Source: Candidatus Zixiibacteriota bacterium (GTDB lineage: Bacteria; Zixibacteria; MSB-5A5; DSPP01). Taken from it: 64,000 nt of DNA. Under the pieces are notes generated by a model, which was not told the DNA's origin, searched no databases, and saw only the letters and a list, made by a program, of their open reading frames with translations. Positions 1 to 64,000 of this stretch are shown piece by piece. The stretch spans positions 1-64,000 of the forward strand of contig JAKEHY010000032.1 of assembly GCA_022614805.1 (NCBI GenBank), written 5' to 3'. The number at the start of each line of letters is the position of its first letter. Position 1 is the stretch's first letter. The position numbers and the translations under genes are program-made.

Positions 1-366
1 AGAAGGGAGGGTGCCGTGTTCCTTGGTCGTTACCGGTCTCCTTTCCTTATGGGGTTCGGCTGTGGCACGCCAGCGGCGCCGACGCCGACCCGTCGCACAA
101 ATGCAGGGATGGTGGATTGGGGATTGGAGAAGTTCCCCACCCCTCACACACGTCCCTCTATTAAATAGCGCCCTCTGGACAACTCGCTCGAAATCACTAC
201 TATTTTTGCTAACAGATTGGAGAATAAGAGATTTGGAAGGGGGAAAATTCAGATTTTCGGAAAAACAGCCATCTTGGGCAAAAAAATAATTCTTGGGAAT
301 TTTGTAAGGTGTTAGGTTTCAAGAAAGAATGGGCAGGCAAGAGACCTGCCCTTACAACACCTTGAA
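1..366. other. intergenic, no supported gene
   Basis: I see no gene here. The stretch lies beyond the stop codon of the minus-strand FG-GAP gene. Short open frames on the plus strand have no ribosome binding site and no recognisable product. The only structured element is the palindrome at 331-351. Confidence 0.6.
331..357. repeat. dispersed palindrome, family B
   Basis: The arms GGGCAGGC/GCCTGCCC type pair around AAGAG and are followed by TTACAA. The same outer GGGC...GCCC(C)TAC frame with different inner arms recurs at 2960, 11190-11670, 30900, 48920 and 62552. Its place just past the stop of the 367-2778 gene means it could also act as a transcription end. Confidence 0.6.
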
Positions 367-2778
367 TTAAGGGCAGTTGAGCGGAATTTCTGAAAAGACG
401 GCTTGGAGAAGAAGGACAATATCCGCTGCGGACAGCGAGCCGCCACAGTTGACGTCGCTGATATTTAACGGGCAGTTGCCCAAACCTTGAAAAATGCAAT
501 TTAATTCCATTACGATGTCGCTTACAGTTAAATAGCAATCGTGGTTCAAATCTCCGAGTTTGGTGCAGGTATTGGTTTGGTTTATCAAAATCGATACCGT
601 ATTGGAACTGTCGTTGGTTACGGCCAAGTCAATGTCCCCGTCATTGTCCAAATCAGATGCGGTGACAGAATAAGGCCGGGCACCAACTCCATAACCAACC
701 GGTTGATCGAAGGTACCATCCCCCTTGTTTGTTATGACTGATACAGTCCTGGTCCAAAGATTGACCATTATCAAATCGTTGTTACCATCCCCATTCAAAT
801 CGGCTGCCGTTATTCTTTTCGGATTGGTATATGCAGTCGTTGGTCCTCCGCTATAATCGACATTTGTAGCAAAGTTTGCATCTCCATAGTTCGTAAAAAC
901 CGAAATAAAGCTGTAATGGCAGTAATTCATGGCGGCCAAATCCAAGTCACCATCCCCGTCCAAATCGCCGGATAATATTGATTCGGGGCAACTACCGACA
1001 GGAAAAGGAACCGCGCTGCCAAAAGTGCCATCCCCATTGTTTTTATAAATCTTACCGTAATAGGCAGCGCTGGCCAAATCCGGATCGCCGTCTCCATCCA
1101 AGTCTGCGAGGGAAATTTCATAGGTTGAATTTCCCGGGTTATAACCCACCGGAGTACCGAGAAGGCCGCCACCCTCATTTTTGAAAACGGAAATTTCGTA
1201 ACCGTTGTAGGAGACGACGACCACATCTTGGTCGCCATCCCCGTCCAAATCCGAGGAGGTAATCAAATTTGGACTTGTGCTGCTAATATAATCCGCTCTC
1301 GCATTGAATCCGGAATTGCCATCATTACTGAAAACTGAAAAAGTCCGGGTGCCCGGCTGGGCTGTCAACAAATCCCGGTCGCCATCCCCATCGATATCGG
1401 ATGAGAAAATCGAAACAGGATAGCCGTTTGCATTATAGTTTACTTTGGGTTGAAAGGAGCCATTCCCGTTGTTGGTCAAGATGGATACCGATTGCTCTCC
1501 AACATTGGCCACGGCCAGGTCATTATATCCATCTCCATTCAGGTCTGACGAACTCACCCCGCGCGGGCTTGTGCCTACGTTATAGTCCGCACGTTCTGCA
1601 AAGGTTCCATCTCCTTTGTTTTTCAAAATGGTTGCCCCTCCATCGTAATCATAGGTGGCGGAAATAATATCCTTGTTTCCATCTCCATCCATATCCTTTG
1701 CCATAAGAGATACGGGAAATGCCCCCGTGGGGTATTCCATTCCGGAAGCAAAGGTGCCATCGCCATTATTTTTCAAGACGGATATTTTTCCAAACTCGCC
1801 CGCATACGCGGAAAAAGCTACCGCAAGATCTTCGTCACCATCGTTATCCAAATCGGCCGCATAGATATAGTGAGGATAATTTCCAACAACATAATTGGTT
1901 TTTGGACCAAAGTTACCTGCTCCATCATTTTTTAGAACCGAGACCACACTGTTGGCCGGAGAGCGTTGCACAGCAACGGCCAAGTCCTTGTCCCCATCCC
2001 CATCAAAGTCCGAGGCACAGACGGATATGGCAAAATTTTGGGAAGAACTATCTGCTCCATAACCTATCCCGTCAGCAAATGTTCCATCACCATTGTTTAT
2101 TAAAACTGAAACAATCTCGCTGGAGTCAAGCCAGGCTTCATTGTTTGCCGTTATTATATCTTGATCCCCATCTCCATCTACATCGGAAGCGGTCAGTCTG
2201 AAAGGATTGTTTCCGGCCATGTATTTGATCGGGTTCGTGAAAGTCCCGTCGCCATTATTTTTTAAAACTGAAACGTTTTTGCTCGGAGTAACTAGGCCTC
2301 CATAACTGCCAGTGATTAAATCTCCATCCCCATCTCCATCCAAGTCTGCCACCCAAACCGTAGTCGGGTTTTTGCCCGCAGGATAATCGATCCTTGTATT
2401 AAATGATCCATTACCGTTGTTTTTTAGAACCGAGACGACTGTGTCATACTGGGCGCAGGCCGTTACCAAATCCTGGTCTCCATCGTTATCGAGGTCATGT
2501 GCAATCACCGAGGAAGGTCTAAGAGCAACCGTATAGTCTTGTTTTGCCGCAAAAGTGCCGTTCCCGTTGTTTAACATAATTGACACGTTGGAGTCATCCA
2601 AGTTTGACACGGCCAAATCGAGATAGCCATCGTCATTTAGATCTTCCACAAAGACCGAAGATGTCTGTCTTCCGGTCCAATAAGTTGTCCAAGTATCAAA
2701 TTGGGGCTGGGGAAAAGAGTTGGACAAAGGCAGAAAAACGATAGCCCAAAGCATAACGCAAAACAGCTTTTTGTTCAT
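367..2778 (-). CDS. secreted FG-GAP/VCBS repeat protein with C-terminal dockerin-like module
   Basis: A large exported protein of about 803 residues. The start at 2778 gives a good signal peptide (MNKKLFCVMLWAIVFLPLSN); the in-frame start at 2832 would put 18 odd residues before it. The body is a tandem array of about 15 repeats with calcium-loop cores such as DLDGDGDQDL followed by NNGDGTF, the FG-GAP/VCBS type that folds as a beta-propeller (integrin alpha, lectin-like). The last 60 residues hold two dockerin-like loops (GDLNHDCYLTVSDIV and SDVNCGGSLSAADIV) with extra cysteines. Role: probably a surface or secreted adhesin or structural protein; the ligand cannot be read from sequence. It stands alone. 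The dockerin-like end is shared with the genes at 22722-23936 and 48957-51065. Confidence 0.85.
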   Translation of the reverse strand: MNKKLFCVMLWAIVFLPLSNSFPQPQFDTWTTYWTGRQTSSVFVEDLNDDGYLDLAVSNLDDSNVSIMLNNGNGTFAAKQDYTVALRPSSVIAHDLDNDGDQDLVTACAQYDTVVSVLKNNGNGSFNTRIDYPAGKNPTTVWVADLDGDGDGDLITGSYGGLVTPSKNVSVLKNNGDGTFTNPIKYMAGNNPFRLTASDVDGDGDQDIITANNEAWLDSSEIVSVLINNGDGTFADGIGYGADSSSQNFAISVCASDFDGDGDKDLAVAVQRSPANSVVSVLKNDGAGNFGPKTNYVVGNYPHYIYAADLDNDGDEDLAVAFSAYAGEFGKISVLKNNGDGTFASGMEYPTGAFPVSLMAKDMDGDGNKDIISATYDYDGGATILKNKGDGTFAERADYNVGTSPRGVSSSDLNGDGYNDLAVANVGEQSVSILTNNGNGSFQPKVNYNANGYPVSIFSSDIDGDGDRDLLTAQPGTRTFSVFSNDGNSGFNARADYISSTSPNLITSSDLDGDGDQDVVVVSYNGYEISVFKNEGGGLLGTPVGYNPGNSTYEISLADLDGDGDPDLASAAYYGKIYKNNGDGTFGSAVPFPVGSCPESILSGDLDGDGDLDLAAMNYCHYSFISVFTNYGDANFATNVDYSGGPTTAYTNPKRITAADLNGDGNNDLIMVNLWTRTVSVITNKGDGTFDQPVGYGVGARPYSVTASDLDNDGDIDLAVTNDSSNTVSILINQTNTCTKLGDLNHDCYLTVSDIVMELNCIFQGLGNCPLNISDVNCGGSLSAADIVLLLQAVFSEIPLNCP

Positions 2779-2854
2779 CTCATATTGTTTATCGACCTGT
2801 AAAACGGCAAACTTCAGAAGAAGATGCCTCACCCCTGACTCACTCCGAATAATA

Positions 2855-3052
2855 CCTCACCCCCTAACCCCCTCTCCGCAGAGCAGAGAGGGGGAGGGCG
2901 AACACGGATTCGACTGCGCTCACCGCAAGCGAGGGTTGCCTCTACGAAAACAACGGCGAAAATGGGCAGGCACGGGGACCTGCCCCTACAAAAACGACCT
3001 AACCCCTGACCCCTTTCCGATGCGGGAAGGGGGAATGGGCGAATGCTGTTCA
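2855..3052. repeat. dispersed repeat cluster (families A and B)
   Basis: Contains CCTCACCCCCTAACCCC followed by the hairpin CCCCTCTC/GAGAGGGG, then a GGGCAGGC...GCCCCTAC palindrome, then a second hairpin of the form CCCTTTCC...GGAAGGGGG. The same units recur in most other gaps of this window. Confidence 0.75.
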
Positions 3053-3395
3053 CCCCACGTAATTTTCAAAAATAATTCTAAATTTTCTTCCTTGTTTTTC
3101 CGATTTAAATAAATAGCAGTGGGGAGGCGGTGAGTTTTGCCTCGCCTATGGGTTTTTCCCCATACTTTCTCGTAAGCCCGCCCCTTTTTTCCGGCCCGTT
3201 TCGGAAAAGTTTTCCGGTTTCCCGAATCAACTGCAAAACCGGTCTTGTAAGCCGTTGCCGTTCAGCTTGTTGGTTTTCTGGTTTTGCAGCTTGCAAGGGC
3301 ACGCCGTTTGATAAAGTCTGCCCTGTGATGCCAAATAACGAGTCCCTCGGCTTCCGTCCACAGACGGTCGCTCGGGACAAGCGGGTAGCGGGAAA

Positions 3396-4043
3396 ATGTC
3401 TTCCCAGTTGAAAACACGAGAGGGGGGTCTCTCTATGCGGGAAAACGAAATCCTTTCACTTTGGCTGCAAGTTCAGCCGGAAAACGTCGGCAGACCAAGA
3501 ATAAAGTCGCGACGGATTTTGCGTCGAGGAGCAAGCCGTAAACTATTGCGTTTGGATTGCCTTCCGCCATCCGGCTCGGGCCTGCCCGGCCAGAGAATGA
3601 ACGCCTCCAAGAAGCTGGAACTGCCGCCCACCAGAAAAGATGACTTGAAAGCCCCCGGAAAAAAATCCGGCACCGCCATCAAAAAAGAAAAACCCAAGCA
3701 TATGCCGCCAAAAATCAAGGGAGCCGAGCTGTGGCGGGACTGCCCGGCGGAATTTTTGTCAGCAGCCAGGGCGGGATTGGTATCCGGGCGCCTGTCGATT
3801 CAAAGCCCGGGGCCGGGACTTCTTTTAAAGGAAATCAGACACGATAACTACGCTCGCGAAACGGAAGTACCTGCCATTTCCAAAAAAATTGATTCATCCC
3901 CAAGAAATCTTCCAAACACTCTTGCAAAAAAGCGCCGGACTTTTCCCTCGACCCTTCGACTACGTTCAGGGCAGGCAGGCTTTCCTCGACAAGCTTCGGA
4001 ACAAGTCGGGACGGGTCCCAAGCCGAAAGGAAAATCAAAATGA
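3396..4043 (+). CDS. doubtful ORF upstream of fliA
   Basis: An open frame of 215 codons that ends with a 4-base ATGA overlap on the fliA start, the arrangement expected for a coupled gene. The product, however, is low in complexity, rich in Lys/Arg/Pro, and matches no family I know. Its last 40 residues (STLRLRSGQA...) come from a dispersed repeat at about 3950-3990. It may be a decayed flagellar-operon gene or a chance frame. No strong ribosome binding site precedes it. Confidence 0.25.
   Translation: MSSQLKTREGGLSMRENEILSLWLQVQPENVGRPRIKSRRILRRGASRKLLRLDCLPPSGSGLPGQRMNASKKLELPPTRKDDLKAPGKKSGTAIKKEKPKHMPPKIKGAELWRDCPAEFLSAARAGLVSGRLSIQSPGPGLLLKEIRHDNYARETEVPAISKKIDSSPRNLPNTLAKKRRTFPSTLRLRSGQAGFPRQASEQVGTGPKPKGKSK
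3946..3990. repeat. dispersed repeat fragment, family C
   Basis: CGACCCTTCGACTACGTTCA followed by GGGCAGGCAGGC. The phrase CTTCGGCTTCGCTCAGG(A/G)CAAG and its variants recur at 2908, 11232, 11351, 30839, 56818, 60097 and 61129. When read in frame it gives the peptide LRSGQA, seen in this ORF and elsewhere. Confidence 0.55.
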
Positions 4044-4801
4044 ATTACGAGAAGGAATGGCAGACCTATCGGAAAACGAAAAATCCGAAAGTCCGCGAAA
4101 AGCTTTTGCAGCAGTATCTGCCGCTGGTCAAAAGCGTGGCCGGACGGATGGCCATCGGATTCCCCCGCTCGGTGGAACTGGATGACCTCGTCTCCACCGG
4201 CGTGGTCGGCTTAATCGAAGCCCTGGCCAATTTCGACCCCCAGCGGGGGGTGAAGTTCGAAACCTACGCCGTACCGCGCATCCGCGGGGCGATTTTGGAC
4301 GAGCTGCGGGCTTTGGATTGGGTGCCCCGCTCGACGCGGGCCAAATCCCGCGCCATCGAACGGACGATGGCCAAACTGGAAAACAAGCTGGGGCGTCAGC
4401 CGACCGACGACGAGCTGGCCAAGGCCTTGGGAATATCGGTCAAAGACCTGCTGTGGGACCTGGAGGACGTTTCCGGCACCACCCTGCTGTCATTGGATGA
4501 AATGGTTTACCGCGAGGAGGATGACCGGCAGGTGCCCCGGGTGGAAACAGTCGAGTCGGCCACCCGTGACAACGTTCTGGCCGACCTCGAAAAAGAAGAG
4601 CTGAAAGCTTTTCTGACCCATTCCATCACCCGGCTTTCCGAGCAGGAAAAGTTAGTGATAGCGCTCTACTACTACGAAGAACTGACCTTAAAGGAAATCG
4701 GGGAAGTGATGAAAATCTCGGAGTCGCGCGTGTCGCAAATCCACACCAAGGCGGTGCTCAAGCTGCGCGGGATGATTCGGGACAAATTTGCACGCGAATA
4801 G
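4040..4801 (+). CDS. fliA: RNA polymerase sigma factor FliA/WhiG (sigma-28)
   Basis: A 253-residue sigma factor of the FliA/WhiG group, which directs RNA polymerase to late flagellar and chemotaxis promoters. Region 2 is at about residues 15-85 (LLQQYLPLVKSVAGRMA, FDPQRGVKFETYAVPRIRGAI), region 3 at 95-170 (IERTMAKLENKLGRQPTDDEL) and region 4 at 190-250 (TRLSEQEKLVIALYYYEELT, helix-turn-helix ISESRVSQIHTKAVLKLR). The RGAILDELRALDWVPRS stretch is typical of FliA/WhiG. Ribosome binding site AAAGGA lies 7 bases before the start. A PilZ gene follows after 8 bases. No FlgM anti-sigma gene is visible in the window. Sigma-28-like promoters occur at 9625, 14169 and 29374. Confidence 0.95.
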   Translation: MNYEKEWQTYRKTKNPKVREKLLQQYLPLVKSVAGRMAIGFPRSVELDDLVSTGVVGLIEALANFDPQRGVKFETYAVPRIRGAILDELRALDWVPRSTRAKSRAIERTMAKLENKLGRQPTDDELAKALGISVKDLLWDLEDVSGTTLLSLDEMVYREEDDRQVPRVETVESATRDNVLADLEKEELKAFLTHSITRLSEQEKLVIALYYYEELTLKEIGEVMKISESRVSQIHTKAVLKLRGMIRDKFARE

Positions 4802-4809
4802 GAGGAAAA

Positions 4810-5367
4810 ATGCCAAAAACGACTAAAAATCGCCACAAGACAGTCAAAAATCAGAAGGCCAAACCGGCCGCCGCGCCGGCGGTGAAAAAGACCGCCCCGG
4901 CCGCAACCACACCCGCCGACGCCCGGCAGACCCGCCGGTTCGTGCGCATCGAGGTTTCCTCGCCGGTTTCGTTCGTGCCGTTCCGGCTTCCTTTGGCCGG
5001 ACCGGTGGACGTTTCCCAGATTTGCAACGGACGGGTGCTCAACATTTCGGGAGGGGGGCTGCTTCTGGAAACCTCCGCCTGGGTAGAGCCGGCCGATTAC
5101 ATGCTTCTGCGCATCGGGCTTTTTGAAAACTGCCACCTCGAACGGGTCGTGGCACGGGTCAAAAGGATGGAATCGACCGGCAGCGGGGAGTGTCTTTTGG
5201 GGGTGGAGTTTCTGACCCGCGAGATGCTGAACCAACTGGCCGCCGAGCTGCCGAACGGCTACCTGCCGTCCGAAACGGGGGCCTTCGATGAAAAGCTGCG
5301 GGAGCTTTTGTCCCGCCAGATTTTCGCCAAGAAATCGACTTCCGGCCCGGACCAATCCAGCCGATAG
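4810..5367 (+). CDS. PilZ-domain protein
   Basis: A 185-residue cytoplasmic protein with a PilZ domain, the c-di-GMP receptor fold. The first 40 residues are a Lys/Ala/Pro-rich tail. The domain spans about 41-150 and shows both binding motifs: RRFVR (RxxxR) near residue 42 and NISGGG (D/NxSxxG) near 78. An AGGAGG ribosome binding site sits at 4801-4806, directly after the fliA stop, so the two genes are one transcript. The likely role is c-di-GMP control of motility, as with YcgR-type proteins, but there is no YcgR N-terminal domain, so the target is unknown. Confidence 0.85.
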   Translation: MPKTTKNRHKTVKNQKAKPAAAPAVKKTAPAATTPADARQTRRFVRIEVSSPVSFVPFRLPLAGPVDVSQICNGRVLNISGGGLLLETSAWVEPADYMLLRIGLFENCHLERVVARVKRMESTGSGECLLGVEFLTREMLNQLAAELPNGYLPSETGAFDEKLRELLSRQIFAKKSTSGPDQSSR

Positions 5368-5418
5368 CAAAATTTTTTTGAACGTCCGGCTTTCTAACAG
5401 ACCGGGCGAATAGACGCC

Positions 5419-5823
5419 ATGAAAGAAGAACCGAAGGTGCTGGTGGTTGACGACGAGGAGATGCTGCGCAATCTGTTGGCCCGCATCCTGGAGCGGGAGG
5501 GGTATTCCGTTTCCACCGCCGACGGCGGCAAACAGGCCCTCGCGAGCCTGGAAAAATCGGATTTTGAGATTATGGTTTCCGACGTGAAAATGCCGGAGAT
5601 GAGCGGATTGGAGCTGTTAAAGGAGGCCAGGCAAAAATACCCGCGCATGGCGGTGTTGATGATGACCCCCTTCGGGGACGATTACACGGTTCAGCAGGCC
5701 CTGGGTCTGGGGGCGGATGGGTATGTCGCCAAGCCCTTCAAAAGCCACGACCTAATCTCCGAGGTCGAGCGGGCCCGCCGGAAAGCGGCTTCCCACTTTT
5801 CGTCTTCTGCAAAAAAGGCTTAG
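5419..5823 (+). CDS. single-domain response regulator
   Basis: A 134-residue stand-alone receiver domain (CheY-like). The acidic pocket is VVDDEE near residues 9-14, the phosphate-accepting Asp is in MVSDVKMPEMSG near 53-64, the Thr is in VLMMTPFGD and the Lys is in YVAKPF near 105. There is no output domain; the last 20 residues are a basic, Ser-rich tail. It follows the fliA-PilZ pair by 51 bases with no clear ribosome binding site. No histidine kinase is adjacent; the orphan kinase at 14264-16876 is a possible partner. It may act on a motor or on another protein. Confidence 0.9.
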   Translation: MKEEPKVLVVDDEEMLRNLLARILEREGYSVSTADGGKQALASLEKSDFEIMVSDVKMPEMSGLELLKEARQKYPRMAVLMMTPFGDDYTVQQALGLGADGYVAKPFKSHDLISEVERARRKAASHFSSSAKKA

Positions 5824-5826
5824 CGC

Positions 5827-7779
5827 TTACTTCAAAAAAAGCATCTTTTTGGTTTCCACGAAAATTCCGGCCTTCAGGCGGTACAGATAGATGCCGGAGG
5901 AAACCGTCCGCCCCGTGCGGTCGCGGCCATTCCAGATCAGGGTATGCCGGCCGGCGGTCATTGAACCTTCCTTTAAGGTAACCACCGAGCGTCCCAGCAA
6001 ATCGAACACTTCAAGCTTCACTTGCGAGCTTTTGGGCAGGCTGAAGACGATGGTGGTTTGGGGGTTGAAGGGATTGGGATAATTTTGATTCAAACCGAAT
6101 TTTAAGGGGCGGTTGCCGTCCCCGTCGTCGGCCGAAGTGGGAATCTCGGAATTGCGCAAAACCACTGTTCCCTTCTTGAAGGCCGGGTTTAAGACCAGCG
6201 GGTTGCCGCCGCTTATTACAATGTACGAAACGGAGAGGGTTTGCGGCATCTCTTGGGAGCCGGTGGCGTTGGGGACGCTGGTGGAATCGATGATTAGCGT
6301 ATCGGCAAACTGGGGAGGAACCCCTACCGTCGTAAAATGGAGATAGGCGATGTTTCCCTCCCCCGGAGGAAGTGCGGGGGCGACCACAAAGCCGACAAGA
6401 ACGAGGAAATCCCCCGGGGTGGAGAGGCGCAAAAAGAGCTTGAGGTCGGCGAATTCGACCCGCCCGCCGGAAAAGGTGACCGAGTCCAAGGTGGTCTGGC
6501 CGTCTTCAAAATGGAGGGGCAAGGCGATGGCCCGGACGGCCTGGGTGTTGGAGGCGAAAATCGGCACAGAAAAACGGTTGAAGTCCGGCTCGGTCAAATC
6601 GACCACCGCATCGCCGATGGCGACGCTGTCGGAAAGTTCGCTGGGAGGGAAGACCTGCAAAAAGACGGGGATTTTGGTTCTAAAGGCGCCTTCCCGCGGC
6701 CAGGCGAAGATAATGGTGTCGCTGTAGAGTCCGGGATTCAATCCGGTTATATCGACGGTCACTTGGGTCTGCCCCGGGACAGCTCCAGCCGTTCCGCTGG
6801 CCGGTTCAACGTGCAACCAGCTTTGAGACCCGGTTGCCATCCAGGGGATGTCGATATTTCCCGAAGTGGAAACGGATAAATTTTGCGGTTGCGGGTTGGG
6901 GCCGTCAAAGACGGCGGCAAAGCCGAGGCGGCCGGGACTCACCACCAAAAATGGCGGCTGGCCCTCCGGTGAAAGCGTAAGCGTAACGGGCAGGAAGGCG
7001 GTAATTTCGCCCGTACCGCAATGCTCTCCACCGTCGTTTTCCCCGCCTTCATCGTCGTCATCCGCATCGTGGACATCACTGTCACCATCCGAAATGGGGG
7101 CTTTGAAGACCACCGTATCGTAATAGCTGCCTGCCGGGAGGGAGTCGATGGATGCCAAGAGAAGTACCGTAATGGGAGCCGTGGCCTGACTGGGAACGAC
7201 TTTGAGCCAGCTTTGGGAATTGCTCGCGGTGAAATCAAGATGGTCGGCGCCGACCACTCCGAGGCGCACGCTGTCAATGAGCGTTACGTTGGAGAAAACT
7301 TCCGCACTGAAACCTATTGAGGCCGGGTCGAGAGTGAAGGTGGCGGCGGCTGCCGGCTGGATGCGAAACTTTATCTGCACCATTCGGGGTTTTCGCTGGC
7401 CGGGGGTGTCGAAGCGAATCGTGCCGCGGTGTTCGCCCACTTCCAGACCGGACGGGTCGACTTCTACCATTGCCTCACCCGGAGTACGCCCAAAGTCCGG
7501 CTCGATTTTTATCCATCCCTGGTCGGGGGTGGCGTACCATTTGAGGCTATCTACTTCCGGGAGCACGCGCTCAAATGGGTTATCATTGAAAATACCGCGA
7601 ATCTGCAAGCGCTTTGGTTCTGGAACTTCGATGGGCTGGCCCTCAATCGCGCAAGCAAAAAAGTTAAGATTGCCGGGGGTGACCACCAGTTTGGGCCGGT
7701 GCTCTTCCGCAGCGACAAATAGTGCGCCGGGAAAAATAAAAATCGCGAGGGTTAAAAGAACCGTTTTCAGCCTGGCCAT
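5827..7779 (-). CDS. secreted protein with BACON-like repeats, cohesin-like domain and T9SS-type C-terminal tag
   Basis: About 650 residues, with a signal peptide (ARLKTVLLTLAIFIFPGALF) from the start at 7779. That start has AAGGAGA at a good distance; the longer frame from 7803 does not. Three BACON/Ig-like repeats share the pattern L-x-F-A...SQSWLKVVPS...AGSYYDTVVF at about residues 30-390, with an acidic Asp/Glu insert near 230. From about 390 to 530 comes a module with the spacing of a cohesin (FSVPIFASNTQAVRAIALPL...LDSVTFSGG...GNIAYLHFT). The last 85 residues form a type IX secretion sorting domain (NQNYPNPFNPQTTIVF...GIYLYRLKAG). Likely exported to the cell surface. It converges with the response regulator gene, only 3 bases away. 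Confidence 0.8.
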   Translation of the reverse strand: MARLKTVLLTLAIFIFPGALFVAAEEHRPKLVVTPGNLNFFACAIEGQPIEVPEPKRLQIRGIFNDNPFERVLPEVDSLKWYATPDQGWIKIEPDFGRTPGEAMVEVDPSGLEVGEHRGTIRFDTPGQRKPRMVQIKFRIQPAAAATFTLDPASIGFSAEVFSNVTLIDSVRLGVVGADHLDFTASNSQSWLKVVPSQATAPITVLLLASIDSLPAGSYYDTVVFKAPISDGDSDVHDADDDDEGGENDGGEHCGTGEITAFLPVTLTLSPEGQPPFLVVSPGRLGFAAVFDGPNPQPQNLSVSTSGNIDIPWMATGSQSWLHVEPASGTAGAVPGQTQVTVDITGLNPGLYSDTIIFAWPREGAFRTKIPVFLQVFPPSELSDSVAIGDAVVDLTEPDFNRFSVPIFASNTQAVRAIALPLHFEDGQTTLDSVTFSGGRVEFADLKLFLRLSTPGDFLVLVGFVVAPALPPGEGNIAYLHFTTVGVPPQFADTLIIDSTSVPNATGSQEMPQTLSVSYIVISGGNPLVLNPAFKKGTVVLRNSEIPTSADDGDGNRPLKFGLNQNYPNPFNPQTTIVFSLPKSSQVKLEVFDLLGRSVVTLKEGSMTAGRHTLIWNGRDRTGRTVSSGIYLYRLKAGIFVETKKMLFLK

Positions 7780-7977
7780 TTTCAACAATCTCCTTTTTTC
7801 CACCGCCCGCCTAAATAAATGCTTTTTTGGTCAACCCAATTTATGCAACCTTTATGCCGAAAGGTAGGCAAATTTCAAGGCCGCAACAGCTTGCGCAATC
7901 GCCAGTTAGTATGGACTTCAGAATCGGGCCAAAAACTCCCCCTGAAACGATTTGCAGAGATTATAAAGTTCGCCGTG

Positions 7978-8001
7978 GTATGGGAAAAATCCCATACTTT
8001 T
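7978..8001 (+). terminator. possible hairpin terminator or operator-like palindrome
   Basis: GTATGGGA/TCCCATAC stem with AAAA loop and TTTT after it on the plus strand. No plus-strand gene ends nearby, so a terminator role is unproven. A similar sequence, TATGGG-TTTT-CCCCATA followed by CTTTCT, is found near 3149-3167. Confidence 0.3.
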
Positions 8002-8058
8002 CTGTTCAATGGGACGGAAGTTGACAATTGTTGGATTGTAGATTGACGATTGAAAAAC

Positions 8059-8150
8059 ACCTCATTCCCGACCCTTCTCCAGTCAAAGCACCTCACCCCC
8101 TGACCCCCTCTCCACCGAGTGGAGAGGGGGAACTGCAAGTTCGGGAGCAG
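8059..8150. repeat. dispersed repeat cluster, family A
   Basis: CCTCACCCCCTGACCCCC followed by the hairpin CTCTCCAC-CGA-GTGGAGAG and GGGGGAA. The loop-proximal bases differ from the copies at 2870 and 59515 but still pair. Confidence 0.75.
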
Positions 8151-8207
8151 AGCTCCCTCATAACCATTGAGAATTTCTCGCTTTGGATTGTCTGCGGCCT
8201 TTCGAAT

Positions 8208-9134
8208 TTAGCCGACCGTTGATTTTATCAGTAGGAAAATGAGAAAAAGCACAGCCACTATCGCGACGGCGCGAACCAGCCAAAACTTCCAGCGGACGAT
8301 TCCGGTCAAAATGGATTCTGTTTCCGCGTCCGTTCCCTGGCCGTCGGCCAGTTTCAACAGCACGCTTTGCCCCAGCCGGAAAAAAATCCGGGTGGTCGCG
8401 TCGGCAAACGCCTCTGTGGCCCGGGCAGGGGAGCCCATATACCCCTCCCCTTTCCCCAGTTTGGGGATGGCTTCCGTGCGAAGGTCGCGAAAATGTACCA
8501 GCACCGGGGCGAGCGTTTTGTAAACCGGTTTGACCAATTGCGGATGGTTCAAGAGCATCATCGAAGTTTCCCACCAGCCGGCGTGGAAATCGTGACGGAA
8601 CGCCTTTTTCTCCTCCTCGTCCAGCTTGCGGCCGAGCGCTTCCTCGATTTCGCCGAGATACTCGCCGCGCAGGAATTTCACCGTGGCGGCCGAGCCGGGG
8701 AGAATCATCTTTACCCCGAACTTTTTGCGGGCCAGAAAAACGGCCTCCTCCAAGGTCAATAAATGAAACGGCCCGCCGTGGGCGGAGAAGAGGGCGATTT
8801 TGTCGAATTTGAAACGGGCCAGCGAACGGGCGATTTCCAAAAGCATCCGCTTCAACGTCCCGATTTTTATCCAAACCGAGCCGACAAAGCGAAAGGTGTT
8901 GGCGCCAATCGGCAGGGTTGGATAAAGAAGCACGTTCAACTCCGGCCGGGCCGCAACCAAATTCTCGGCCGAGCGGCGAGCGAAAAAGGCGGCGTTGAAG
9001 AAATCGACCCCCACCGGCAAATGGGGGCCGTGCTCTTCGATGGGGGAAAGAGACAGGAAAACAATCGTCTTTTCCCGGGGCAGCCCGTCGATTTCCGGGT
9101 AGGTGAGTTTTTCGAATTCCAGAACCGGCGACAT
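8208..9134 (-). CDS. creatininase-family metal-dependent amidohydrolase with C-terminal membrane helix
   Basis: A 308-residue protein of the creatininase/MftE family, which hydrolyses C-N bonds with two metal ions. Ligand motifs are visible: SPIEEHGPHLPVGVD near residue 35, SAHGG near 125 (usually NGHGGN) and HAGWWETSMML near 195. The last 25 residues are a membrane segment (LVRAVAIVAVLFLIFLLI), unusual for the family and suggesting anchoring at the inner membrane. I chose 9134 because the longer frame to 9197 reads into the repeat just upstream; no strong ribosome binding site is seen for either start. The substrate is unknown; there is no mycofactocin or creatinine gene nearby. Confidence 0.85.
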   Translation of the reverse strand: MSPVLEFEKLTYPEIDGLPREKTIVFLSLSPIEEHGPHLPVGVDFFNAAFFARRSAENLVAARPELNVLLYPTLPIGANTFRFVGSVWIKIGTLKRMLLEIARSLARFKFDKIALFSAHGGPFHLLTLEEAVFLARKKFGVKMILPGSAATVKFLRGEYLGEIEEALGRKLDEEEKKAFRHDFHAGWWETSMMLLNHPQLVKPVYKTLAPVLVHFRDLRTEAIPKLGKGEGYMGSPARATEAFADATTRIFFRLGQSVLLKLADGQGTDAETESILTGIVRWKFWLVRAVAIVAVLFLIFLLIKSTVG

Positions 9135-9184
9135 CGGGTCTTGAAAATAGCTTTCCCAAGTCGAGGGGCAAGCAGAAAATTGAC

Positions 9185-9236
9185 GATTGAAAAGCACCTC
9201 CCCTTAATCCCCTCCTTCGTAAGGAGGGGAGGAAGA
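9185..9236. repeat. dispersed repeat, family A
   Basis: GCACCTCCCCTTAATCCCC followed by the hairpin CCTCCTT-CGT-AAGGAGG. It lies directly upstream of the creatininase gene and would supply its extra N-terminal codons if the longer frame were used. Confidence 0.6.
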
Positions 9237-9286
9237 AAACTACACTTTGTGTGATTGAAGATTGAAAGACAACTTCAAGGAAAAAA

Positions 9287-9454
9287 ATGAGTGGAAATTT
9301 GGAAGAAATTTCCGAATCTTTTGAGCTCCCTCCGCAAAGCCCTTTCCCGTCTTCGCACAAGCCAAAGCAGGGCAGGCGCTTGCACCGTCAAGTCCCGTCT
9401 TCCCGGACACTCGATAGCGGCACGGGGTTTGCCAAATACGTTCTCGAATTGTGA
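9287..9454 (+). CDS. possible 55-residue small protein
   Basis: An ATG with AAGG seven bases upstream opens a frame of 55 codons, beginning MSGNLEEISESFELPPQSPF and turning basic in the middle. No family is recognised and there is no hydrophobic segment. It precedes the 9495 mini-gene by 40 bases. It could be a chance frame. Confidence 0.25.
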   Translation: MSGNLEEISESFELPPQSPFPSSHKPKQGRRLHRQVPSSRTLDSGTGFAKYVLEL

Positions 9455-9494
9455 TAGGAACAGACGAGACAGACATCAATAGGAAAAGGGGGAA

Positions 9495-9572
9495 ATGAAA
9501 AAGCTGCTTTTCTGGATTATCATACTAATCCTTCTGGTTTTGCCTCTGGCCGTAAAATCGGCCGGGAACTGA
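9495..9572 (+). CDS. tiny hydrophobic membrane peptide
   Basis: A 25-codon gene starting MKKLLFWIIILILLVLPLAV and ending in KSAGN. It has a strong ribosome binding site (AGGAAAAGGGGG, 9480-9492) and a stem-loop over its stop codon (9560-9583). The product is one short membrane helix with two positive residues at the N-terminus, like bacterial single-helix regulatory peptides or type I toxins. There is no antitoxin-like antisense RNA that I can identify. Its function is unknown. Confidence 0.5.
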   Translation: MKKLLFWIIILILLVLPLAVKSAGN

Positions 9573-9590
9573 AGTTTCCGGCCGGCTGTT
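9560..9590 (+). terminator. stem-loop over the stop codon of the tiny membrane peptide gene
   Basis: GGCCGGGAAC-TGAA-GTTTCCGGCC pairs over ten bases with one G-U, followed by GGCTGTTT. The U tract is weak, so it may be an attenuating or stabilising hairpin instead of a full terminator. Confidence 0.45.
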
Positions 9591-9624
9591 TAATTGAGTG
9601 GCGGTTCGGCTGTCGGGGATTGGA

Positions 9625-9651
9625 TAATTCCTTTGGAAAAACTGCCGATAC
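9625..9651 (+). promoter_or_regulatory. sigma-28 (FliA)-like promoter of csrA-fliW
   Basis: TAAT (9625-9628), 15 bases, then GCCGATAC (9644-9651); the FliA consensus is TAAA-N15-GCCGATAA. A transcript would start near 9657, just before the AAGGAGGG ribosome binding site of csrA. Confidence 0.45.
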
Positions 9652-9674
9652 AATAAAAGGCCAAGGAGGGCTTA

Positions 9675-10043
9675 GTGCTTATTTTGACCCGAAAAGTGGG
9701 GGAATCGATTACCATAGGGGAGCAGGTCAAAATCACCGTTCTGGGTGTTTTTGGCCGGCAGGTGCGCTTGGGTGTGGACGCCCCGCCGGACGTTTTGGTG
9801 CACCGGGAAGAGGTGTACGTGAAAATCCAGGAAGAAAACCGGGAAGCCTTGAAGGCCAGCGAAAATGATTTGGAAAAAGTAAAGTCGATGCTGGAACGGG
9901 ATGGGAAAACGGCGGAAAGCCGACCGGCCAACATCCAGTTCCGCAAGAGGCGCGGCTCGCCTCCGAACGGCGGGAAAAACGGTTTTTCAAATCCGTCCGG
10001 CGGCGGTTTCCGACCGAAATACCGGGGGTCGGGGAACTATTGA
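9675..10043 (+). CDS. csrA: carbon storage regulator CsrA with long C-terminal extension
   Basis: CsrA is a small RNA-binding protein that blocks translation at GGA sites and, in flagellated bacteria, controls flagellin synthesis. The first 65 residues are a normal CsrA ([20 protein letters not shown], then [13 protein letters not shown]). It starts with GTG; AAGGAGGG at 9664-9671 fixes the start. The protein continues to 122 residues, about twice the family length, with a charged helix ([15 protein letters not shown]) and a Gly/Arg/Asn-rich tail ([13 protein letters not shown]...KYRGSGNY). fliW follows after 27 bases; the more usual order is fliW then csrA. Confidence 0.95.
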
Positions 10044-10070
10044 TTCTCGTGCGGAAAATGGGATAGAAAG

Positions 10071-10529
10071 ATGGAAGTCGCCACCAGCCGCTTTGGAAAA
10101 CTGAACGTAGCTCCGGAAGAGTTGATTTCCGTTCCCAAGGGGATTTTGGGGTTCGAACAACTGAAAAAATATTTCATCGTTGAAAAATCGACCCTATCCC
10201 CGTTTGTCTGGTTCCAATCCGCCGAAGAAGCGGGGGTGGCCTTTCCCCTCATCGACCCGTCATTATTCTTCCCGGATTACCGCATCGAGGTGGACCCGCG
10301 GGAGTTGGGGGAGCTGAACATTTCCGACGTCAAAAAAGTTCAGGTGTACGTTCTGGTGACCGTTCCGGCCGGAAAGCCGGAGGAGGCGACGGCCGATTTG
10401 ATGGGGCCGCTTTTGGTGAACGGGGAGACCCGCCTGGCCAAGCAGGTGGTGCTTTCCAAAAGCCCCTATTCCACCCGCTATTCCATCTTCAAAAACGGCC
10501 AGCCGCAGAGGCCGAGATCTTCGGTTTAA
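10071..10529 (+). CDS. fliW: flagellar assembly factor FliW
   Basis: A 152-residue FliW. It binds CsrA and flagellin, so free flagellin displaces FliW onto CsrA and releases flagellin mRNA. Family signs are the N-terminal TSRFGKLNVAPEELISVPKG, GILGFEQLKKYFIVE, and the region FVWFQSAEEAGVAFPLIDP. The length is typical. It forms an operon with csrA, starting 27 bases after it. No flagellin gene is in the window. Confidence 0.93.
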   Translation: MEVATSRFGKLNVAPEELISVPKGILGFEQLKKYFIVEKSTLSPFVWFQSAEEAGVAFPLIDPSLFFPDYRIEVDPRELGELNISDVKKVQVYVLVTVPAGKPEEATADLMGPLLVNGETRLAKQVVLSKSPYSTRYSIFKNGQPQRPRSSV

Positions 10530-10532
10530 GAA

Positions 10533-11123
10533 TTGCGTTATAAATCCTGCTACTTAATGGCTCTTCCGCTGTGTCTAATTTTGATAACATACGATTATGC
10601 CCTGGGGCGCCAACCTGCCAATCGACTATCCTGTTCTTCATCGTTACCTAAAGAGGCGCTGAAAGAGATTGCGGCGAGATTTAAGGGCTGGCGAATTCTC
10701 GAAAAGAAGGATATTAATTCCGTTGGCCAGACCCTATGGGACAAAACTCGTGCAGGAGAATGTCCCGGAATTGCAGCCGGCAATTATGACGATTCCAATG
10801 TGAAAGGATACGCAATTCTTATAATTCCCCGGGATTCGGTAAAAAGACAAATCAAGCTCCTGCTCTTCCAAGAGAATTCGTCAGAGAAGTATGCCGCCAG
10901 AATTATTTATGAGGCCGTTACTGCGCGCCATTCTTATCCTGTGATTTATAAGGGAGAACCGGGAACATATACTGAAACGGCTTCAGACGACTATGGCGAA
11001 GATGACAGGGCTGACAGTATAAAGACAAAGCACGACGTCATTATATGTAAATTCATTAAAAAAGGAGCATTAGCCTTTTATTATAAGAACGGCAAGTTTT
11101 ATGAGTTAGCAATTTCGGACTGA
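10533..11123 (+). CDS. exported protein of unknown function
   Basis: Up to 196 residues, with a signal peptide (YKSCYLMALPLCLILITYDY) followed by a globular domain with several beta-strands (KGYAILIIPRD, QIKLLLFQE) and an acidic loop near residue 150. I do not recognise the family. The TTG start at 10533 lies 3 bases after the fliW stop; an ATG at 10557 is an alternative that shortens the signal peptide. Base composition is more AT-rich than its neighbours, which may mean recent acquisition. It could be co-transcribed with fliW, but a functional link to motility is not shown. Confidence 0.65.
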   Translation: MRYKSCYLMALPLCLILITYDYALGRQPANRLSCSSSLPKEALKEIAARFKGWRILEKKDINSVGQTLWDKTRAGECPGIAAGNYDDSNVKGYAILIIPRDSVKRQIKLLLFQENSSEKYAARIIYEAVTARHSYPVIYKGEPGTYTETASDDYGEDDRADSIKTKHDVIICKFIKKGALAFYYKNGKFYELAISD

Positions 11124-11667
11124 TAAATCTCGATTGCAAATTTCACAAAAGTGTAAGAATTACGAAAAATCAATTTTTATCTCCTGCTGCCCTTACGAAA
11201 GATGATCTAACCCCCTAACCCCCTTCCCCTCGACTTCGCTCGGGACAAGCCCGATACGGGAAGGGGGAATTGTAAGGGCAATTCATGAATTGCCCCTACA
11301 AAGGCACCTCACCCCTCACCATAAGATGGGGAGGGGAAGGGCGAACACCCTTCGGCTGCGCTCAGGGCAAGCGAGGTTCGCCCCTACGCAAGGCAAAGGC
11401 GGGCGGGTTAGGGTCGTCGGGGACGACCAGAATAAACCCGCCCCTACAAAGGCAGAAACGGGCAGGCACAAGACCTGCCCCTACAAAGACACCCCCCTCC
11501 GGCGCTATGCGCCTCGTCCCCCTTGGTAAGAGGGACAAAAAAAGCAGGGATTAGAGATTAGCGATTCGTCCACTTAGCACCACACCGAAAAAACAGGGCG
11601 AACGCCGTTCGCCCCTACGGCTGTGTCAGGAATAATTCCTGACGCAATGGGCACGTGCAACGTGCCC
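11124..11667. other. intergenic filled with dispersed repeats
   Basis: No gene seen. After about 60 AT-rich bases the whole stretch from 11187 is repeats. It separates the convergent ends of the 10533 gene and lon. Confidence 0.8.
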
Positions 11668-11671
11668 CTAC
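11187..11671. repeat. largest dispersed repeat cluster (families A, B, C)
   Basis: At least eight palindromic units in a row, including GGGCAATTCATGAATTGCCC at 11277, GCGGGTT...AACCCGC at 11402-11445, GGGCAGGCA...CTGCCC at 11460, GTCCCCC-TTGGTAA-GGGGGAC at 11516, GGGCGAAC-GCC-GTTCGCCC at 11597 and GGGCACGT-GCA-ACGTGCCC at 11649. Most end in CCCCTAC. The last unit supplies the stop codon of lon. Confidence 0.8.
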
Positions 11672-14073
11672 GAGTTTTTTTCCGTTTTTTTGAGGACTTT
11701 GATGGCGTCGGTATCGTCGGCCTTCGGCAGAATCAGATTGATTAAGGCCCGTTCGATGGCTTCGGCGGCTTCGGAAACGAAAGTAATCGTCAATTTGGAA
11801 CGGACTTCGGCGGGAATTTCCGGCAGGTCTTTCTTGTTCCCCTCCGGCAAAATCACTTCCGCAATACCGGCCCGATAAGCGGCCAGAACTTTTTCCTTGA
11901 TGCCCCCCACCGGCAGAATTTTACCCCGCAAAGTGATTTCGCCGGTCATCGCCAAATCATGGCGCACCGGCTTTTCCGAAAAAAGGGAAGCGAGAGCAAC
12001 GACAACCGCCAAACCGGCGGAAGGGCCGTCCTTGGGGATGGCGCCTTCTGGAAAATGGACGTGCAAATCGGAACGCTCGAAATGGGGAGAAGTAATCCCC
12101 AACTCGGTTGCGTGGGAGCGGACGTAGGAAAGGGCGGCCTGCACCGATTCGCTCATCACTTCTCCCAAGTGGCCGGTCAAAGTCAGCTTTCCCTTGCCGC
12201 GCATACGGGTCGCCTCGATGAACAACAACTCGCCGCCGGCGGAAGTCCAGGCCAAACCGGAGGCAACGCCGACTTCGGAATGTCGCAAGGAAACTTCCGG
12301 CACGAAGGGAGTGGGGCCTAAAAGTTCTTCCAACCGCTCAACAGTAACCTCCAGCTTGGCCCGCTTGTTTTTGGCCACCTGCGTGGCGGCTTTGCGGGCC
12401 AACAAAGAAATCAGGCGGGAAAATTCGCGCACGCCGGCTTCGCGGGTGTAATGGGAAAGCAATTTTTCCAGAACGCCGGGCTGCAGAACCAAATTTTGCT
12501 TGGTGATGCCGTGGGCTTCCAACGCCTGCGGCACGAGATAGCGGTTGGCGATTTCCAGTTTTTCCTCGTTGGTGTAGCCCGGCAGGCGGATGACCTCCAG
12601 CCGGTCGCGCAGGGCGGGGGGAATGGGGTCCAAGAGATTGGCGGTGGTCAAAAACATCACCTGCGACAAATCGAAGGGCAAATCCAAAAAATAATCGCGA
12701 AAGCGGCGGTTTTGTTCCGGGTCGAAAACTTCGAGCAGGGCGGCGGCGGGGTCGCCCTGCACGCTTACACCCAACTTGTCGATTTCATCCAGCATAAAGA
12801 CCGGGTTTTTGCTTTTGGCCCGGCGCAGCCCCTGAATGATTTTGCCGGGCATCGCGCCCACATAGGTTCGCCGGTGGCCTTTAATTTCGGCTTCATCCCG
12901 CATTCCGCCGACCGAAATGCCCACAAAGGGACGGCCGGTGGCCCGGGCGATGGAACGTCCCAGCGAGGTTTTTCCCACGCCCGGCGGGCCGGCAAAACAG
13001 AGCAGGGGGGCGGGGGCATCCTTTTTCAGCGCGTGCACGGCCAGAAATTCCAGAATCCGCTCCTTGACTTTGTCCAACCCGAAATGGTCGGCGTTCAAGA
13101 CCTCCTCGGCTCGCTTCAAATCCCGCCCTTCGGGCGAGGTGCGGTTCCAAGGGAGGTCGGTAATCCAATCCAGATAGTTGTGCACGACGTGATATTCGGG
13201 CGAGGAAGAGGGCAGCTTTTCCAGCCGGGCGATTTCCTCGGCAGCTTCCTTTTTTACCTCCGCCGGCAGGGCGGCTTTCTTCAGCATGCGGCGGAAACGC
13301 TCCACATCCTTGGGCTCGGTTTCCTTTTCCCCCAGTTCCTGCTTGATGGCGGCCAGCTCCTGGCGCAGGTAGTACTCGCGCTGGCCTTTTTCCAAGTCCT
13401 TCTGGACTTTGGCGGCCAGCTCGCTTTCGACTTTCTTTTTGGAGAGCTCCCGGTTCAAGAAATCCACCAGGCGGTAGAGCCGCTCTTTGGTATTCAAGGT
13501 TTCGATGATTTGCTGTTTTTCCGAGAGGGGGAAAAGGGCGTAGCCCGCCAAAAGGTCAGCAAAATGTCCGGCCGAGGAAAGGTTCAGCCGCAAAACCTGA
13601 ACCAGCTCCGGCGAATAGCGCGGGTCGGCGGCCACCAGCCGCTCGAAAAGCCCCAAGGCCTCGGCTATCAGCAAATCGGTGTCGACCGATTGAATCTCTT
13701 CCGAAGTCAGGGGGTTCAACCGCCCCACGAAGAAGGGTTCGGTCTGCACCAGTTTTTCCAGTTCGACTCTCGTCAAGCCGTGAAAAACAGCCTGAATGGT
13801 GTGGTTGGGCATATTCACCCGCTGGATTACCCGGGCGGCGACCCCGATTTTGTAGAGGTCATCCTGCTTTTGGACGGAGGGGGAGCTTTCCTTCTGCGCC
13901 ACCACGCAGACCAACTGGTCTTCAGCCTTATTCTCCTCCAGCAAACGGATGTTTTTTTCCAGCCGGACGTGAAGCGAAGTGACCCCTTGCGGGAAAATCA
14001 CCGCCGAGATGAGCGGCAGAACCGGCAGTTCCGCTGGAATGGGAAAATTCAATTCCGAGGTTTCTTTTGCCAT
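11668..14073 (-). CDS. lon: ATP-dependent Lon protease
   Basis: An 801-residue LonA protease that degrades misfolded and regulatory proteins in the cytoplasm. The start at 14073 ([20 protein letters not shown]) has AGAAGGAG at the right distance; the longer frame to 14184 runs into the divergent promoter region. In order: N-terminal substrate domain (residues 15-205), coiled-coil, AAA+ domain with Walker [16 protein letters not shown] near 370 and Walker [12 protein letters not shown] near 430, and the protease domain with the Ser of PKDGPSAG and the Lys of [10 protein letters not shown]. Length is typical. The stop codon lies inside a dispersed repeat unit. Divergent from the histidine kinase gene. 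Confidence 0.97.
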
Positions 14074-14168
14074 CCGCAGTACTCCTTCTACTTTTTCAAC
14101 CACTGGCGCCATCCCCCTTGTTCCATATATCGACCCGAAACGGGCAAATCGCCAGTCCCCCTGCCGGT

Positions 14169-14196
14169 TACAGCTTGTTTCCAAAGCCGCCGATAC
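14169..14196 (+). promoter_or_regulatory. sigma-28-like promoter before the histidine kinase
   Basis: TACAGCTT (14169-14176; consensus TAAAGTTT), 12 bases, GCCGATAC (14189-14196). The gap is one base longer than the ideal 11. It points toward the kinase gene and lies 68 bases before its proposed start. Confidence 0.4.
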
Positions 14197-14263
14197 ATAC
14201 TACGGTGAAGCCCGAAAGGGCGGGAGGTTGATTTATTGTCTTTTGAAAAGCGGAGCGAGAAAC

Positions 14264-16876
14264 TTGGTTGTTGACCCGAATGAGTTGAAGCGCCGAAACC
14301 AGGAACTGGAGCTTTTAAACGCCGTCACCGCGGCGGCCGGCGAGGTTTTGGAAGACCCGGCCCAGCTGGAAGAGGCCTTGGCCGCCATCGTCAGCCGGCT
14401 GGAAGCTTCGGCCGGGCTTATTTTTTTGTGGGATGAAGCGGCGCGAAAGGCGGGTTATTTTGCCGGTTCCCCACCCCGTTTCAAGGAAATTTTGACCGGT
14501 TCCAGCCAGGATTTTACCTCATTCGACCAAGCCCTCCGGAGTTTTCAGGAAGGAAACTGGGGGGATTTGAATCTAAATAAACTTTTCGGCGATACTTTCT
14601 GGCAGGCCCTTCCGCTGGGTGTAAACGATAAAAAAAGAGGGGTGCTGGTTTTGGCCGCCCGGCGGCCCATACGGGCGGAGCGGCTTTCGGTTTTGGAGCA
14701 GGCGGCGCGGCAACTGGCGCTGGCTTTGGACCGGCTGACGCTTTTCCAGCGGGAAAAACGGCGGATGGTGCAACTGGAAACCTTAAGCCAGGTGGCGACC
14801 CGCATCGCCGGGTTTCTTTCCCTGGACGAGCTTTTGCCATACGTGGTCGGGTTGTTGCACGACCATTTTCGCTACTATCAGGTTCACCTTTTCCTCTTGG
14901 ACGAAGAAACCGGCGAATTGGTGGTGATGGCCGGCAAGGGAGCCTATCGAGGGGCCCAGTCCACCGTCGGCCAAAGGCTGGCTGTAAGCCGGGGCATCAA
15001 CGGATTGGTGGTTCGGACGGGCAAGCCGCTTTTGGTCAACGACGTGACCAAAGAGCCGGCCTTTTACCATATCAAAGAGCTGCCGGACACCCGCTCGGAG
15101 TTGACCGTTCCCATCAAGGCGGAAGGAAAGGTGCTGGGAACCCTTGACGTCCAGAGCTCCCGGGTGGACGCCTTTTGGCCGGCCGACGTTTTGACCCTCC
15201 AGACCGTGGCGGACCAGGTGGGAATTGCCGTGACCAATGCCCGGCTCTTCGAGAAAAGCCGCAAACAAAACCTGCGCCTTTCCATTTTGAACCGCCTTTC
15301 TTCCGAAATCGCCTCGGCCCGCGAACCGGGGGAGGTCTTGGAGCTGATTCTCGAGTCGGCCCGCAAGTTGTTAAGCAGCGGGCATGCTCTCCTCTTGGTT
15401 TCTGCGGAATCGGGATTGGAGCTTTTGGAATTCCGTCTTTCGGGGGAGGAGCTCCGGACGGGAAAACGCATGGCTCGGGAACTGTCCGGAGCCGAAGACC
15501 TGGTGCAGGCTTGGTCCAAAGAGGGAGCGTGCCGATATTTTGACCTTGTGCGGGTTCCCGGTTGGCCGGCTTCCGTGACGGGGCCGTTGGAGAGTTTGGG
15601 TTTTTCCCGTTTCTTTTGCGCCCCCCTCTCCACCCGCGGGGGGGAACTTTTGGCCCTTCTTTTGATTTCGGCGGAAAACACCCACGAAGCGCCGGAGAAT
15701 TTTTTGCGGTTGGTGCAGGCCTTTGTCTACCAGGCCCAGACCGCCCTGGAAAACGCCTATCTCATTCAGGAGCTGATTCTATCGGAGGCGAAGTTCACCG
15801 ACCTGTACGAAAACGCCCCGGATATGTACCAGACGCTCTCCGCCGCCGGGGTGGTGGTAACCTGCAACCGCACGCAGGAAAAGATTTTGGGGATTCCCAA
15901 AAAGGAGATTTTGGGCCGGGCTTTCTCCGAGTGGGTGCATCCCGACTCGAAGGCCGCCTGGGAGGAGCACGTGCGGCAGGTCTCCCGTTCGACCGAGGAG
16001 TCCTCCTGTCCCGTGCGTCTGGTTTCGGCCAAAGAGGGAATTATGGATGCCGACGCCCATTCCCGCCGCGTCGTTTCGCGGGAGGGGGGTGTTTTAATCC
16101 GCAGCGTTTTGCGCGACGTCACCGAAAGGAAAAAACTGGAACAGCAGCTTCTGCAAAGCCAGAAAATGGAGTCGATCGGAACTTTGGCCGCCGGCGTGGC
16201 GCACGAATTCAACAATTTTTTGGGCGGGATTATGGGGTACGCCGATCTGGCCGTGCGCATCGGGCAGCCTGCGCGGATGGCCAAAAACCTGGCCGAGATC
16301 ATACGCATAAGCCAGGAGGCCAAGCAGGTGGTGCAGCAGCTGTTGAGCTTTTCCAAAAAGATGGGAGAAGAGGCCTGGCTGGCGGTCGATTTGGAAAAAG
16401 TTTTGAAGGAGGCGGCCGAACTGGTGACGCGGGAACTGCATCGCAAGGGGACCGAACTGGAATGGCGGGTGGAGAAAACCCCCTTGATTATGGGGCATCG
16501 CGAAGAGCTGGTGCAGGTGTTTTTGAATCTTTTCATCAACGCCGTTCACGCCATGGGGCCGGGAGGAAAACTTTCCATCGTTTCCTCCGTTCTCGAAGAA
16601 GCCATCCGGATACGCGTGGCCGACACCGGTTCCGGGATTAAGCCGGAGTACCTGCCGAAAATTTTTGACCCCTTCTTTTCCACCAAGGGAGTGTACGGGG
16701 ACGGGAGCCAGCCCGGCACCGGACTGGGGTTGACGATTTGCTACAATGTGGTAAAAGCCCACGGCGGGGAAATAACGGTCTCCAGCGAGGTGAGCAAGGG
16801 AACCACCTTCACCCTGACTTTTCCTCTGGCGCGCAAGTCGTCCCCTTCCCCTTCACCCAAAACGACGGTTTCCTGA
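14264..16876 (+). CDS. soluble multi-sensor histidine kinase (GAF-GAF-GAF-PAS-HisKA-HATPase)
   Basis: A cytoplasmic kinase of about 870 residues with no membrane segment. Domains in order: GAF-like at about 30-160, GAF at 170-320 (HLFLLDEETGELVVMAGKGA, LTVPIKAEGKVLGTLDVQSS), a third GAF-like region at 330-505, PAS at 510-630 (FTDLYENAPDMYQTLSAAGV), HisKA with the phospho-His in AAGVAHEFNNFLGGIMGYAD near 640, and HATPase with FINAVHAMGP, DTGSGI and GTGLGLTIC. I propose the TTG at 14264, with GGAG 8 bases upstream; the frame is open to 13979 but that part overlaps lon. No receiver domain or partner regulator is adjacent. A sigma-28-like promoter upstream hints at a link to motility. Confidence 0.88.
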   Translation: MVVDPNELKRRNQELELLNAVTAAAGEVLEDPAQLEEALAAIVSRLEASAGLIFLWDEAARKAGYFAGSPPRFKEILTGSSQDFTSFDQALRSFQEGNWGDLNLNKLFGDTFWQALPLGVNDKKRGVLVLAARRPIRAERLSVLEQAARQLALALDRLTLFQREKRRMVQLETLSQVATRIAGFLSLDELLPYVVGLLHDHFRYYQVHLFLLDEETGELVVMAGKGAYRGAQSTVGQRLAVSRGINGLVVRTGKPLLVNDVTKEPAFYHIKELPDTRSELTVPIKAEGKVLGTLDVQSSRVDAFWPADVLTLQTVADQVGIAVTNARLFEKSRKQNLRLSILNRLSSEIASAREPGEVLELILESARKLLSSGHALLLVSAESGLELLEFRLSGEELRTGKRMARELSGAEDLVQAWSKEGACRYFDLVRVPGWPASVTGPLESLGFSRFFCAPLSTRGGELLALLLISAENTHEAPENFLRLVQAFVYQAQTALENAYLIQELILSEAKFTDLYENAPDMYQTLSAAGVVVTCNRTQEKILGIPKKEILGRAFSEWVHPDSKAAWEEHVRQVSRSTEESSCPVRLVSAKEGIMDADAHSRRVVSREGGVLIRSVLRDVTERKKLEQQLLQSQKMESIGTLAAGVAHEFNNFLGGIMGYADLAVRIGQPARMAKNLAEIIRISQEAKQVVQQLLSFSKKMGEEAWLAVDLEKVLKEAAELVTRELHRKGTELEWRVEKTPLIMGHREELVQVFLNLFINAVHAMGPGGKLSIVSSVLEEAIRIRVADTGSGIKPEYLPKIFDPFFSTKGVYGDGSQPGTGLGLTICYNVVKAHGGEITVSSEVSKGTTFTLTFPLARKSSPSPSPKTTVS

Positions 16877-16979
16877 CGCAGCAGGCGGAACCTTTTTTCC
16901 CAGTTCAATGCAAGAACGGCGCTTCGCCGGTCCGGTTTCGGCTTGTTTTTTGTTTTTCTTCGTTCTAATTTGAGAAAAG

Positions 16980-17055
16980 GCCCCCGTAGCTCAGATATGG
17001 ATAGAGCAGCGGTTTCCTAAACCGTTGGTCGGCCGTTCGAATCGGCCCGGGGGTA
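16980..17055 (+). tRNA. tRNA-Arg (anticodon CCU)
   Basis: A complete cloverleaf: acceptor GCCCCCG/CGGGGGT, D-arm GCTC...GAGC, anticodon arm GCGGT-TTCCTAA-ACCGT giving anticodon CCU (reads AGG), T-arm GGCCG-TTCGAAT-CGGCC. CCA is not encoded. Position 1-72 is a G-U pair, not the usual G-C. It stands between the kinase and the outer membrane protein gene. Confidence 0.95.
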
Positions 17056-17401
17056 TGAAAGACAGAGATTGGAGATTAGAGAATGGAGATTGGTAAAATG
17101 GACTGATTTCCCGTTTCTAAAGTCACGAGCGCATCAGTTTGTTTATCTTGGCGACGGCGGCCGGGTCGTCGGGGAAAATCACAGGCGGGTTTTTGGTTTG
17201 AACGGTTCGTTCACCCGCCGTTTGACCTTCGCCTTCATTAGGCAGCCGCAGGCGCTATAAATAAAGTTCACCGTTTCTGATTAGAAGGGGAGCAGCCCGG
17301 CGCCAGGCCAGCGCGCGGAAAAAGAGATTGACAGGCCGAAAATATCTTCTAAATTTCCGGTTTAAGGATGACTTTTTGACTTAAGAACAATGAGGTGGAA
17401 A
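17056..17401. other. intergenic with promoter and a possible small-gene remnant
   Basis: On the minus strand at about 17117-17264 two overlapping frames look protein-like: one begins MKAKVKRRVNEPFK, the other ends in VIFPDDPAAVAKINKLMRS. They would join through one frameshift into a protein of some 35 residues. I cannot decide between a decayed gene and chance. The right end holds the promoter of the outer membrane protein gene. Confidence 0.4.
17328..17355 (+). promoter_or_regulatory. sigma-70-type promoter
   Basis: TTGACA (17328-17333), 16 bases, TAAATT (17350-17355). It gives an untranslated leader of about 40 bases before the outer membrane protein gene. Confidence 0.6.
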
Positions 17402-19057
17402 ATGTGCAAGATTTGTCGGTTCGTTTTGGTTTTGGGGTTGGTGCTTCAGTCTTTTTCCGCTTTCGGGCAGCAGGTGGTAACGGATATTAATATCCTGTCT
17501 CCCCTTCTCTCGCCGGCCGCACTGCCGTTTGAGCTGCCCGGGTTGGAATTGAACTTCTCCGGCGGAGGGGCGATGGCGCGCGGAATGGGGGGGGCTTTTA
17601 CGGCCGTCTCCGGAAACCTGGCGGCCATCGGTTACAACCCCGCCGGTTTGGCCACCATGGAAAGACCCCAATTTGATTTGGCCTACCGGTACAACCGCCC
17701 GAGCGCTTTCAGCCGGCAGTCCACGGCCGCCGGCCCCGGCTTCGAAAACAATGATTCCAAAAAACTGGACCAGATTGATTTTGGGGCCGTGGCGGCCCCC
17801 GGCAAATTCTTTGGACGCCCCGTGGTTGCGGCCGCGGCTTATAACATTTTCTCCGACCAGTTCTTCGCGGACCGGATGAATACAACGGCTCCGGTGACGG
17901 TGGACGACTCGCTTTTGCAAACCGCCGATTTGAGTTTGAATCGCCGCACCAGCGGAAAATTGGCCGGTTTCAGCCTCGGGGCGGCCACCCGCTTCGGACA
18001 CCTATCGGTGGGAACCGCCCTGCAAATTTATCAGGGAGGTTTTAACGATACCACAGAAATGGTCTTCGGGCCGTATTATGTCCGCCCGGCCAATGGCGTT
18101 GACAAGTCCTACAACCAGCCGGTCATACACCGGCAGCGGCTGGGGAACAAGGTGAGCTATGGGGGGACCAGCCTCCTTTTGGGGTTGCAGGCCGACTATA
18201 AAAACGCCCGTCTGGGAGTGGCCGCCCGGGTTCCAGCCTTTACGCTCGGTGAAACCGACTTTTTTCGCCTGAAGTCCGATATGGACGTTGGCCTTATTTT
18301 GGATTCCACCGTCAGCGGTGTCCCTTCCGGTTCCTTTGGGCCACTGTTTTTTACCGACAGCCGGCTCGAACTTCCTCTTTCCTTATCAACCGGCCTTTCC
18401 TACCTGTTTGAGCGCTCCCTTTTGGTGGATTTTGATTACACCTATACAAACTGGGGCGCCGCTGATTTGAAGGTGCGCCGGATTTTTTCGCGGGAATTTT
18501 CCAATTTGGCGACTTTGGAACTTGGAAGCACACCGGTGGGCCTTACCTCCACCCACCAACTCCGATTGGGCTTCGAATACGGATTTAATCCCGGTTTCGG
18601 CCAAATGTTCATCCGGGGAGGTTTGCGCAACCTCCCCCTTCGCACCCTCACCAGCTTGAACAGTCTTACCTACCCCATCGAAATAACCGTCACGGACCAG
18701 CTGACGGGACGGGACTCCACGTTTACCATCTTCTCCTCCGGTTTCTTTCCTGTGTACACAGATTCTTTTGTAATCGACGCCCAGGGAAACGTGGTGGATA
18801 CCATATCGACCGTTTCTCTTCAGTACATTGACGATGAGGACCGTTCCGCCGGCGGGAAATTCTGGCAAAAATTCGGGGCTTCGTTCGGGTTGGGGGTTCG
18901 CTGGAACCAGATTGCCGTGGACTTTGCCTACGATTACACCACTTACCGGCGCAACAGCTACAGCTATACCCCCCTGGAGGGGCTCTTAACCACTTCCCGC
19001 CGGGTCCGGCAGCACCGGGTTTTTGTCAATTTTACCGGGTATTTTACCCGTCTGTAG
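17402..19057 (+). CDS. outer membrane protein of the OmpP1/FadL or PorV-like group
   Basis: About 551 residues with a signal peptide (CKICRFVLVLGLVLQSFSAF) and then alternating beta-strand sequence to the end, closing in an aromatic C-terminus typical of barrels. The N-terminal motif GGGAMARGMGGAFTAVSGNL followed by AAIGYNPAGLA is characteristic of FadL/PorV-type proteins. The role is probably outer membrane transport of a hydrophobic compound, or an assembly function in type IX secretion. The start at 17402 has GAGG six bases before it; ATG at 17390 is an alternative. The following genes to 21784 are all envelope proteins on the same strand. Confidence 0.8.
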   Translation: MCKICRFVLVLGLVLQSFSAFGQQVVTDINILSPLLSPAALPFELPGLELNFSGGGAMARGMGGAFTAVSGNLAAIGYNPAGLATMERPQFDLAYRYNRPSAFSRQSTAAGPGFENNDSKKLDQIDFGAVAAPGKFFGRPVVAAAAYNIFSDQFFADRMNTTAPVTVDDSLLQTADLSLNRRTSGKLAGFSLGAATRFGHLSVGTALQIYQGGFNDTTEMVFGPYYVRPANGVDKSYNQPVIHRQRLGNKVSYGGTSLLLGLQADYKNARLGVAARVPAFTLGETDFFRLKSDMDVGLILDSTVSGVPSGSFGPLFFTDSRLELPLSLSTGLSYLFERSLLVDFDYTYTNWGAADLKVRRIFSREFSNLATLELGSTPVGLTSTHQLRLGFEYGFNPGFGQMFIRGGLRNLPLRTLTSLNSLTYPIEITVTDQLTGRDSTFTIFSSGFFPVYTDSFVIDAQGNVVDTISTVSLQYIDDEDRSAGGKFWQKFGASFGLGVRWNQIAVDFAYDYTTYRRNSYSYTPLEGLLTTSRRVRQHRVFVNFTGYFTRL

Positions 19058-19108
19058 CGACCTTTCCAGGAAAGCTCCCGGACGAACGTTGGAAAATAGA
19101 GAAGCAAA

Positions 19109-19792
19109 ATGGCCGAAAAAAAGCTGACGCGACACGAACTGAAAGAAGACCCCCTGGTAACCGGCGCCTTTCGGGCGCGCGAGTACGTGCTGGAAAACCG
19201 GGAAAAGCTTCTGTGGGGGGGGGCCGCCGTGGTACTTTTGATTCTGGCGGCTTTCTGGTTTCTCGCCGGCCGAAAGGAGGCGGGCGCCCAGGCGGAAATG
19301 ATTTTGACCCGGGCCAATCTCGAATTGCAGACCAACCAGCTGACTTCGGCGATGCAGGATCTGCGACTCCTGGCGGAAAAACATTCCGGCACGCGGGCGG
19401 GCAAGGAAGGGCTCTACTATCTGGCCAATGCCTACTTTCAACTCGGGGACTATGACCAGGCGGAGCACTACTACGACCGGTTCGTGCAAGGCTCCGGAGG
19501 CTCCCCGGTGATTACCGCCTCGGCCTACGCCGGGCTGGCCACCTGCCTGGACTTGAAAGGAAAAACCAAGGCGGCCGCCGAAAATTTCAAAAAGGCCGTG
19601 GAGGCTTCCAAAAACAGTTCGCAGACCCCGGACTATCTGGTCGGCGCCATCCGCACCCACGCGGCGCTGGGCGATTCCGTTGCCGCCCTCCGCTTTTTTG
19701 CCCAGTTGAAAAAGGATTTCCCCATCTACCGGGACCAGATCAACCATTCCCTCCTGTATATGGGGATACACGGGATCTACGAGCAGCGATAA
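19109..19792 (+). CDS. membrane-anchored TPR protein, YfgM-like
   Basis: A 227-residue protein with a cytoplasmic N-terminus, one membrane helix at about residues 35-55 (LLWGGAAVVLLILAAFWFLA) and a periplasmic region with TPR repeats (LYYLANAYFQLGDYDQAEHY, AYAGLATCLDLKGKTKAA). This is the architecture of YfgM, a partner of the SecYEG translocon and of periplasmic chaperones. It begins 51 bases after the outer membrane protein gene. The exact partner is inferred from architecture only. Confidence 0.75.
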   Translation: MAEKKLTRHELKEDPLVTGAFRAREYVLENREKLLWGGAAVVLLILAAFWFLAGRKEAGAQAEMILTRANLELQTNQLTSAMQDLRLLAEKHSGTRAGKEGLYYLANAYFQLGDYDQAEHYYDRFVQGSGGSPVITASAYAGLATCLDLKGKTKAAAENFKKAVEASKNSSQTPDYLVGAIRTHAALGDSVAALRFFAQLKKDFPIYRDQINHSLLYMGIHGIYEQR

Positions 19793-19861
19793 TAACCCCT
19801 TTTAGGTTTCCGGATTGGCGTCCGAACCTTTTAACTTTGCCGTGGCGGCGCAGGTAAATCT

Positions 19862-20218
19862 TTGACCGAAAAAGAGGCCGAGCAAACGGTGGAAAGCGAA
19901 AAGCTTTCGGAAGAACAGGAAATCGAAGAGGGGCGGGCGGCGGCCCTTTTGGCCTATGTTCCCTTTATGTGTTTTGTCCCCCTTTTGAAAATGCGCCACA
20001 ACCGTTTTGCCGTGCGGCACGGCAAACAGGGTCTCATCCTCTTTTTGGTTGAAATTCTGGCCCTGATATTTTACCTCCCCTTCGTTTCCCAGCACTTCTG
20101 GGCTTTCGTTTTGATTCTGGCCCTTTTGGCGTCCTTCTACGGCATCCTGCAAGTGCTGCAGGGCCGCGACTGGAAGCTCCCCTTCCTGGGCGAGTTGGCC
20201 GACCGGATAAAGCTCTAA
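19862..20218 (+). CDS. small membrane protein, DUF4870/Tic20-like
   Basis: 118 residues: an acidic N-terminal tail, then three hydrophobic helices (AALLAYVPFMCFVPLL; GLILFLVEILALIFYLPFV; FWAFVLILALLASFYGIL). The RHGKQGLILF turn is typical of DUF4870. It starts with TTG at 19862 and has no strong ribosome binding site. Its stop is followed at once by a hairpin. The function of the family is unknown. Confidence 0.7.
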   Translation: MTEKEAEQTVESEKLSEEQEIEEGRAAALLAYVPFMCFVPLLKMRHNRFAVRHGKQGLILFLVEILALIFYLPFVSQHFWAFVLILALLASFYGILQVLQGRDWKLPFLGELADRIKL

Positions 20219-20238
20219 ATTCCCCTTTGCGGGGAATT
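20218..20238. terminator. hairpin after the DUF4870-like gene
   Basis: AATTCCCC-TTTGC-GGGGAATT, a perfect eight-base stem starting in the stop codon of the upstream gene. No U tract follows, so it may act as an mRNA 3' stabiliser. It argues against the TTG at 20227 as the start of the next gene. Confidence 0.4.
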
Positions 20239-20277
20239 ATCATTGACCCCTTTCCAAAAGGGACGTATTTTGAGGCC

Positions 20278-21084
20278 ATGCGAACGGGCCTCGCAAGAGG
20301 GAGGGGGCAGCGGTTTTCTTTCTCGATTCTTCTCTTTTTCGGTCTGGCCTGCGCCGCCACCGGCCCGGGCGGCAAAAAAAGCCTGATTTTCATCGGCTCC
20401 GGAACGGAAGTGTCGATGGGAAAGCAGGCCGAAAAAGAGGTTTTGGCTCAATCCAAGGTTCTGGCGGACACCGCCTGGCAGCACTACGTCAGCCGGGTCG
20501 GGCAGTCTTTGGCGCAGTTTTCCGAACGAAGGGACGCCGCCTACTCCTTTACCGTTCTGGAGTCGAAGGAGATTAACGCCTTCGCCCTCCCCGGCGGCCC
20601 GCTTTACATCTATACCGGTCTTTTGAAACTGATGGATGACGAAGCCGAGCTGGCGGCCGTTCTGGGACATGAAATCGGGCACGTGGACGGACGCCACGCC
20701 GTCCGCCAGATGCAGCCGATGGTGGGGATTTCCGCTCTGGAGGCTTTGGCTTTTGGGGAAAAAAGCCCGGCGACCCGGCAGGCCCTCAATCTTGTTTTGG
20801 GGATTGCCTTGACCGGGTACAGCCGCAGCCACGAACTGGAAGCCGACCAGTTCGGTTTGGTTTACATGCAAAAGGCCGGCTATGACCCGGCCGGAACCGT
20901 GCGGATGTTCGGCAAGCTGGGAGAGATGGAAAAAGGGGAGCGGAACGTTTTTGAAAAATTGTCGGCTTCCCACCCGGAAACCCGGGAACGGATAGCCAAA
21001 CTGGAGGCGGAAATCAAAAGACTTCCGGCGGGAGGCAAAACCGGCCGCGAGACCTACCAGCAACTGAAAAAACGGTTGCCCTGA
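20278..21084 (+). CDS. M48-family zinc metalloprotease, exported
   Basis: About 268 residues. The zinc site HEIGH is near residue 137 with the third ligand in SHELEADQFG, the hallmark of M48 (Oma1/BepA/LoiP type) proteases that act on misfolded outer membrane proteins. An N-terminal hydrophobic segment ends in FGLACAA, so it may be a lipoprotein, though the lipobox is not perfect. The ATG at 20278 is preferred over the TTG at 20227, which sits in a hairpin. Unlike BepA it has no TPR repeats; a YfgM-like TPR protein is encoded two genes upstream. Confidence 0.88.
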   Translation: MRTGLARGRGQRFSFSILLFFGLACAATGPGGKKSLIFIGSGTEVSMGKQAEKEVLAQSKVLADTAWQHYVSRVGQSLAQFSERRDAAYSFTVLESKEINAFALPGGPLYIYTGLLKLMDDEAELAAVLGHEIGHVDGRHAVRQMQPMVGISALEALAFGEKSPATRQALNLVLGIALTGYSRSHELEADQFGLVYMQKAGYDPAGTVRMFGKLGEMEKGERNVFEKLSASHPETRERIAKLEAEIKRLPAGGKTGRETYQQLKKRLP

Positions 21085-21097
21085 ACAGGAGGTGCCG

Positions 21098-21784
21098 ATG
21101 AAAAAGTTGTTCAGCGGGTTTTTAATCCTTTCGAGTTTATGGTTCTGGGTGGCCTTGGAATTGGCGGCGAAGGCCAAGCCCAAAACCGGAGTCCTGGACA
21201 GAAACACATTTACCGACTCGGCTTTCGGCTACAGGACTTCGTTTCCCCTCCTCTGGAAATCCAAAGTCAAAGAGGAACCTTCCCTGGTGCGGCTTTCCCT
21301 GGAAAAAAACGACGTGCAGATAAATCCCCGGTTTTCGCTGGAGCGCTCCAATGCCGGCACCCGCCCCCGGTTTTTGATTCTGGCCGACACCACCTCCTTG
21401 ATACTGGATGATTTCGTGAAACTGCTTTTCGGGGACCGCCCCTGGAAAAGAAGGGGGGAATACCTGAAAGTTTTGGATTGGCGGCCGTTGGATGTCGAAT
21501 TGGACCGCCGGAGAATCACCGTGGCCGGACAACCGGGGATGCAACTTAGCTTCGCCCGGGATATGAGCGCCTATTTCGCCCAATCCCGGGAGGTCACTTC
21601 CGGAATGGAGTTCCGGGCCCAGGTGGTGACGGCCTTCAAGAGCGGCGACCGAGTCTTCGTTGCCGTTCTGTTCTCCTCCAAGTTTTTTTCGGAAAGCAAC
21701 TTCAAAGACGTTATGCCGGTCTTTACGGACTGGAAGTTTCTGGAAGAAAATGAGGCCGTAGAAGTAAACCCCCGGGAAAATTGA
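21098..21784 (+). CDS. exported protein of unknown function
   Basis: 228 residues with a signal peptide (KKLFSGFLILSSLWFWVAL). The mature part begins NTFTDSAFGYRTSFPLLWK, a pattern like PsbP/DUF1795-type domains, in which a polar F-x-F-P-x-W motif starts a small alpha-beta fold. It has AGGAGG at 21086-21091, 13 bases after the protease gene, so the two are co-transcribed. A role with the protease in envelope maintenance is only a guess. Confidence 0.65.
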   Translation: MKKLFSGFLILSSLWFWVALELAAKAKPKTGVLDRNTFTDSAFGYRTSFPLLWKSKVKEEPSLVRLSLEKNDVQINPRFSLERSNAGTRPRFLILADTTSLILDDFVKLLFGDRPWKRRGEYLKVLDWRPLDVELDRRRITVAGQPGMQLSFARDMSAYFAQSREVTSGMEFRAQVVTAFKSGDRVFVAVLFSSKFFSESNFKDVMPVFTDWKFLEENEAVEVNPREN

Positions 21785-21867
21785 TTACCTTCCGATTCAA
21801 GGCATAAAGCTCAAAACTCCCCCTTCCCTGTTTCGAGAAGGAGGAATTTTGAGCTTTTTGGCTTAAG

Positions 21868-22362
21868 CTACGCTTTTTCCGGCGTTAGCTTCGGCCGCGC
21901 GAGCGCCGCGACCAGCGAAGCGAGCGCAACGAACCCGTTGAAGTACAACAGGTCGGAAGCCGCGGTGTTGCGGAAGAAGGGGAGCGCCGCGGCGTAACAC
22001 TGGACGAGGCCAGTCAGGGTAGGCGAATACATGGAACTGCTGGCCCAGACGCCAAAATTGGAAACGAGATAGAAAAGGCCGGAACCGGCCAGCGGCAGGG
22101 CTATCGACCTCTTAAAACCTTTGGCTTGGCGGGTGAAATAACCGGTGAAAAACAGAACCCCGTAAGAAAGGTAGACCCAAGCGAAACCGGGGTAGAAGCC
22201 CAGTACGAAGTCGGTCGTCAAGACGGCGGCCAACGGCAGCCAGACCTTACTTTTGTCCCCCCTCATCCCGGCCAAAAGAGCCAATGCCCCCAATGGGGCG
22301 AAGTTGGGGGCGTGCGGCAGAAGCCGCAGGAGTATGGTCAAGAGGGCCAGAAAATATATCAT
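21868..22362 (-). CDS. DUF6580 membrane protein, candidate cobalamin carrier subunit
   Basis: 164 residues with about five membrane helices. The N-terminal LLRLLPHAPNFAPLGALALL and LTTDFVLGFYPG are typical of DUF6580, a family similar in layout to substrate-binding (S) components of ECF vitamin transporters. The start at 22362 has AAGGAGG five bases upstream and overlaps the DUF4430 gene by 4 bases, so they are translationally coupled. As the last gene of the cobalamin-riboswitch operon it is the best candidate for moving B12 (or a precursor) across the inner membrane. No ECF ATPase or BtuCD is in the window. Confidence 0.8.
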   Translation of the reverse strand: MIYFLALLTILLRLLPHAPNFAPLGALALLAGMRGDKSKVWLPLAAVLTTDFVLGFYPGFAWVYLSYGVLFFTGYFTRQAKGFKRSIALPLAGSGLFYLVSNFGVWASSSMYSPTLTGLVQCYAAALPFFRNTAASDLLYFNGFVALASLVAALARPKLTPEKA

Positions 22363-22712
22363 TTTTCCTCCTTGTAGCTTTTTTCGAAGCGCCATTCAAT
22401 GGTGTCTTTCGCCGCGGTGGTATAGCGGTCGGAGGCCACCTCCGACTTTTTTCCGTTGACGTAGTAAAGCCAGAACCGGTCTCGTCGGTTGGCTACCCCG
22501 TCAATCGCTTCCACAAAACTTCCCAGCGAAGAGGTTTTCTTTTCCACCTCGTGCGACGCCTCCAAAAGCTCCAGCACCGTTTTTCCGTCGGCGCCATAAT
22601 AGCGGACGGCCAGGGTGCTGTCAACAAGCTCGCCGGCCGGGGGCGTTTTTTCTTTGCCGCCGCAGGCCAGCGCAAAGGCCAGCACCAACATCAACAGGTT
22701 TATTTTTTTCAT
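22359..22712 (-). CDS. DUF4430 (transcobalamin C-terminal-like) lipoprotein
   Basis: 117 residues. The signal ends in a lipobox, FALACGGKE, so it is lipid-anchored. The rest is one DUF4430 domain: LAVRYYGADGKTVLELLEAS, FVEAIDGVANRRDRFWLYYV, NGKKSEVASDRYTTAAKDTI. This domain family is related to the C-terminal beta-domain of human transcobalamin and intrinsic factor, which closes over bound B12. It lies 9 bases after the propeller gene and overlaps the DUF6580 gene. The likely role is to bind cobalamin in the envelope, in the place usually taken by BtuF. Confidence 0.85.
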   Translation of the reverse strand: MKKINLLMLVLAFALACGGKEKTPPAGELVDSTLAVRYYGADGKTVLELLEASHEVEKKTSSLGSFVEAIDGVANRRDRFWLYYVNGKKSEVASDRYTTAAKDTIEWRFEKSYKEEK

Positions 22713-22721
22713 TTTCCTCTC

Positions 22722-23936
22722 CTACCGGCAAGGGGCGGGGCCGCCCGAAAAAACGTGGTACAACAGGCAAACGATGTCGCTGGCGGACAATCCTCCATTC
22801 CGATTTAAGTCAATCTGCGAGTTGCGGGGCCGGGGCTGGCAGTCCGAAAATACGCAATCGACCAGGGATACCACGTCCGCCGCCGAGTGCCGGCTGTCCC
22901 CGTTCAGATCACCGGTCAAAAACGGGTAGGCAATATCGAGCGAGGCCGGGCCGTCCCCCATTTGAAAACTTGCCACCTCCCCATCGGAGGCGTTCAGCTT
23001 TCGCACCGTCCCGTCCGAAAAGCAGGCCACGTAAACGTAGTCGCTGTCGATGTCATAGGCGGCGTCGGTTGCCCCCGTTCCGACCAGGATGGGATTACCG
23101 GGTCCCCGTTCCACCGTTTTGGCGTTCAGGTTCACTTTGTAAACCACCCCGTTTCCCACAAACCCGCCGGCCGGAAGGTAGGCCATATTCCCATAGGTTA
23201 TTGCCGCGCTGGAGGGCTGCCCGCCGGTTAAAATGCTGTCGGTCACGGTCTGGCTCGCCGGGTCAATCAGGTAGAGCGAACCGGCGATGGAACCGAAGTT
23301 TCCCGTGCAGACCACCAGCAGCTTTCCGTCCGGTGTGTTTTTGACGGCCTGCGGGTTGGTCCCCACGTTGATTCTTGCGGTAACGGAATCAAAGGCAAGG
23401 TCGATGACCGCAACTTCCCCCTGCCCGTAGGAAAAATCATTGGGGTTAAATCCGGTGTTGCAGACCCAGATTTTTCCCCGGGCCCGGGCCACCCCCTCCG
23501 GCGATTGGCCAACCGGGAATTCATCCGACACCGTGCGGGAAATAAGGTCGAACTTAGAGACCGTGTTGGTCGCAAAGTTGGTGACGTAGCCAGTGGCCGA
23601 GTCGGCCATCACCAAATTCCACGGATTCCGGCTCGGCTCCAGCTCCACGGTCCCCACTTCCGCCAGCGTGTTGCGGTTAAATACCTGAATGTTACTGGAG
23701 CCGGAGTTTACTGCTAAAAGGTAATTGCCGGAGACCACGACTTGATTGGGAATGATGCCCAAGGTCAATAAATGGTTGGACACGGTGCCGCTGTCCAGAA
23801 TAACCCGGCTGGCCGTCTCGGCCAGTCCATTAACCACCCAGAGCCGGGCGCTCTGGCCTTGGATAAAGCCCGGTGAAAAGAGGATAAGCCCCACCAGCAA
23901 CCCGTTTAAGAGTTTTCCGAAATTTGTTTTCAACAT
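22722..23936 (-). CDS. secreted YVTN-type beta-propeller with dockerin-like tail, BtuG-like
   Basis: 404 residues with a signal peptide (LLNGLLVGLILFSPGFIQG). Residues 30-335 are YVTN-type blades (LLAVNSGSSNIQVFNR, TLGIIPNQVVVSG, INVGTNPQAVKNTPDGK), a seven-bladed propeller by length. The last 65 residues hold two dockerin-like calcium loops (GDLNGDSRHSAADVV and LNRNGGLSASDIV) with paired cysteines. It follows the TonB receptor in a B12-riboswitch operon. In Bacteroidetes the B12 receptor BtuB works with BtuG, a surface beta-propeller that binds B12 very tightly; position and fold suggest the same job here, with a dockerin-like module where BtuG has a lipid anchor. Confidence 0.8.
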   Translation of the reverse strand: MLKTNFGKLLNGLLVGLILFSPGFIQGQSARLWVVNGLAETASRVILDSGTVSNHLLTLGIIPNQVVVSGNYLLAVNSGSSNIQVFNRNTLAEVGTVELEPSRNPWNLVMADSATGYVTNFATNTVSKFDLISRTVSDEFPVGQSPEGVARARGKIWVCNTGFNPNDFSYGQGEVAVIDLAFDSVTARINVGTNPQAVKNTPDGKLLVVCTGNFGSIAGSLYLIDPASQTVTDSILTGGQPSSAAITYGNMAYLPAGGFVGNGVVYKVNLNAKTVERGPGNPILVGTGATDAAYDIDSDYVYVACFSDGTVRKLNASDGEVASFQMGDGPASLDIAYPFLTGDLNGDSRHSAADVVSLVDCVFSDCQPRPRNSQIDLNRNGGLSASDIVCLLYHVFSGGPAPCR

Positions 23937-24083
23937 AACGTTTTTTCCTCCGTTTGACAGGTTAAGAACGAATTACCGCTTCCTATTTCTTCCGCCATTC
24001 CTTATGTTAGTCCACCGGACTCACCTCCTTGCCTTCGGGCGGGTTTTTCTCCTTTTGCAGCCAGCGAGGGAGAAGGGTGAGTC

Positions 24084-26276
24084 CTACCATTTTGCCTCCA
24101 TTCCAAGTTTGATACTCCGGCCCGGCATCGGATAAAGCTCCAAAACCTCGTAGCGCCGGTCGGTGAAGTTTTCCACGGCGAAAGAAAAATTCCATTCCAA
24201 CTTCCAGATTTTCGGAGCCAGCACAATTTGCGCATCGTAGGTCTCGTAGGGCGGCAGATATTTAGTGTTTTCCGCACGGGTGAACCGTTTCCCCACCCAA
24301 CGACCGGTCAGGTTCAAGCTCACGATGCCATAACCGGCCAAAACCCGGGCGTTGTGAATGTGGCGGGGACGAAAAATTAGTTGCTTGCCCTGATGCAAAA
24401 TAAAGTCGGACTCGTTTATCGGCTCGGTCTGGGTGTGATTGAATTCCAGTTCCAAGATTTTCGGAAACTGCCAGGTGATTTTTTCCTCCCGCCCAAAGAT
24501 TTTGGATTTGGAAACGTTTTGGGGGGTGAATTTACCTTCGAAATTTCGTTGCCAAACAATCAAGTTTTTCAGGTCATTGCGGAAAAACGTTTGTTCCAGA
24601 TGCAGCCTTCCCAGCACTGGAAACGTGATGCGATACCCCCCTTCCCGGCTTTCGGCCCGCTCCGGCAGCAGGTTCGGGTTCCCCACGGCAAAGACATCCT
24701 CCTTCCAGAAAAGGGCGTCCAGGGTCGGCAGACGAAAACTTTTTCCCCAGGAGCCGAAAATCCGGGTTTTAATCTTCCGGCCCCAAGAGAATGAGCCGGA
24801 AAAAAGGGGGGAGTAGGCCGGTTGGGTGAAATCGGTCCAGTCCGTCCGGAAAGCGCCGGACGCTCCAAAGGTCAGGTGCAAAAAAAGAGGAAATTGCCGG
24901 TCGGAAAGCAGGCCGGCGCCGCCCGCTTTTCGCAGCGTTTTGCCCAAGCTTTTGCCGGGCCGCAGGTAATCTTTTCCGTCCAAGGAGTTTTCCGTGTAGT
25001 CGGCGCTGATTTGGGTAAGTTGTTTTGATGTTCTCCGGCCCAGCCGGCTTTCAATCTTTTTCCTTTCCGTCCGGTAGCGGGTATCGTAATTGATAACATA
25101 CGGGTCGGGGATTTTGGAATGCTGGGTCAGCTTTTCCCACCCAACGGACGGCTCCAAGAACCAGCCGGACTTGAACGCCGGACGGAAGCGCAGGATTGTC
25201 CCCAAGCGCTCATCCCGTTCGCTGGACAAAGGCGTCAAATGCAGCAGGTCTCCCGGCAGACCGCGGCGGGCCTTGGCCCAGAAAATGGAGGTTTCAAAGT
25301 TTTTATAGCGAAGATTTCCGGAAATCCGGTTGCTCCAGGAAAAGTTCCCCTTGCGCTCGTATTCCTGATTTTTATAGGTGTAGCCGAAATCGCCGCTTGC
25401 CGAGAGATTTTGATAAAAAATGTTCGCTTTTGTGCTTGGAAGCAAAGGTAAGTTCATCTCGCCGCCCACCGAACGATGGCCGAAGCTGCCGGCCTCCGAG
25501 CGCAGCCGCGGCTGGATGCGCCTGCCCCCTTGGGGCTTTTTGGAAATTAAGACGACGGCGCCGGCGACCGCATCCGGCCCGAAACGGGCCGTCTGGCTTC
25601 CTTTGTAAACTTCAATTTTTTCCAAGGCCTCCACGGGGACGAAACTCAAATCGGCCGTGCCGCCCCGGTTGGAATTCAAAGCCCGGCCGTCCAAAAGCAC
25701 CACAACCTGATTGGCCGCGCCGCCCCGAATGGTAATCTCCTCCGCCGAACTGTACAGGCCGCCGGCGCCGAAATCCATTCCCGGCGCGCGCGAAAGAAAT
25801 TCGGCCACCGAAAGATGTTTCGATTTTTGCAAATCGGCGCGGTCAAAAATCAAGCTCGGCTGATAGCCCGCTTGAGGCAAGCTCTCCGCTATTACCACCA
25901 CCGGCGGGCCGGTTATGGCGATGAGGGAGAGTCGGATTTCAACTTGCGTAGTCCCATCCGCTACAACTTTGATTGCAGAAGTATGAACTTGATACGAGGA
26001 GGACTCGACTTTCAGCCGGTAGGCTCCGCCCGGCAGGTCGTAAAAGAAAAACTTCCCCTGCCAATCGGCCGTCGTTTGAGCGCCGGTCTCGATGATTTCG
26101 ACCGCCGCTCCGCCGACGGGTCGGCCGGTGAGGGAGTCGATGACCTGACCGGAAATTTTGAGATTGGACTCGGCTCTAAGTGTAGCGCACCACCCGAAAA
26201 TCAGGATGGCCGCAACGGCCGGCGTTTGGCCGAGGCGAAAAAAAATTCCCGCCTTCGGCGAGAATCGGTTTTCCAT
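24084..26276 (-). CDS. btuB: TonB-dependent outer membrane receptor, BtuB-like
   Basis: 730 residues. Signal peptide at about 15-35 (LGQTPAVAAILIFGWCATLR), a carboxypeptidase-regulatory-like domain at 40-115 (ISGQVIDSLTGRPVGGAAVE), a plug domain at 125-240 (LSVAEFLSRAPGMDFG, EITIRGGAANQVVVLLDGRA, EKIEVYKGS), then a beta-barrel to the C-terminus. A cobalamin riboswitch directly upstream makes the substrate vitamin B12 or a cobamide. Ribosome binding site GGAAGGAG at 26279-26286. 147 bases separate it from the propeller gene. A TolQRA/TonB-type cluster 1.3 kb away could energise it. Confidence 0.92.
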   Translation of the reverse strand: MENRFSPKAGIFFRLGQTPAVAAILIFGWCATLRAESNLKISGQVIDSLTGRPVGGAAVEIIETGAQTTADWQGKFFFYDLPGGAYRLKVESSSYQVHTSAIKVVADGTTQVEIRLSLIAITGPPVVVIAESLPQAGYQPSLIFDRADLQKSKHLSVAEFLSRAPGMDFGAGGLYSSAEEITIRGGAANQVVVLLDGRALNSNRGGTADLSFVPVEALEKIEVYKGSQTARFGPDAVAGAVVLISKKPQGGRRIQPRLRSEAGSFGHRSVGGEMNLPLLPSTKANIFYQNLSASGDFGYTYKNQEYERKGNFSWSNRISGNLRYKNFETSIFWAKARRGLPGDLLHLTPLSSERDERLGTILRFRPAFKSGWFLEPSVGWEKLTQHSKIPDPYVINYDTRYRTERKKIESRLGRRTSKQLTQISADYTENSLDGKDYLRPGKSLGKTLRKAGGAGLLSDRQFPLFLHLTFGASGAFRTDWTDFTQPAYSPLFSGSFSWGRKIKTRIFGSWGKSFRLPTLDALFWKEDVFAVGNPNLLPERAESREGGYRITFPVLGRLHLEQTFFRNDLKNLIVWQRNFEGKFTPQNVSKSKIFGREEKITWQFPKILELEFNHTQTEPINESDFILHQGKQLIFRPRHIHNARVLAGYGIVSLNLTGRWVGKRFTRAENTKYLPPYETYDAQIVLAPKIWKLEWNFSFAVENFTDRRYEVLELYPMPGRSIKLGMEAKW

Positions 26277-26301
26277 TCTCCTTCCCGCGAAGGTATATGG
26301 T

Positions 26302-26464
26302 TCTTGCTTGGGCAGGTCTCCTGGCTTGCAGCAACTCCCGGGCGCCTTCCCATCCCGAAGGACAGTGGCTTTTTGCCCGGGTCCGGCTGCTCACAGTAGC
26401 GGGGCTGCGGCGGTTTTTCACCGCCTTCCCTATTAAGCTCGACGAGCGCCGAAGCTCTGACACA
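26302..26464 (-). ncRNA. cobalamin riboswitch
   Basis: Read on the minus strand. It shows the conserved core in order: GGGAA...GGTG-AAAAA-CC, CCCCGCTACTGTGA, GCCACTGTCC, and the B12 box AAGCCAGGAGACCTGCCC (26309-26326). It ends about 25 bases before the receptor start, with the ribosome binding site just after it, so B12 probably shuts off translation of the whole operon. Confidence 0.96.
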
Positions 26465-26563
26465 GATAATCTATTCCGGATGTTCATCCGTGTCAAGAAA
26501 AAAAAGGGTAGTGGCGCAATTTGGTCTGGTAATTATATTCCCCAAAAAGGAGGATACTACTTA

Positions 26564-26833
26564 ATGAGACCCAAGACGGCTCTGATTTTAATAATAGGCT
26601 TTTTGCTCTTTGGCGTTTTCTTGTGGCCCGGTCTTTATCACTATGGACACGATGCCTATATGGGTATGCCTTACCGGGTCAATCGCATTACCGGGAAAAC
26701 CCAATACTTGATAAGAGGAACCTGGTTTCCGTCTGGTAAGCCGAAAAAAGATACCGAGCTATCGGCCAAAGAAAAAATGGAACAGGAATTAGAGCGTCGC
26801 CGCCTATTGCAAGAGAGAGAGGGGCAAAAATAA
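26564..26833 (+). CDS. small membrane-anchored protein of unknown function
   Basis: 89 residues: MRPKTALILIIGFLLFGVFL is a single membrane helix; then a Tyr-rich stretch (YHYGHDAYMGMPYRVNRITG) and a charged C-terminal helix (KEKMEQELERRRLLQEREG). The start at 26564 has AAAGGAGG 10 bases upstream; the open frame further upstream runs through the riboswitch and is not coding. The segment PYRVNRITGKTQYLIRGTW resembles short membrane proteins that carry a PxRxNRxTG motif. It is divergent from the B12 operon and ends in a strong hairpin. Confidence 0.7.
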   Translation: MRPKTALILIIGFLLFGVFLWPGLYHYGHDAYMGMPYRVNRITGKTQYLIRGTWFPSGKPKKDTELSAKEKMEQELERRRLLQEREGQK

Positions 26834-26886
26834 ATCAACGAAGATTAACCTCTTTCCCCAACCAAATTAGGACACTACCAAAAAAA

Positions 26887-26936
26887 GAGGTCCCGCCCGA
26901 AAGGAGGGTCGGACGGGACGGAAGCCCTCTTTTTTA
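26887..26936 (+). terminator. rho-independent terminator of the 26564 gene
   Basis: GTCCCG-C-CCG / CGG-A-CGGGAC stem extended by GAGG/CCTC and followed by TTTTTT. Confidence 0.7.
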
Positions 26937-27181
26937 CTGCAGTTACCTTTAACCAGCGCAACCGGAGTCCTCGGTGAAGGAGGTTGGACAGGTTGCCCGC
27001 TGAATCAATTATCAAACCCCGTGCCGAGTCATTTGCAGCGACATTATGGGTGTAAGTCGTTGCCAACCAGTTGGGGATTTTCGGAATTCAGCTTTAGAAC
27101 TATTCTTGATTCGCAGAAACTGCGTTTTACGCAGGTCGATACGCAGAATTAGAGAAGAAGCTTTTTGGTTTTCACCCAAAC

Positions 27182-27212
27182 AAAAAACGAGGCCGGGTGC
27201 GGCCTCGTTTTC
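27182..27212 (-). terminator. rho-independent terminator of the small lipoprotein gene
   Basis: CGAGGCC-GCACCC-GGCCTCG followed by TTTTTT on the minus strand. The plus strand also has TTTTCGTTTTT, so it may end transcripts from both sides. Confidence 0.85.
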
Positions 27213-27229
27213 GTTTTTCGGTGTCCGAA

Positions 27230-27406
27230 TTACTTGGTCGCACCGGAGGTGGTATCCTGCATCGTGGTGTCCGGCATCTGCGTGGTGGTATCCGGCATCG
27301 TCTGGGCGGGCTGCTCCATCGCCGGTTCCTCCTGCTTTTTGCCGCAGCCGCCCACCAAAGCCAAACAAAGCAGCGCGATCATCATAACCACAAAGAAACG
27401 CTTCAT
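27230..27406 (-). CDS. small Thr/Met-rich lipoprotein
   Basis: A 58-residue protein. MKRFFVVMMIALLCLALVGG is followed by the lipid-anchor Cys and KKQEEP, a clear lipobox (LVGGC). The mature part is 38 residues of low complexity with repeats of MPDTT/MQDTT. AGGAGG lies 12 bases before the ATG and a strong terminator follows, so it is a real single-gene transcript. The function is unknown; short lipoproteins of this kind may be envelope spacers or lysis-like proteins. Confidence 0.75.
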   Translation of the reverse strand: MKRFFVVMMIALLCLALVGGCGKKQEEPAMEQPAQTMPDTTTQMPDTTMQDTTSGATK

Positions 27407-27553
27407 TCTAAAAGCTCACCTCCTCGAAAAAGTTGCCTCCTGAAAACTCTTTTTCCCGTCATCCTATATTCTACCATTAAAGCAGGCGGGAAATATATGC
27501 CCCTTTGGGGTTGCGTCAAGCGGTTTTTTGTCCGAAAGCCAAAAAGTTTTTGC

Positions 27554-27583
27554 TTGACCTTTTGGCTCAACTTTCCATTTATA
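27554..27583 (+). promoter_or_regulatory. possible promoter of tolQRAB
   Basis: TTGACC (27554-27559), 18 bases, TTTATA (27578-27583). Transcription would start close to 27590, right at the GAGGAGG ribosome binding site, giving a very short leader. Confidence 0.35.
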
Positions 27584-27603
27584 GGCTGTCGAGGAGGAAA
27601 CTT

Positions 27604-28338
27604 ATGCTCTTGTTGGACAATCAAATCTGGCAGTTGGTCACCGGGGCGGATGTTTTTTCAAAAATCATCCTGGCGATTCTGGTCTTTATGTCGGTTGTCT
27701 CCTGGGGGGTGATTGCCACCAAATGGATGCAATATCAGAAAACGCGCGAGGATTCGGAGCGGTTTTTGAACACCTTCCGCCGCCGCCGCAGCGTGGGGGA
27801 AGTTTACACCCCCCTTTCCGGTCTGCGCGGCACGTTCTTGTCCCGGATTCTGGAGCAGGGGGCCAAAGACCAGGCCGAACTTTCCCGCCGGCACGCCCAC
27901 GCCAGCCCGACCGGCGGCAACCCGCATCCGAAACTGGAACTGGGCGCCAAAGCCGAAGGGTATCTGACCAAGGACGACCTGGACACCATTGCCATCACCT
28001 TGAAGCGGGTGGCGCAGGAGGAAATCGTCCGCTTGGAGAAGGGGGTTTCGTTTCTGGCGACCACCGGCAACACGGCCCCCTTTTTCGGGCTTTTGGGAAC
28101 CGTCTGGGGGGTGATGGACTCGTTTCTTTCCATCGGCATACGCGGCCAGGCGACTTTGGCCGTGGTGGCGCCCGGCATCGCCGAGGCTCTGATTGCCACC
28201 ATCGTCGGGCTGGCGGCGGCCATCCCGGCAGTCATCGGGTATAACTATTGTAACAGCCGGTTGAAAACGTTTGCGGCCCAGGCCGAAGCGTTCGGGCTGG
28301 AGCTTTTAACCGCCTTCTGGAAGGAGAGCGGCAAATGA
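27604..28338 (+). CDS. tolQ: TolQ/ExbB-type proton channel subunit
   Basis: 244 residues, inner membrane. The helices are at about 15-37 (FSKIILAILVFMSVVSWGVI), 150-172 (FLATTGNTAPFFGLLGTVWG) and 185-210 (APGIAEALIATIVGLAAAIP). The motif NTAPFFGLLGTVWGVMDSF is the MotA/TolQ/ExbB signature. It forms the proton channel with TolR and drives TolA or TonB. The ATG at 27604 has GAGGAGG; it overlaps tolR by 4 bases. An insert around residues 90-105 is rich in His/Pro. Confidence 0.93.
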   Translation: MLLLDNQIWQLVTGADVFSKIILAILVFMSVVSWGVIATKWMQYQKTREDSERFLNTFRRRRSVGEVYTPLSGLRGTFLSRILEQGAKDQAELSRRHAHASPTGGNPHPKLELGAKAEGYLTKDDLDTIAITLKRVAQEEIVRLEKGVSFLATTGNTAPFFGLLGTVWGVMDSFLSIGIRGQATLAVVAPGIAEALIATIVGLAAAIPAVIGYNYCNSRLKTFAAQAEAFGLELLTAFWKESGK

Positions 28339-28754
28339 GCGTCGATTTGAGTTCGGGGCCGAAGGATTACCGCTTGATGGCGGACATCAACGTCACCAAC
28401 CTGGTGGACGTGGTTTTAGTGCTTTTGATTATTTTTATGATTGCCGCGCCGATGCTGCAGTCCGGCATCGAGCTGAATCTGCCCCGGGCCGCCAGCGCGG
28501 TCAAGGATGCCGCCACCGGCACGGTGATTTCGATAAACGAAAAAAGAGCCATTTTCATCAACGACCAGTTCGTCTCCCTGCAAAAATTTGAAGGGAAGCT
28601 GGCCGGACTGAAGCGGGCCGGCAAAACCAAATCGGTCTTTCTGCGGGCCGACCGGGACGTCCCCTACGGCTTCGTGGTCAACATCATGGGGCGCATTCGC
28701 GCCTTGGGTATCGACCAGGTTGATTTGGTCACCGAACCGGAAAAAGTTAAGTGA
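28335..28754 (+). CDS. tolR: TolR/ExbD-type protein
   Basis: 139 residues: a short cytoplasmic start, one membrane helix (LVDVVLVLLIIFMIAAPML) and a periplasmic domain. The essential Asp is in NLVDVVLVLLIIFM near residue 25. LADRDVPYGFVVNIMGRIRA-like sequence near 110 is typical. It uses proton flow through TolQ to move TolA/TonB. Overlaps of 4 bases on both sides show translational coupling. Confidence 0.93.
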   Translation: MSVDLSSGPKDYRLMADINVTNLVDVVLVLLIIFMIAAPMLQSGIELNLPRAASAVKDAATGTVISINEKRAIFINDQFVSLQKFEGKLAGLKRAGKTKSVFLRADRDVPYGFVVNIMGRIRALGIDQVDLVTEPEKVK

Positions 28755-29383
28755 GAAACCCCTATTTCATCTCCTTTGCCATTCATTTCGTTTTGATTTT
28801 GACTCTGGTTTTCTGGCCGGCGGCGAAAAAACCGGTTTTGCCTCCGTCGCAGACGATTCAAATCCGTTTCCGGGCCGCCGCCCAGGCGGCCCTGCCGGAG
28901 GCGAAGGCGGAGACGGAAATCCCCAAGCCGAAGAAAATCGAAAAACCGGTTCCCCCCGGCCCCAAGTTAGTGGAAAAATTGAAGGAACCGAAAAAAACGC
29001 CTCCCAAAAAGGAGCCGCCGAAGGGCGAGCCGAAAGAACAGCCCAAGCAGACGACCTCCCCCGCCCCGGCCCAAACACCGTTTGGCGAGACCGTTCTGGA
29101 GAACGCCAATTTTCCGTACAGCTACTATCTGGAGCAGATGTTGAACAAAATCGACCAGGCCTGGGAAAACCCGGTCCGTTCCGACCTGCCGCTTTCCACC
29201 GTGATTTACTTCCGGATTCAAAAAAACGGGAGCGTCACCGATTTGCAAATCGAGGCCCCCTCCGGCTTTTCCTCCTTTGACAACGCCTGCCGCCGGGCGA
29301 TTCTCTCTTCCGACCCGTTTCCCCCCTTGCCGTCCGATTTTATCGACCTGTATCTGGGGATTCACCTTGAATTCAAACAATAA
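28751..29383 (+). CDS. tolA: TolA/TonB-family energy transducer
   Basis: 210 residues: N-terminal membrane anchor (FISFAIHFVLILTLVFWPAA), a Pro/Lys/Glu-rich spacer at about 45-110 (KPKKIEKPVPPGPK, KKTPPKKEPPKGEPK), and a C-terminal domain of the TonB/TolA type at 115-205 (YYLEQMLNKIDQAWENPV, FRIQKNGSVTDLQIEAPSG, CRRAILSSDPFPPLP). It starts with GTG at 28751, overlapping tolR. Because tolB follows it is most likely TolA, but the C-terminal domain would also fit TonB, and the B12 receptor is close. Confidence 0.85.
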   Translation: MRNPYFISFAIHFVLILTLVFWPAAKKPVLPPSQTIQIRFRAAAQAALPEAKAETEIPKPKKIEKPVPPGPKLVEKLKEPKKTPPKKEPPKGEPKEQPKQTTSPAPAQTPFGETVLENANFPYSYYLEQMLNKIDQAWENPVRSDLPLSTVIYFRIQKNGSVTDLQIEAPSGFSSFDNACRRAILSSDPFPPLPSDFIDLYLGIHLEFKQ

Positions 29384-29400
29384 GAGCCTTTTGCCGATAT
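29374..29400 (+). promoter_or_regulatory. weak sigma-28-like promoter before tolB
   Basis: CAAA (29374-29377), exactly 15 bases, GCCGATAT (29393-29400). It lies partly inside the end of tolA. It may be a chance match. Confidence 0.25.
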
Positions 29401-29412
29401 AAAAGGAAACCG

Positions 29413-30738
29413 ATGAAAAGACTCGTTCTTCTTTTTTGTCTTCTTACGACCGCCACCGTTTATGCCCAGCGGCCGGACACCTCCGTCCGGTTGACCTTGC
29501 AGCGCACCCCCACCGGGCAGGAGCCGTTTGCCATCGCCATCGAGGATTTCAAGGCGGAGGAGAGCCTGATTCCCGGCGCCGATTTGCACTGGCTGGCGGA
29601 CTTACCCAACATCATCGAAAACGACTTGGAATTCTCCCTTTTCTTCAACGTGGTGGACTTCGATTCCACCTACAAGCGCATCTTCGCCGTAACCGACCCG
29701 ACCTTTGACGACTGGTTCCGCCTGGGGGCCCGCTTCATTTTGCGGGGGAGTTTGAGTTTCAACCCGCGCGAAGTCTCCGCCCAGGTGAAGCTCATCGACG
29801 TGAACGCCCGGCGGGACGTGATGGCAAGAAGGTTCAAGACCGGGCGGGGGTTCGAGCGCCGGCTGGCCCACACGATTTCCGACGCCGTCATCGAGCAGCT
29901 GACCGGGCACAAGGGAGTTTCCTCCACCCAGCTGGTCTTCGCCGGCCAAAAAGACAAGACCAAGGAGCTTTTCGTCTGCGACTACGACGGCGAAAACCCG
30001 TACCAGCTCACCTTCGACAAATCCATCAACCTTTCCCCTGCCTTTTCGCCGGACGCCTCGCAAATCGTCTATACGAGCTACAAATCGGGCGCTCCCGATT
30101 TGTGGGTATTCAATCTCACCTCTGGCAAGGCGAGGCCGATTTCCACCAAAAAGGGGTTGAACGCCAGCGCGGTCTGGTCGCCGGACGGAAAAAGAATCGC
30201 CTTGACTTTGACCATCGACGGCAACCCGGAGCTGTATTTAATCGAGCCGTCCGGCCGGGTGATTTCCCGCCTGACTTACAACGACGGCATCGACACCTCC
30301 CCCACCTTTTCCCCCGACGGGAAGTACATCGCCTTCACCTCCGACCGTTCCGGCTCCCCCCAGATTTACGTGGCGGATTCCGACGGTTTGAACGTCACCC
30401 GCCTGACCTATGAGGGGAGCTACAACGCCTCGCCGGACTGGTCGCCGAACCCGGCCAACCCGCTCATCGCCTACGTGGGGCGGACGACGGCGGATGAACA
30501 GGGAGACTTCAACATCTGCGTCATTTCCTCGACCGGCGGGCCGCGCCAGGTTTTGACCAGCATCGGCTTCAACGAAAACCCGCACTGGTCGGCGGACGGG
30601 TTTCACGTCGTTTTCTCCCGGAAGCAGGGGGGGGAAAGCGACATTTACACGATCGCCTACGACGGCTCTGGCTTGCGCCAGGTGACCACCAGCGGCCGTA
30701 CCTCCAATCCGGTCTGGTCGCCGCGGCCGATACAGTAA
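29413..30738 (+). CDS. tolB: TolB periplasmic beta-propeller protein
   Basis: 441 residues with a signal peptide (KRLVLLFCLLTTATVYA). The N-terminal domain is at about 20-155 (IAIEDFKAEESL) and the six-bladed propeller at 165-435, with TolB repeats such as NLSPAFSPDASQIVYTSYKS, GLNASAVWSPDGKRIALTL and DTSPTFSPDGKYIAFTSDRS. TolB links Pal and the Tol complex, keeping the outer membrane attached during division. It lies 29 bases after tolA. Pal and CpoB are not next to it but at 40684-41983. Confidence 0.95.
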   Translation: MKRLVLLFCLLTTATVYAQRPDTSVRLTLQRTPTGQEPFAIAIEDFKAEESLIPGADLHWLADLPNIIENDLEFSLFFNVVDFDSTYKRIFAVTDPTFDDWFRLGARFILRGSLSFNPREVSAQVKLIDVNARRDVMARRFKTGRGFERRLAHTISDAVIEQLTGHKGVSSTQLVFAGQKDKTKELFVCDYDGENPYQLTFDKSINLSPAFSPDASQIVYTSYKSGAPDLWVFNLTSGKARPISTKKGLNASAVWSPDGKRIALTLTIDGNPELYLIEPSGRVISRLTYNDGIDTSPTFSPDGKYIAFTSDRSGSPQIYVADSDGLNVTRLTYEGSYNASPDWSPNPANPLIAYVGRTTADEQGDFNICVISSTGGPRQVLTSIGFNENPHWSADGFHVVFSRKQGGESDIYTIAYDGSGLRQVTTSGRTSNPVWSPRPIQ

Positions 30739-31031
30739 TTTTTTTACCCCCTTACAAGGATTAGGGATTCAGGAAAATTGATTCATTGAATCATTGAGAC
30801 ATTGAGCCATTGAAAGACTACCCTCTCCGGCCCTTCCCTCGACTACGCTCGGGACAAGTCGGGCCTCGTCCCCCTTGGTAAGGGGGACACAAAGAGACGG
30901 CACGCCGTGTCCCTACAAAATCAGGAGAGGGAGGCGCGGGGGTCAAACCCCGCCCCTACAAACAGGGAGAGGGGATAAAGCGCGGCTTGGTTTGATTTTC
31001 CCGATATTTCCGCTACATTCTCCAACCGGAT
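30739..31031. other. intergenic with dispersed repeats
   Basis: No gene seen. 30781-30815 has short ATTGA(A/G) repeats (GATTCATTGAATCATTGAGA). 30818-30972 is a repeat cluster. Confidence 0.7.
30818..30972. repeat. dispersed repeat cluster (families A, B, C)
   Basis: Contains CTCGACTACGCTCGGGACAAG, the hairpin GTCCCCC-TTGGTAA-GGGGGAC, GGCACGCCGTGTCCCTACA, and GCGGGG-GTCAA-ACCCCGCCCCTAC. Confidence 0.75.
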
Positions 31032-31784
31032 ATGAGAATTCTTCTCCTTTGGTTTCTTTATGCCATCGCGTTGACGGTTGCATTGGCGCGAAACGGATTC
31101 CGGTCAAAAAGCGCATCTCGTGCCAGAGCAGGGGAGAAGCGGGCTCTCCCGAAAAAGATTTTAATCGTCGGGGCGACCGGCGGAACGGGGCGGCAGTTGG
31201 TTCTGCAAGCATTGGAGCGGGGGATTGCGGTTACCGCTTTGGCGCGGGACCCAGCCAAACTCGGAATCGAGCACGCGAATCTGCGAATAGTGCAGGGGGA
31301 CGTTTTGGATTACGCCTCGGTTGAAGCCGCCGTCCAGGGGCAGGAGGCGGTGGTTTCCGCTTTGGGACACAAGCGATACGTGGGGCCTTCCCGCATTCTT
31401 TCGGAAGGGACGAAAAATATTCTCCGCGCGATGGAGGCGCAGGGCGTTCGCCGCTTTGTCTGCCAGACCTCGCTCGGCATCGGGGATTCGGCCGGGCTGG
31501 GGGGGCTTTACTACACCTTCATCGTCTGCCCGTTCGTGGTTCCCTTTTACTTTTGGGACAAGACCCGGCAGGAGCAGTTGATTGCGGAAAGCCGTCTGGA
31601 GTGGGTGATTGTGCGGCCGGGGCAGTTGACCAACGGGGTAAAACGGGGGAGCTATCGGCACGGCAGCACCATCGGCAATTACATTTCGACCGTGTGCATT
31701 TCCCGGGCGGACGCTGCCGATTTTTTGCTGAACCAGTTGACCGACGACACGTATCTCCGAACGGCGGTTGGGGTTTCGTGGTAG
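31032..31784 (+). CDS. NAD(P)-binding atypical short-chain dehydrogenase (NmrA-like)
   Basis: 250 residues. After an N-terminal hydrophobic stretch comes a Rossmann fold with the dinucleotide motif ILIVGATGGTGRQLV near residue 45, then LRIVQGDVLDYASVEAA and RRFVCQTSLGIGD. This is the SDR atypical group (NAD(P)H-binding, PF13460 type) of sugar or flavin reductase-like or regulatory proteins. The N-terminal MRILLLWFLYAIALTVAL could anchor it in the membrane, or the true start may be further in. Two small membrane protein genes follow closely. Confidence 0.83.
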   Translation: MRILLLWFLYAIALTVALARNGFRSKSASRARAGEKRALPKKILIVGATGGTGRQLVLQALERGIAVTALARDPAKLGIEHANLRIVQGDVLDYASVEAAVQGQEAVVSALGHKRYVGPSRILSEGTKNILRAMEAQGVRRFVCQTSLGIGDSAGLGGLYYTFIVCPFVVPFYFWDKTRQEQLIAESRLEWVIVRPGQLTNGVKRGSYRHGSTIGNYISTVCISRADAADFLLNQLTDDTYLRTAVGVSW

Positions 31785-31788
31785 GGAA

Positions 31789-32205
31789 ATGAACCTGATT
31801 TTCCGCGCACTAATTTTTTTATTCATAGTCCCCGCCGTCTATTTTTTCGTTTACTGGGTGCCGTTTTCGCTTATCCAGTTTTCGCCGGATAGCTGGATTC
31901 CCTCCATCGTGTCTTTAATTTGCGCCCTCGGCGTGGGGGGGTATGTGTGGAAAAAATCCGGCCCGGCCGCGGGCGGGCTTTTGCAATACGTCATCTTCGG
32001 CGCATTTGTGACCGGCGGCGTCGGTTTTTGCGCGGGCTTTTTCGGGCCCTTGATTTTCACCCCGGAGGCTAACCAGGGGCCGCTCCTCGGACTTTTGATA
32101 ACCGGTCCTTTGGGATTTCTTGTTGGAGGGGTTGGCGGATTCGTCTATTGGACGGTTAAAAGAAAGAAAAGCGGGGCGGGGCAAAAGGGTATCGAAGGGG
32201 GCTAA
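31789..32205 (+). CDS. membrane protein of unknown function
   Basis: 138 residues with four hydrophobic helices (LIFLFIVPAVYFFVYWVPF; IPSIVSLICALGVGGYVW; VIFGAFVTGGVGFCAGFFG; LGLLITGPLGFLVGGVGGF), rich in Gly in the last two, and a basic C-terminus. The start at 31789 has TAGGG just before it and follows the dehydrogenase stop by 4 bases. I do not know the family. Confidence 0.65.
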   Translation: MNLIFRALIFLFIVPAVYFFVYWVPFSLIQFSPDSWIPSIVSLICALGVGGYVWKKSGPAAGGLLQYVIFGAFVTGGVGFCAGFFGPLIFTPEANQGPLLGLLITGPLGFLVGGVGGFVYWTVKRKKSGAGQKGIEGG

Positions 32206-32211
32206 CGCAAA

Positions 32212-32487
32212 ATGGGCTGCGGATGTTTTTTGGCTTTGCTCGCTTTCTTTTTCCCCCGGCTGGTTGTCGTTCTGCTGTGGATTTTCAGCGACTGGTTTTC
32301 CGGAGTTTTTGATACGGTTCTCTGGCCGATTTTGGGCTTTATTTTCCTCCCCACCACTTTACTTTGGTATGTCGCCGTTCAGCACTGGTACGGCGGAGAG
32401 TGGACCTTCATCCCCATCGCGGGAATCGTTTTGGCCCTAATCATAGATGTATCGCCCGCTAAGGCGAAGAGGAAGAAAGTAGGGTAG
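32212..32487 (+). CDS. small membrane protein of unknown function
   Basis: 91 residues with three hydrophobic segments (LALLAFFFPRLVVVLLWIF, VLWPILGFIFLPTTLLWY, FIPIAGIVLALIIDVSPA) and a basic end. It starts 6 bases after the previous gene. A diverged copy of its last 27 codons is found at 35393-35473, on the far side of the CARDB gene. Confidence 0.7.
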   Translation: MGCGCFLALLAFFFPRLVVVLLWIFSDWFSGVFDTVLWPILGFIFLPTTLLWYVAVQHWYGGEWTFIPIAGIVLALIIDVSPAKAKRKKVG

Positions 32488-32491
32488 GGTC

Positions 32492-32519
32492 TTGACAGGG
32501 CTTTTATTGTCCCTACATT
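32492..32519 (+). promoter_or_regulatory. sigma-70-type promoter of the CARDB gene
   Basis: TTGACA (32492-32497), 16 bases, TACATT (32514-32519), starting 5 bases after the stop codon of the small membrane protein. Confidence 0.6.
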
Positions 32520-32601
32520 CATTAAAAAAGCCGTGGAGCGATGGGGCAAGCGTAAGAGAGAATTGCTGTCAATCCGATTGGATGAATCAAGGGGGTATGT
32601 C

Positions 32602-35385
32602 ATGAAGGATCTGACCATGTGGCAACGGAATTGGAATCCAGCTATTACGAAGCAATCGGCTCGAATGTTTCTTTTAACGAGTCTTCTACTATTTACGGCC
32701 CCTTACAGTAATACTCTGGCCCAACAAGTTAGCCCCGACCTGGTTATCACCACAAATCCAATCATTGTGACCCCCACAATTGCGTCTCCAGGGTCAGAGG
32801 TAATCTTGTCAAGCTGGAAGGTTCAAAACCGCGGCATGCGTGGGGTAGGCACCTTTAACAATGGCTATTATTTGTCGGTAGACCCGATTATTACTCGGCA
32901 GGATACAAAACTTGGTGGAAACACGAATAGCCAACTTGGGGGGATTCAGTTGTACGAGTGGCCCGCCACGACTCTTATTATTCCACCTAACCTCGCGCCA
33001 GGATATTACTATCTCGGCATTTTTGTGGATGAATCAAATGCGGTGCTGGAGTCAGACGAGAGTAATAATTTCCGAAGCGTAGGTCTTACCGTGGCGCTGG
33101 CAGAACTGAAGGTAACTTCTCAATTGATTGTGACGCCCGGAGGCGTATCGCGTGGCGGGACCATTAAACTGTCGCCCTTGACAGTGCAGAACGATGGACC
33201 TGTAAGTTCAGCGCCATTCCGGAATGGCGTATATCTGTCGACGGACCCTGTCATCACCACGAGTGACCTAAAGCTTGGTGAGAACACAAGTGGGCCGGTC
33301 GCCTCAGGCACCTCTATAACCATGCCTGCAGCGAGATATCGTATCCCAGGACCAGTCCCCTTACTTGAATCAAGGCAGCCAATTACCCCCGGAACTTACT
33401 ATGTGGGAGTTCTTGTGGATGAAGGGAACAGCACTCCTGAATCAAATGAGGGCAATAACTTCATCAGCGTGCCCCTGGAAGTATTTGGAGGACCATCCGA
33501 CCGTCATCCGGTCTGGCGTGTGCAAATCCGGTTGGAAACGGCTAATGTGAAAGGCGCCGGGACGGACGACGATGTGAATATCAGGCTCGGTTCGACACTT
33601 GACTCAACCTGGGTCGACTACGGTCGCGACGATTTCGAGAGAGCCGATGTCTTCGTATATGACTTAGGATTCAGCAACGGCGTGACCCAATTAGGCGACA
33701 TTCAAATGCTTCGAGTAACCAAATTAGGTAGTGATGCGTGGTGTCTGAAAAAGATTGAGTTAATCGTGAACGGCAACCTGTCGGCTCCAATATTCAGCCG
33801 TACGTTCGAGGGGGAAGGTAAGTGGCTTAATGCGACTCCTACGTTCATACCTGGGAACCCTCCCAGACTTCAACAAAATTCGGTCAGTCTAACAATTCAA
33901 TATTTGGACCTGCGCCAAGACTTGGCGTGGCAAAACCGAGATCCACTCACACTGCCTATTCTTCCACCCTTTATCGAAGGAAACATGAGCCAGTTGGAGA
34001 TTGAGAGCCGAATAGAGTCTGCGGTCGGAGATGCTTTGTTTCGGGCACCAAGCCAATCATTTGGACCTTGGAGTGGACGTGCTAAGTGGGGACGGTTGTA
34101 TGGGAGGGCGGTCGAAGCATCAAAGCACTCCACTTTGAACAGAATTCAAGTTGACCTCGATTTGATGATCGATATAGCAAACTTTCCTGATGCGGAGCTC
34201 GACGTCGATTTCGACATTGAGATGTATTGTGTATGTGGAAACTTCACGATGAAGACAACAAACCTCATGGTGAACGTTGACTCGCGCTGGTACCACGAGG
34301 CGCTAAATCTCGGAGTGATTGCTGAACTCACCTCGGGTCGAATTCTTCAAGGCGCCATATTAAATCAAATTCAAACACTATTCCAACTCATCGATCACTA
34401 TATAGAAGAACAAGTACAAGCTGGGATTGAAAACTCACTATCAGGCATGAGTGGGTCGTTCAATATCAATTCGACGTACTGCCCTGTGATCAAAGTTGAG
34501 TCACCTGGCGAAATCCATTTTTACTTTCCTCCGAAGGGGCCTGACTTGGTCGTGTCAACGCCTGTTCAGGTCACGCCCAGCGCCGTGGCGCCGGGCTCGA
34601 GCACGATAACGCTTGCACCGTGGACAGTGCTAAACCAAGGGAATGAGACGTCCAATCCATTTACTACTGGCGTCTATCTAAGAACATCAACCGGAGCTGG
34701 ACCGCTCACTGCGAACGACATTCGGTTGGGCGGAGCATCCGGACCCGCGTTAGCAGCTTGCAATTCCTTTACACAATCGGAGCTATCACTTAGGTTACCC
34801 AAAGCGACGCCCGCTGGTAAATACAGAATCATTGTCTTCGTCGATGAAACTGATCAGACCAAAGAGTTGGAAGAGCGGAACAATCATAGAAGTGTGCAGT
34901 TAGAGGTTGGATATGCGGATTTGGTGATCAGCTTTTGTGAAGAATCGGGCATTTTGGGTTCTGGTGTTACCTATGGGCACGTACCCGCAGGTGGAACACT
35001 AACATTGTCTGAGTCGGTTGTCGGAAATATTGGAGTCATTGCGTCGAATCCCTTCAGTATCGGTGTGTATCTTTCAACGGACCAGAAAATTACCCCGAGT
35101 GATGTTCGGTTAAGTGGCTCTGTGTATAGTCCGCTGCCTCCCACCAACAGGAGTACTGATTTTCTATCGACGACGAACCCGATAAGCGGCATTTGGACGC
35201 GACCGAACGCCTGCAATTTCAGAAGCGCTGATGCATTAGTTTTTCCGAGCCAGTCGATTACGATTCCGTCTACTACTGCTCCCGACGACTATTACGTTGG
35301 TATCTTGGTCGACGAACTTGATGGCACAGCCGAAGGACCCGGTGAAACGAACAACTCTGTCGCTACCCTAATCCACGTACCTTAA
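32602..35385 (+). CDS. large secreted CARDB/PLAT-domain protein
   Basis: 927 residues. The start at 32602 has AAGGGGG upstream and is followed by an export signal near residues 20-42 (MFLLTSLLLFTAPYSNTLAQ). Four CARDB-type adhesion modules (PDLVITTNPIIVTP, NNGYYLSVDP, YYLGIFVDESN) lie at about 46-150, 155-290, 645-765 and 770-927. Between them, about 303-390, is a PLAT/LH2-like domain (GAGTDDDVNIRLGST, LGDIQMLRVTKLGSDAW), followed by about 250 unassigned residues. It has no C-terminal sorting tag that I recognise. The gene is clearly more AT-rich than its neighbours and uses different codons, so it is probably acquired. Likely a surface or extracellular binding protein. Confidence 0.78.
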   Translation: MKDLTMWQRNWNPAITKQSARMFLLTSLLLFTAPYSNTLAQQVSPDLVITTNPIIVTPTIASPGSEVILSSWKVQNRGMRGVGTFNNGYYLSVDPIITRQDTKLGGNTNSQLGGIQLYEWPATTLIIPPNLAPGYYYLGIFVDESNAVLESDESNNFRSVGLTVALAELKVTSQLIVTPGGVSRGGTIKLSPLTVQNDGPVSSAPFRNGVYLSTDPVITTSDLKLGENTSGPVASGTSITMPAARYRIPGPVPLLESRQPITPGTYYVGVLVDEGNSTPESNEGNNFISVPLEVFGGPSDRHPVWRVQIRLETANVKGAGTDDDVNIRLGSTLDSTWVDYGRDDFERADVFVYDLGFSNGVTQLGDIQMLRVTKLGSDAWCLKKIELIVNGNLSAPIFSRTFEGEGKWLNATPTFIPGNPPRLQQNSVSLTIQYLDLRQDLAWQNRDPLTLPILPPFIEGNMSQLEIESRIESAVGDALFRAPSQSFGPWSGRAKWGRLYGRAVEASKHSTLNRIQVDLDLMIDIANFPDAELDVDFDIEMYCVCGNFTMKTTNLMVNVDSRWYHEALNLGVIAELTSGRILQGAILNQIQTLFQLIDHYIEEQVQAGIENSLSGMSGSFNINSTYCPVIKVESPGEIHFYFPPKGPDLVVSTPVQVTPSAVAPGSSTITLAPWTVLNQGNETSNPFTTGVYLRTSTGAGPLTANDIRLGGASGPALAACNSFTQSELSLRLPKATPAGKYRIIVFVDETDQTKELEERNNHRSVQLEVGYADLVISFCEESGILGSGVTYGHVPAGGTLTLSESVVGNIGVIASNPFSIGVYLSTDQKITPSDVRLSGSVYSPLPPTNRSTDFLSTTNPISGIWTRPNACNFRSADALVFPSQSITIPSTTAPDDYYVGILVDELDGTAEGPGETNNSVATLIHVP

Positions 35386-35392
35386 AAGTGAA

Positions 35393-35473
35393 GAAGTGGA
35401 CCGATCCCCATTTGTCGGGATCGTCCTCGCTCTCCTCATCGATATATCACCGGCAATGACGAAAAGGAGGTAG
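35393..35473 (+). pseudogene. remnant of a second copy of the 91-residue membrane protein
   Basis: Read in frame it gives FVGIVLALLIDISPAMTKRR and a stop, matching the end of the 32212-32487 protein (IAGIVLALIIDVSPAKAKRK). The rest of the copy is missing. The match continues into AGGAGGTAGGGAGGG-like sequence after the stop in both places. Confidence 0.6.
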
Positions 35474-35599
35474 GGAGGGTGACAAATTCATTTAAGCAAA
35501 ATTTCTTTCAGTGACTTTAGTTTACAAAAAACACGGGGCAAAAGCAAATCGCAGGGGGTTTTTGGGCAAGGGATTAGCCAAAATAAGCTTCGATTGGGC

Positions 35600-35628
35600 T
35601 TGACAAAGGGGTATTTTCGGCTTATATT
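35600..35628 (+). promoter_or_regulatory. near-consensus sigma-70 promoter
   Basis: TTGACA (35600-35605), 17 bases, TATATT (35623-35628). It is the best promoter in the window. Just after the expected start point AAGTCAAC occurs twice (35638-35645 and 35651-35658), 13 bases apart, a possible operator. Confidence 0.7.
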
Positions 35629-35691
35629 AATGATTGCAAGTCAACGATTTAAGTCAACTGCTTTACCGCCGAGGATAGGAGGTTTGCCAAA

Positions 35692-35760
35692 ATGGACCAC
35701 AAAGGGACCGGCCTCCGAGTGGGAGATTTGACGGCAGGCGGGGGGTGTTATTTTGTCTGA
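35692..35760 (+). CDS. possible 22-residue peptide
   Basis: An ATG with GATAGGAGG 9 bases upstream opens 22 codons, ending GGGCYFV. Its stop overlaps the start of the next frame (TTGTCTGA), as in a coupled leader peptide. It may be a leader, a small peptide product or chance; the strong promoter supports expression. Confidence 0.35.
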   Translation: MDHKGTGLRVGDLTAGGGCYFV

Positions 35761-35959
35761 AAATTCCAATTACAATCTCCCCAACCGCCGGGGGCGGCCA
35801 TCGCGGCAGACCCAATCGCGCGGGGAAATCGACGATTTGTTGATGTCCTGGCGCAGCGGCGGCGAAGCGGGAGCGCGGGCCGCGCAAATCCTTTTGGAAA
35901 AATACAAAATCCGGGCGGTGATAGCCGCCGCCGTGCCGGGGGAAAAAGAAAAGCTTTAG
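35753..35959 (+). CDS. small protein of unknown function
   Basis: 68 residues, mostly polar: an Asn/Arg-rich start (NYNLPNRRGRPSRQ) and a helix (EIDDLLMSWRSGGEAG, AAQILLEKYKIRAVIAAAVP). The TTG start has GGGGGG 8 bases upstream. No family is recognised. It overlaps the upstream peptide by 8 bases. Transcribed from the strong promoter at 35600. Confidence 0.5.
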   Translation: MSENSNYNLPNRRGRPSRQTQSRGEIDDLLMSWRSGGEAGARAAQILLEKYKIRAVIAAAVPGEKEKL

Positions 35960-35982
35960 GTTTTCAGAATCTTTCGTATTGT

Positions 35983-36021
35983 GTGAAAAAAAAATGACCG
36001 GCAGCCCAATGGCTGCCGGTC
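35983..36021 (-). terminator. rho-independent terminator of the selenium-binding protein gene
   Basis: On the minus strand GACCGGCAGCC-ATTG-GGCTGCCGGTC is a perfect 11-base stem followed by ATTTTTTTTT. Confidence 0.92.
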
Positions 36022-36041
36022 GAAAGTTGCTTTTGTCCGGC

Positions 36042-37289
36042 TTACTTTATCGCCACTCCGTGCGGGCGGGCCGGGCCGCCCGGAAAGGCGGTGTTGAAAT
36101 CCAGATTGAATTTCGGGTCCAACACCAAATCGCCGGCGGTGACTTTGGCCACGTGCACCTTGTGGTCCCCTTCGGCGTGGACTTTGCCGGCCTCGTCCTC
36201 GTTCAGAAAATAATCGGTGATTACCAGCCGCTTTTCATCGTTGGTAAGGGCGACGTAATGCGGGCCGGAGTCTTTTCCCAGCTCCAAAACTTTCAGCACC
36301 TTGGGTTTTTCCGGGTCGGAGGTGTCGAACATCACCACTTTGCCGGCCATATTCATCGAGATAAACAGCCGCTTCCCGTTGGCGCTCATCCGCATCAGCT
36401 GCGGCCAGCCCCCTTTGGCGATGGTGGAAAAATCAAAGACCGATTTGGCGCTGCCGCTCTTGGTGTCCAGTAAATAGAGCTGGTCGCCCCCCATTCCGGC
36501 CGTGTAGCCGCGCATTTTTTTATCCCCGGGAATCAGACGCACGTCGATGGTGCCGCCGGCGCCGGGGATATCGATAGTTTTTACCAGCTTGCGCGATTTG
36601 AATTCCCAGACGCGGACGCTGCCCCGCAGGCTCAAATCCCCCGGCACAGCATGCAAAGTGGTGGAGGGGCAGATGAAATCGCTGGTCACCATTAAATTGA
36701 CCTCCGGCCGAACGGCGATACCGTGGGGATTGAAGCCATCTTCCGGCGGGTTTTGGGGGTATTCCGCCACCAGCTTGAAATTTTTATCGAACTCTGCCAC
36801 CCGTCCCGGATGGTGGCCTGCCGCGCCCCCCATCATCGTCACCAAGAACCCGCCATTGTCCAACGCGTAGAATTCGTCCGTAATGGCGGACTGGGGCGGG
36901 TCGGCGGCGGAAATAAATTTGGGCTGGGCCGGGTCGGAAACGTCGAAGAAAAAGACCTCTTTCTGGCCTTTCAACACGCTAAGAAGCCCCCCGCAGGCGA
37001 GCGTCCTGCCGTCGTTCGAAAGCCCGACGTGGTGCGGTTCGTTGCCGGCGCTGCCCGGTTCGGGCAAGGGAACCGTGGAGATAACCTTGCCGTAGTCGGC
37101 CGAGTTTTCGTCAAAGTTCACTACCGATAAAAAATCGGGGGCTTTGCGGGCTTGGTCGCCGGCCCAAATGAACAGATGCTTTCCAGACGTTGGGGCGGTT
37201 TTGTCCGCGCCAAGAACCAGTGTACTGCCGGCAAACAGCACGAGCATCACCAAGAGCCAGCGCAATTTGCCACCTTCCAATCTCTTCAT
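36042..37289 (-). CDS. exported selenium-binding protein / methanethiol oxidase family (SBP56)
   Basis: 415 residues from the start at 37289, which has AGGAGG and opens a signal peptide (LRWLLVMLVLFAGSTLVLGA). The mature protein is a beta-propeller of the SBP56 family: GNEPHHVGLSNDGRTLACGG near residue 85, PHGIAVRPEVNLMVTSDFI, PGDKKMRGYTAGMGGDQLYL and GPHYVALTNDEKRLVITDYF. Family members are methanethiol oxidases that make formaldehyde, H2S and H2O2, often copper-dependent; the conserved His pairs and the Cys of LACGG are present. Export to the periplasm fits the bacterial MtoX type. It is monocistronic with a strong terminator. Confidence 0.88.
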   Translation of the reverse strand: MKRLEGGKLRWLLVMLVLFAGSTLVLGADKTAPTSGKHLFIWAGDQARKAPDFLSVVNFDENSADYGKVISTVPLPEPGSAGNEPHHVGLSNDGRTLACGGLLSVLKGQKEVFFFDVSDPAQPKFISAADPPQSAITDEFYALDNGGFLVTMMGGAAGHHPGRVAEFDKNFKLVAEYPQNPPEDGFNPHGIAVRPEVNLMVTSDFICPSTTLHAVPGDLSLRGSVRVWEFKSRKLVKTIDIPGAGGTIDVRLIPGDKKMRGYTAGMGGDQLYLLDTKSGSAKSVFDFSTIAKGGWPQLMRMSANGKRLFISMNMAGKVVMFDTSDPEKPKVLKVLELGKDSGPHYVALTNDEKRLVITDYFLNEDEAGKVHAEGDHKVHVAKVTAGDLVLDPKFNLDFNTAFPGGPARPHGVAIK

Positions 37290-37412
37290 AATTTCCTCCT
37301 TTTGTTTGAGGGGGAGTATGGAAGGCGGACAAAACTTTGTCAAGCCCTCAAGAATTAAGACGCTTTTTCCAAAAACTTTCTCACAGGGCCGTTGCACGTG
37401 CCATCCGGTTCA

Positions 37413-37440
37413 AACGCCCCCAGAACGGGCGTTATTTTTT
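37413..37440 (+). terminator. orphan rho-independent terminator
   Basis: AACGCCC-CCAGAAC-GGGCGTT followed by ATTTTTT on the plus strand. No plus-strand gene ends before it; the preceding 120 bases could hold a small RNA transcribed divergently from the selenium-binding gene. Confidence 0.6.
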
Positions 37441-37488
37441 GTGTATTTGATTATCCGACAAGTGGTTATCATTTTTTCAAAATAATAC

Positions 37489-37517
37489 TTGACCGGCAAG
37501 TAAGCGGGGGTTAATTT
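37489..37517 (+). promoter_or_regulatory. promoter close to the start codon of the 37526 gene
   Basis: TTGACC (37489-37494), 17 bases, TAATTT (37512-37517). The ATG is only 9 bases after it, so the transcript would have almost no leader. Confidence 0.5.
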
Positions 37518-37525
37518 CTCCTCAC

Positions 37526-38092
37526 ATGGTTAGCATACCTGAACTGTGGATTCCCATCCTGCTTTCTTCGGTTTTTGTTTTTTTGGTAAGCTGGGTTGTC
37601 CATATGATGCTGCTCTGGCATAAGAAGGACTTTCCCCAGATTCCGAACGAAGATGCGGTGAGGGATGCCTTACGGCCTTTGGCCATTCCGCCGGGGGAGT
37701 ATATGGTGCCGCACTGTTCTTCCCCCAAGGCAATGAAAGACCCCGCGATGATCGAAAAACTGACCAAAGGGCCGGTTGTGATGCTCAACGTCTATCCGAA
37801 CGGGGTGTTCAAAATGGGGCCCAGCTTGATTCAGTGGTTTATCTACTGCGTGGTTATCGGGATTTTTTCCGCCTATGTTGCCGGGAGGGCGCTGACGCCG
37901 GGGGCGGAGTATCTGGATGTCTTCCGCTTTGCCGGTTTTACGGCATTTTGCTGCTATTCAGTGGCCTTGTGGCAGGCCTCCATCTGGTTCAAACGCTCCT
38001 GGAGCAACACGGCCAAGATGACCTTGGACGGGCTGATTTACGGACTCGTCACCGCGGGGACTTTTGGCTGGCTGTGGCCCTCGGGAATGTAG
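37526..38092 (+). CDS. four-helix membrane protein of unknown function
   Basis: 188 residues. Helices at about 7-30 (LWIPILLSSVFVFLVSWVVH), 103-125 (LIQWFIYCVVIGIFSAYVAG), 135-157 and 165-186. Between helices 1 and 2 is a 70-residue loop with IPPGEYMVPHCSSPKAMKDP and a Lys-Gly-Pro motif. I recognise no family with certainty. There is no ribosome binding site, and a promoter directly before the ATG suggests leaderless translation. Confidence 0.65.
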   Translation: MVSIPELWIPILLSSVFVFLVSWVVHMMLLWHKKDFPQIPNEDAVRDALRPLAIPPGEYMVPHCSSPKAMKDPAMIEKLTKGPVVMLNVYPNGVFKMGPSLIQWFIYCVVIGIFSAYVAGRALTPGAEYLDVFRFAGFTAFCCYSVALWQASIWFKRSWSNTAKMTLDGLIYGLVTAGTFGWLWPSGM

Positions 38093-38164
38093 TCATTTAG
38101 TCCTTGATTCATTAGAGCATCCAATCATTAATTCAACTTTCTCTTTGTCTCTTTCGAATCGGTC

Positions 38165-38290
38165 GCTCAAAAAATGACCTAACCCCCGGCCCCTTCCCGA
38201 TACGGGAAGGGGGGCTAAAAAGACAGGGATTAGGGATTGGTTAGAAACCAAAACACCCCCTATAGTCCCCCTTAAATACAGGGGGACAAA
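38165..38290. repeat. dispersed repeat cluster, family A
   Basis: CTAACCCCCGGCCCCTTCCC-GATAC-GGGAAGGGG and then CCCCC-TTAAATACA-GGGGGACA. It lies against the 3' end of the aldo/keto reductase gene. Confidence 0.75.
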
Positions 38291-38296
38291 GTTTTT

Positions 38297-39247
38297 TTAA
38301 GCGCTGGCTTGGTTCAAAAGCTCTATTGAATCGGAATTCAGCTTCAACCGGGCCCCGGCGATTAGCTCGCCCAGCTGCGTCGTGCTCGTGGCGCTGGCGA
38401 TGGGGGCGGTGACGGTGGGACGCGTCAATAGCCAGGCCAAGGCGACGGCTGCGGGGGTCGCGCCATTCTCCTTGGCAACCTCTCCGACTGCCGCCAGAAT
38501 CCGAAAACCCCGCTCGTTCAGGTATTTTTCCACCCGAAATCCGCGCAGGCTTTTGGAGAGGTCGGCTTCGGAGCGATACTTGCCGGAAAGAAAGCCGCTG
38601 GCGAGGGAGGAGTAGGTGATGACGCCCAAATTCTCCTTTTCGCACACCGGCGCCAGCTCGGCTTCGAATTCCGCGCGGGAATAGAGATTGTATAACGGCT
38701 GGAGGGATTCGTAGCGGGGAAGATTTTTTTCGCGACTAATCTTTAACGCTTCGGCCAGCCGGGGGGCGGTGTAATTGGAGGCGCCGATGGCGCGGACTTT
38801 GCCCTGCTTTTTCAGCTGGTCATACGCCGCAAGCCGTTCCTCGATGGGGTTGGTGGAGTCGTCCTTATGCGTCTGGTAGAGGTCGATGTAATCGGTTTGC
38901 AGGCGCGCGAGCGAATCTTCGGCGGACTGCAAAATGCGGGCCTTCGTCAGCCCCTTGTTGTCTTCCGGCGTATTCCACCATCCGACCTTGGTGGCAATCG
39001 TCACGCGGTTGCGCTTGCCGCTTTTTTTCAACCATTTGCCGATGATGGTTTCGGATTCGCCGCCCTTGTTGCCGGGATGCCAGTTGGAGTACCCTTCGGC
39101 CGTGTCGATGCAGTCAAATCCGGCGTCAACGAAAGCATCCAATAGCTTGAAAGAAGCCGGCTCGTCGATAGTCCAGCCGAAGACGTTGCCGCCGAACATC
39201 AAGGGCGCAATTTGCAGCCCGGAATTTCCCAGCTTGCGCTTTTCCAT
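38297..39247 (-). CDS. aldo/keto reductase
   Basis: A 316-residue NADPH-dependent oxidoreductase of the AKR11/YajO-like group. Catalytic residues are visible: Asp and Tyr in DTAEGYSNW near 47-55, Lys in TIATKVGWW near 87 and His in YQTHKDD near 125. The cofactor region is TAPIASATSTTQLGELIAGA near the end. It reduces aldehydes or ketones; the physiological substrate is unknown. It stands alone between a repeat cluster and a terminator. Confidence 0.92.
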   Translation of the reverse strand: MEKRKLGNSGLQIAPLMFGGNVFGWTIDEPASFKLLDAFVDAGFDCIDTAEGYSNWHPGNKGGESETIIGKWLKKSGKRNRVTIATKVGWWNTPEDNKGLTKARILQSAEDSLARLQTDYIDLYQTHKDDSTNPIEERLAAYDQLKKQGKVRAIGASNYTAPRLAEALKISREKNLPRYESLQPLYNLYSRAEFEAELAPVCEKENLGVITYSSLASGFLSGKYRSEADLSKSLRGFRVEKYLNERGFRILAAVGEVAKENGATPAAVALAWLLTRPTVTAPIASATSTTQLGELIAGARLKLNSDSIELLNQASA

Positions 39248-39310
39248 CGCAGGGGAAAGTAAAGCGACAAGGCGATGGGCGCAAGATTTTTAGTTTCCCG
39301 GTTTGGAGAA

Positions 39311-39353
39311 TAAAAAAGGCGGCCAGCGGATACAAAGTTCCGCCTGGCCGCCT
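39311..39353 (-). terminator. rho-independent terminator of the 39366 gene
   Basis: On the minus strand AGGCGGCCAG...CTGGCCGCCT, with inner CGGA/TCCG pairs, followed by TTTTTTATT. Confidence 0.85.
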
Positions 39354-39365
39354 GCCGGCGCGGTA

Positions 39366-39680
39366 TTAAAACGTGACAGCCGTGGCGATTTTGGTTCTGC
39401 GCTCCAGTCTGTACACGATGGTCACCTTGTCCCCCTTCTCAAATTTCGCCAGCCCCACCGCCTTGCCGCGGCGTTTGAGGGTGGTATAGGTCTGGACTTT
39501 GAAGCGGACTTCGTCGTCGCCCCCCTTCAGGGCAATCGTGTTCAAGATGGGATTCACCCAAAGCACGACGCCGCTGAACTTCAAGGTCGCCACCTTTCTG
39601 GCTTTGGCCTCGGTCAGGCTCGCTCCTTTAAGAACGAAAACCGCCGCTGCCGCCAAGAGGAAAATCAGAATCTTTTTCAT
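39366..39680 (-). CDS. small exported protein of unknown function
   Basis: 104 residues with a signal peptide (KKILIFLLAAAAVFVLKG) and a small all-beta domain (ATLKFSGVVLWVNPILNTIA, FEKGDKVTIVYRLERRTKIA) similar in pattern to OB-like folds found in short periplasmic proteins. AGGAGG precedes the ATG. A strong terminator follows, so it is its own unit. The function is unknown. Confidence 0.7.
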   Translation of the reverse strand: MKKILIFLLAAAAVFVLKGASLTEAKARKVATLKFSGVVLWVNPILNTIALKGGDDEVRFKVQTYTTLKRRGKAVGLAKFEKGDKVTIVYRLERRTKIATAVTF

Positions 39681-39820
39681 TTTAACCTCCTTAGTCGAAT
39701 GGGCTTATGCCATCCATTCGCTTCCCTAAGGAAATCATCGGCTTTTTTGCGCCGAGCTTGAGGGGGGCGGGGCGGGCGCTCAAGCGCCGGGGGGATATGG
39801 ACGATGAGAGAAGGGTGAAG

Positions 39821-40468
39821 ATGGAGAAACGCCCCGGCGGTTCGCTTTTGGTGCGGAGCTCCGGCTCGGTGCGCCTCATTTTGATTTTCTTCGGCGTCAC
39901 GGTCGCCGCAGGAGTTGTCCTGCAAGAACCCCGTAGTTTCACGAGAATACTTTTGGGGTTTGTGGCGGCTTTGCTTCCCTTAAGCATAGCGGCCATCCTC
40001 GACGGGGTCCGGTTCGAATTCGACGGGTTGAAACGCCGGCTTTTCTGGCGGCGGAAAAATTTCTTCCGCACCCGGTCGGGGGAGCTCGGTTTCGACGAAA
40101 TCACGGACGTTTATTTGGGCGCTTTGGGGGAGGCGGATTTCGAGCGAAGGAAATGGAAAGGCAAAGTTCAACAGGTTTACCGCGTGGTTCTGGCCACCGG
40201 CTCGGGGGAGCTGCCGCTTTCGAACGCCTGGTCGGCCGACGAGCGGGCCCAAACCAAAATTGCCGAGGCGGTTTGCGCCGTGCTCGGAAAAAGCGCCCCG
40301 GTGACCAAAAAAAACAGCTTCGACGACCTCGTGGCCGCCGGGCAGAACATCGACGCCGTCAAGCTGGCGCGGGAGCGCTTGGGCTTGAGTCTGACCGAAG
40401 CCAAAAAGCTCATCGACGACAGGATTCGTTCCAAAACTTTCCCCCCGGCCCCCAAAAAGCCCGTTTAA
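39821..40468 (+). CDS. membrane protein with C-terminal ribosomal L7/L12-like helix motif
   Basis: About 215 residues from ATG 39821, which has AAGGGTG before it; starts at 39797 and 39707 are also open. Two membrane helices near 20-60 (LILIFFGVTVAAGVV, ILLGFVAALLPLSIAAI) lead into a PH-like domain at 65-165 (RFEFDGLKRRLFWRRK, YRVVLATGSGELPLSNAW). The last 40 residues carry KLARERLGLSLTEAKKLIDD, as in the L7/L12 C-terminal domain and its stand-alone relatives. The function is unknown. Confidence 0.65.
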   Translation: MEKRPGGSLLVRSSGSVRLILIFFGVTVAAGVVLQEPRSFTRILLGFVAALLPLSIAAILDGVRFEFDGLKRRLFWRRKNFFRTRSGELGFDEITDVYLGALGEADFERRKWKGKVQQVYRVVLATGSGELPLSNAWSADERAQTKIAEAVCAVLGKSAPVTKKNSFDDLVAAGQNIDAVKLARERLGLSLTEAKKLIDDRIRSKTFPPAPKKPV

Positions 40469-40542
40469 CCTCTCTCCCTCTCCATTTAGGCCGGATTCAA
40501 AGATATCTCCAATCTCTTTTTATTTTCCCCTCCCGATTTCTG

Positions 40543-40571
40543 TTGACAAAATTTTCCAAGGGGACTTATCT
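40543..40571 (+). promoter_or_regulatory. sigma-70-type promoter of pal-cpoB
   Basis: TTGACA (40543-40548), 17 bases, TTATCT (40566-40571). It gives a leader of about 105 bases before pal. Confidence 0.6.
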
Positions 40572-40683
40572 TGGGGCGGGAGCCAAAATTTCAGAGCTCC
40601 AGCCGGTGTCGGCTCCAAAAAAATGCCGATACATAGGATACGGACCGGAAACGGAAGGGTATAAAAACATAATGGAGGGAAAA

Positions 40684-41193
40684 ATGAGAGGAAGCGGATT
40701 TTTGCTTTTGGGGCTGGGGTTGTTTTTGACATTTGCGGCCGGCTGCGGCAAAAAACCCCAGCCGACGACGACCGAAAAACCGCCGGTGACCGAGACCCGC
40801 ACGGAGCCGCAGGACACCTCCGGCCGGGTGTCGACCGACCAGGTGAGCAGCGAAGCGATGGAAGTCGTTTTTCAAAAGGTTTATTTCGACTTTGACCGCT
40901 ACTACATCCGCGAAGATGCCAAACCGGCCCTGGAACACAACGCCCGGGTTTTGAAAACCAACCCCAACGTCCGCATTCTGATTGAAGGGCATTGCGACGA
41001 GCGGGGAACGGTGGAGTACAACCTCGCTTTGGGGGAGCGCCGCGCCGCCTCCTCCCGGCAGTACTTGATGGATTTGGGGATTGACGGCAGCCGGATTTCC
41101 ACCATTTCGTACGGCAAGGAGCGGCCGGTTGCCTTCGGACACGACGAGGGCTCCTGGCAGCAGAACCGGCGCAGCGAGTTCGTGACCCGTTAA
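40684..41193 (+). CDS. pal: peptidoglycan-associated lipoprotein Pal
   Basis: 169 residues. Signal peptide with lipobox (LTFAAGCGKK), a Pro/Thr-rich linker, and an OmpA-like domain at about 65-169: YFDFDRYYIREDAKPALEHN, IEGHCDERGTVEYNLALGER and the peptidoglycan-binding Asp/Arg of QQNRRSEF. Pal anchors the outer membrane to peptidoglycan and pairs with TolB. The start at 40684 has GGAGGG. It forms an operon with cpoB, which starts 2 bases after its stop. It lies away from tolQRAB. Confidence 0.95.
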   Translation: MRGSGFLLLGLGLFLTFAAGCGKKPQPTTTEKPPVTETRTEPQDTSGRVSTDQVSSEAMEVVFQKVYFDFDRYYIREDAKPALEHNARVLKTNPNVRILIEGHCDERGTVEYNLALGERRAASSRQYLMDLGIDGSRISTISYGKERPVAFGHDEGSWQQNRRSEFVTR

Positions 41194-41194
41194 G

Positions 41195-41983
41195 ATGGCT
41201 TTGGCGCGGTTTTTCGTTCTTTCCACGGCCGGGCAGGCGATTCTGGCGGCGGCCCTTTTGGCCGTCTCCGGCTGCGTTTCCCCCGGCCAGGTGAATACGA
41301 TGGACGTCAAGTTGGACAGCCTGAAGCAGGCCAACGAGGCCTTGCAAAGGAAGGCTTCCTCTCTCGAAAAGGCGTATCAGGCCCAGCTGGAGGAGAACCA
41401 GAAGCTGGGAGCGGAGCTGAAAAGCTCGATACGGGAGCTTTCCCAAAGGCTGGAAGCGGTTGCCGGACAGGTGCAGGACGTCAACGGGCGGTTCGACTAT
41501 CTTTTCCGCAACTGGGAGGAGTTCCGCGTCCGCCTGCAAAACCTGCGGCCCCCCCCCGATTCACTTTTGAAAGGAGGCTCCCCTGCGGGGGGCTCCAATG
41601 TGGGGGTTGACCCCAAGCAGCTTTACGACAACGCTTTTCTGGATTTCCGGCGGGGAAAATATGATTTATCCATCGCCGGCTTCGAGGAGTTTTTGGCCAC
41701 CTTTCCCGGTTCGGAACTCGTTCCCAACTGTCATTTCTGGATTGGGGAGGCGTTCAACAACAAAGGGATGGCCGATTCGGCCGTGGGGCGGTATTTGCTG
41801 GTATCCCAGACTTTTCCCCGAAGCGAAAAAGCTCCCACCTCCCTTTACAAAGCGGCCCAGCTTTTGGAGAAAGGGGACCCGGCGATGGCCCAGAAGTACT
41901 ACGCGATGCTGGTGGACCAATATCCCACCTCATCGGAGGTCCGCCGCGCCCGCGACCGCCTGAACGCTTTGCGGAAAAAGTGA
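41195..41983 (+). CDS. cpoB: CpoB/YbgF-like Tol-associated TPR protein
   Basis: 262 residues. A lipobox (LAVSGC) suggests a lipoprotein. A coiled coil at about 38-105 (LKQANEALQRKASSLEKAYQ) is followed by a Pro/Gly linker and TPR repeats from 140 (YDNAFLDFRRGKYDLSIAGF, FWIGEAFNNKGMADSAVGRY, KAAQLLEKGDPAMAQKYY). This is the YbgF/CpoB layout, which coordinates outer membrane constriction with cell wall synthesis through TolA. It begins 2 bases after pal and overlaps the next gene by 4 bases. Confidence 0.93.
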   Translation: MALARFFVLSTAGQAILAAALLAVSGCVSPGQVNTMDVKLDSLKQANEALQRKASSLEKAYQAQLEENQKLGAELKSSIRELSQRLEAVAGQVQDVNGRFDYLFRNWEEFRVRLQNLRPPPDSLLKGGSPAGGSNVGVDPKQLYDNAFLDFRRGKYDLSIAGFEEFLATFPGSELVPNCHFWIGEAFNNKGMADSAVGRYLLVSQTFPRSEKAPTSLYKAAQLLEKGDPAMAQKYYAMLVDQYPTSSEVRRARDRLNALRKK

Positions 41984-42489
41984 AGCCGTTTTCCATCGCC
42001 TTTCGGGGAAGCTATTTTATCCCCGAGGGGCACGGGTTTTACGAATCGACCGAGGGGGTTCTGGGGGTGGCCTTTCGTCCCCGCCGCCGGTTCCATTATT
42101 CCCTCGAGTCGGAGAAGATGAGCATCGAGCTGGACCGGGAAGGGGAGCTGGCTCACATCGAAATCCGCCAACCGAAGGAAAACTGGCTGGTGGTTCCCTC
42201 GCTTTCACCGCCGCCGAATTTGTATCGCGCGCGGGCTTTTTTTCCCCTTCCCGCCCACAACGAGGGGGAGGAATATCTCACCAACCCTTCTCAAAACGTT
42301 TTATGCGTGGAATTTTCCCCCCAGCCGGCCTGGCGCGCCGTAGAAATTGCCGATTGCGTCGTTGCCGAAATCGACGCCGGCTACAAGCTTTTGCGGCTCT
42401 GGATTTTGAAAATCGCGGAGGACTTCGGCAACCGCAAGGAGCTGGCCTGGCTTAAGGCCGGCTCCCTTTTCCTGCCCCATCCGATTTAG
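41980..42489 (+). CDS. protein of unknown function
   Basis: 169 residues, soluble, with no signal. It starts with GTG in a GTGA overlap with cpoB, so it is coupled to it. The middle (MSIELDREGELAHIEIRQPK) and the C-terminal part (CVVAEIDAGYKLLRLWILKI) have the pattern of DUF2283-like beta-strand domains. Its last 38 bases overlap the end of the convergent DUF2723 gene. The function is unknown. Confidence 0.65.
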   Translation: MKPFSIAFRGSYFIPEGHGFYESTEGVLGVAFRPRRRFHYSLESEKMSIELDREGELAHIEIRQPKENWLVVPSLSPPPNLYRARAFFPLPAHNEGEEYLTNPSQNVLCVEFSPQPAWRAVEIADCVVAEIDAGYKLLRLWILKIAEDFGNRKELAWLKAGSLFLPHPI

Positions 42490-43792
42490 GGGCGTACATC
42501 CTTTCGTAATTTTTCCTCAAGGCAAGCATCCAGGTCAAGGATTCCACCTCCCGCCGGGCCAGCCTGTCTTCGAGTAAAACCGGGTTGCCCGATTGGCTGA
42601 AACCGAGGGGGGGTGTCTGGAACGGATGGTAACCCGGTTTTTCGTACGCCCGGAAAAGCACCCCTTCCGGAATCAGGCCCCACTCGGGGAGGGAATGGGA
42701 TTCCGTGGAGACGTCGAAGTAAAGCGGCCCAACGGAGAAGTTTTTGCGCAAAAGCGCCGCCAGCATCGAGCGGTGGGCGGCTTCGATTCTGGCTGTGTCG
42801 AAAGGAAGCCCCCGCTCAAAGACCCGAATCATTTCCCAAAGCGAGTCGGTCTTTCCCTCCAGCCCCCGCAGAATTTCCGGCCGGGAGCGCTTCAAAAAGT
42901 CGAGGTACCAAGAGCGGTTGGTCAAATTGACGTCCAGCATCAGCAAATCGGGCCTTTTTCCCAAAACGAAATGGTTGTAGAGCCAAGGGGCGTAATGGTC
43001 CCAGACGGCGGTAAAAACCAGACCGCCGTGGGGGGCTGACTGATAGATGTTTTCCAGCGCCTCCTGGGGAAAACGGTTTTTGGACTGGTCGGCCCGGCTC
43101 CAATGGGAGAAGGCCGCGTATACGGTCGAGAGCGAAAGGGCCGCCAAGAGGCCCATTTGGGCTGGTGTTTTCAAACGTTGCCGCTTGCCTGCGGCCCAAA
43201 GCCATCCCAAGGCCCCGGCTCCGGCCAGCCACCAGAGCAAAAAAACCACGGGCAGGTAGTAGGGTTCAATGTCGGGAATGTCGTAGCCGGCGTTGTAGAC
43301 GAGGGTGATGAGGGGGTAAAGCCCGAAAGCGGCCAGCATTTTGCCGTTTGGCCGGGGAAAGAAGAAAAGGCCCGGAAGCAAAAGATAAAAGGGCCATTTG
43401 AGCTGGGAAGCGACGGTTTGAAGGGCGGTCTTGCCGTTTTCCCATACCTGTTCGAAAGGGATGGCGAACATATAGACCCGGTACTGCCAGCCGGTGACGT
43501 GGCGGATGAAGTTCCCCCAGTCGGCGGTCGCTCCCCAGTCGGCCAAAGGGCCGGCGGAGGAGCGAAAGGGGAGATAAAGATAGGGAGAAAGACCCAAAAG
43601 GAACAAAAATCCGGCCCAGCCAAAGGTGGAGAGGTTCAAATTCCAGGTTCTGTGATAAATCAGAAAAAGCAAAAGCAAGGTGGGGAAAAGCAGAACGGTC
43701 TGCAGATGGTTGGTGAAGGCCAGTCCCAAGAGGTAGGCAAGGAGCAAAAAGTCCCGGCGCGGGCTTTCCACTTTTACCAGTTTTATCAGCAA
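42452..43792 (-). CDS. DUF2723 membrane protein, C-terminal part of a frameshifted gene
   Basis: 446 codons from the TTG at 43792. The same frame is open further upstream to about 43957 and reads FGWKPSAAAGLVAVAASLS, then LWWSQAASNEVYALHLFF, which is conserved DUF2723 sequence, so 43792 is not a true start. Helices such as FLLLAYLLGLAFTNHLQTVL follow, then a soluble end. DUF2723 proteins are large membrane proteins akin to protein O-mannosyltransferases and glycosyltransferases of the GT-C fold. The N-terminal part is at 43942-44235 in another frame; the shift lies at a run of nine A (43949-43957). Confidence 0.75.
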   Translation of the reverse strand: MLIKLVKVESPRRDFLLLAYLLGLAFTNHLQTVLLFPTLLLLFLIYHRTWNLNLSTFGWAGFLFLLGLSPYLYLPFRSSAGPLADWGATADWGNFIRHVTGWQYRVYMFAIPFEQVWENGKTALQTVASQLKWPFYLLLPGLFFFPRPNGKMLAAFGLYPLITLVYNAGYDIPDIEPYYLPVVFLLWWLAGAGALGWLWAAGKRQRLKTPAQMGLLAALSLSTVYAAFSHWSRADQSKNRFPQEALENIYQSAPHGGLVFTAVWDHYAPWLYNHFVLGKRPDLLMLDVNLTNRSWYLDFLKRSRPEILRGLEGKTDSLWEMIRVFERGLPFDTARIEAAHRSMLAALLRKNFSVGPLYFDVSTESHSLPEWGLIPEGVLFRAYEKPGYHPFQTPPLGFSQSGNPVLLEDRLARREVESLTWMLALRKNYERMYAPKSDGAGKGSRP

Positions 43793-43941
43793 AAGAAAAA
43801 TTACAACGACAAAGAAAAGATGGAGAGCGTAAACCTCGTTGGAGGCAGCCTGGGACCACCAGAGGGGGGAAAGGGAGGCGGCTACCGCAACCAGCCCGGC
43901 GGCTGCGCTTGGCTTCCAGCCAAAATCCGATTTTAGACCGG

Positions 43942-44235
43942 TTAGAGCAAAAAAAAAGCGACCGCAGCGGCGGCGGCGAAAGCGGCGGAAAAAAGATTGA
44001 TGACGACAATCGGTTCAAAAAAAGGGAGAAACAAAACAAAGAAGTAAGTCAAAAGGGTGTAGAGCGGATAACCGGTCGGATGGGGGATGCCCAAAGAGGC
44101 GGAGGCCCAGGCCAGTTCGCCGGAGTCGATGAAGCCGACCGTGCGGGCCAGGGTGGCGCAGTAAACGCCGAACGAAAGCAAAAAAACAGCCAGTCCCATC
44201 CAGCCTCTGGAAAGAACTGGCTTACCAAGAAACAT
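43942..44235 (-). CDS. DUF2723 membrane protein, N-terminal part of a frameshifted gene
   Basis: 97 codons. VGFIDSGELAWASASLGIPH followed by PTGYPLYTLLTYFFVLFLPF is the signature start of DUF2723 (GT-C type) proteins, where the Asp/Glu of DSGE are likely catalytic. The frame ends soon after a nine-base T run on the coding strand; one extra T would join it to the downstream frame and give one protein of about 594 residues. Its ATG directly follows the ssb stop codon (TAAATG). Confidence 0.75.
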   Translation of the reverse strand: MFLGKPVLSRGWMGLAVFLLSFGVYCATLARTVGFIDSGELAWASASLGIPHPTGYPLYTLLTYFFVLFLPFFEPIVVINLFSAAFAAAAAVAFFLL

Positions 44236-44643
44236 TTAGAACGGCAGGTTCTCTTCTTCGGATGCGGGGGCTTCCATCTCCGGTTCGGCCGGAACGGTTT
44301 CGGGCACCTCCTCGCGCCGGCCCAAAAACTGAATCCTTTGGGCGACCACTTCGGTGATGTAGCGCTTGTTCCCCTCCCGGTCGTCGTAGGTGCGGTAGGC
44401 GATGCGCCCTTCCACGAAAATCTGGCGCCCTTTTTTCAAATATTCCTTGGCCGTTTCCGCCTGCTTGCCCCAGACCACGATGTTGTGCCATTCGGTGCGG
44501 TCCACCAACTGGCCGTCCTTATCCTTGTAGCGCTCGTTGGTGGCCAGAGAGAAGGTCGCCACGGCCTGCCCGGAGGGAGTGTAGCGCAGGTCGGGGTCTT
44601 TCCCCAGGTTGCCGATTAAAATCGCTTTGTTTACCGATGCCAT
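44236..44643 (-). CDS. ssb: single-stranded DNA-binding protein
   Basis: 135 residues. OB fold at about 1-105 (NKAILIGNLGKDPDLRYTPS, RTEWHNIVVWGKQAETAKEY, GRQIFVEGRIAYRTYDDREG) and an acidic tail ending in EEENLPF, close to the DDDIPF consensus that binds replication and repair partners. Ribosome binding site AGGAG. It is the first gene of a two-gene unit with the DUF2723 gene. Confidence 0.97.
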   Translation of the reverse strand: MASVNKAILIGNLGKDPDLRYTPSGQAVATFSLATNERYKDKDGQLVDRTEWHNIVVWGKQAETAKEYLKKGRQIFVEGRIAYRTYDDREGNKRYITEVVAQRIQFLGRREEVPETVPAEPEMEAPASEEENLPF

Positions 44644-44736
44644 CTCGTACTCCTTTTTTTCCCTGTTGGGGAAAAGCTACGAGGGGAAGGGGCTTTTGTC
44701 AATCCCCCCATAGTTTGGTATATTAAAGTCAAGACC

Positions 44737-45654
44737 ATGGCGGATAAAATCAAAATCGCTTTGGCTCAAATCGCCCCCAAGCTGGGGGATGTGAAGGCCA
44801 ATCTGGAACTGCACTTGGAAACCATCGACCGGGCCCGGGGCCAGGGGGCGGATTTGGTGGTGTTTCCGGAGCTTTCGTTAACCGGCTATCTCTTGAAGGA
44901 CATGGTGCCGGAGGCGGCTTTGCGCCGGGACTCTCCCGAAATGCAGAAAATTCTGAAAGCTTCGGAAAAAATTGCCGTGGTTTTTGGGCTGGCGGAGGAG
45001 GACCCCTCCTATGTTTATTTCAACTCCGCCTGCTTTGCGGACGGGGGAAAAATCGTCCATATGCATCGGAAGGTATTCCTGCCGACTTACGGGATGTTCG
45101 ACGAGGGGCGTTTCTTTGGACAGGGAACGACCCTTTCGGCTTTCAACACCCGCTTCGGACGCTTCGGGCTTTTGATTTGCGAGGAGGCCTGGCATTCCTT
45201 CTGTCCCTACCTTTTGATGCTGGACGGCACTGTTCTCGTTGCCAACATCGCCAACGGCACGGCCCGCGGGCTGGAGGAAAAGAGCCGGATGGGCTCTTCC
45301 GCCATATGGGAAAAGATGAACCGGTTTTACTCCGACCTGCACGGGTTTTTCTGGATTTTCGTCAACCGGGTCGGCTTCGAAGACGGGGTCGGCTTTTGGG
45401 GCGGGTCGGAAATCATCGACCCCAACGGAAAGCCGGAACTGAAGCTCCCTTATTTCGAGGAGGATTTGAAAACGGCTGAAATTTCTTTTGGCAAGGTGCG
45501 CCGGGCGCGCCTGCGCACCCCTCTTTTGCGGGATGAAAAGTTGGATTTTGCCATAAACGAGCTTTTGCGCATTCGCGGCGGCAATCATTCCCTTCCGCCA
45601 GCCTTGCCGGCGGCGAGAAAACCTGCATCCAAACGGCGCAAGGCGAAAAGATGA
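44737..45654 (+). CDS. nitrilase-superfamily amidase, probable glutaminase partner of NadE
   Basis: 305 residues, carbon-nitrogen hydrolase fold. The catalytic triad is visible: Glu in VVFPELSLTGY near 44, Lys in MHRKVFLPTYG near 112 and Cys in GLLICEEAWH near 146. It overlaps nadE by 4 bases (ATGA). In glutamine-dependent NAD+ synthetases this domain is fused to NadE and supplies ammonia; here the two parts seem to be separate proteins. A stand-alone hydrolase with another amide substrate is the alternative. The C-terminus is a basic tail. Confidence 0.85.
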   Translation: MADKIKIALAQIAPKLGDVKANLELHLETIDRARGQGADLVVFPELSLTGYLLKDMVPEAALRRDSPEMQKILKASEKIAVVFGLAEEDPSYVYFNSACFADGGKIVHMHRKVFLPTYGMFDEGRFFGQGTTLSAFNTRFGRFGLLICEEAWHSFCPYLLMLDGTVLVANIANGTARGLEEKSRMGSSAIWEKMNRFYSDLHGFFWIFVNRVGFEDGVGFWGGSEIIDPNGKPELKLPYFEEDLKTAEISFGKVRRARLRTPLLRDEKLDFAINELLRIRGGNHSLPPALPAARKPASKRRKAKR

Positions 45655-46475
45655 AGGTTGATTTGACCATCGACCCGGCCTTCGTCACCGGGGTTTTGGT
45701 TGATTTTTTGAGGCGGGAGGCGGGGAAGTTCGGTTTTTCCAAGGGAGTAATCGGACTTTCAGGGGGGCTGGACTCGACCGTTTCGGCCTATCTGGCGGCA
45801 AGGGCCTATGGGCCGGAAAACGTTTTGGGGATACTGATGCCCTACCAAACCTCCAGCCCCGGCTCGGTCAGCGACGCAGAGGAAGTGGTCAAACGAACCG
45901 GCATCCGCAGCTGGAAAGTGGAGATTACTCCGATGGCGGACGCCTATCTGCAGCGGGTGCCGGAAGCGGACCGGGTCCGCCGGGGGAACGTGATGGCCCG
46001 CTGCCGGATGATTATTCTTTTCGACCAGTCGCAAAAGGAGGGCGCCTTGGTCATCGGAACCTCCAACAAAAGCGAGGCGATGCTGGGATACAGCACCTGG
46101 TTCGGGGACATGGCCTCTTCGATTAACCCGCTCGGCGACCTGTACAAAACACAGGAACGGCAGCTGGCGGCTTTTTTGGGGGTGCCGGAGCAGATTTTGA
46201 AAAAAACCCCCTCGGCCGATTTGTGGGCGGGACAGACGGTGGAGGGGGAGCTGGGATTTTCCTATGAGCTGGCGGACCAGATTCTGTATCTTTTGGTGGA
46301 TGAACGCTGGCGGGGGGAGGAAATCATCGAAGCCGGGTTCCCGGCCGAAACCGTGATGCAAATTGAAAAGATAGTCGCCGCGAGCCAGTACAAACGGGCC
46401 CTGCCGACAGTCGCCAAGCTTTCCCGCCGGACGGTGGGGATTGACTTTCAGCTTTCGCGCGACTGGAACCGGTAG
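45651..46475 (+). CDS. nadE: NAD+ synthetase
   Basis: 274 residues. It amidates nicotinic acid adenine dinucleotide with ATP to give NAD+. The P-loop of the ATP pyrophosphatase fold is IGLSGGLDSTVSAYLAAR near 36; GTSNKSEAMLGYSTWFGD and KTPSADLWAGQTVEGELGF are family motifs. The size matches the short, ammonia-type NadE. Coupled to the upstream amidase and to rsmI by overlaps. Confidence 0.95.
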   Translation: MKVDLTIDPAFVTGVLVDFLRREAGKFGFSKGVIGLSGGLDSTVSAYLAARAYGPENVLGILMPYQTSSPGSVSDAEEVVKRTGIRSWKVEITPMADAYLQRVPEADRVRRGNVMARCRMIILFDQSQKEGALVIGTSNKSEAMLGYSTWFGDMASSINPLGDLYKTQERQLAAFLGVPEQILKKTPSADLWAGQTVEGELGFSYELADQILYLLVDERWRGEEIIEAGFPAETVMQIEKIVAASQYKRALPTVAKLSRRTVGIDFQLSRDWNR

Positions 46476-47158
46476 TGGCGCTTTTTTTGGTGGCCACGCC
46501 GATCGGCAACGTAGAAGATTTGAGCCCCCGCGCCCTCCGAACCCTGAAAGAAGCGGACCTTATCGCCGCCGAGGATACCCGCCATACCGGCCAGCTTTTG
46601 GCCCGGCTGGGAGTCCGTTCGAAACTAATCTCCTTTCACGAGCAAAACGAAGAGGGAAGGACGCCGGAGATTCTGGAACAGCTAAAGGAGGGGAAAAAGG
46701 TGGCTTTGGTTTCGGACGCCGGCACGCCGGGGATTTCCGACCCGGGGTTCGTTTTGGTTCGAGCCTGCCAGGAAAACGGACTTCCCGTTTTGGCCGTGCC
46801 GGGGCCTTCCGCCTTCCTGGCGGCTCTGGCCGTCTCCGGCCTGCCGACCCATCGGTTCCTGTTCGAGGGTTTTTTGCCCAAGAAGCCGGGAAAGCGGAAA
46901 AAACGGCTGGAGGCTTTGCGCGGGCTGGAAGCGACGCTCATTTTTTTTGAGTCCCCCTACCGGCTCTCAAAATTTTTGGACGAGCTGAAAGAGATTTTGG
47001 GGGACCGGCAGGCGGCGGTGGCCCGGGAGCTGACCAAAAAGTTCGAGGAGACCAAAACCGGAAGTTTGAGCGAGCTTGCCGGACATTTTTCGGCCCATCC
47101 CCCCAAGGGGGAAATCACGGTGGTCGTGGAAGGAGCAAAAGCTGGAACCAGCGATTAG
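46475..47158 (+). CDS. rsmI: 16S rRNA (cytidine-1402-2'-O)-methyltransferase RsmI
   Basis: 227 residues, tetrapyrrole methylase fold. Motifs: LFLVATPIGNVEDLSPRALR at the N-terminus, DLIAAEDTRHTGQLL, KVALVSDAGTPGISDPGFVL and the FEGFLPKKPGKRKKRL region. It uses SAM to methylate C1402 in the ribosomal P site. The GTG start overlaps the nadE stop by one base. Slightly shorter than the common 270-290 residues, lacking the C-terminal helix domain. Confidence 0.95.
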   Translation: MALFLVATPIGNVEDLSPRALRTLKEADLIAAEDTRHTGQLLARLGVRSKLISFHEQNEEGRTPEILEQLKEGKKVALVSDAGTPGISDPGFVLVRACQENGLPVLAVPGPSAFLAALAVSGLPTHRFLFEGFLPKKPGKRKKRLEALRGLEATLIFFESPYRLSKFLDELKEILGDRQAAVARELTKKFEETKTGSLSELAGHFSAHPPKGEITVVVEGAKAGTSD

Positions 47159-48071
47159 CGCGGAAACATCCACACCGCCGGCCAAAACCGGGCTTTCAGA
47201 AAAAAGATTTTACCTTCTGCCCGTCGATTGGGCGCTTTTCGTCTATCTGGGGTTCTTATCCCTTTCCATTCTTATTTTTCACGCGCGCCTGCCGAATTGG
47301 GGCTGGTTTTTGGTTTTTCACGGGGCCGTAACCGGGCTGGTTTTGCTTTTGGCCGCCCGGCTAAAACCGGGAGGGAACGACGGAAGGGAACTTTTGCGCT
47401 GGGGGTATCCGATTCTTTTGTTTACCTTTTTGTACGAAGAGACCGGTTATCTCGTGCATCTTTTCACCCAGCGCTGGTTTGACCCGCAGCTCATCGATTT
47501 GGAATACCGGCTCACCGGCACTATTCCTTCGGTCTGGATGGCCGAACGGGCCCGTCCCTGGCTGACGGAAGCGGTGATGGCGGGTTATTTCTCCTACTAC
47601 TTCATCATTCCGCTGGGCGCTTTAATTCTCTGGGCTAAACGAAAAACCGAAAATTTTCAGCAGCTGACACTCTCCGTGTCCATCGGATTTTTCGTTTCGT
47701 ACGCCCTTTTCCTCTTCTACCCGGTGGAGGGACCGCGCTATCACATTCCCCACCTGCATCCGCCGCCGGCCCAAGGCCCTTTCTTTTACCACCTCGTAAA
47801 ATTCGTCATCGACAAGGGGTCCATTCACGGCGGGTGCATGCCTTCCAGCCACGTGGTGGTGGCGGTTTTGGTTTTGACGGCGCTTTACCGAGGGGCCAAA
47901 GTTTGGTTCTGGGTCTTGCTGCCCTTGGTTGCCGGGCTGGCGGTCGGGACCGTGTACGGCCGGTTTCATTACGCCTCCGACGTGGTCGTCGGTCTGGCGA
48001 TTGTGCCGGCCGCTTTTCGGTTGGCCGGGAAATGGCTGAAAGCATATAATTCGAAGGCGTATGTGCCCTGA
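47142..48071 (+). CDS. PAP2-family membrane phosphatase
   Basis: About 309 residues with six helices. PAP2 motifs near the end: EGPRYH (C1-like), MPSSHVVVAVLV (C2) and GRFHYASDVVVGL (C3), as in inositol phosphotransferases and undecaprenyl-diphosphate phosphatases. No ATG/GTG fits a ribosome binding site; GGAAGGAG stands six bases before an in-frame CTG at 47142, which I take as the start. TTG at 47076 is the alternative and would overlap rsmI by 83 bases. Probable roles are recycling of a lipid carrier or phospholipid head-group exchange. Confidence 0.85.
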   Translation: MEPAISAETSTPPAKTGLSEKRFYLLPVDWALFVYLGFLSLSILIFHARLPNWGWFLVFHGAVTGLVLLLAARLKPGGNDGRELLRWGYPILLFTFLYEETGYLVHLFTQRWFDPQLIDLEYRLTGTIPSVWMAERARPWLTEAVMAGYFSYYFIIPLGALILWAKRKTENFQQLTLSVSIGFFVSYALFLFYPVEGPRYHIPHLHPPPAQGPFFYHLVKFVIDKGSIHGGCMPSSHVVVAVLVLTALYRGAKVWFWVLLPLVAGLAVGTVYGRFHYASDVVVGLAIVPAAFRLAGKWLKAYNSKAYVP

Positions 48072-48900
48072 ACTTTTCCACATCGGCCCGTTTGCTTTGC
48101 GCACCTACGGGCTGGCTTTGGCGGCTTCCTTTTTCATCGCCTTGTATTTCATCCGCCGCTGGGGAACCAAGGAAGGATTGGACACAAACCAGCTTTCCAA
48201 TTTAGCTTTTATCGTCATTGCCACCGGCATCGCGGGGGCGCGGCTGGGTTACGTGCTTTTTCACCTCGAAGAATTCAAGGGAAACTGGACGGCGACTTTC
48301 AATCCGTTCCAGAGCGGAAATTTCGGCATAGCGGGTTTGAATTTGTACACCGGTGTCATTTTGGCCACGGCCTTTGGTTTTTACTATATGCACAAAGTCC
48401 GGCTGCCGTTCTGGAAGACCGCCGACATCTTCGCCCCGACGGTGGCCTTCGGGATTTTTTTGACCCGCATCGGTTGTTTTCTAAACGGCTGCTGTTACGG
48501 CACGCCGACCCATCTTCCCTGGGGGATGGTCTTTCCTCCCGGCTCGATACCGGATGCCGTGTTCGGCGGGCAGGCGATTCATCCCACCCAGCTGTACAGT
48601 TCACTTTTTGGCCTGTTTCTCTTTGGATTTTTGGTGCGGCACAATGGAAAGAAGAAATTCGAGGGGTCAACTTTTTCCATCTTATTGATGGCCGACTCGC
48701 TTTTCCGGTTTTTTATAGAATTTGTCCGTTCCTACGAGCCGGAGATGTATTTGAGCGTGGGGGGCCTGCATTGGACCTACAACCAATGGATGGCGATTTT
48801 GTTATTCGGGTTCGGGTTCGTTTTGGGGTTGAAATTGCGGAAAAGAACGAGCCTCACCCCCAATCCCTCTCCATCCCTCGGCGTTGCTCGGGACAAGTAG
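48061..48900 (+). CDS. lgt: prolipoprotein diacylglyceryl transferase Lgt
   Basis: 279 residues, seven helices. The Lgt signature is TRIGCFLNGCCYGTPTHLPW near 137; AIHPTQLYSSL and RSYEPEMYLSVGG are also conserved. It attaches diacylglycerol to the lipobox cysteine of prolipoproteins such as Pal, CpoB and the DUF4430 protein in this window. It overlaps the PAP2 gene by 11 bases. The last 16 residues (LTPNPSPSLGVARDK) are encoded by a dispersed repeat that has replaced or extended the original end. Confidence 0.95.
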   Translation: MCPELFHIGPFALRTYGLALAASFFIALYFIRRWGTKEGLDTNQLSNLAFIVIATGIAGARLGYVLFHLEEFKGNWTATFNPFQSGNFGIAGLNLYTGVILATAFGFYYMHKVRLPFWKTADIFAPTVAFGIFLTRIGCFLNGCCYGTPTHLPWGMVFPPGSIPDAVFGGQAIHPTQLYSSLFGLFLFGFLVRHNGKKKFEGSTFSILLMADSLFRFFIEFVRSYEPEMYLSVGGLHWTYNQWMAILLFGFGFVLGLKLRKRTSLTPNPSPSLGVARDK

Positions 48901-48955
48901 AATGGAGTGGAGAAGGGCCGACACGGAGGCCTGCCCCTACGGGAACGCCAATTTT
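48853..48955. repeat. dispersed repeat cluster overlapping the end of lgt
   Basis: CCTCACCCCCAATCCCTCTCC, CCCTCGGCGTTGCTCGGGAC, then GGCCTGCCCCTACGGGA. The left half is read through as the C-terminus of Lgt. Confidence 0.7.
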
Positions 48956-48956
48956 T

Positions 48957-51065
48957 TCACGGGCTGCAGGGGAAGAACTGGCTTTGGAAAGTCGCGGCGA
49001 CCAAAGTCACGATGTCGGCCCCGCTAAGACCGCCGCTGCAGTTGATATCGGTAACGCACAGGTCGCAGTTCCCGATGCTCTGAAAAGTACAGGTCACCAG
49101 CGAAACGATGTCGGCGCCCGACAGGCCGCCGCTGCCGTTCAAATCCCCCTTGTAAACGATGACAGTAAAGCTGCAACTATCCTGGTTTCCGGAGCCGTCC
49201 GTCGCCACGCAGGTGACGCTGGTGGCGCCCAGCGGAAATTTGGAACCGGAGGGAGGGGTGCAGACCGAAGAAACGGCTGAACAACTGTCGGAGGCTGTGG
49301 GAGAAAAGTCCGCCACCACGCTGTCGCATTCGGAGGGGGAACGAAAAACGACGGTGTCGGCCGGGCAGGAGACGGCCGGGTTGACCGTATCGTTAAAGCA
49401 GGCATCGGAGGGGTCCGGAATTTTCCCCCACCAGGTGGCCCAGCGGTCAAAGCCCGATACCCGCGGGGCGGCGTATTCCTGAATGGTCCACATATCGACG
49501 TCATTGACCGGGTCCACCACCGTGTTGGTGTAATCCCCCCAGCGGTTGAAGCCGGAGTTGAAATCCTTGTCGTATTTAGCCTCCCCTGCTCTCAAGACCG
49601 TGTCGTTGCGCAGGATGTTGGGGGGGTCGGAGGAAGTTCGATAGGCATAATTGCCGCTGGCGAACTGGTTGGCGGAAAAGCGGGAGTAGCCAATCAACAC
49701 GGCGTCGTTTTTGTTGACGGCAATCGAAGGAAAGGCGTAGAAGAGATTGCCGGTGGGGTCATCCATCCTGCCCCGCTGGGACACGACGCCGGCCGGGGTG
49801 ATTTTCCACCACTGGACGGCGGAGCGGGTGCTGGGATTGGCCGGTCCGGCGCTGACCGGCAGGAAAACGGTGTGGGTGAACCACAGAGCGCCGTTGCGGT
49901 AAACGGTGTTCTGTGCGCGGGCGTCGTTGCATACTATTTTCCGGGTCGTTCCGAGCTGGGGAGCGAAGTCGGCAAAGCCGACGGAGGGGATGTCTTCCCA
50001 AAGGCTGGTAGTGGAAGGAAAGGCGACGCCGGGGGTGTACACCTCGGCGCCGACCGCCCCGGTGATGCGGGAGAGACGGAGATACCCCGCTTCAAAGTCG
50101 TCTCCAACCCAATCTTCCAAAAGATACATCGTGGAGACGGTGGTGTCGTACGTCAAGGCTGGGGTGATGGCACCGCCGCCGGTGAGGTCCGAAAGCCGGG
50201 TGAAAAGGCCGGTGCCGCCGGCATAGAGGCTGTCCTTGTTGAAGGCGAAATTGTCGGAACGAATAAAGGTGTCCTGCCCGGCCACGGTGAACATATTCAC
50301 GTTCACCACGATCCAGTTTTTGTTGAAGCCCATCGAGGGATAGTCGGCCCAGACCCGGTCGGTCGGGTCGGTGTCGATGCGATAGAGATTCCAAAGGCCG
50401 CTCGGGTCGGAGGACTGGGAAACCCCCATTAAAACCGAAGAAGTGGAGGATTGAGGATTGGAAACGGCCGTGAACATCCAGCGGTTGGCATAGGGGTCAT
50501 AGAGCACCTTCGGGTCAAAGACGATGGCGGCTCCGGTGCCGGACCAGAAAAAGTCCAAAGAGACGGTGCTGACATTGCTGCCGTTGCGGTTCTGGATGCG
50601 CACCTGCGTGTTCAGGGTTATCATCAAGTGATTGGGACCGGCGGCGCCATGCACATCGGGAGGGATGGCGGCGTTGTTATCCCCCAGCCCGAAAAAACTG
50701 GCGCTGGGAGCGGGGGTTCCATTGGAAGCGATGGCGGTCGGTAGCTGCGGCGGAGCCGTTCCGGTTTCCTGCCAGCGGCCGACCGCTTCGGGCGGGACGG
50801 GACCTTTGGCCGGAAGGGGCATAAAATCGGGCACGGTCTTCCCCGTTTCGACTGCCGGAGCCCCGACATCGGCGGCCTGCAACAAATCGGCAACGTTAAC
50901 AACGACCCGGCGGTCGGCTTTTCCGGGGGTGCCCGTAACCGGCTGGCCCATCGCAATGGCGGGAGTTCCGGCCTTTTTGGGCGCCGCAAAGAGGGAAGGG
51001 TAAAAAAGAAAGGAAAACGCAAGACCAAGCATACCGGCCAGATAGGAAAATCTTTTGTTTTTCAT
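48957..51065 (-). CDS. secreted protein with HYR domain and dockerin-like tail
   Basis: 702 residues, with a signal peptide (LAGMLGLAFSFLFYPSLFA). Residues 120-540 are a large beta-rich region (IPPDVHGAAGPNHLMITLNT, VLYDPYANRWMFTAVSN, SSSVLMGVSQSSDPSGLWNL) probably forming a propeller. A HYR/Ig-like domain lies at about 555-635 (SCPADTVVF, SVTCVATDGSGNQDSCSFTV). The last 60 residues carry two dockerin-like loops (GDLNGSGGLSGADIV and DINCSGGLSGADIV) with cysteines. The role may be an extracellular hydrolase or an adhesion protein; no catalytic motif is visible. It stands alone and converges on lgt. Confidence 0.78.
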   Translation of the reverse strand: MKNKRFSYLAGMLGLAFSFLFYPSLFAAPKKAGTPAIAMGQPVTGTPGKADRRVVVNVADLLQAADVGAPAVETGKTVPDFMPLPAKGPVPPEAVGRWQETGTAPPQLPTAIASNGTPAPSASFFGLGDNNAAIPPDVHGAAGPNHLMITLNTQVRIQNRNGSNVSTVSLDFFWSGTGAAIVFDPKVLYDPYANRWMFTAVSNPQSSTSSVLMGVSQSSDPSGLWNLYRIDTDPTDRVWADYPSMGFNKNWIVVNVNMFTVAGQDTFIRSDNFAFNKDSLYAGGTGLFTRLSDLTGGGAITPALTYDTTVSTMYLLEDWVGDDFEAGYLRLSRITGAVGAEVYTPGVAFPSTTSLWEDIPSVGFADFAPQLGTTRKIVCNDARAQNTVYRNGALWFTHTVFLPVSAGPANPSTRSAVQWWKITPAGVVSQRGRMDDPTGNLFYAFPSIAVNKNDAVLIGYSRFSANQFASGNYAYRTSSDPPNILRNDTVLRAGEAKYDKDFNSGFNRWGDYTNTVVDPVNDVDMWTIQEYAAPRVSGFDRWATWWGKIPDPSDACFNDTVNPAVSCPADTVVFRSPSECDSVVADFSPTASDSCSAVSSVCTPPSGSKFPLGATSVTCVATDGSGNQDSCSFTVIVYKGDLNGSGGLSGADIVSLVTCTFQSIGNCDLCVTDINCSGGLSGADIVTLVAATFQSQFFPCSP

Positions 51066-51354
51066 TCGGTCATCCTCCAGATTGTGACATCCGCCTCTCG
51101 TTCAACGATTCAAACCCTTTATTTCGAAAGATACATCTCGAAGCGAAGGCTTACAAGAGGTTTTTAGGGCAGCCTCACCTCCTTTCCGCAAGCCGAGAGG
51201 ATGAAAGGCGCATTCCTCGACTTGGCTTGGGACAAGTTGCAGTGCGCCCTTAAAAAAACACCCCCTCCGGCGCGAGGCACCTCGTCCCCCTTAAATACAG
51301 GGGGACAGAGAAAGGCAAGACAAAGTCAGGGCAAACCCATCGGTTGGCCCCTAC
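51066..51354. other. intergenic, mostly repeats
   Basis: The right edge of 48957-51065 promoter sequence, then dispersed repeats from about 51170 to 51352. No gene seen. Confidence 0.6.
51165..51352. repeat. dispersed repeat cluster
   Basis: Contains CAGCCTCACCTCCTTTCCGC, GGCGCATTCC...GTGCGCCCTT, CCCCC-TTAAATACA-GGGGGACA and GGGCAAACCCATCGGTTGGCCCCTAC. Confidence 0.65.
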
Positions 51355-52626
51355 TTAGCGGGTGCCGAAGCGGCGGACCCGCTCCAGCCGGATGCCGGGA
51401 TAGTAGTGCTCCAAGATTTCGTGGTAACTCTGCCCCGCGCGGGCCCGGCCGATGGCCCCGGTCTGACACATTCCCACCCCGTGGCCGGCCCCCCGGCCGG
51501 TAATGACGGCCGAGTCCAAGACCTCGCTTCGAGAGCGGAAGGTTTCCACCTCGAAAAGGGTGGAAGGCAAAATCGCCTGCGGGCTGGAGGAGGAGGGGCG
51601 ACCCAAGGCCCAACGGATGGAATCGGCCAGAAGCGGATAGCTTTCCCTCTCCGTTTTCACCGTCAAAATCCGCACCCGGCCGGAGCTGTTCCGCTCGGTG
51701 ACGACCAAATCGGTAATCGGGGAGATTTTGCCCAGTTCCGGGCGGCCATGCTGCTTGAGGAAGGCGGTTATTTTTTCCGCCAGCCAGGGCTGGGACAAAC
51801 CCTCGCGCCAGTAAAAGTTTTTCGACCAAAGGCAAAAGGTGTCGTCGTCGGCGGGCACCAGGTAAGCCTCCTGCGGCTTGTGGGGCCAGATGGAGGAAAT
51901 GTAGTCCGTTTTGCCGCCGCAGGTGGAATGGTAGTAGGCGTTGATGAATTTGCCGTTGAAGGTGGCCGCTTCGCCGGCGGTTTCCTCCACCGCCTGGGAG
52001 CAAATCGGGTCTTCCGCCTCCACCCCGGTGTAAACCTGGTCGCGGGAGTCCGTTTCCATATCCCAGGGCTTGCCGGAGTACTGGCCGAGATGGGAGAGGG
52101 TATAGGTCCGGGCCGCCACCGCCTGCGCTTTCAAGACCTCAATTTCTTTGGCCGGGCGCCGGCCTATTTCGGGCGGGAGAACCCCCTTGATATAAGCCTC
52201 TAGGCCGAGCTTGTTGACCACGATGACGTTGGCGAAGGAATCCAAGGCGGCCCAGAATTCCCCCCGGTAGGATTTGCCGTCCAGCTGCAACAACCGGCCT
52301 TCTTTTTTGGGGCGCATAAGAACCCAGACCGCGTTGGAATCGAAATCCCGCTGCCCGTTTTCCTTCAACCGGAGGAACCGGCCGGCACGGACGAATTGAA
52401 AATAAGAGTCGGTTTCGAACCATTCTTCGGAGGAATCGGCCCGGTGGAGCTGAAAAACAAAGCCGCCGCTGCCTTTGATTTCGAAACGGTCGCCGGCGAC
52501 CGGCAGACGGACTTTGACAAACTCCGCAATTTCCGGGGTAGGTTTCTCTTCCATGCGCGGCGGCTTGCCGCAGCCCGCCAGATAGAGAAAAATCGGAATC
52601 GATGCGAAAACAAGCTGTCTTTTCAT
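51355..52626 (-). CDS. SpoIID/LytB-domain lipoprotein
   Basis: 423 residues. Lipobox FLYLAGCGKPP. The SpoIID domain runs from about 120 to the end: NKLGLEAYIKGVLPPEIGRR, VLKAQAVAARTYTLSHLGQY, YHSTCGGKTDYISSIWPHK and GRGAGHGVGMCQTGAIGRAR near the end. SpoIID is a lytic transglycosylase that cuts glycan strands lacking stem peptides; LytB-type homologues occur in many Gram-negatives. The start at 52626 overlaps the anmK stop by 4 bases (ATGA). Lying in one operon with anmK and nagZ, it probably makes the anhydro-sugar products that they recycle. Confidence 0.9.
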   Translation of the reverse strand: MKRQLVFASIPIFLYLAGCGKPPRMEEKPTPEIAEFVKVRLPVAGDRFEIKGSGGFVFQLHRADSSEEWFETDSYFQFVRAGRFLRLKENGQRDFDSNAVWVLMRPKKEGRLLQLDGKSYRGEFWAALDSFANVIVVNKLGLEAYIKGVLPPEIGRRPAKEIEVLKAQAVAARTYTLSHLGQYSGKPWDMETDSRDQVYTGVEAEDPICSQAVEETAGEAATFNGKFINAYYHSTCGGKTDYISSIWPHKPQEAYLVPADDDTFCLWSKNFYWREGLSQPWLAEKITAFLKQHGRPELGKISPITDLVVTERNSSGRVRILTVKTERESYPLLADSIRWALGRPSSSSPQAILPSTLFEVETFRSRSEVLDSAVITGRGAGHGVGMCQTGAIGRARAGQSYHEILEHYYPGIRLERVRRFGTR

Positions 52627-53783
52627 ATTTGCGAAATCTTTCCTAACACGCCCTTCCTGTTGGCGCCGGTAACCGCGGCCGAACCGACTCGTTTTCCCAA
52701 AAGACACCACCAGCCCAAAATGGCAAACCCGGCCGCTTCGAGACAGTCGGCCGGCCAGCCCAGCCGGCCGGCGGGGTAAAAGGAAACACCCGGAAGGTAA
52801 TTTTGCAACTGTTTTAGAAAAAAAAGATTTTTGGCCCCTCCGCCCGCGATGCAGACTTCCTGCAATTTCTCCCCGGCGTTTTTGCGCAGCGCTTCGGCCA
52901 CTCCCCAGGCGCTCAATGTTTCTACGGTTGCCAGCCGGTCTTTTTTTTTCATTTTCCGAAACCGTTTCAGAGTTCCCGCCAGCCATTCCGCCGGAAAATC
53001 CTCCTTGCCGGTCGATTTGGGAAAGGGGCGGGCGAAGAAGCTGTTTTTCTTTAGGGCTGCCAACAGTTCGGGCGACACCCTTCCCCGCATGGCTTTTTTA
53101 CCGCCGGGGTCGCGGGAAAGTCCGTAAAATTTTTGGGCCAGATAATCAGCCAGACAATTGCCCGGGCCGGTATCGCCGGCCCAGAAGCTTTCTTTCCCCA
53201 AGAAGGTGAGGTTGGCGATGCCGCCGATGTTCAGAATGGCGCGCACTTTTTTGGGAGTTGCAAACAGGTATTGGTGGACAAAGGGCATCAAAGGGGCGCC
53301 GGAGCCGCCCAGGGCGACGTCCCCGGCCCGAAAATCGGAAACGACTATGGTGTTCAATTTTTTGGCCAAGACCTCCGCTTCCCCCGCCTGATGGCTTCCG
53401 CGCAGCCGTTTGCCCAGAAAAAGCTGAAATTCCGGAACGTGGCGGATGGTCTGGCCGTGGGAGGCGACGAAGTCCGGGCGGCGGGCTTTCGCCTTCCGCA
53501 AGAATTTTTCAACCATATCGGCCCAAACTTCTCCCAAAAACCGGGAAAACAGGATGGTTTCTTCCGGAGAAATCTTTGGCGCTTGCTGAAAGTCCTGAAT
53601 TTTTTTTCTCGTGCCAGGGGGATAGGAAAACGTTTTCGCCGCCACCAGCTTGGGCTTTCTTTTTTTCGAAAATTCCAAAAGGGCGAGATCGGCTCCGTCG
53701 GCCGAAGTGCCGGACATAAGTCCAAGGCCGTAAACCGTGCGGCCGGATTTGATTTTCTTCAACAAATCAAAAAGAGGGCTCAT
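52623..53783 (-). CDS. anmK: anhydro-N-acetylmuramic acid kinase
   Basis: 386 residues. It phosphorylates and opens 1,6-anhydro-MurNAc released during cell wall turnover. Family motifs: GLMSGTSADGADLALL near 21, DFVASHGQTIRHVP near 102, DFRAGDVALGGSGAPLMPF near 150, and INIGGIANLTFL-type sequence with FWAGDTGPGNCLADYL near 200. It overlaps both neighbours by 4 bases. Confidence 0.95.
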   Translation of the reverse strand: MSPLFDLLKKIKSGRTVYGLGLMSGTSADGADLALLEFSKKRKPKLVAAKTFSYPPGTRKKIQDFQQAPKISPEETILFSRFLGEVWADMVEKFLRKAKARRPDFVASHGQTIRHVPEFQLFLGKRLRGSHQAGEAEVLAKKLNTIVVSDFRAGDVALGGSGAPLMPFVHQYLFATPKKVRAILNIGGIANLTFLGKESFWAGDTGPGNCLADYLAQKFYGLSRDPGGKKAMRGRVSPELLAALKKNSFFARPFPKSTGKEDFPAEWLAGTLKRFRKMKKKDRLATVETLSAWGVAEALRKNAGEKLQEVCIAGGGAKNLFFLKQLQNYLPGVSFYPAGRLGWPADCLEAAGFAILGWWCLLGKRVGSAAVTGANRKGVLGKISQI

Positions 53784-54748
53784 ACCCTTCTTTTGGCCCG
53801 CAGGGCCTTCAGCCTTCTTTGACTGACTTTCAACTGGCGGGCGAAATCGGCGTTTTTTTCCGCTTCCCGGGTTATTTTCTCCAACGCTTCTTCCTGATGT
53901 TTGAGGGAATGGCAGACGAGCGCCATATCGTTGCCGGCTGAAAGGGCCAAAACCGCCGCTTTCGGCACGCCCCAGCCCTCGACGATGGCCCCCATTTCCA
54001 AATCGTCGGACAAAACCGCTCCGTCAAAACTCAACACCACCCGCAAGAGGGAAAGGGCGGTCTTGGAGAAAACCACCGGTTCCTTCTCGTCCAAGGCCGG
54101 AACGACGATGTGGGTGGACATCACGCAATCGACGCCCGCTTCCACGGCCGCCCGGAAAGGAGGGAAAAAAACCACCTCCAGTTTCTCCTTTGAGGCACCC
54201 GACTGGGGCAAATGCTGGTGGGGGTCTTTGGCGGAGTCTCCTAAGGCAACGAAATGCTTGGCGCAGGTTAGAACGCCCCCGGCGTGGAAGGCCTCGATGG
54301 CCGCTTTTGCCATCTGGGAAACGAGAAACGGTTCATCGCCGAACGTGCGGGGTTTCAAGTACTCGTTGTGCGGGTCGGTGATTACGTCCACCACCGGGGC
54401 CAGGTTGACGTCCACCCCGGCTTTGCCCAACGCCTCGGCCGTTCTGTGGCAGGCGGAGGAAAGGCCGGCGAAGTCCCGCTTTTCTCCGAACATCCGCATA
54501 GGGGGAAGGTCCGGAAACCCTTCTCGAAAGCGAACCACCGGCCCTCCTTCCTGGTCGACCATAATCAACGGCGGGTTGTCCGAGAAGGACTTGAGCTCGG
54601 CGCAAAGGGCTTTCAGTTGAGCCGGAGATTCGTAGTTACGGGAAAAGAGAATCACCCCGCCCGGCTTTTTCTCCCGGAGAAAACGGGCGAAATCGGGCGG
54701 AACGGAAAGCCCCTCAAAACCGCAGGTTAAAAAATCTCCGAAGGCCAT
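53780..54748 (-). CDS. nagZ: beta-N-acetylhexosaminidase NagZ (GH3)
   Basis: 322 residues, glycoside hydrolase family 3, single barrel. It removes GlcNAc from muropeptides. Visible features: IMVDQEGGPVVRFREGFPD near 83, the loop AKHFVALGDSAKDPHQHLP near 170 with the Asp-Pro-His acid/base dyad (the family usually has DSH), and the nucleophile Asp in AVLSDDLEMGAI near 247. The usual KHFPGHGD is KHFVALGD here. First gene of nagZ-anmK-spoIID, all with 4-base overlaps. Confidence 0.93.
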   Translation of the reverse strand: MAFGDFLTCGFEGLSVPPDFARFLREKKPGGVILFSRNYESPAQLKALCAELKSFSDNPPLIMVDQEGGPVVRFREGFPDLPPMRMFGEKRDFAGLSSACHRTAEALGKAGVDVNLAPVVDVITDPHNEYLKPRTFGDEPFLVSQMAKAAIEAFHAGGVLTCAKHFVALGDSAKDPHQHLPQSGASKEKLEVVFFPPFRAAVEAGVDCVMSTHIVVPALDEKEPVVFSKTALSLLRVVLSFDGAVLSDDLEMGAIVEGWGVPKAAVLALSAGNDMALVCHSLKHQEEALEKITREAEKNADFARQLKVSQRRLKALRAKRRV

Positions 54749-54750
54749 TA

Positions 54751-54792
54751 AAAAAGAAACCGTCTTCCCCCGAACCCGGAGAAAGACGGTTT
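54751..54792 (-). terminator. rho-independent terminator of the 54808 gene
   Basis: On the minus strand AAACCGTCTT...GAAGACGGTTT with a GC-rich loop, followed by CTTTTTTAA. It ends just before the nagZ start. Confidence 0.85.
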
Positions 54793-54807
54793 ACGTTTTT
54801 GCTTCCC

Positions 54808-55368
54808 CTACTTGCCGGAGGGTATGCTTAAAACCAGCCCGCCGGTAAAGCCGAAAAAATTGGCCGTTTCGCTGGCGCCGGTCCCCACGCCGAAAACGAA
54901 GTGAAGGCCACCTTCGGCAAAAAAGCCCAAGCTCTTAGTGGAGCGGTACAACCCCCCCACGCCGAAGTTGATTCCCACGTTCGACTCGTCGTTTCCCTGA
55001 TAGAGTCCGCCCGCCACGCGGCCATAGGGATTTATTTTGGCGTCATCGTAAAGAAAACCGCGCGCGCCGCCACCAATCAGAAAGAAATCGGGTCCATCGA
55101 CCCCCGAAACATCACTGCCGAAGGAATGAAAACCCAAGTTGACCGAAAGGGCTCCCCGGGGATGGACAAAATACTCCAAATTGCTTCCCACCAAAAAACC
55201 CATGTCCGCGGCGTCGCCAAAATCGCCGGTGGGGAACACCAACCCCCCCATCGGGGTGACAACCAAGGTTTTGTCCAAAGTCCCGAAACCGGACGGCCTC
55301 GGCTTGGCAGAGGCGCTGACCGCCCACACCAGAAGCATTGCAAAAACCGTTAACGCAAATCTCCTCAT
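54808..55368 (-). CDS. outer membrane beta-barrel protein
   Basis: 186 residues with a signal peptide (FALTVFAMLLVWAVSASA). The mature protein starts PSGFGTLDKTLVVTPMGGLV and alternates beta-strands to the end, like the OmpA/OprF N-terminal barrel. It is a paralogue of the barrel half of the 55642-56646 protein and lacks the OmpA domain. It has its own terminator. Probably a structural outer membrane protein. Confidence 0.8.
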   Translation of the reverse strand: MRRFALTVFAMLLVWAVSASAKPRPSGFGTLDKTLVVTPMGGLVFPTGDFGDAADMGFLVGSNLEYFVHPRGALSVNLGFHSFGSDVSGVDGPDFFLIGGGARGFLYDDAKINPYGRVAGGLYQGNDESNVGINFGVGGLYRSTKSLGFFAEGGLHFVFGVGTGASETANFFGFTGGLVLSIPSGK

Positions 55369-55641
55369 ATCTTCCTCCTCCTCGTTTAAGGTGTGGCAAA
55401 AATAAAGGTTAATTTCAAAAAGGCAACCTTTTTTTTGGGATGGACTTTTTAGGCACAGAGGATTGGGATGGTTCGGTCTGCGACCCCACCCTCCGCCCCC
55501 TGCCTGTGGCAGGGGCCTAAATCCCTCCCCTCAAGGGGAGGGAAAAGAAGGGCACTTTTGCGAAGTGTTACGCCGGTCTGGAACTGTGTACTTTGACACA
55601 AAAAAGCCGCGTGCTTCGGCCGAGAGAAAGAGAAAAGCCCA
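55369..55641. other. intergenic with repeats
   Basis: No gene seen; repeats at 55478-55560. Confidence 0.6.
55478..55560. repeat. dispersed repeat, family A
   Basis: ACCCCACCCTCCGCCCCCTG, a CCTGTGGCAGG hairpin, then CCCTCCCC-TC-AAGGGGAGGG. Confidence 0.65.
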
Positions 55642-56646
55642 TCAGGGGGAGATGATTTTGAACTCCACCCGGCGGTTTTTGGCCCGAGAGGCGGCATCTG
55701 CGCCCAGATATACCGGCCGCTTTTTGCCGTAGGAGAGGGTGGCCAGCCGGGAGGGGTCTGTGCCTGATTCGATTAAATATTTCTTCACGGCTTCGGCCCG
55801 TTTCCAGCCCAAGCCGATGTTGTACTCCTCCGTGCCGATTTCGTCGCAGTGGCCTTCAAGCTCGATTTTCAAACCGGGGCGGGCCTGCAGCACCTCCGCG
55901 TTTTTCCCGAGAGCGGCTTTGGCCTCCGAATCGAGGTCGTAGCGGTCAAATTCGAAGTATACGGGCGCCAATCCGGTTTCGGCCGCATCGGCCGCGCCTT
56001 GGGCCCCCGGTTCATCCCGCCTTTCTTCCTTGACCACCGCCAGCGGCGGTTCTCCCGGTTTCCTTTCCACCGTTCGCGACTTATTTCCGGTGGGAAAGGT
56101 GAGAGCCAGACCCGCCGAAATCCCCAGAAAGTTGGCCGTGGAAGAGGCACCGGAGCCGTAGTCGAAGACGAAATGGGCGCTCCCTTCGGCGAAGAGGCCG
56201 ACGTTTTGGGAAATCCGGTACAAAACACCCGGGCCGCCGTTTGCTCCGGCCTTGGAGCCGCTGGCGGCCTGATACAGGCCGCCCGCGGCGCGCAAATAGG
56301 GGTTCAAGCGGGCGTCGTGAAACAAAAGCCCGCGCCCTCCCAACCCCAAAAAGTGAAAGCTTTCGCCGGGCACGGAGGGAGCGGGGGCAGCCGGGTCGGA
56401 AAAGGAGAGGTAGGAGTAGTTGAGCAAAAGTGACAGCCGGGGGGAGACGAAGTATTCCAGCCCGGAGCCGACCGTAAAGCCCAAATCGTTGGCGTCGTCA
56501 AAATCCCCGACGGGAAAAAGCAGTCCGGCCCCCGGGGTGAAAACCAAGGTCTGGTTCATATCCCCGAACCCGGACGGCGCCGGTTGGGGGAGCGCGGCGG
56601 CCGCCGACACGAGCAAGACCATTAAAAGCAACAAACCTATCTTCAT
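55642..56646 (-). CDS. OmpA/OprF-type outer membrane protein
   Basis: 334 residues from the ATG at 56646, which has AAAGGA; the longer frame to 56721 adds a non-signal stretch. Signal peptide (KIGLLLLMVLLVSAAAAL), barrel at about 22-190 (PSGFGDMNQTLVFTPGAGLL), a linker, and an OmpA-like domain at about 225-334 with YFEFDRYDLDSEAKAALGKN, IELEGHCDEIGTEEYNIGLG and the peptidoglycan contact RAKNRRVEFKI. It links the outer membrane to peptidoglycan. Paralogous to the shorter barrel at 54808. Confidence 0.9.
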   Translation of the reverse strand: MKIGLLLLMVLLVSAAAALPQPAPSGFGDMNQTLVFTPGAGLLFPVGDFDDANDLGFTVGSGLEYFVSPRLSLLLNYSYLSFSDPAAPAPSVPGESFHFLGLGGRGLLFHDARLNPYLRAAGGLYQAASGSKAGANGGPGVLYRISQNVGLFAEGSAHFVFDYGSGASSTANFLGISAGLALTFPTGNKSRTVERKPGEPPLAVVKEERRDEPGAQGAADAAETGLAPVYFEFDRYDLDSEAKAALGKNAEVLQARPGLKIELEGHCDEIGTEEYNIGLGWKRAEAVKKYLIESGTDPSRLATLSYGKKRPVYLGADAASRAKNRRVEFKIISP

Positions 56647-56877
56647 AAATTTTCCTTTCCCCCTCGCTTTTGCTTGTACTAAAAGTATAAAGCCGAAATT
56701 CTGAAAAGCAACTTTTTTCACAAGGGGAGGCTGTCAGTATGGTTTCCCGGAGGTTACGTCCGCAGAATGCGGGGGCCAACGGGTCGTGGGACCTAACCCC
56801 CCAATCCCCTTCCCCTCGGCTTTGCTCGGGACAAGCCCGAAACGGGAAGGGGAGGAAAAGAAGGAGCTTCTAAAGGT
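56647..56877. other. intergenic with repeat
   Basis: No gene seen. 56791-56862 is a dispersed repeat just past the end of the EF-G gene. Confidence 0.6.
56791..56862. repeat. dispersed repeat (families A and C)
   Basis: CCTAACCCCCCAATCCCC, TTCCCCTCGGCTTTGCTCGG, GACAAGCCCGAAACGGGAAG. Confidence 0.7.
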
Positions 56878-58953
56878 TTACTTCCCGTTGGCTTTTTCGG
56901 CTTGGGATTCTTTCACGATTTTTTCGGCTATTTCCCGGGGGACTTCCTCGTAGTGGGAAAAACTGCGGGTGTGGTGGCCGCGCCCCTGGGTGAGGGAGCG
57001 CAGGGCGGTGGAATACTTGTACAAATCGGCCAGCGGCACCTGGGCTTTGATTTTCTCGAAGCCGCCGTCCGATTCCATTCCGGAAATTTTTCCCCGGCGG
57101 GCGGAGAGGTCACCCATCACGTCCCCCATATATTCTCCAGGGACCAGCACCTCGACGTTGTAAATCGGCTCCAACAGGACCGGCCGGCACTGGACGAAGC
57201 CGTTCCGGAAGGCGAGCGAACCGGCGATTTTGAAGGCGATGTCGGAGGAATCGACGGTGTGGTAGGAGCCGTCGTAGATGGTGACTTTTACGTCCACCAC
57301 CGGGTAGCCCGCCAGGGTGCCTTCGTGCATCGCTTCGACCACCCCCTTTTCCACGGAGGGAATGTATTTGGAAGGGACCACCCCCCCGACCACGTCGTCC
57401 ACGAACTGGAATCCCTCCCCCCGGCGGAGCGGCTCCAGCCGCAGCCAGACGTCGCCGTACTGCCCCCGGCCGCCGGACTGCTTTTTGTGTTTCCCCTGAA
57501 CTTCGGCCTTGGCCTTGATGGTTTCGCGATAGGGGATTCTGGGTTTCTGCAATTCCACTTCGATGCCGAATTTCCGCTTCAGCCGGTCGATAATAACTTC
57601 GAGATGCAGTTCCCCCTGTCCGTGCACGATGTTCTGGTGAATCTCGCCGTCGTAGGCCATATGAAAGGTGGGGTCCTCCTCGTGCAGGCGGGCGAAGCCG
57701 ACGGCCATTTTTTCCTCGTCCTCCTTGCGTTTGGGAAAGACGGCCAGGTTGATGACCGGTTTGGGGAATTCAATCGGGGGCAGCAAAATGGGGGCTTTTT
57801 TATCGCAGAGCGTGTCGCCGGTGTGGCTGGCTTTGAGCTTGACAAAGGCGCCGATGTCGCCGGCGGCCACCGCCGGGGTTTCCTTGCGCTCCTTGCCGTT
57901 CATTAAATAAATCTGGCCGATGCGTTCGCTTCCCTGCCGGTTGGCGTTGAACACATCGTCACCGGGGGCCACCTTGCCGGAATAAACCCGGAAAAAGGAA
58001 AGTTCCCCCAAGTGCGGTTCCGAGACGGTTTTGAATATCCGGGCGGCGAGGGGTTCGGAAGGGAGGGGCTTGCGGAGGATTTTCTGGGGGGTGCCGGGCA
58101 AAACCCCTTCCACCCCGGCGAAATCGGCCGGGGAGGGGGCGTAGGCGGCCAGAAAATCGAGCGTCGGGCCGACGCCGGTTAAATTCGCGGCCGACCCGCA
58201 GAGAACGGGCATAATCTTTCCCTCTTTAATTCCGTGATGCAGCCCCCCTTTCAATTCATCCTCGGTGAGGGTGCCGGAGTCGAAGAATTTTTCCAAAAGG
58301 GCGTCGTCCGATTCCGCCGCCGCTTCCAGAATCTTCTGGCGGGCTTCCTCCATTTTGGCCGTTTCCGAGGGCGGGACGGGAATTTCCTTGGTCTGGCCCC
58401 CTTCGTAAGCGAAGCCCTTTCCGGCCAGAACGTCGATTACCCCTTTAAAGCCGGGGCCTTCGCCGATGGGCAAAAAGAAAGGGAGAACCCCCGCGCCGTA
58501 GTGCGCCGTGAACTGGTCCAGGGTTTTTTTGAAATCGGTATGTTCCTTGTCCAGCCGGTTGAAGAAAAAGATTTTGGCCGTCTTGTAGCGGTCGGCGTAT
58601 TTGAGCACCTGCTCCACCCCCACCTCCAACCCGGATACGGTATTGACGACGATTAAAGCGGTTTCCGAGACGGAAAGCCCGCCCGCCACTTCGCCCGCGA
58701 AATCGGCGTAACCGGGCATATCAACCACATTGAACTTCAAACCTTTCCAATCGAAGTGCAACAACGCGGCGGAGATGGAGATTTTGCGGATAATTTCGTC
58801 GGCGGCGTAGTCGGACGCGGTGTTCCCCTCTTCCACCCGCCCCAGCCGGGTGGTGACTTTGGCAGAAAACAGGAAGGCTTCGGCCAGGGAGGTTTTCCCC
58901 GAGCCGCCGTGGCCGACCAAACCGATGTTGCGCAACTCGCCCGTGTTCGTCAT
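56878..58953 (-). CDS. divergent elongation factor G (FusA2-type)
   Basis: 691 residues with all EF-G domains. G1 is GLVGHGGSGKTSLAEAF near 12-28, G3 is VDMPGYADF near 77-85 where canonical EF-G has DTPGHVDF, and G4 is FNRLDKE near 132 where NKxD is usual. Domains II (RIFKTVSEPHLGELSFFRVY), III, IV (GRGQYGDVWLRLEP) and V follow. This is the EF-G-like group found as a second copy in several phyla; its role may be in ribosome release or special translation and not general elongation. The true fusA would be near rpsL/rpsG outside the window. A single-gene unit. Confidence 0.9.
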   Translation of the reverse strand: MTNTGELRNIGLVGHGGSGKTSLAEAFLFSAKVTTRLGRVEEGNTASDYAADEIIRKISISAALLHFDWKGLKFNVVDMPGYADFAGEVAGGLSVSETALIVVNTVSGLEVGVEQVLKYADRYKTAKIFFFNRLDKEHTDFKKTLDQFTAHYGAGVLPFFLPIGEGPGFKGVIDVLAGKGFAYEGGQTKEIPVPPSETAKMEEARQKILEAAAESDDALLEKFFDSGTLTEDELKGGLHHGIKEGKIMPVLCGSAANLTGVGPTLDFLAAYAPSPADFAGVEGVLPGTPQKILRKPLPSEPLAARIFKTVSEPHLGELSFFRVYSGKVAPGDDVFNANRQGSERIGQIYLMNGKERKETPAVAAGDIGAFVKLKASHTGDTLCDKKAPILLPPIEFPKPVINLAVFPKRKEDEEKMAVGFARLHEEDPTFHMAYDGEIHQNIVHGQGELHLEVIIDRLKRKFGIEVELQKPRIPYRETIKAKAEVQGKHKKQSGGRGQYGDVWLRLEPLRRGEGFQFVDDVVGGVVPSKYIPSVEKGVVEAMHEGTLAGYPVVDVKVTIYDGSYHTVDSSDIAFKIAGSLAFRNGFVQCRPVLLEPIYNVEVLVPGEYMGDVMGDLSARRGKISGMESDGGFEKIKAQVPLADLYKYSTALRSLTQGRGHHTRSFSHYEEVPREIAEKIVKESQAEKANGK

Positions 58954-59152
58954 TTTCGTTCCAAAACCTCAAAAGTAAAAAACGGGAAATTCTTTGTCAA
59001 CGCCGCCGGGACAAGAAACTGAACTGTAAGGGGGAGGGAAATGACCCGCACGGCTGACGGCCTGGGGATGGGAACAGTGGTTTCAGAACGGAAAGCGTTC
59101 GGAAACGTGTCATCCATATCTTGGGGTTGTGCCGGATGGACTGACAAAGGGC

Positions 59153-59180
59153 TTGACAAGGTTCTTCAAAATCCTATACT
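59153..59180 (+). promoter_or_regulatory. sigma-70-type promoter of the ATP synthase operon
   Basis: TTGACA (59153-59158), 16 bases, TATACT (59175-59180), about 23 bases before the atpZ start. Confidence 0.7.
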
Positions 59181-59202
59181 TCAAGGCTTAAGCCGGGGTA
59201 GC

Positions 59203-59433
59203 GTGGAAGACAAACCCCAGGGGAAAAAATGGAAAGAGTTTCGCCGGGCGGGATACCTGACGGCCATTCCGCTGCTTTTGGCCATCGGGCCGATTCTGGG
59301 GTGGTTTTTGGGGGACCTTCTCGACAGCAAGTTGGGCAGCGGCCCGTGGCTTTCGTATCTCGGCATTTTAATCGGGTTCGTGGCGGCGGGACGGGAAGTG
59401 TATCAACTGGCGAAAAAAGCAGGGGAAGAGTAA
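59203..59433 (+). CDS. atpZ: AtpZ/AtpI-family small membrane protein
   Basis: 76 residues from the GTG at 59203; the frame is open to 59041 but that part precedes the promoter. Two helices (YLTAIPLLLAIGPILGWFLG, LSYLGILIGFVAAGREVYQL) joined by DLLDSKLGSGP, the AtpZ/AtpI pattern. Proteins of this type lead ATP synthase operons and help assemble the c-ring or import magnesium. Confidence 0.88.
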   Translation: MEDKPQGKKWKEFRRAGYLTAIPLLLAIGPILGWFLGDLLDSKLGSGPWLSYLGILIGFVAAGREVYQLAKKAGEE

Positions 59434-59689
59434 AAGAGATTTGGGAGCCGAGTTCCAGTGCAACAATCAAGGGAAGAAAAAATGTATGCAATCCAAACCA
59501 CCTCACCCCCTGGCCCCCTCTCCGCAAAGCAGAGAGGGGGAATGAGGCGGTTCGGGAGCGGATCTCCCTCCCAACGCTCGATGCGGCTTTGAAGACACCC
59601 GGCACTGAAGTGCCGGCTACGATTAAAAGATACGATTAAGAAACACGATTAAGAGATAGGGTTAGAAAATTCGGTTGGGTGCAGAATAG
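59434..59689. other. intergenic within the ATP synthase operon
   Basis: 256 bases, of which 59498-59625 are dispersed repeats. The rest has short GATTAAGA(A/G) repeats (59622-59660). No gene seen. Confidence 0.6.
59498..59625. repeat. dispersed repeat cluster, family A
   Basis: ACCTCACCCCCTGGCCCCC, CTCTC-CGCAAAGCA-GAGAG, GGGGGAATGAGGCGG, GGAGCGGATCTCCCTCCCAA, and CACCCGGCACTGAAGTGCCG. Confidence 0.75.
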
Positions 59690-60232
59690 ATGATAGTTCC
59701 GGTTTTCATCAAACGGGCGACGGTTTTAAGCGCCGTTTTATCGGCGGCGGCTTTTCTTTTTCTTTCCGTTTATTACCAATTTCCGTTCGCTTTGGCTTTT
59801 CTTATGGGCGGGCTGTGGAGTTCGCTCAATCTTTTGGCTTTGACTTTTATGGTGCAGCAGCTTTTGCGCCCCACGCCTATTGATTGGCCAACCGCTCTGG
59901 CTTCGATTTTCATCAAGCTTCCCCTATTATATGGAGCTGGTTTTTTGCTGGTGACGTGGGATTATCTCCCCAAATTGGGGCTGGTGGCGGGGTTTTCGAT
60001 TGTATTCGCCGTAATCATTCTCAAGGGGCTGGGACGGATGCTGTTGAGGCTGGACGAGAAGGATACACCTCACCCCCTGACCCCCTCGCCGTCCTTCGGC
60101 TTCGCTCAGGACAAGCACAGCAGAGAGGGGGAACGGGACAGTTCGGCAGCGGAGCTCCCTCACAACCATAAGGTGTTCGATGAATGGAATAAGGAGGGAA
60201 ATTTGATTTCGGGAGAGCCCAAGCGGGCATAA
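59690..60232 (+). CDS. atpI: AtpI-like protein with repeat-encoded tail
   Basis: 180 residues. Four helices in the first 120 residues (VLSAVLSAAAFLFLSVYYQF, FALAFLMGGLWSSLNLLALT, LPLLYGAGFLLVTWDY, LGLVAGFSIVFAVIILKG), as in ATP synthase protein I. From residue 126 the sequence (KDTPHPLTPSPSFGFAQDKH) is a dispersed repeat read in frame, so about a third of the protein is not ancestral. The tail should be soluble. Confidence 0.8.
   Translation: MIVPVFIKRATVLSAVLSAAAFLFLSVYYQFPFALAFLMGGLWSSLNLLALTFMVQQLLRPTPIDWPTALASIFIKLPLLYGAGFLLVTWDYLPKLGLVAGFSIVFAVIILKGLGRMLLRLDEKDTPHPLTPSPSFGFAQDKHSREGERDSSAAELPHNHKVFDEWNKEGNLISGEPKRA
60066..60165. repeat. dispersed repeat inside atpI
   Basis: CACCTCACCCCCTGACCCCC, TCCTTCGGCTTCGCTCAGGA, CAGCAGAGAGGGGGAACGGG. 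It lies in the reading frame of atpI. Confidence 0.8.
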
Positions 60233-60277
60233 TTTTTTTGGCCGAGTTAGAGAAAAAAATCACAAGCGTTTGATGAA

Positions 60278-61081
60278 ATGATCATAAAACTGCTGGATGA
60301 AACGGTAAAGCACGAAGAGGAGACGAACGAGCTCCCCAATATTTTGACTTTGATTTTCGGCCACCATCCCCATTCGGCGGTGGGGAAGTTTTTAATCGAA
60401 TACCAGAACATCTTTTTCGCCTGGGTGGTGGCCGCGCTCATTTCGCTGGCGTTTTACATCGCCTACCGGAAACGGGAGATGATTCCGGGAGGGCTGCAGA
60501 ACCTTTTGGAGCTGGCGGTGGAGGGGCTGGACGCCATCGTCTCCGGCATTTTAGGGAAGGAAGGGCGGCGGTATCTGCCGTTTTTGGGGACTTTATTTCT
60601 CTACATCCTATTAATGAACCTTTTCGGTCTCATTCCCGGGCTTTTGTCCCCCACCGGCGGGCCTTCCGGGGTGAACATCACGATGGCTTTGGCCATTTGC
60701 GTTTTCTCTTACGTGCAATACACGGCCATCACCCGGCTGGGGCCGCTCAAGTATGCTTACCATTTAATGGGGGAGCCAAAAGGTGCGGTGGGGTGGTCGA
60801 TGGTGCCTCTCATTCTCCCGGCCCATCTGGTGGGGGAAATCGCCAAGCCGATGAGCCTGGCCTTCCGGCTTTTCGGCAACATCACCGGCGAGGATATCCT
60901 CATCTTTGCCTTCGTCGGGTTGGGCATCGCTTTGACCAGTTTTTTGCCGGTGGGGGTGCCTTTGCAGGTGCCGTTTCTTTTTCTGGCGCTTTTGACCTCC
61001 ACCATTCAGGCCTTGGTTTTCACACTTTTGTCGACCGTTTACTTTTCGCTCGTGCTTCCGCACGAGGGAGAGGAACATTAA
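60278..61081 (+). CDS. atpB: ATP synthase Fo subunit a
   Basis: 267 residues. Forms the proton half-channels next to the c-ring. The essential Arg is in SLAFRLFGNITGED near 200; LILPAHLVGEIAKPMSLAFR and TSTIQALVFTLLSTVYFSLV are typical. The N-terminus carries a His-rich stretch (FGHHPHSAVGKF). It follows atpI by 45 bases. Confidence 0.96.
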   Translation: MIIKLLDETVKHEEETNELPNILTLIFGHHPHSAVGKFLIEYQNIFFAWVVAALISLAFYIAYRKREMIPGGLQNLLELAVEGLDAIVSGILGKEGRRYLPFLGTLFLYILLMNLFGLIPGLLSPTGGPSGVNITMALAICVFSYVQYTAITRLGPLKYAYHLMGEPKGAVGWSMVPLILPAHLVGEIAKPMSLAFRLFGNITGEDILIFAFVGLGIALTSFLPVGVPLQVPFLFLALLTSTIQALVFTLLSTVYFSLVLPHEGEEH

Positions 61082-61112
61082 AGTAAGGCGTGGAGCTGAA
61101 AATGAAACTCGA

Positions 61113-61215
61113 ATACACCTCACCCCCTCGGCTTCGCTCGGGGCAAGCCCCTGGCCCCCTCTCCGCAGAGCAGAGAGGGGAAAGGCGGGTCGTTCGGGAG
61201 CAGAGCTCCATCACA
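61113..61215. repeat. dispersed repeat between atpB and atpE
   Basis: ACCTCACCCCCTCGGCTTCG, CTCGGGGCAAGCCCCTGGCC, CCCCTCTC-CGCAGAGCA-GAGAGGGG. It separates two genes that are usually nearly adjacent. Confidence 0.8.
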
Positions 61216-61270
61216 ACTGTTGGGTTGGGTATGGAGAGAAGATGAACATTAAACCAAAAAAGGAGGAGAA

Positions 61271-61507
61271 ATGGATTATCACGTAGCGTTAGCGTTCGCC
61301 CTTCCCCTGGCCATCGGCGTGGCGGCCATCGGGTCCGGCTTGGGGTTGGGCCGCGCGGTACAGGGCGCACTGGAAGCGATTGGCCGGCAGCCGGAGGCGT
61401 ACGGCAAGATTTTGACGGCGATGATTGTGGGGGCGGGGCTGTGCGAAGCTCTGACCATCTACGCGCTCATCGTCTTCTTTATGATGCGCAGCTCCATCGC
61501 CGGTTAG
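61271..61507 (+). CDS. atpE: ATP synthase Fo subunit c
   Basis: 78 residues, two helices. The proton-carrying Glu is in GAGLCEALTIYALIVFF near 58, and the polar loop is GRQPEA near 38. The residue after the Glu is Ala and not Ser/Thr, so the sodium-binding signature is absent and protons are the likely ion. AGGAGG at 61262-61267. Confidence 0.96.
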   Translation: MDYHVALAFALPLAIGVAAIGSGLGLGRAVQGALEAIGRQPEAYGKILTAMIVGAGLCEALTIYALIVFFMMRSSIAG

Positions 61508-61511
61508 GAAA

Positions 61512-61994
61512 ATGAACTTAGTCTGGCAACAGGTTTTAACCCAGATTGTCGGTTTTCTCATCGTCCTCTGGGTTTTGAAGCGGTTTGCCTGGAAGCCGAT
61601 TCTGACGCTGCTCGAAGAGCGGCGGCAGAAAATCAAAGCGGAGTTCGAAGCCGCCGCCCAAAGGAAAGAGGAAGCCAACCGGCTTTTCGCCTCTTACGAG
61701 GCGAAACTGAAGGAGATTGACGCCGCCGCGCGGGCCAAAATCACCGAGGCGGTCTCGGAAGCGCAGAAAATAGCGACCGACATCAAGGAAGAGGCGCGCC
61801 AGGAGGGGCGGGAATTGGTGGCCCGCTCGCAGGCGGAAATTGTCCGGGAGATTGCCAAGGCGAAAGTCCAGTTGAAAGAGGATATGGTCGTGATCAGCCT
61901 GACGGCGACGGAGAAAATCATCTCCCAGAAGTTGGACGAGCAGGGGCACAGGCGGCTGGTGGAGGAGTATTTAAACCGGATTGAGCGGGTATGA
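61512..61994 (+). CDS. atpF: ATP synthase Fo subunit b
   Basis: 160 residues: one N-terminal helix (LTQIVGFLIVLWVLKRFAWK) and a long charged helix that forms the peripheral stalk (EAAAQRKEEANRLFASYEAK). It starts 4 bases after atpE and overlaps atpH by 4 bases. Confidence 0.95.
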   Translation: MNLVWQQVLTQIVGFLIVLWVLKRFAWKPILTLLEERRQKIKAEFEAAAQRKEEANRLFASYEAKLKEIDAAARAKITEAVSEAQKIATDIKEEARQEGRELVARSQAEIVREIAKAKVQLKEDMVVISLTATEKIISQKLDEQGHRRLVEEYLNRIERV

Positions 61995-62542
61995 AAAAAG
62001 TCGGGGAAGAACGGATTGCCCGCCGGTATGCCGTGGCGCTTTTCAAGTCGGCCGGCAGCAAGTTGGACGTCTATTTTGACGAAGCCAAGCAGCTTTTGGA
62101 AATCTGGCGCTCCCAACCGGGTTTTTCGCGGCTGCTTTTAGCCCCCCATCTTTTGACCGAGGAGAAAAAGGGGTTTCTGGAACGTTTTTTCAAGGGGAAG
62201 GCGGAGGCAGTCTGGCTGGGATTCTTCGGGCTTTTAATCGACAAGGGAAGAATCGGGTATTTTCCGCAGATTGCGGAAAACTTCATCCTCCTGGCGGAGG
62301 AAGCCAAAGGAATTGTGCGGGCGCGGGTGCAGACGGCCGTGCCGCTCGGGGGGCGCACAGCGGAGGCGCTGAAAGCCAAACTGGAGAAGAAGACCGGAAA
62401 GCGGATTTTGCTTTTGCCGGAGACCAAGCCGGAGCTTTTGGGCGGAATGGTGGTCATTTTGAAAGACCAAATCATCGACGGGAGCGTGCGCCAGCGGCTG
62501 AACGAGTTGAGAGAACAGCTTTTGGCTGTGAAGGTGGCGTGA
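61991..62542 (+). CDS. atpH: ATP synthase F1 subunit delta
   Basis: 183 residues. The N-terminal helical domain starts with ERIARRYAVALFKSAGS and the C-terminal part has the conserved LLPETKPELLGGMVVILKDQ, IIDGSVRQRLNEL. It joins the peripheral stalk to F1. Coupled to atpF by a 4-base overlap. Confidence 0.95.
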   Translation: MKKVGEERIARRYAVALFKSAGSKLDVYFDEAKQLLEIWRSQPGFSRLLLAPHLLTEEKKGFLERFFKGKAEAVWLGFFGLLIDKGRIGYFPQIAENFILLAEEAKGIVRARVQTAVPLGGRTAEALKAKLEKKTGKRILLLPETKPELLGGMVVILKDQIIDGSVRQRLNELREQLLAVKVA

Positions 62543-62551
62543 GAAATTGTA

Positions 62552-62604
62552 GGGGCGAATCTTTAGATTCGCCCCGGGTGAACCTAAAGGTTCACCCCTA
62601 CGTG
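62552..62604. repeat. twin palindromes between atpH and atpA, family B
   Basis: Two perfect palindromes in a row: GGGGCGAATCT-TT-AGATTCGCCCC (62552-62575) and GGGTGAACCT-AA-AGGTTCACCC (62576-62597), then CTACG. Different arms, same frame and same tail. Confidence 0.85.
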
Positions 62605-62651
62605 GTGGGATTGTTTGGCGACAGGTTGAAAAAGGAGAAACGGGAGTTGAT

Positions 62652-64000
62652 ATGGCGATAAAGCCGGAAGAAGTAAGTTCGATTCTGCAGAAGGAAATCA
62701 GCCAGTACCAGACCCGGCTGGAAATGGAGGAGGTCGGCACCATCCTTCAGGTCGGCGACGGCATTGCTCGAGTGTGGGGGCTGGAGAACGTGATGATGAG
62801 CGAGCTGGTGGTCTTCCCGCACGACATCGTCGGGATGGTTTTGAACCTGGAGCAGGATAACGTGGGGGTGGCGATTTTCGGCTCCGACCGGCAAATCAAG
62901 GAAGGGGACACCGTCCGTCGCACGGGGAAAATCGCCCAGGTTCCGGTCGGCGACGCCATGTGCGGCCGGGTCGTGAACGCATTGGGCCAGCCGGTGGACG
63001 GCAAGGGGCCCATCGTCACTGACAAATTTCGTCCGCTGGAGGGGCGCGCGCCGGGGGTGACCTTCCGCCAGCCGGTGAACCAGCCGGTGCAGACCGGGCT
63101 CAAAGCCATCGACTCGATGATACCCATCGGACGGGGCCAGCGGGAGCTTATCATCGGCGACCGGCAAACCGGCAAGACCGCTTTGGCCATCGACACCATC
63201 ATCAACCAAAAAGGGAAGGATTTGTTCTGCATCTACGTCGCCATCAGCCAGAAATCCTCCACCGTGGCGCAGGTAGTCAAGACCCTGGCCAACAACGAGG
63301 CCTTGGAGTATACCACGGTAGTGGTTGCCACCGCCACCGACCCGGCCCCCCTGCAGTACATCGCCCCCTATGCCGGGTGCGCCATCGGCGAGGAATACCG
63401 CGACACCGGCCGGGATGCTTTGGTCATCTACGACGATTTGTCCAAGCATGCCCAGGCCTACCGGCAGCTTTCACTCCTCCTCCGCCGGCCGCCGGGACGG
63501 GAGGCGTATCCGGGAGACGTTTTCTATCTTCATTCCCGGCTTCTGGAGCGGGCCGCCAAGCTTTCGGACGAGAAGGGGGGAGGGTCGTTGACCGCCCTAC
63601 CGGTCATCGAAACGCAGGCGGGGGATGTTTCGGCCTACATTCCCACCAACGTGATTTCCATCACCGACGGGCAGATATTTTTGGAGTCGGATTTGTTCTA
63701 CGCCGGCATCCGCCCTGCCATCAACGTCGGCATTTCGGTTTCACGCGTGGGCGGCAAAGCTCAAACCAAAGCGATGCGGAAAGTTGCTGGCCGTCTGCGC
63801 TTAGATTTGGCCCAGTACCGGGGGATGGCGGCCTTTGCCCAGTTCGGCTCCGACTTGGACGAGGCCACGCGCGCCCAGCTTACCCGGGGCGAGCGGACGG
63901 TGGAGGTTTTGAAACAGGGGCAGTACGAGCCGTTTCCTTTGGAACGGCAGGTGATGATTATTTTCGTGGCCACCCGTGGATACTTGGATGATTTGCCAAT
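62652..64000 (+). CDS. atpA: ATP synthase F1 subunit alpha (partial, runs off the window)
   Basis: The first 449 codons of about 505. It starts [20 protein letters not shown]. The nucleotide-binding P-loop is [13 protein letters not shown] near residue 170, and later motifs [19 protein letters not shown] and [19 protein letters not shown] are present. The frame is open to the last base. No stop codon is seen, so the gene continues beyond the window, presumably into atpG and atpD. Confidence 0.97.

Follow-up and report, generated by a model that had tools for sequence, protein, structure and literature searches.

A cobalamin riboswitch operon for probable B12 uptake, combining a BtuB-like receptor and a propeller with a transcobalamin-like lipoprotein and a BtuM-like membrane protein of the DUF6580 family

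The four genes described here, which follow a cobalamin riboswitch within the window (the whole analysed stretch of DNA, 64,000 nucleotides), probably form a set that carries B12 from the cell surface to the interior, and we consider it fairly likely that this uptake of B12 (or corrinoids) works without BtuFCD or the motor of an ECF transporter. Many B12-auxotrophic Gram-negative bacteria possess BtuB without BtuCDF, and their inner-membrane importer is mostly unknown (PMC6072759). The last gene of the operon codes for a membrane protein of the DUF6580 family, and the evidence leans slightly toward this family being a second, widespread group of solitary S-component-type B12 importers, which would supply the missing inner-membrane step in many bacteria carrying BtuB and lacking BtuFCD, including SAR11, and which in the present case would take B12 from a transcobalamin-like lipoprotein. 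The features of the locus are as follows.

26294..26468, minus strand: cobalamin riboswitch RF00174 (cmscan 118.2 bits, E 5.1e-29, model positions 1-189)
24084..26276, minus strand: BtuB-like TonB-dependent receptor, 730 aa, with an N-terminal CarboxypepD_reg domain (Pfam)
22722..23936, minus strand: secreted YVTN/YncE-type beta-propeller (BtuG-like), 404 aa
22722..22919, minus strand: dockerin-like repeat pair at the C-terminus of the propeller (Pfam Dockerin_1 E 0.15; phylum profile)
22359..22712, minus strand: DUF4430 lipoprotein, 117 aa, with predicted transcobalamin beta-domain fold
21868..22362, minus strand: membrane protein of the DUF6580 family, 164 aa when counted from the start codon in the ATGA overlap (Pfam E 3.9e-36)
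21806..21857, minus strand: perfect 23-bp hairpin after DUF6580 (MFE -38.7 kcal/mol, z -7.4 vs shuffles)

The riboswitch match spans the full length of its model, lies above the gathering score of 31.5 bits and is the sole copy found in the genome (2.56 Mb, 93% complete). As judged from the RNA family, low cobalamin would de-repress the operon. The ATG of the receptor is located 17 nt past the end of the riboswitch, with the Shine-Dalgarno sequence GGAAGGAG at the receptor start, and the gap between the propeller and DUF4430 genes amounts to 9 nt. The DUF4430 and DUF6580 genes are joined by an ATGA overlap behind an AAGGAGG motif, and the start of DUF6580 should therefore be placed at 22362 rather than at the mechanical-ORF position 22395. 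The hairpin is presumably a terminator common to two convergent transcripts. The riboswitch, the four genes in their order, the 4-base overlap and the lipobox, which reads LACG, had all been named in an earlier note made from the sequence and are confirmed here, the riboswitch by its RF00174 match and the receptor, DUF4430 and DUF6580 by Pfam; a search for the same neighbourhood in other genomes showed the identical four genes in identical order behind a riboswitch in a sister genome of the same genus (G006). The description as an unusual set of parts applies to DUF6580, but not to the riboswitch, the receptor and the tailed propeller, which constitute the usual operon of the phylum, and the earlier reading of the operon as a whole is partly supported.

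The receptor contains Plug, TonB_dep_Rec beta-barrel and CarboxypepD_reg domains, and its best sequence match in the PDB is BtuB of E. coli (E 1e-18, plug only). TIGR01779 is the best NCBIfam model, scoring 119.8 bits and thus far below the equivalog cut-off of 599.7, and from these sequence comparisons the protein is filed as BtuB-like rather than as a BtuB equivalog. It would move corrinoids over the outer membrane with TonB energy, after receiving them from the secreted propeller, which would catch them at the surface. The proposed role of the propeller as a BtuG counterpart is consistent with its relatedness to solved BtuG-type propellers, as indicated by a match to BtuG chain 8blw_B (E 8.5e-9) and by a profile built from 17 of the phylum's propellers, which matches BtuG-type PDB chains with E 2e-15 or weaker and the S-layer YVTN protein 1l0q better, so that the similarity to BtuG is no better than that to other YVTN propellers. 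The gene context is that of BtuG, with a YncE/YVTN propeller encoded beside a BtuB-type receptor under a B12 riboswitch. No lipobox is found in the sequence of the propeller N-terminus, whereas the homologues from Bacteroidota carry one. The dockerin-like tail is weak on its own (Pfam Dockerin_1 E 0.15, under the Pfam cut-off), but tails of operon homologues reach E 2e-10 and 9e-5, and in the 17-member profile the pair of putative calcium-binding repeats matches solved PDB dockerins with E 4e-7. The tail is real, as had been supposed, and might hold the propeller at the surface, as the earlier note proposed; it is common in the phylum instead of being unique to this propeller gene, and some relatives show a Por_Secre/FlgD-like tail in its place.

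The DUF4430 protein matches its Pfam family with E 1.9e-15, and its AF2 model shows a core pLDDT above 90. The 19 best Foldseek matches of this model in the PDB are transcobalamin, intrinsic factor, haptocorrin or the DUF4430 structure 3u7z, with a Foldseek probability of 1.00 against 5no0 and 5np4. The predicted fold of a cobalamin-binding beta domain supports the suggestion that the lipoprotein acts as a transcobalamin-type B12 binder, which would bind corrinoids through this domain. As to its location, there is a serious chance, somewhat short of even, that it represents a surface binder with a role like that of BtuH, feeding the propeller or the receptor, instead of a periplasmic shuttle that would replace BtuF as the earlier note suggested: Gly-Gly follows the lipobox Cys, and in other genomes of the phylum DUF4430 comes after the propeller without DUF6580, whereas the 4-base overlap with DUF6580 suggests coupling to the inner-membrane step. 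A surface location would concern this protein alone and leave the remainder of the main explanation intact.

The AF2 model of DUF6580 has a pLDDT of 94.9, and first among 350,542 PDB chains is BtuM (8c7p, with cyanocobalamin; Foldseek probability 1.00, TM 0.71), with a Foldseek E-value of only 0.026; FolT comes second, followed by other S-components. The BtuM-like fold obtained by structure prediction supports the proposal of an inner-membrane carrier, and DUF6580 alone would move corrinoids over the inner membrane, as has been proposed for BtuM. Sequence and profile searches of the PDB sequences with DUF6580 returned no match, BtuM included, and hhalign gave a collinear alignment with BtuM over 161 columns (21% identity, E 0.026, probability 2-3%), which is not significant. 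The conserved Asp and the Arg/His near the N-terminus align between BtuM and DUF6580, but the invariant loop-3 cysteine of BtuM (Cys80 in T. denitrificans) is absent, the aligned region reading FYPG/LHST. Conserved residues of DUF6580 are Arg17, His21, Asp55 and Cys126, the last being frequent, located elsewhere than the BtuM cysteine and missing in some members. Because of the missing essential cysteine and the lack of significant sequence similarity, DUF6580 should be regarded as BtuM-like and not as BtuM. Note that in alignment A1 the invariance of VSNFGVWA results in part from selection, since this peptide was among the search patterns; in members retrieved in a different way the motif is VTNFGAWL or LSNFALW. 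The literature search did not find DUF6580 named, and papers matching PF20221 deal with unrelated topics. BtuN is the name that two papers use for a predicted B12 transporter whose sequence they do not give, and which may or may not be DUF6580.

A link between DUF6580 and B12 genes recurs in many phyla. Among 65 loci fetched independently, by DUF6580 similarity alone, a B12-linked neighbour is present at 34 and a B12 riboswitch at 19 or more (fewer than one expected at an assumed 0.6% per locus), and the B12-linked members are scattered over the family tree. Two riboswitch classes occur, RF00174 at most of the riboswitch-bearing loci and AdoCbl-II at those of the SAR11 type, where four genomes show AdoCbl-II followed by a receptor and DUF6580. 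Gammaproteobacteria contain riboswitch-btuB-PduO-DUF6580 and riboswitch-btuB-DUF6580-DUF71-BtuF-like operons, and these arrangements, including the riboswitch-btuB-adenosyltransferase type, parallel riboswitch-btuB-btuM-btuR; Bacteroidota relatives show riboswitch-DUF6580-receptor-lipoprotein propeller. Among 114 Gammaproteobacteria, DUF6580 was found in 17 and BtuM in 10 with an overlap of 0, and a mutual exclusion of the two is not significant (P 0.18). It appears rather improbable that DUF6580 carries another B12-related compound (cobinamide, alpha-ribazole, a lower-ligand base or cobalt) and is merely co-regulated. S-components span many substrates, as the second fold match FolT illustrates, 31 of the 65 loci have no B12-linked neighbour, and the neighbouring DUF71-B12 and BtuF-like proteins indicate corrinoid salvage or remodelling besides uptake (PMC3541065); against this, BtuB-type receptors and cob(I)alamin adenosyltransferases repeatedly accompany DUF6580, and its top fold match is the B12-specific BtuM.

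The earlier note had proposed that the pathway lacks a local BtuCD, and this is borne out: whole-genome family searches found no FecCD/BtuC permease in the operon, in its own genome (a 93%-complete assembly) or in the sister genome, and no EcfT (CbiQ family) in its own genome. A wide co-occurrence with BtuFCD, which would speak against the proposal, was not seen, full-length FecCD being missing from 41 of the 50 DUF6580 genomes. EcfT is missing from 47 and present in three of them, and together with its absence from the genome studied here this makes it very unlikely that DUF6580, despite its S-component fold, is an ECF S-component borrowing an unrecognised ATPase or T-component. Across 111 genomes of the phylum, the riboswitch is present in 99, DUF6580 in four and full-length FecCD in two (G061 and G062), most other FecCD matches (20-45 bits, partial model) having been set aside as other ABC permeases. 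DUF6580 as the carrier throughout the phylum is rejected by these numbers, and since most riboswitch-bearing relatives have neither protein (about 93 of the 111 genomes), some further carrier besides DUF6580 and FecCD exists, which could be present in this genome too. These relatives also speak for a different carrier, encoded elsewhere, which would perform the inner-membrane step with DUF6580 as accessory or redundant, as does a second DUF6580 gene away from the operon, located where a contig of otherwise low GC content is locally GC-rich and to be weighed cautiously. We hold this to be unlikely, as in both this genome and its sister DUF6580 is tied into the riboswitch operon by translational coupling, and riboswitch operons of unrelated phyla contain it as well. 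If DUF6580 is the importer, B12 would be kept inside by adenosylation and by use in methylmalonyl-CoA mutase, for which the genome encodes two large subunits, one B12-binding subunit and MeaB.

With a named family present in B12-riboswitch operons of many phyla, showing a BtuM-like fold and occurring mostly in FecCD-free genomes, the importer question becomes directly testable. DUF6580 could fill a known gap in the B12 acquisition of many bacteria, including some marine SAR11. SAR11 is an abundant, B12-auxotrophic marine clade, and because at least some of its members carry DUF6580 under a riboswitch class of their own, the proposal, if true, bears on the movement of B12 in ocean communities. 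A Gram-negative B12 pathway would moreover gain a bacterial relative of transcobalamin and intrinsic factor, which carry B12 in humans.

A comparison with known systems shows the closest parallel in BtuM of Thiobacillus denitrificans (PDB 8c7p, PMC6072759), likewise a small membrane protein of S-component fold (TM 0.71) from riboswitch-btuB operons beside an adenosyltransferase, and DUF6580 hosts are mostly without EcfT. DUF6580 differs in lacking significant sequence or profile similarity and the invariant loop-3 cysteine, which ligates cobalt in BtuM, and in its spread over Bacteroidota, SAR11, the phylum studied here and others besides Gammaproteobacteria. The BtuB-BtuG-(BtuH)-BtuFCD system of Bacteroides (PMC12751083) shares the riboswitch, the CarboxypepD_reg-type receptor and the adjacent B12 propeller, whereas the present operon is devoid of BtuFCD, adds DUF4430 and DUF6580, and encodes a propeller that is no lipoprotein and bears a dockerin-like tail, unlike BtuG. 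The Gram-positive transcobalamin-like SLBB proteins associated with CbiO/CbiQ (PMC1796856) share the DUF4430/transcobalamin beta-domain fold and the predicted role in B12 scavenging, but the DUF4430 protein described here belongs to an outer-membrane B12 system in which no EcfT was found, and it is without the alpha/alpha toroid. Finally, DUF6580 lies beside DUF71-B12 proteins (ENGEFH-type motif) in several phyla, as does its second copy in this genome, which recalls the DUF71-B12 salvage clusters with BtuCDF (PMC3541065), with DUF6580 in place of the published BtuCD.

The B12 operon of the window consists of a cobalamin riboswitch and four genes on the same strand:

26294-26468, minus strand: cobalamin riboswitch (118.2 bits, full length)
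24084-26276, minus strand: TonB-dependent receptor, downstream of the riboswitch
22722-23936, minus strand: beta-propeller
22359-22712, minus strand: DUF4430 lipoprotein
start at 22362, minus strand: DUF6580 membrane protein
end of the operon: 23-bp hairpin (z -7.4)

The riboswitch match, the gene families and an ATGA shared by the last two genes bear out the earlier note, which had described a riboswitch and a four-gene operon with a 4-base overlap; the start of the DUF6580 gene was placed according to this overlap. The receptor ATG follows 17 nt downstream of the riboswitch end and is preceded by a strong Shine-Dalgarno sequence. No further cobalamin riboswitch was found in the genome (38 contigs, 2.56 Mb, 93% complete), and a second genome of the genus (G006, 99% complete) shares the riboswitch and all four genes in conserved order. 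A divergent TolQ/ExbB-TolR/ExbD-TonB/TolA-like-TolB cluster adjoins the operon (27505-30738, plus strand), which could provide energy for either a Tol-Pal system or the B12 receptor.

A structure model of DUF6580 built from an alignment of 58 sequences (A1; pLDDT 94.9) shows BtuM with bound cyanocobalamin as top PDB fold match (8c7p; probability 1.00, TM 0.71, 21% identity); FolT and other ECF S-components come next. A profile search of PDB sequences did not find BtuM, and a profile-profile comparison with four BtuM sequences yielded a collinear 161-column alignment with 21% identity, which was not significant. Moreover, DUF6580 contains no counterpart of the cobalt-ligating cysteine that is essential in BtuM (PMC6072759). 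Because the fold is BtuM-like but both a significant sequence link and the cysteine are missing, DUF6580 is regarded as BtuM-like and not classed as BtuM; on this evidence, it would work like BtuM.

A view on 65 DUF6580 loci, retrieved solely by similarity to DUF6580, shows a B12 riboswitch in at least 19, far above chance if the background is taken as 0.6% per locus. A riboswitch, a B12-linked gene no more than 5 kb away, or both are present in 34 loci (receptor, 19; BtuF-like, 10; propeller, 8; DUF71, 7; adenosyltransferase, 3), and neither in the other 31. The B12-linked members are dispersed across the family tree (13 label changes). Four Pelagibacteraceae/SAR11-type genomes (loci L014, L016, L018, L019) carry an AdoCbl-II riboswitch, a TonB-dependent receptor and DUF6580 in succession, a candidate for a complete B12 uptake unit in SAR11; the association of DUF6580 with B12 is therefore not tied to one RNA family. 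Among 114 Gammaproteobacteria, DUF6580 occurs in 17 genomes, and six of the genes have a riboswitch no more than 5 kb away, as in the operons riboswitch-btuB-PduO-kinase-DUF6580 and riboswitch-btuB-DUF6580-DUF71-BtuF-like-PduO. BtuM is found in the same genome set in the order riboswitch-btuB-btuM-btuR (identity verified against 8c7p, E 2e-43). DUF6580 and BtuM fill the same operon slot; no genome of the set contains both, an exclusion which is not statistically significant. A BtuF-like PF01497 protein recurs beside DUF6580, often together with DUF71 (loci L041, L050, L051, L054, L056, L058, L061-L063, L212, L214); it is signal-less where the start was inspected and possibly binds corrinoids in the cytoplasm instead of belonging to an ABC transporter.

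As judged from two methylmalonyl-CoA mutase large subunits, a B12-binding subunit and MeaB, the organism uses B12; both separate large-subunit genes (L077, 820-2436 and 11493-13262) and one small B12-binding subunit are encoded within 13 kb. Its 93% complete genome contains neither a FecCD permease nor EcfT, and G006 likewise contains no FecCD. Of 50 genomes reached via DUF6580 loci, which are of mixed assembly completeness, 41 contain no full-length FecCD, a family also including siderophore permeases, and 47 no EcfT. A second DUF6580 gene of the organism (contig C21; L076, 9280-11557) is followed by genes for a signal-less BtuF-like and a DUF71-B12 protein; the local GC content of 58-64% contrasts with 43-53% in the contig, which may reflect transfer or mis-binning. 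Throughout the phylum, 99 of 111 genomes carry a cobalamin riboswitch, almost always a single one, DUF6580 occurs in only 4 and full-length FecCD in 2. About 93 of the 111 combine a B12 riboswitch and a BtuB-type operon with neither carrier (e.g., L114, L116, L121, L144), which implies a further inner-membrane B12 carrier in the phylum. The case for DUF6580 as the exclusive carrier is weaker here for this reason, but its B12 link elsewhere is unaffected.

Compared with PDB sequences, the receptor is closest to E. coli BtuB (E 1e-18, plug); it stays far under the curated BtuB cut-off. An S-layer YVTN propeller outscores the BtuG-type chain 8blw_B (E 8.5e-9) as a match of the propeller, so the link to BtuG owes as much to position as to sequence. 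Riboswitch, receptor and propeller form the recurrent operon of the phylum (39 downstream regions inspected), and most of these propellers have a pair of dockerin-like repeats at their C-terminus. A profile from 17 propellers matches solved dockerins (E 4e-7), and the pair is replaced in six genomes by Por_Secre/FlgD-like tails (L117, L129, L135, L136, L147, L148; called by inspection, with a Pfam check in L136), while the propeller of Bacteroidota relatives is a lipoprotein. The dockerin-like tail proposed in the earlier note is therefore real and appears to be swappable with other tails, suggesting interchangeable sorting or anchoring modules, consistent with a role of the tail in protein sorting or surface retention. 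In many genomes belonging to one family of the phylum, a conserved protein of ~140 amino acids (MSxWxFEYxIDxDxENxI...) is encoded after the riboswitch-controlled receptor gene (among others, L114, 3877-4305; L116, 6611-7039; L142, 3423-3842).

The mature DUF4430 domain is predicted with pLDDT above 90 across most of residues 40-110. All of its top 19 fold matches in the PDB (probability 0.96-1.00) are either transcobalamin, intrinsic factor or haptocorrin, or the DUF4430 structure 3u7z; among them is the human beta domain on its own in complex with cyanocobalamin (5np4). The lipoprotein may face either the periplasm or the outside. In five further phylum loci (L128, L137, L138, L139, L149), DUF4430 follows the propeller and DUF6580 is absent.

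From these parts, folds and linkages, we infer binding, direction of hand-over and transport. Most likely, the riboswitch would control the operon, the propeller would capture B12, which would enter via the TonB-driven receptor and be handed to DUF4430, and DUF6580 would let it pass with no ATPase involved; adenosylation would then trap it. Such trapping has been suggested for BtuM (PMC6072759) and agrees with the presence of adenosyltransferase genes next to DUF6580 in other genomes.

A literature search retrieved no paper naming DUF6580, and the papers retrieved with PF20221 concern unrelated topics by title. BtuN, a name in use for a predicted B12 transporter, may denote the same family or another. 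BtuM, BtuG and transcobalamin-like proteins are already known, while DUF6580 as a B12 carrier family and the combination of BtuM-, BtuG- and transcobalamin-like parts without BtuFCD appear to be new. Burroughs and colleagues assigned transcobalamin and its relatives from bacteria to a single superfamily and, for Gram-positive bacteria, predicted a role in scavenging B12 together with CbiO/CbiQ (PMC1796856); the same module is employed here, but in an outer-membrane system.
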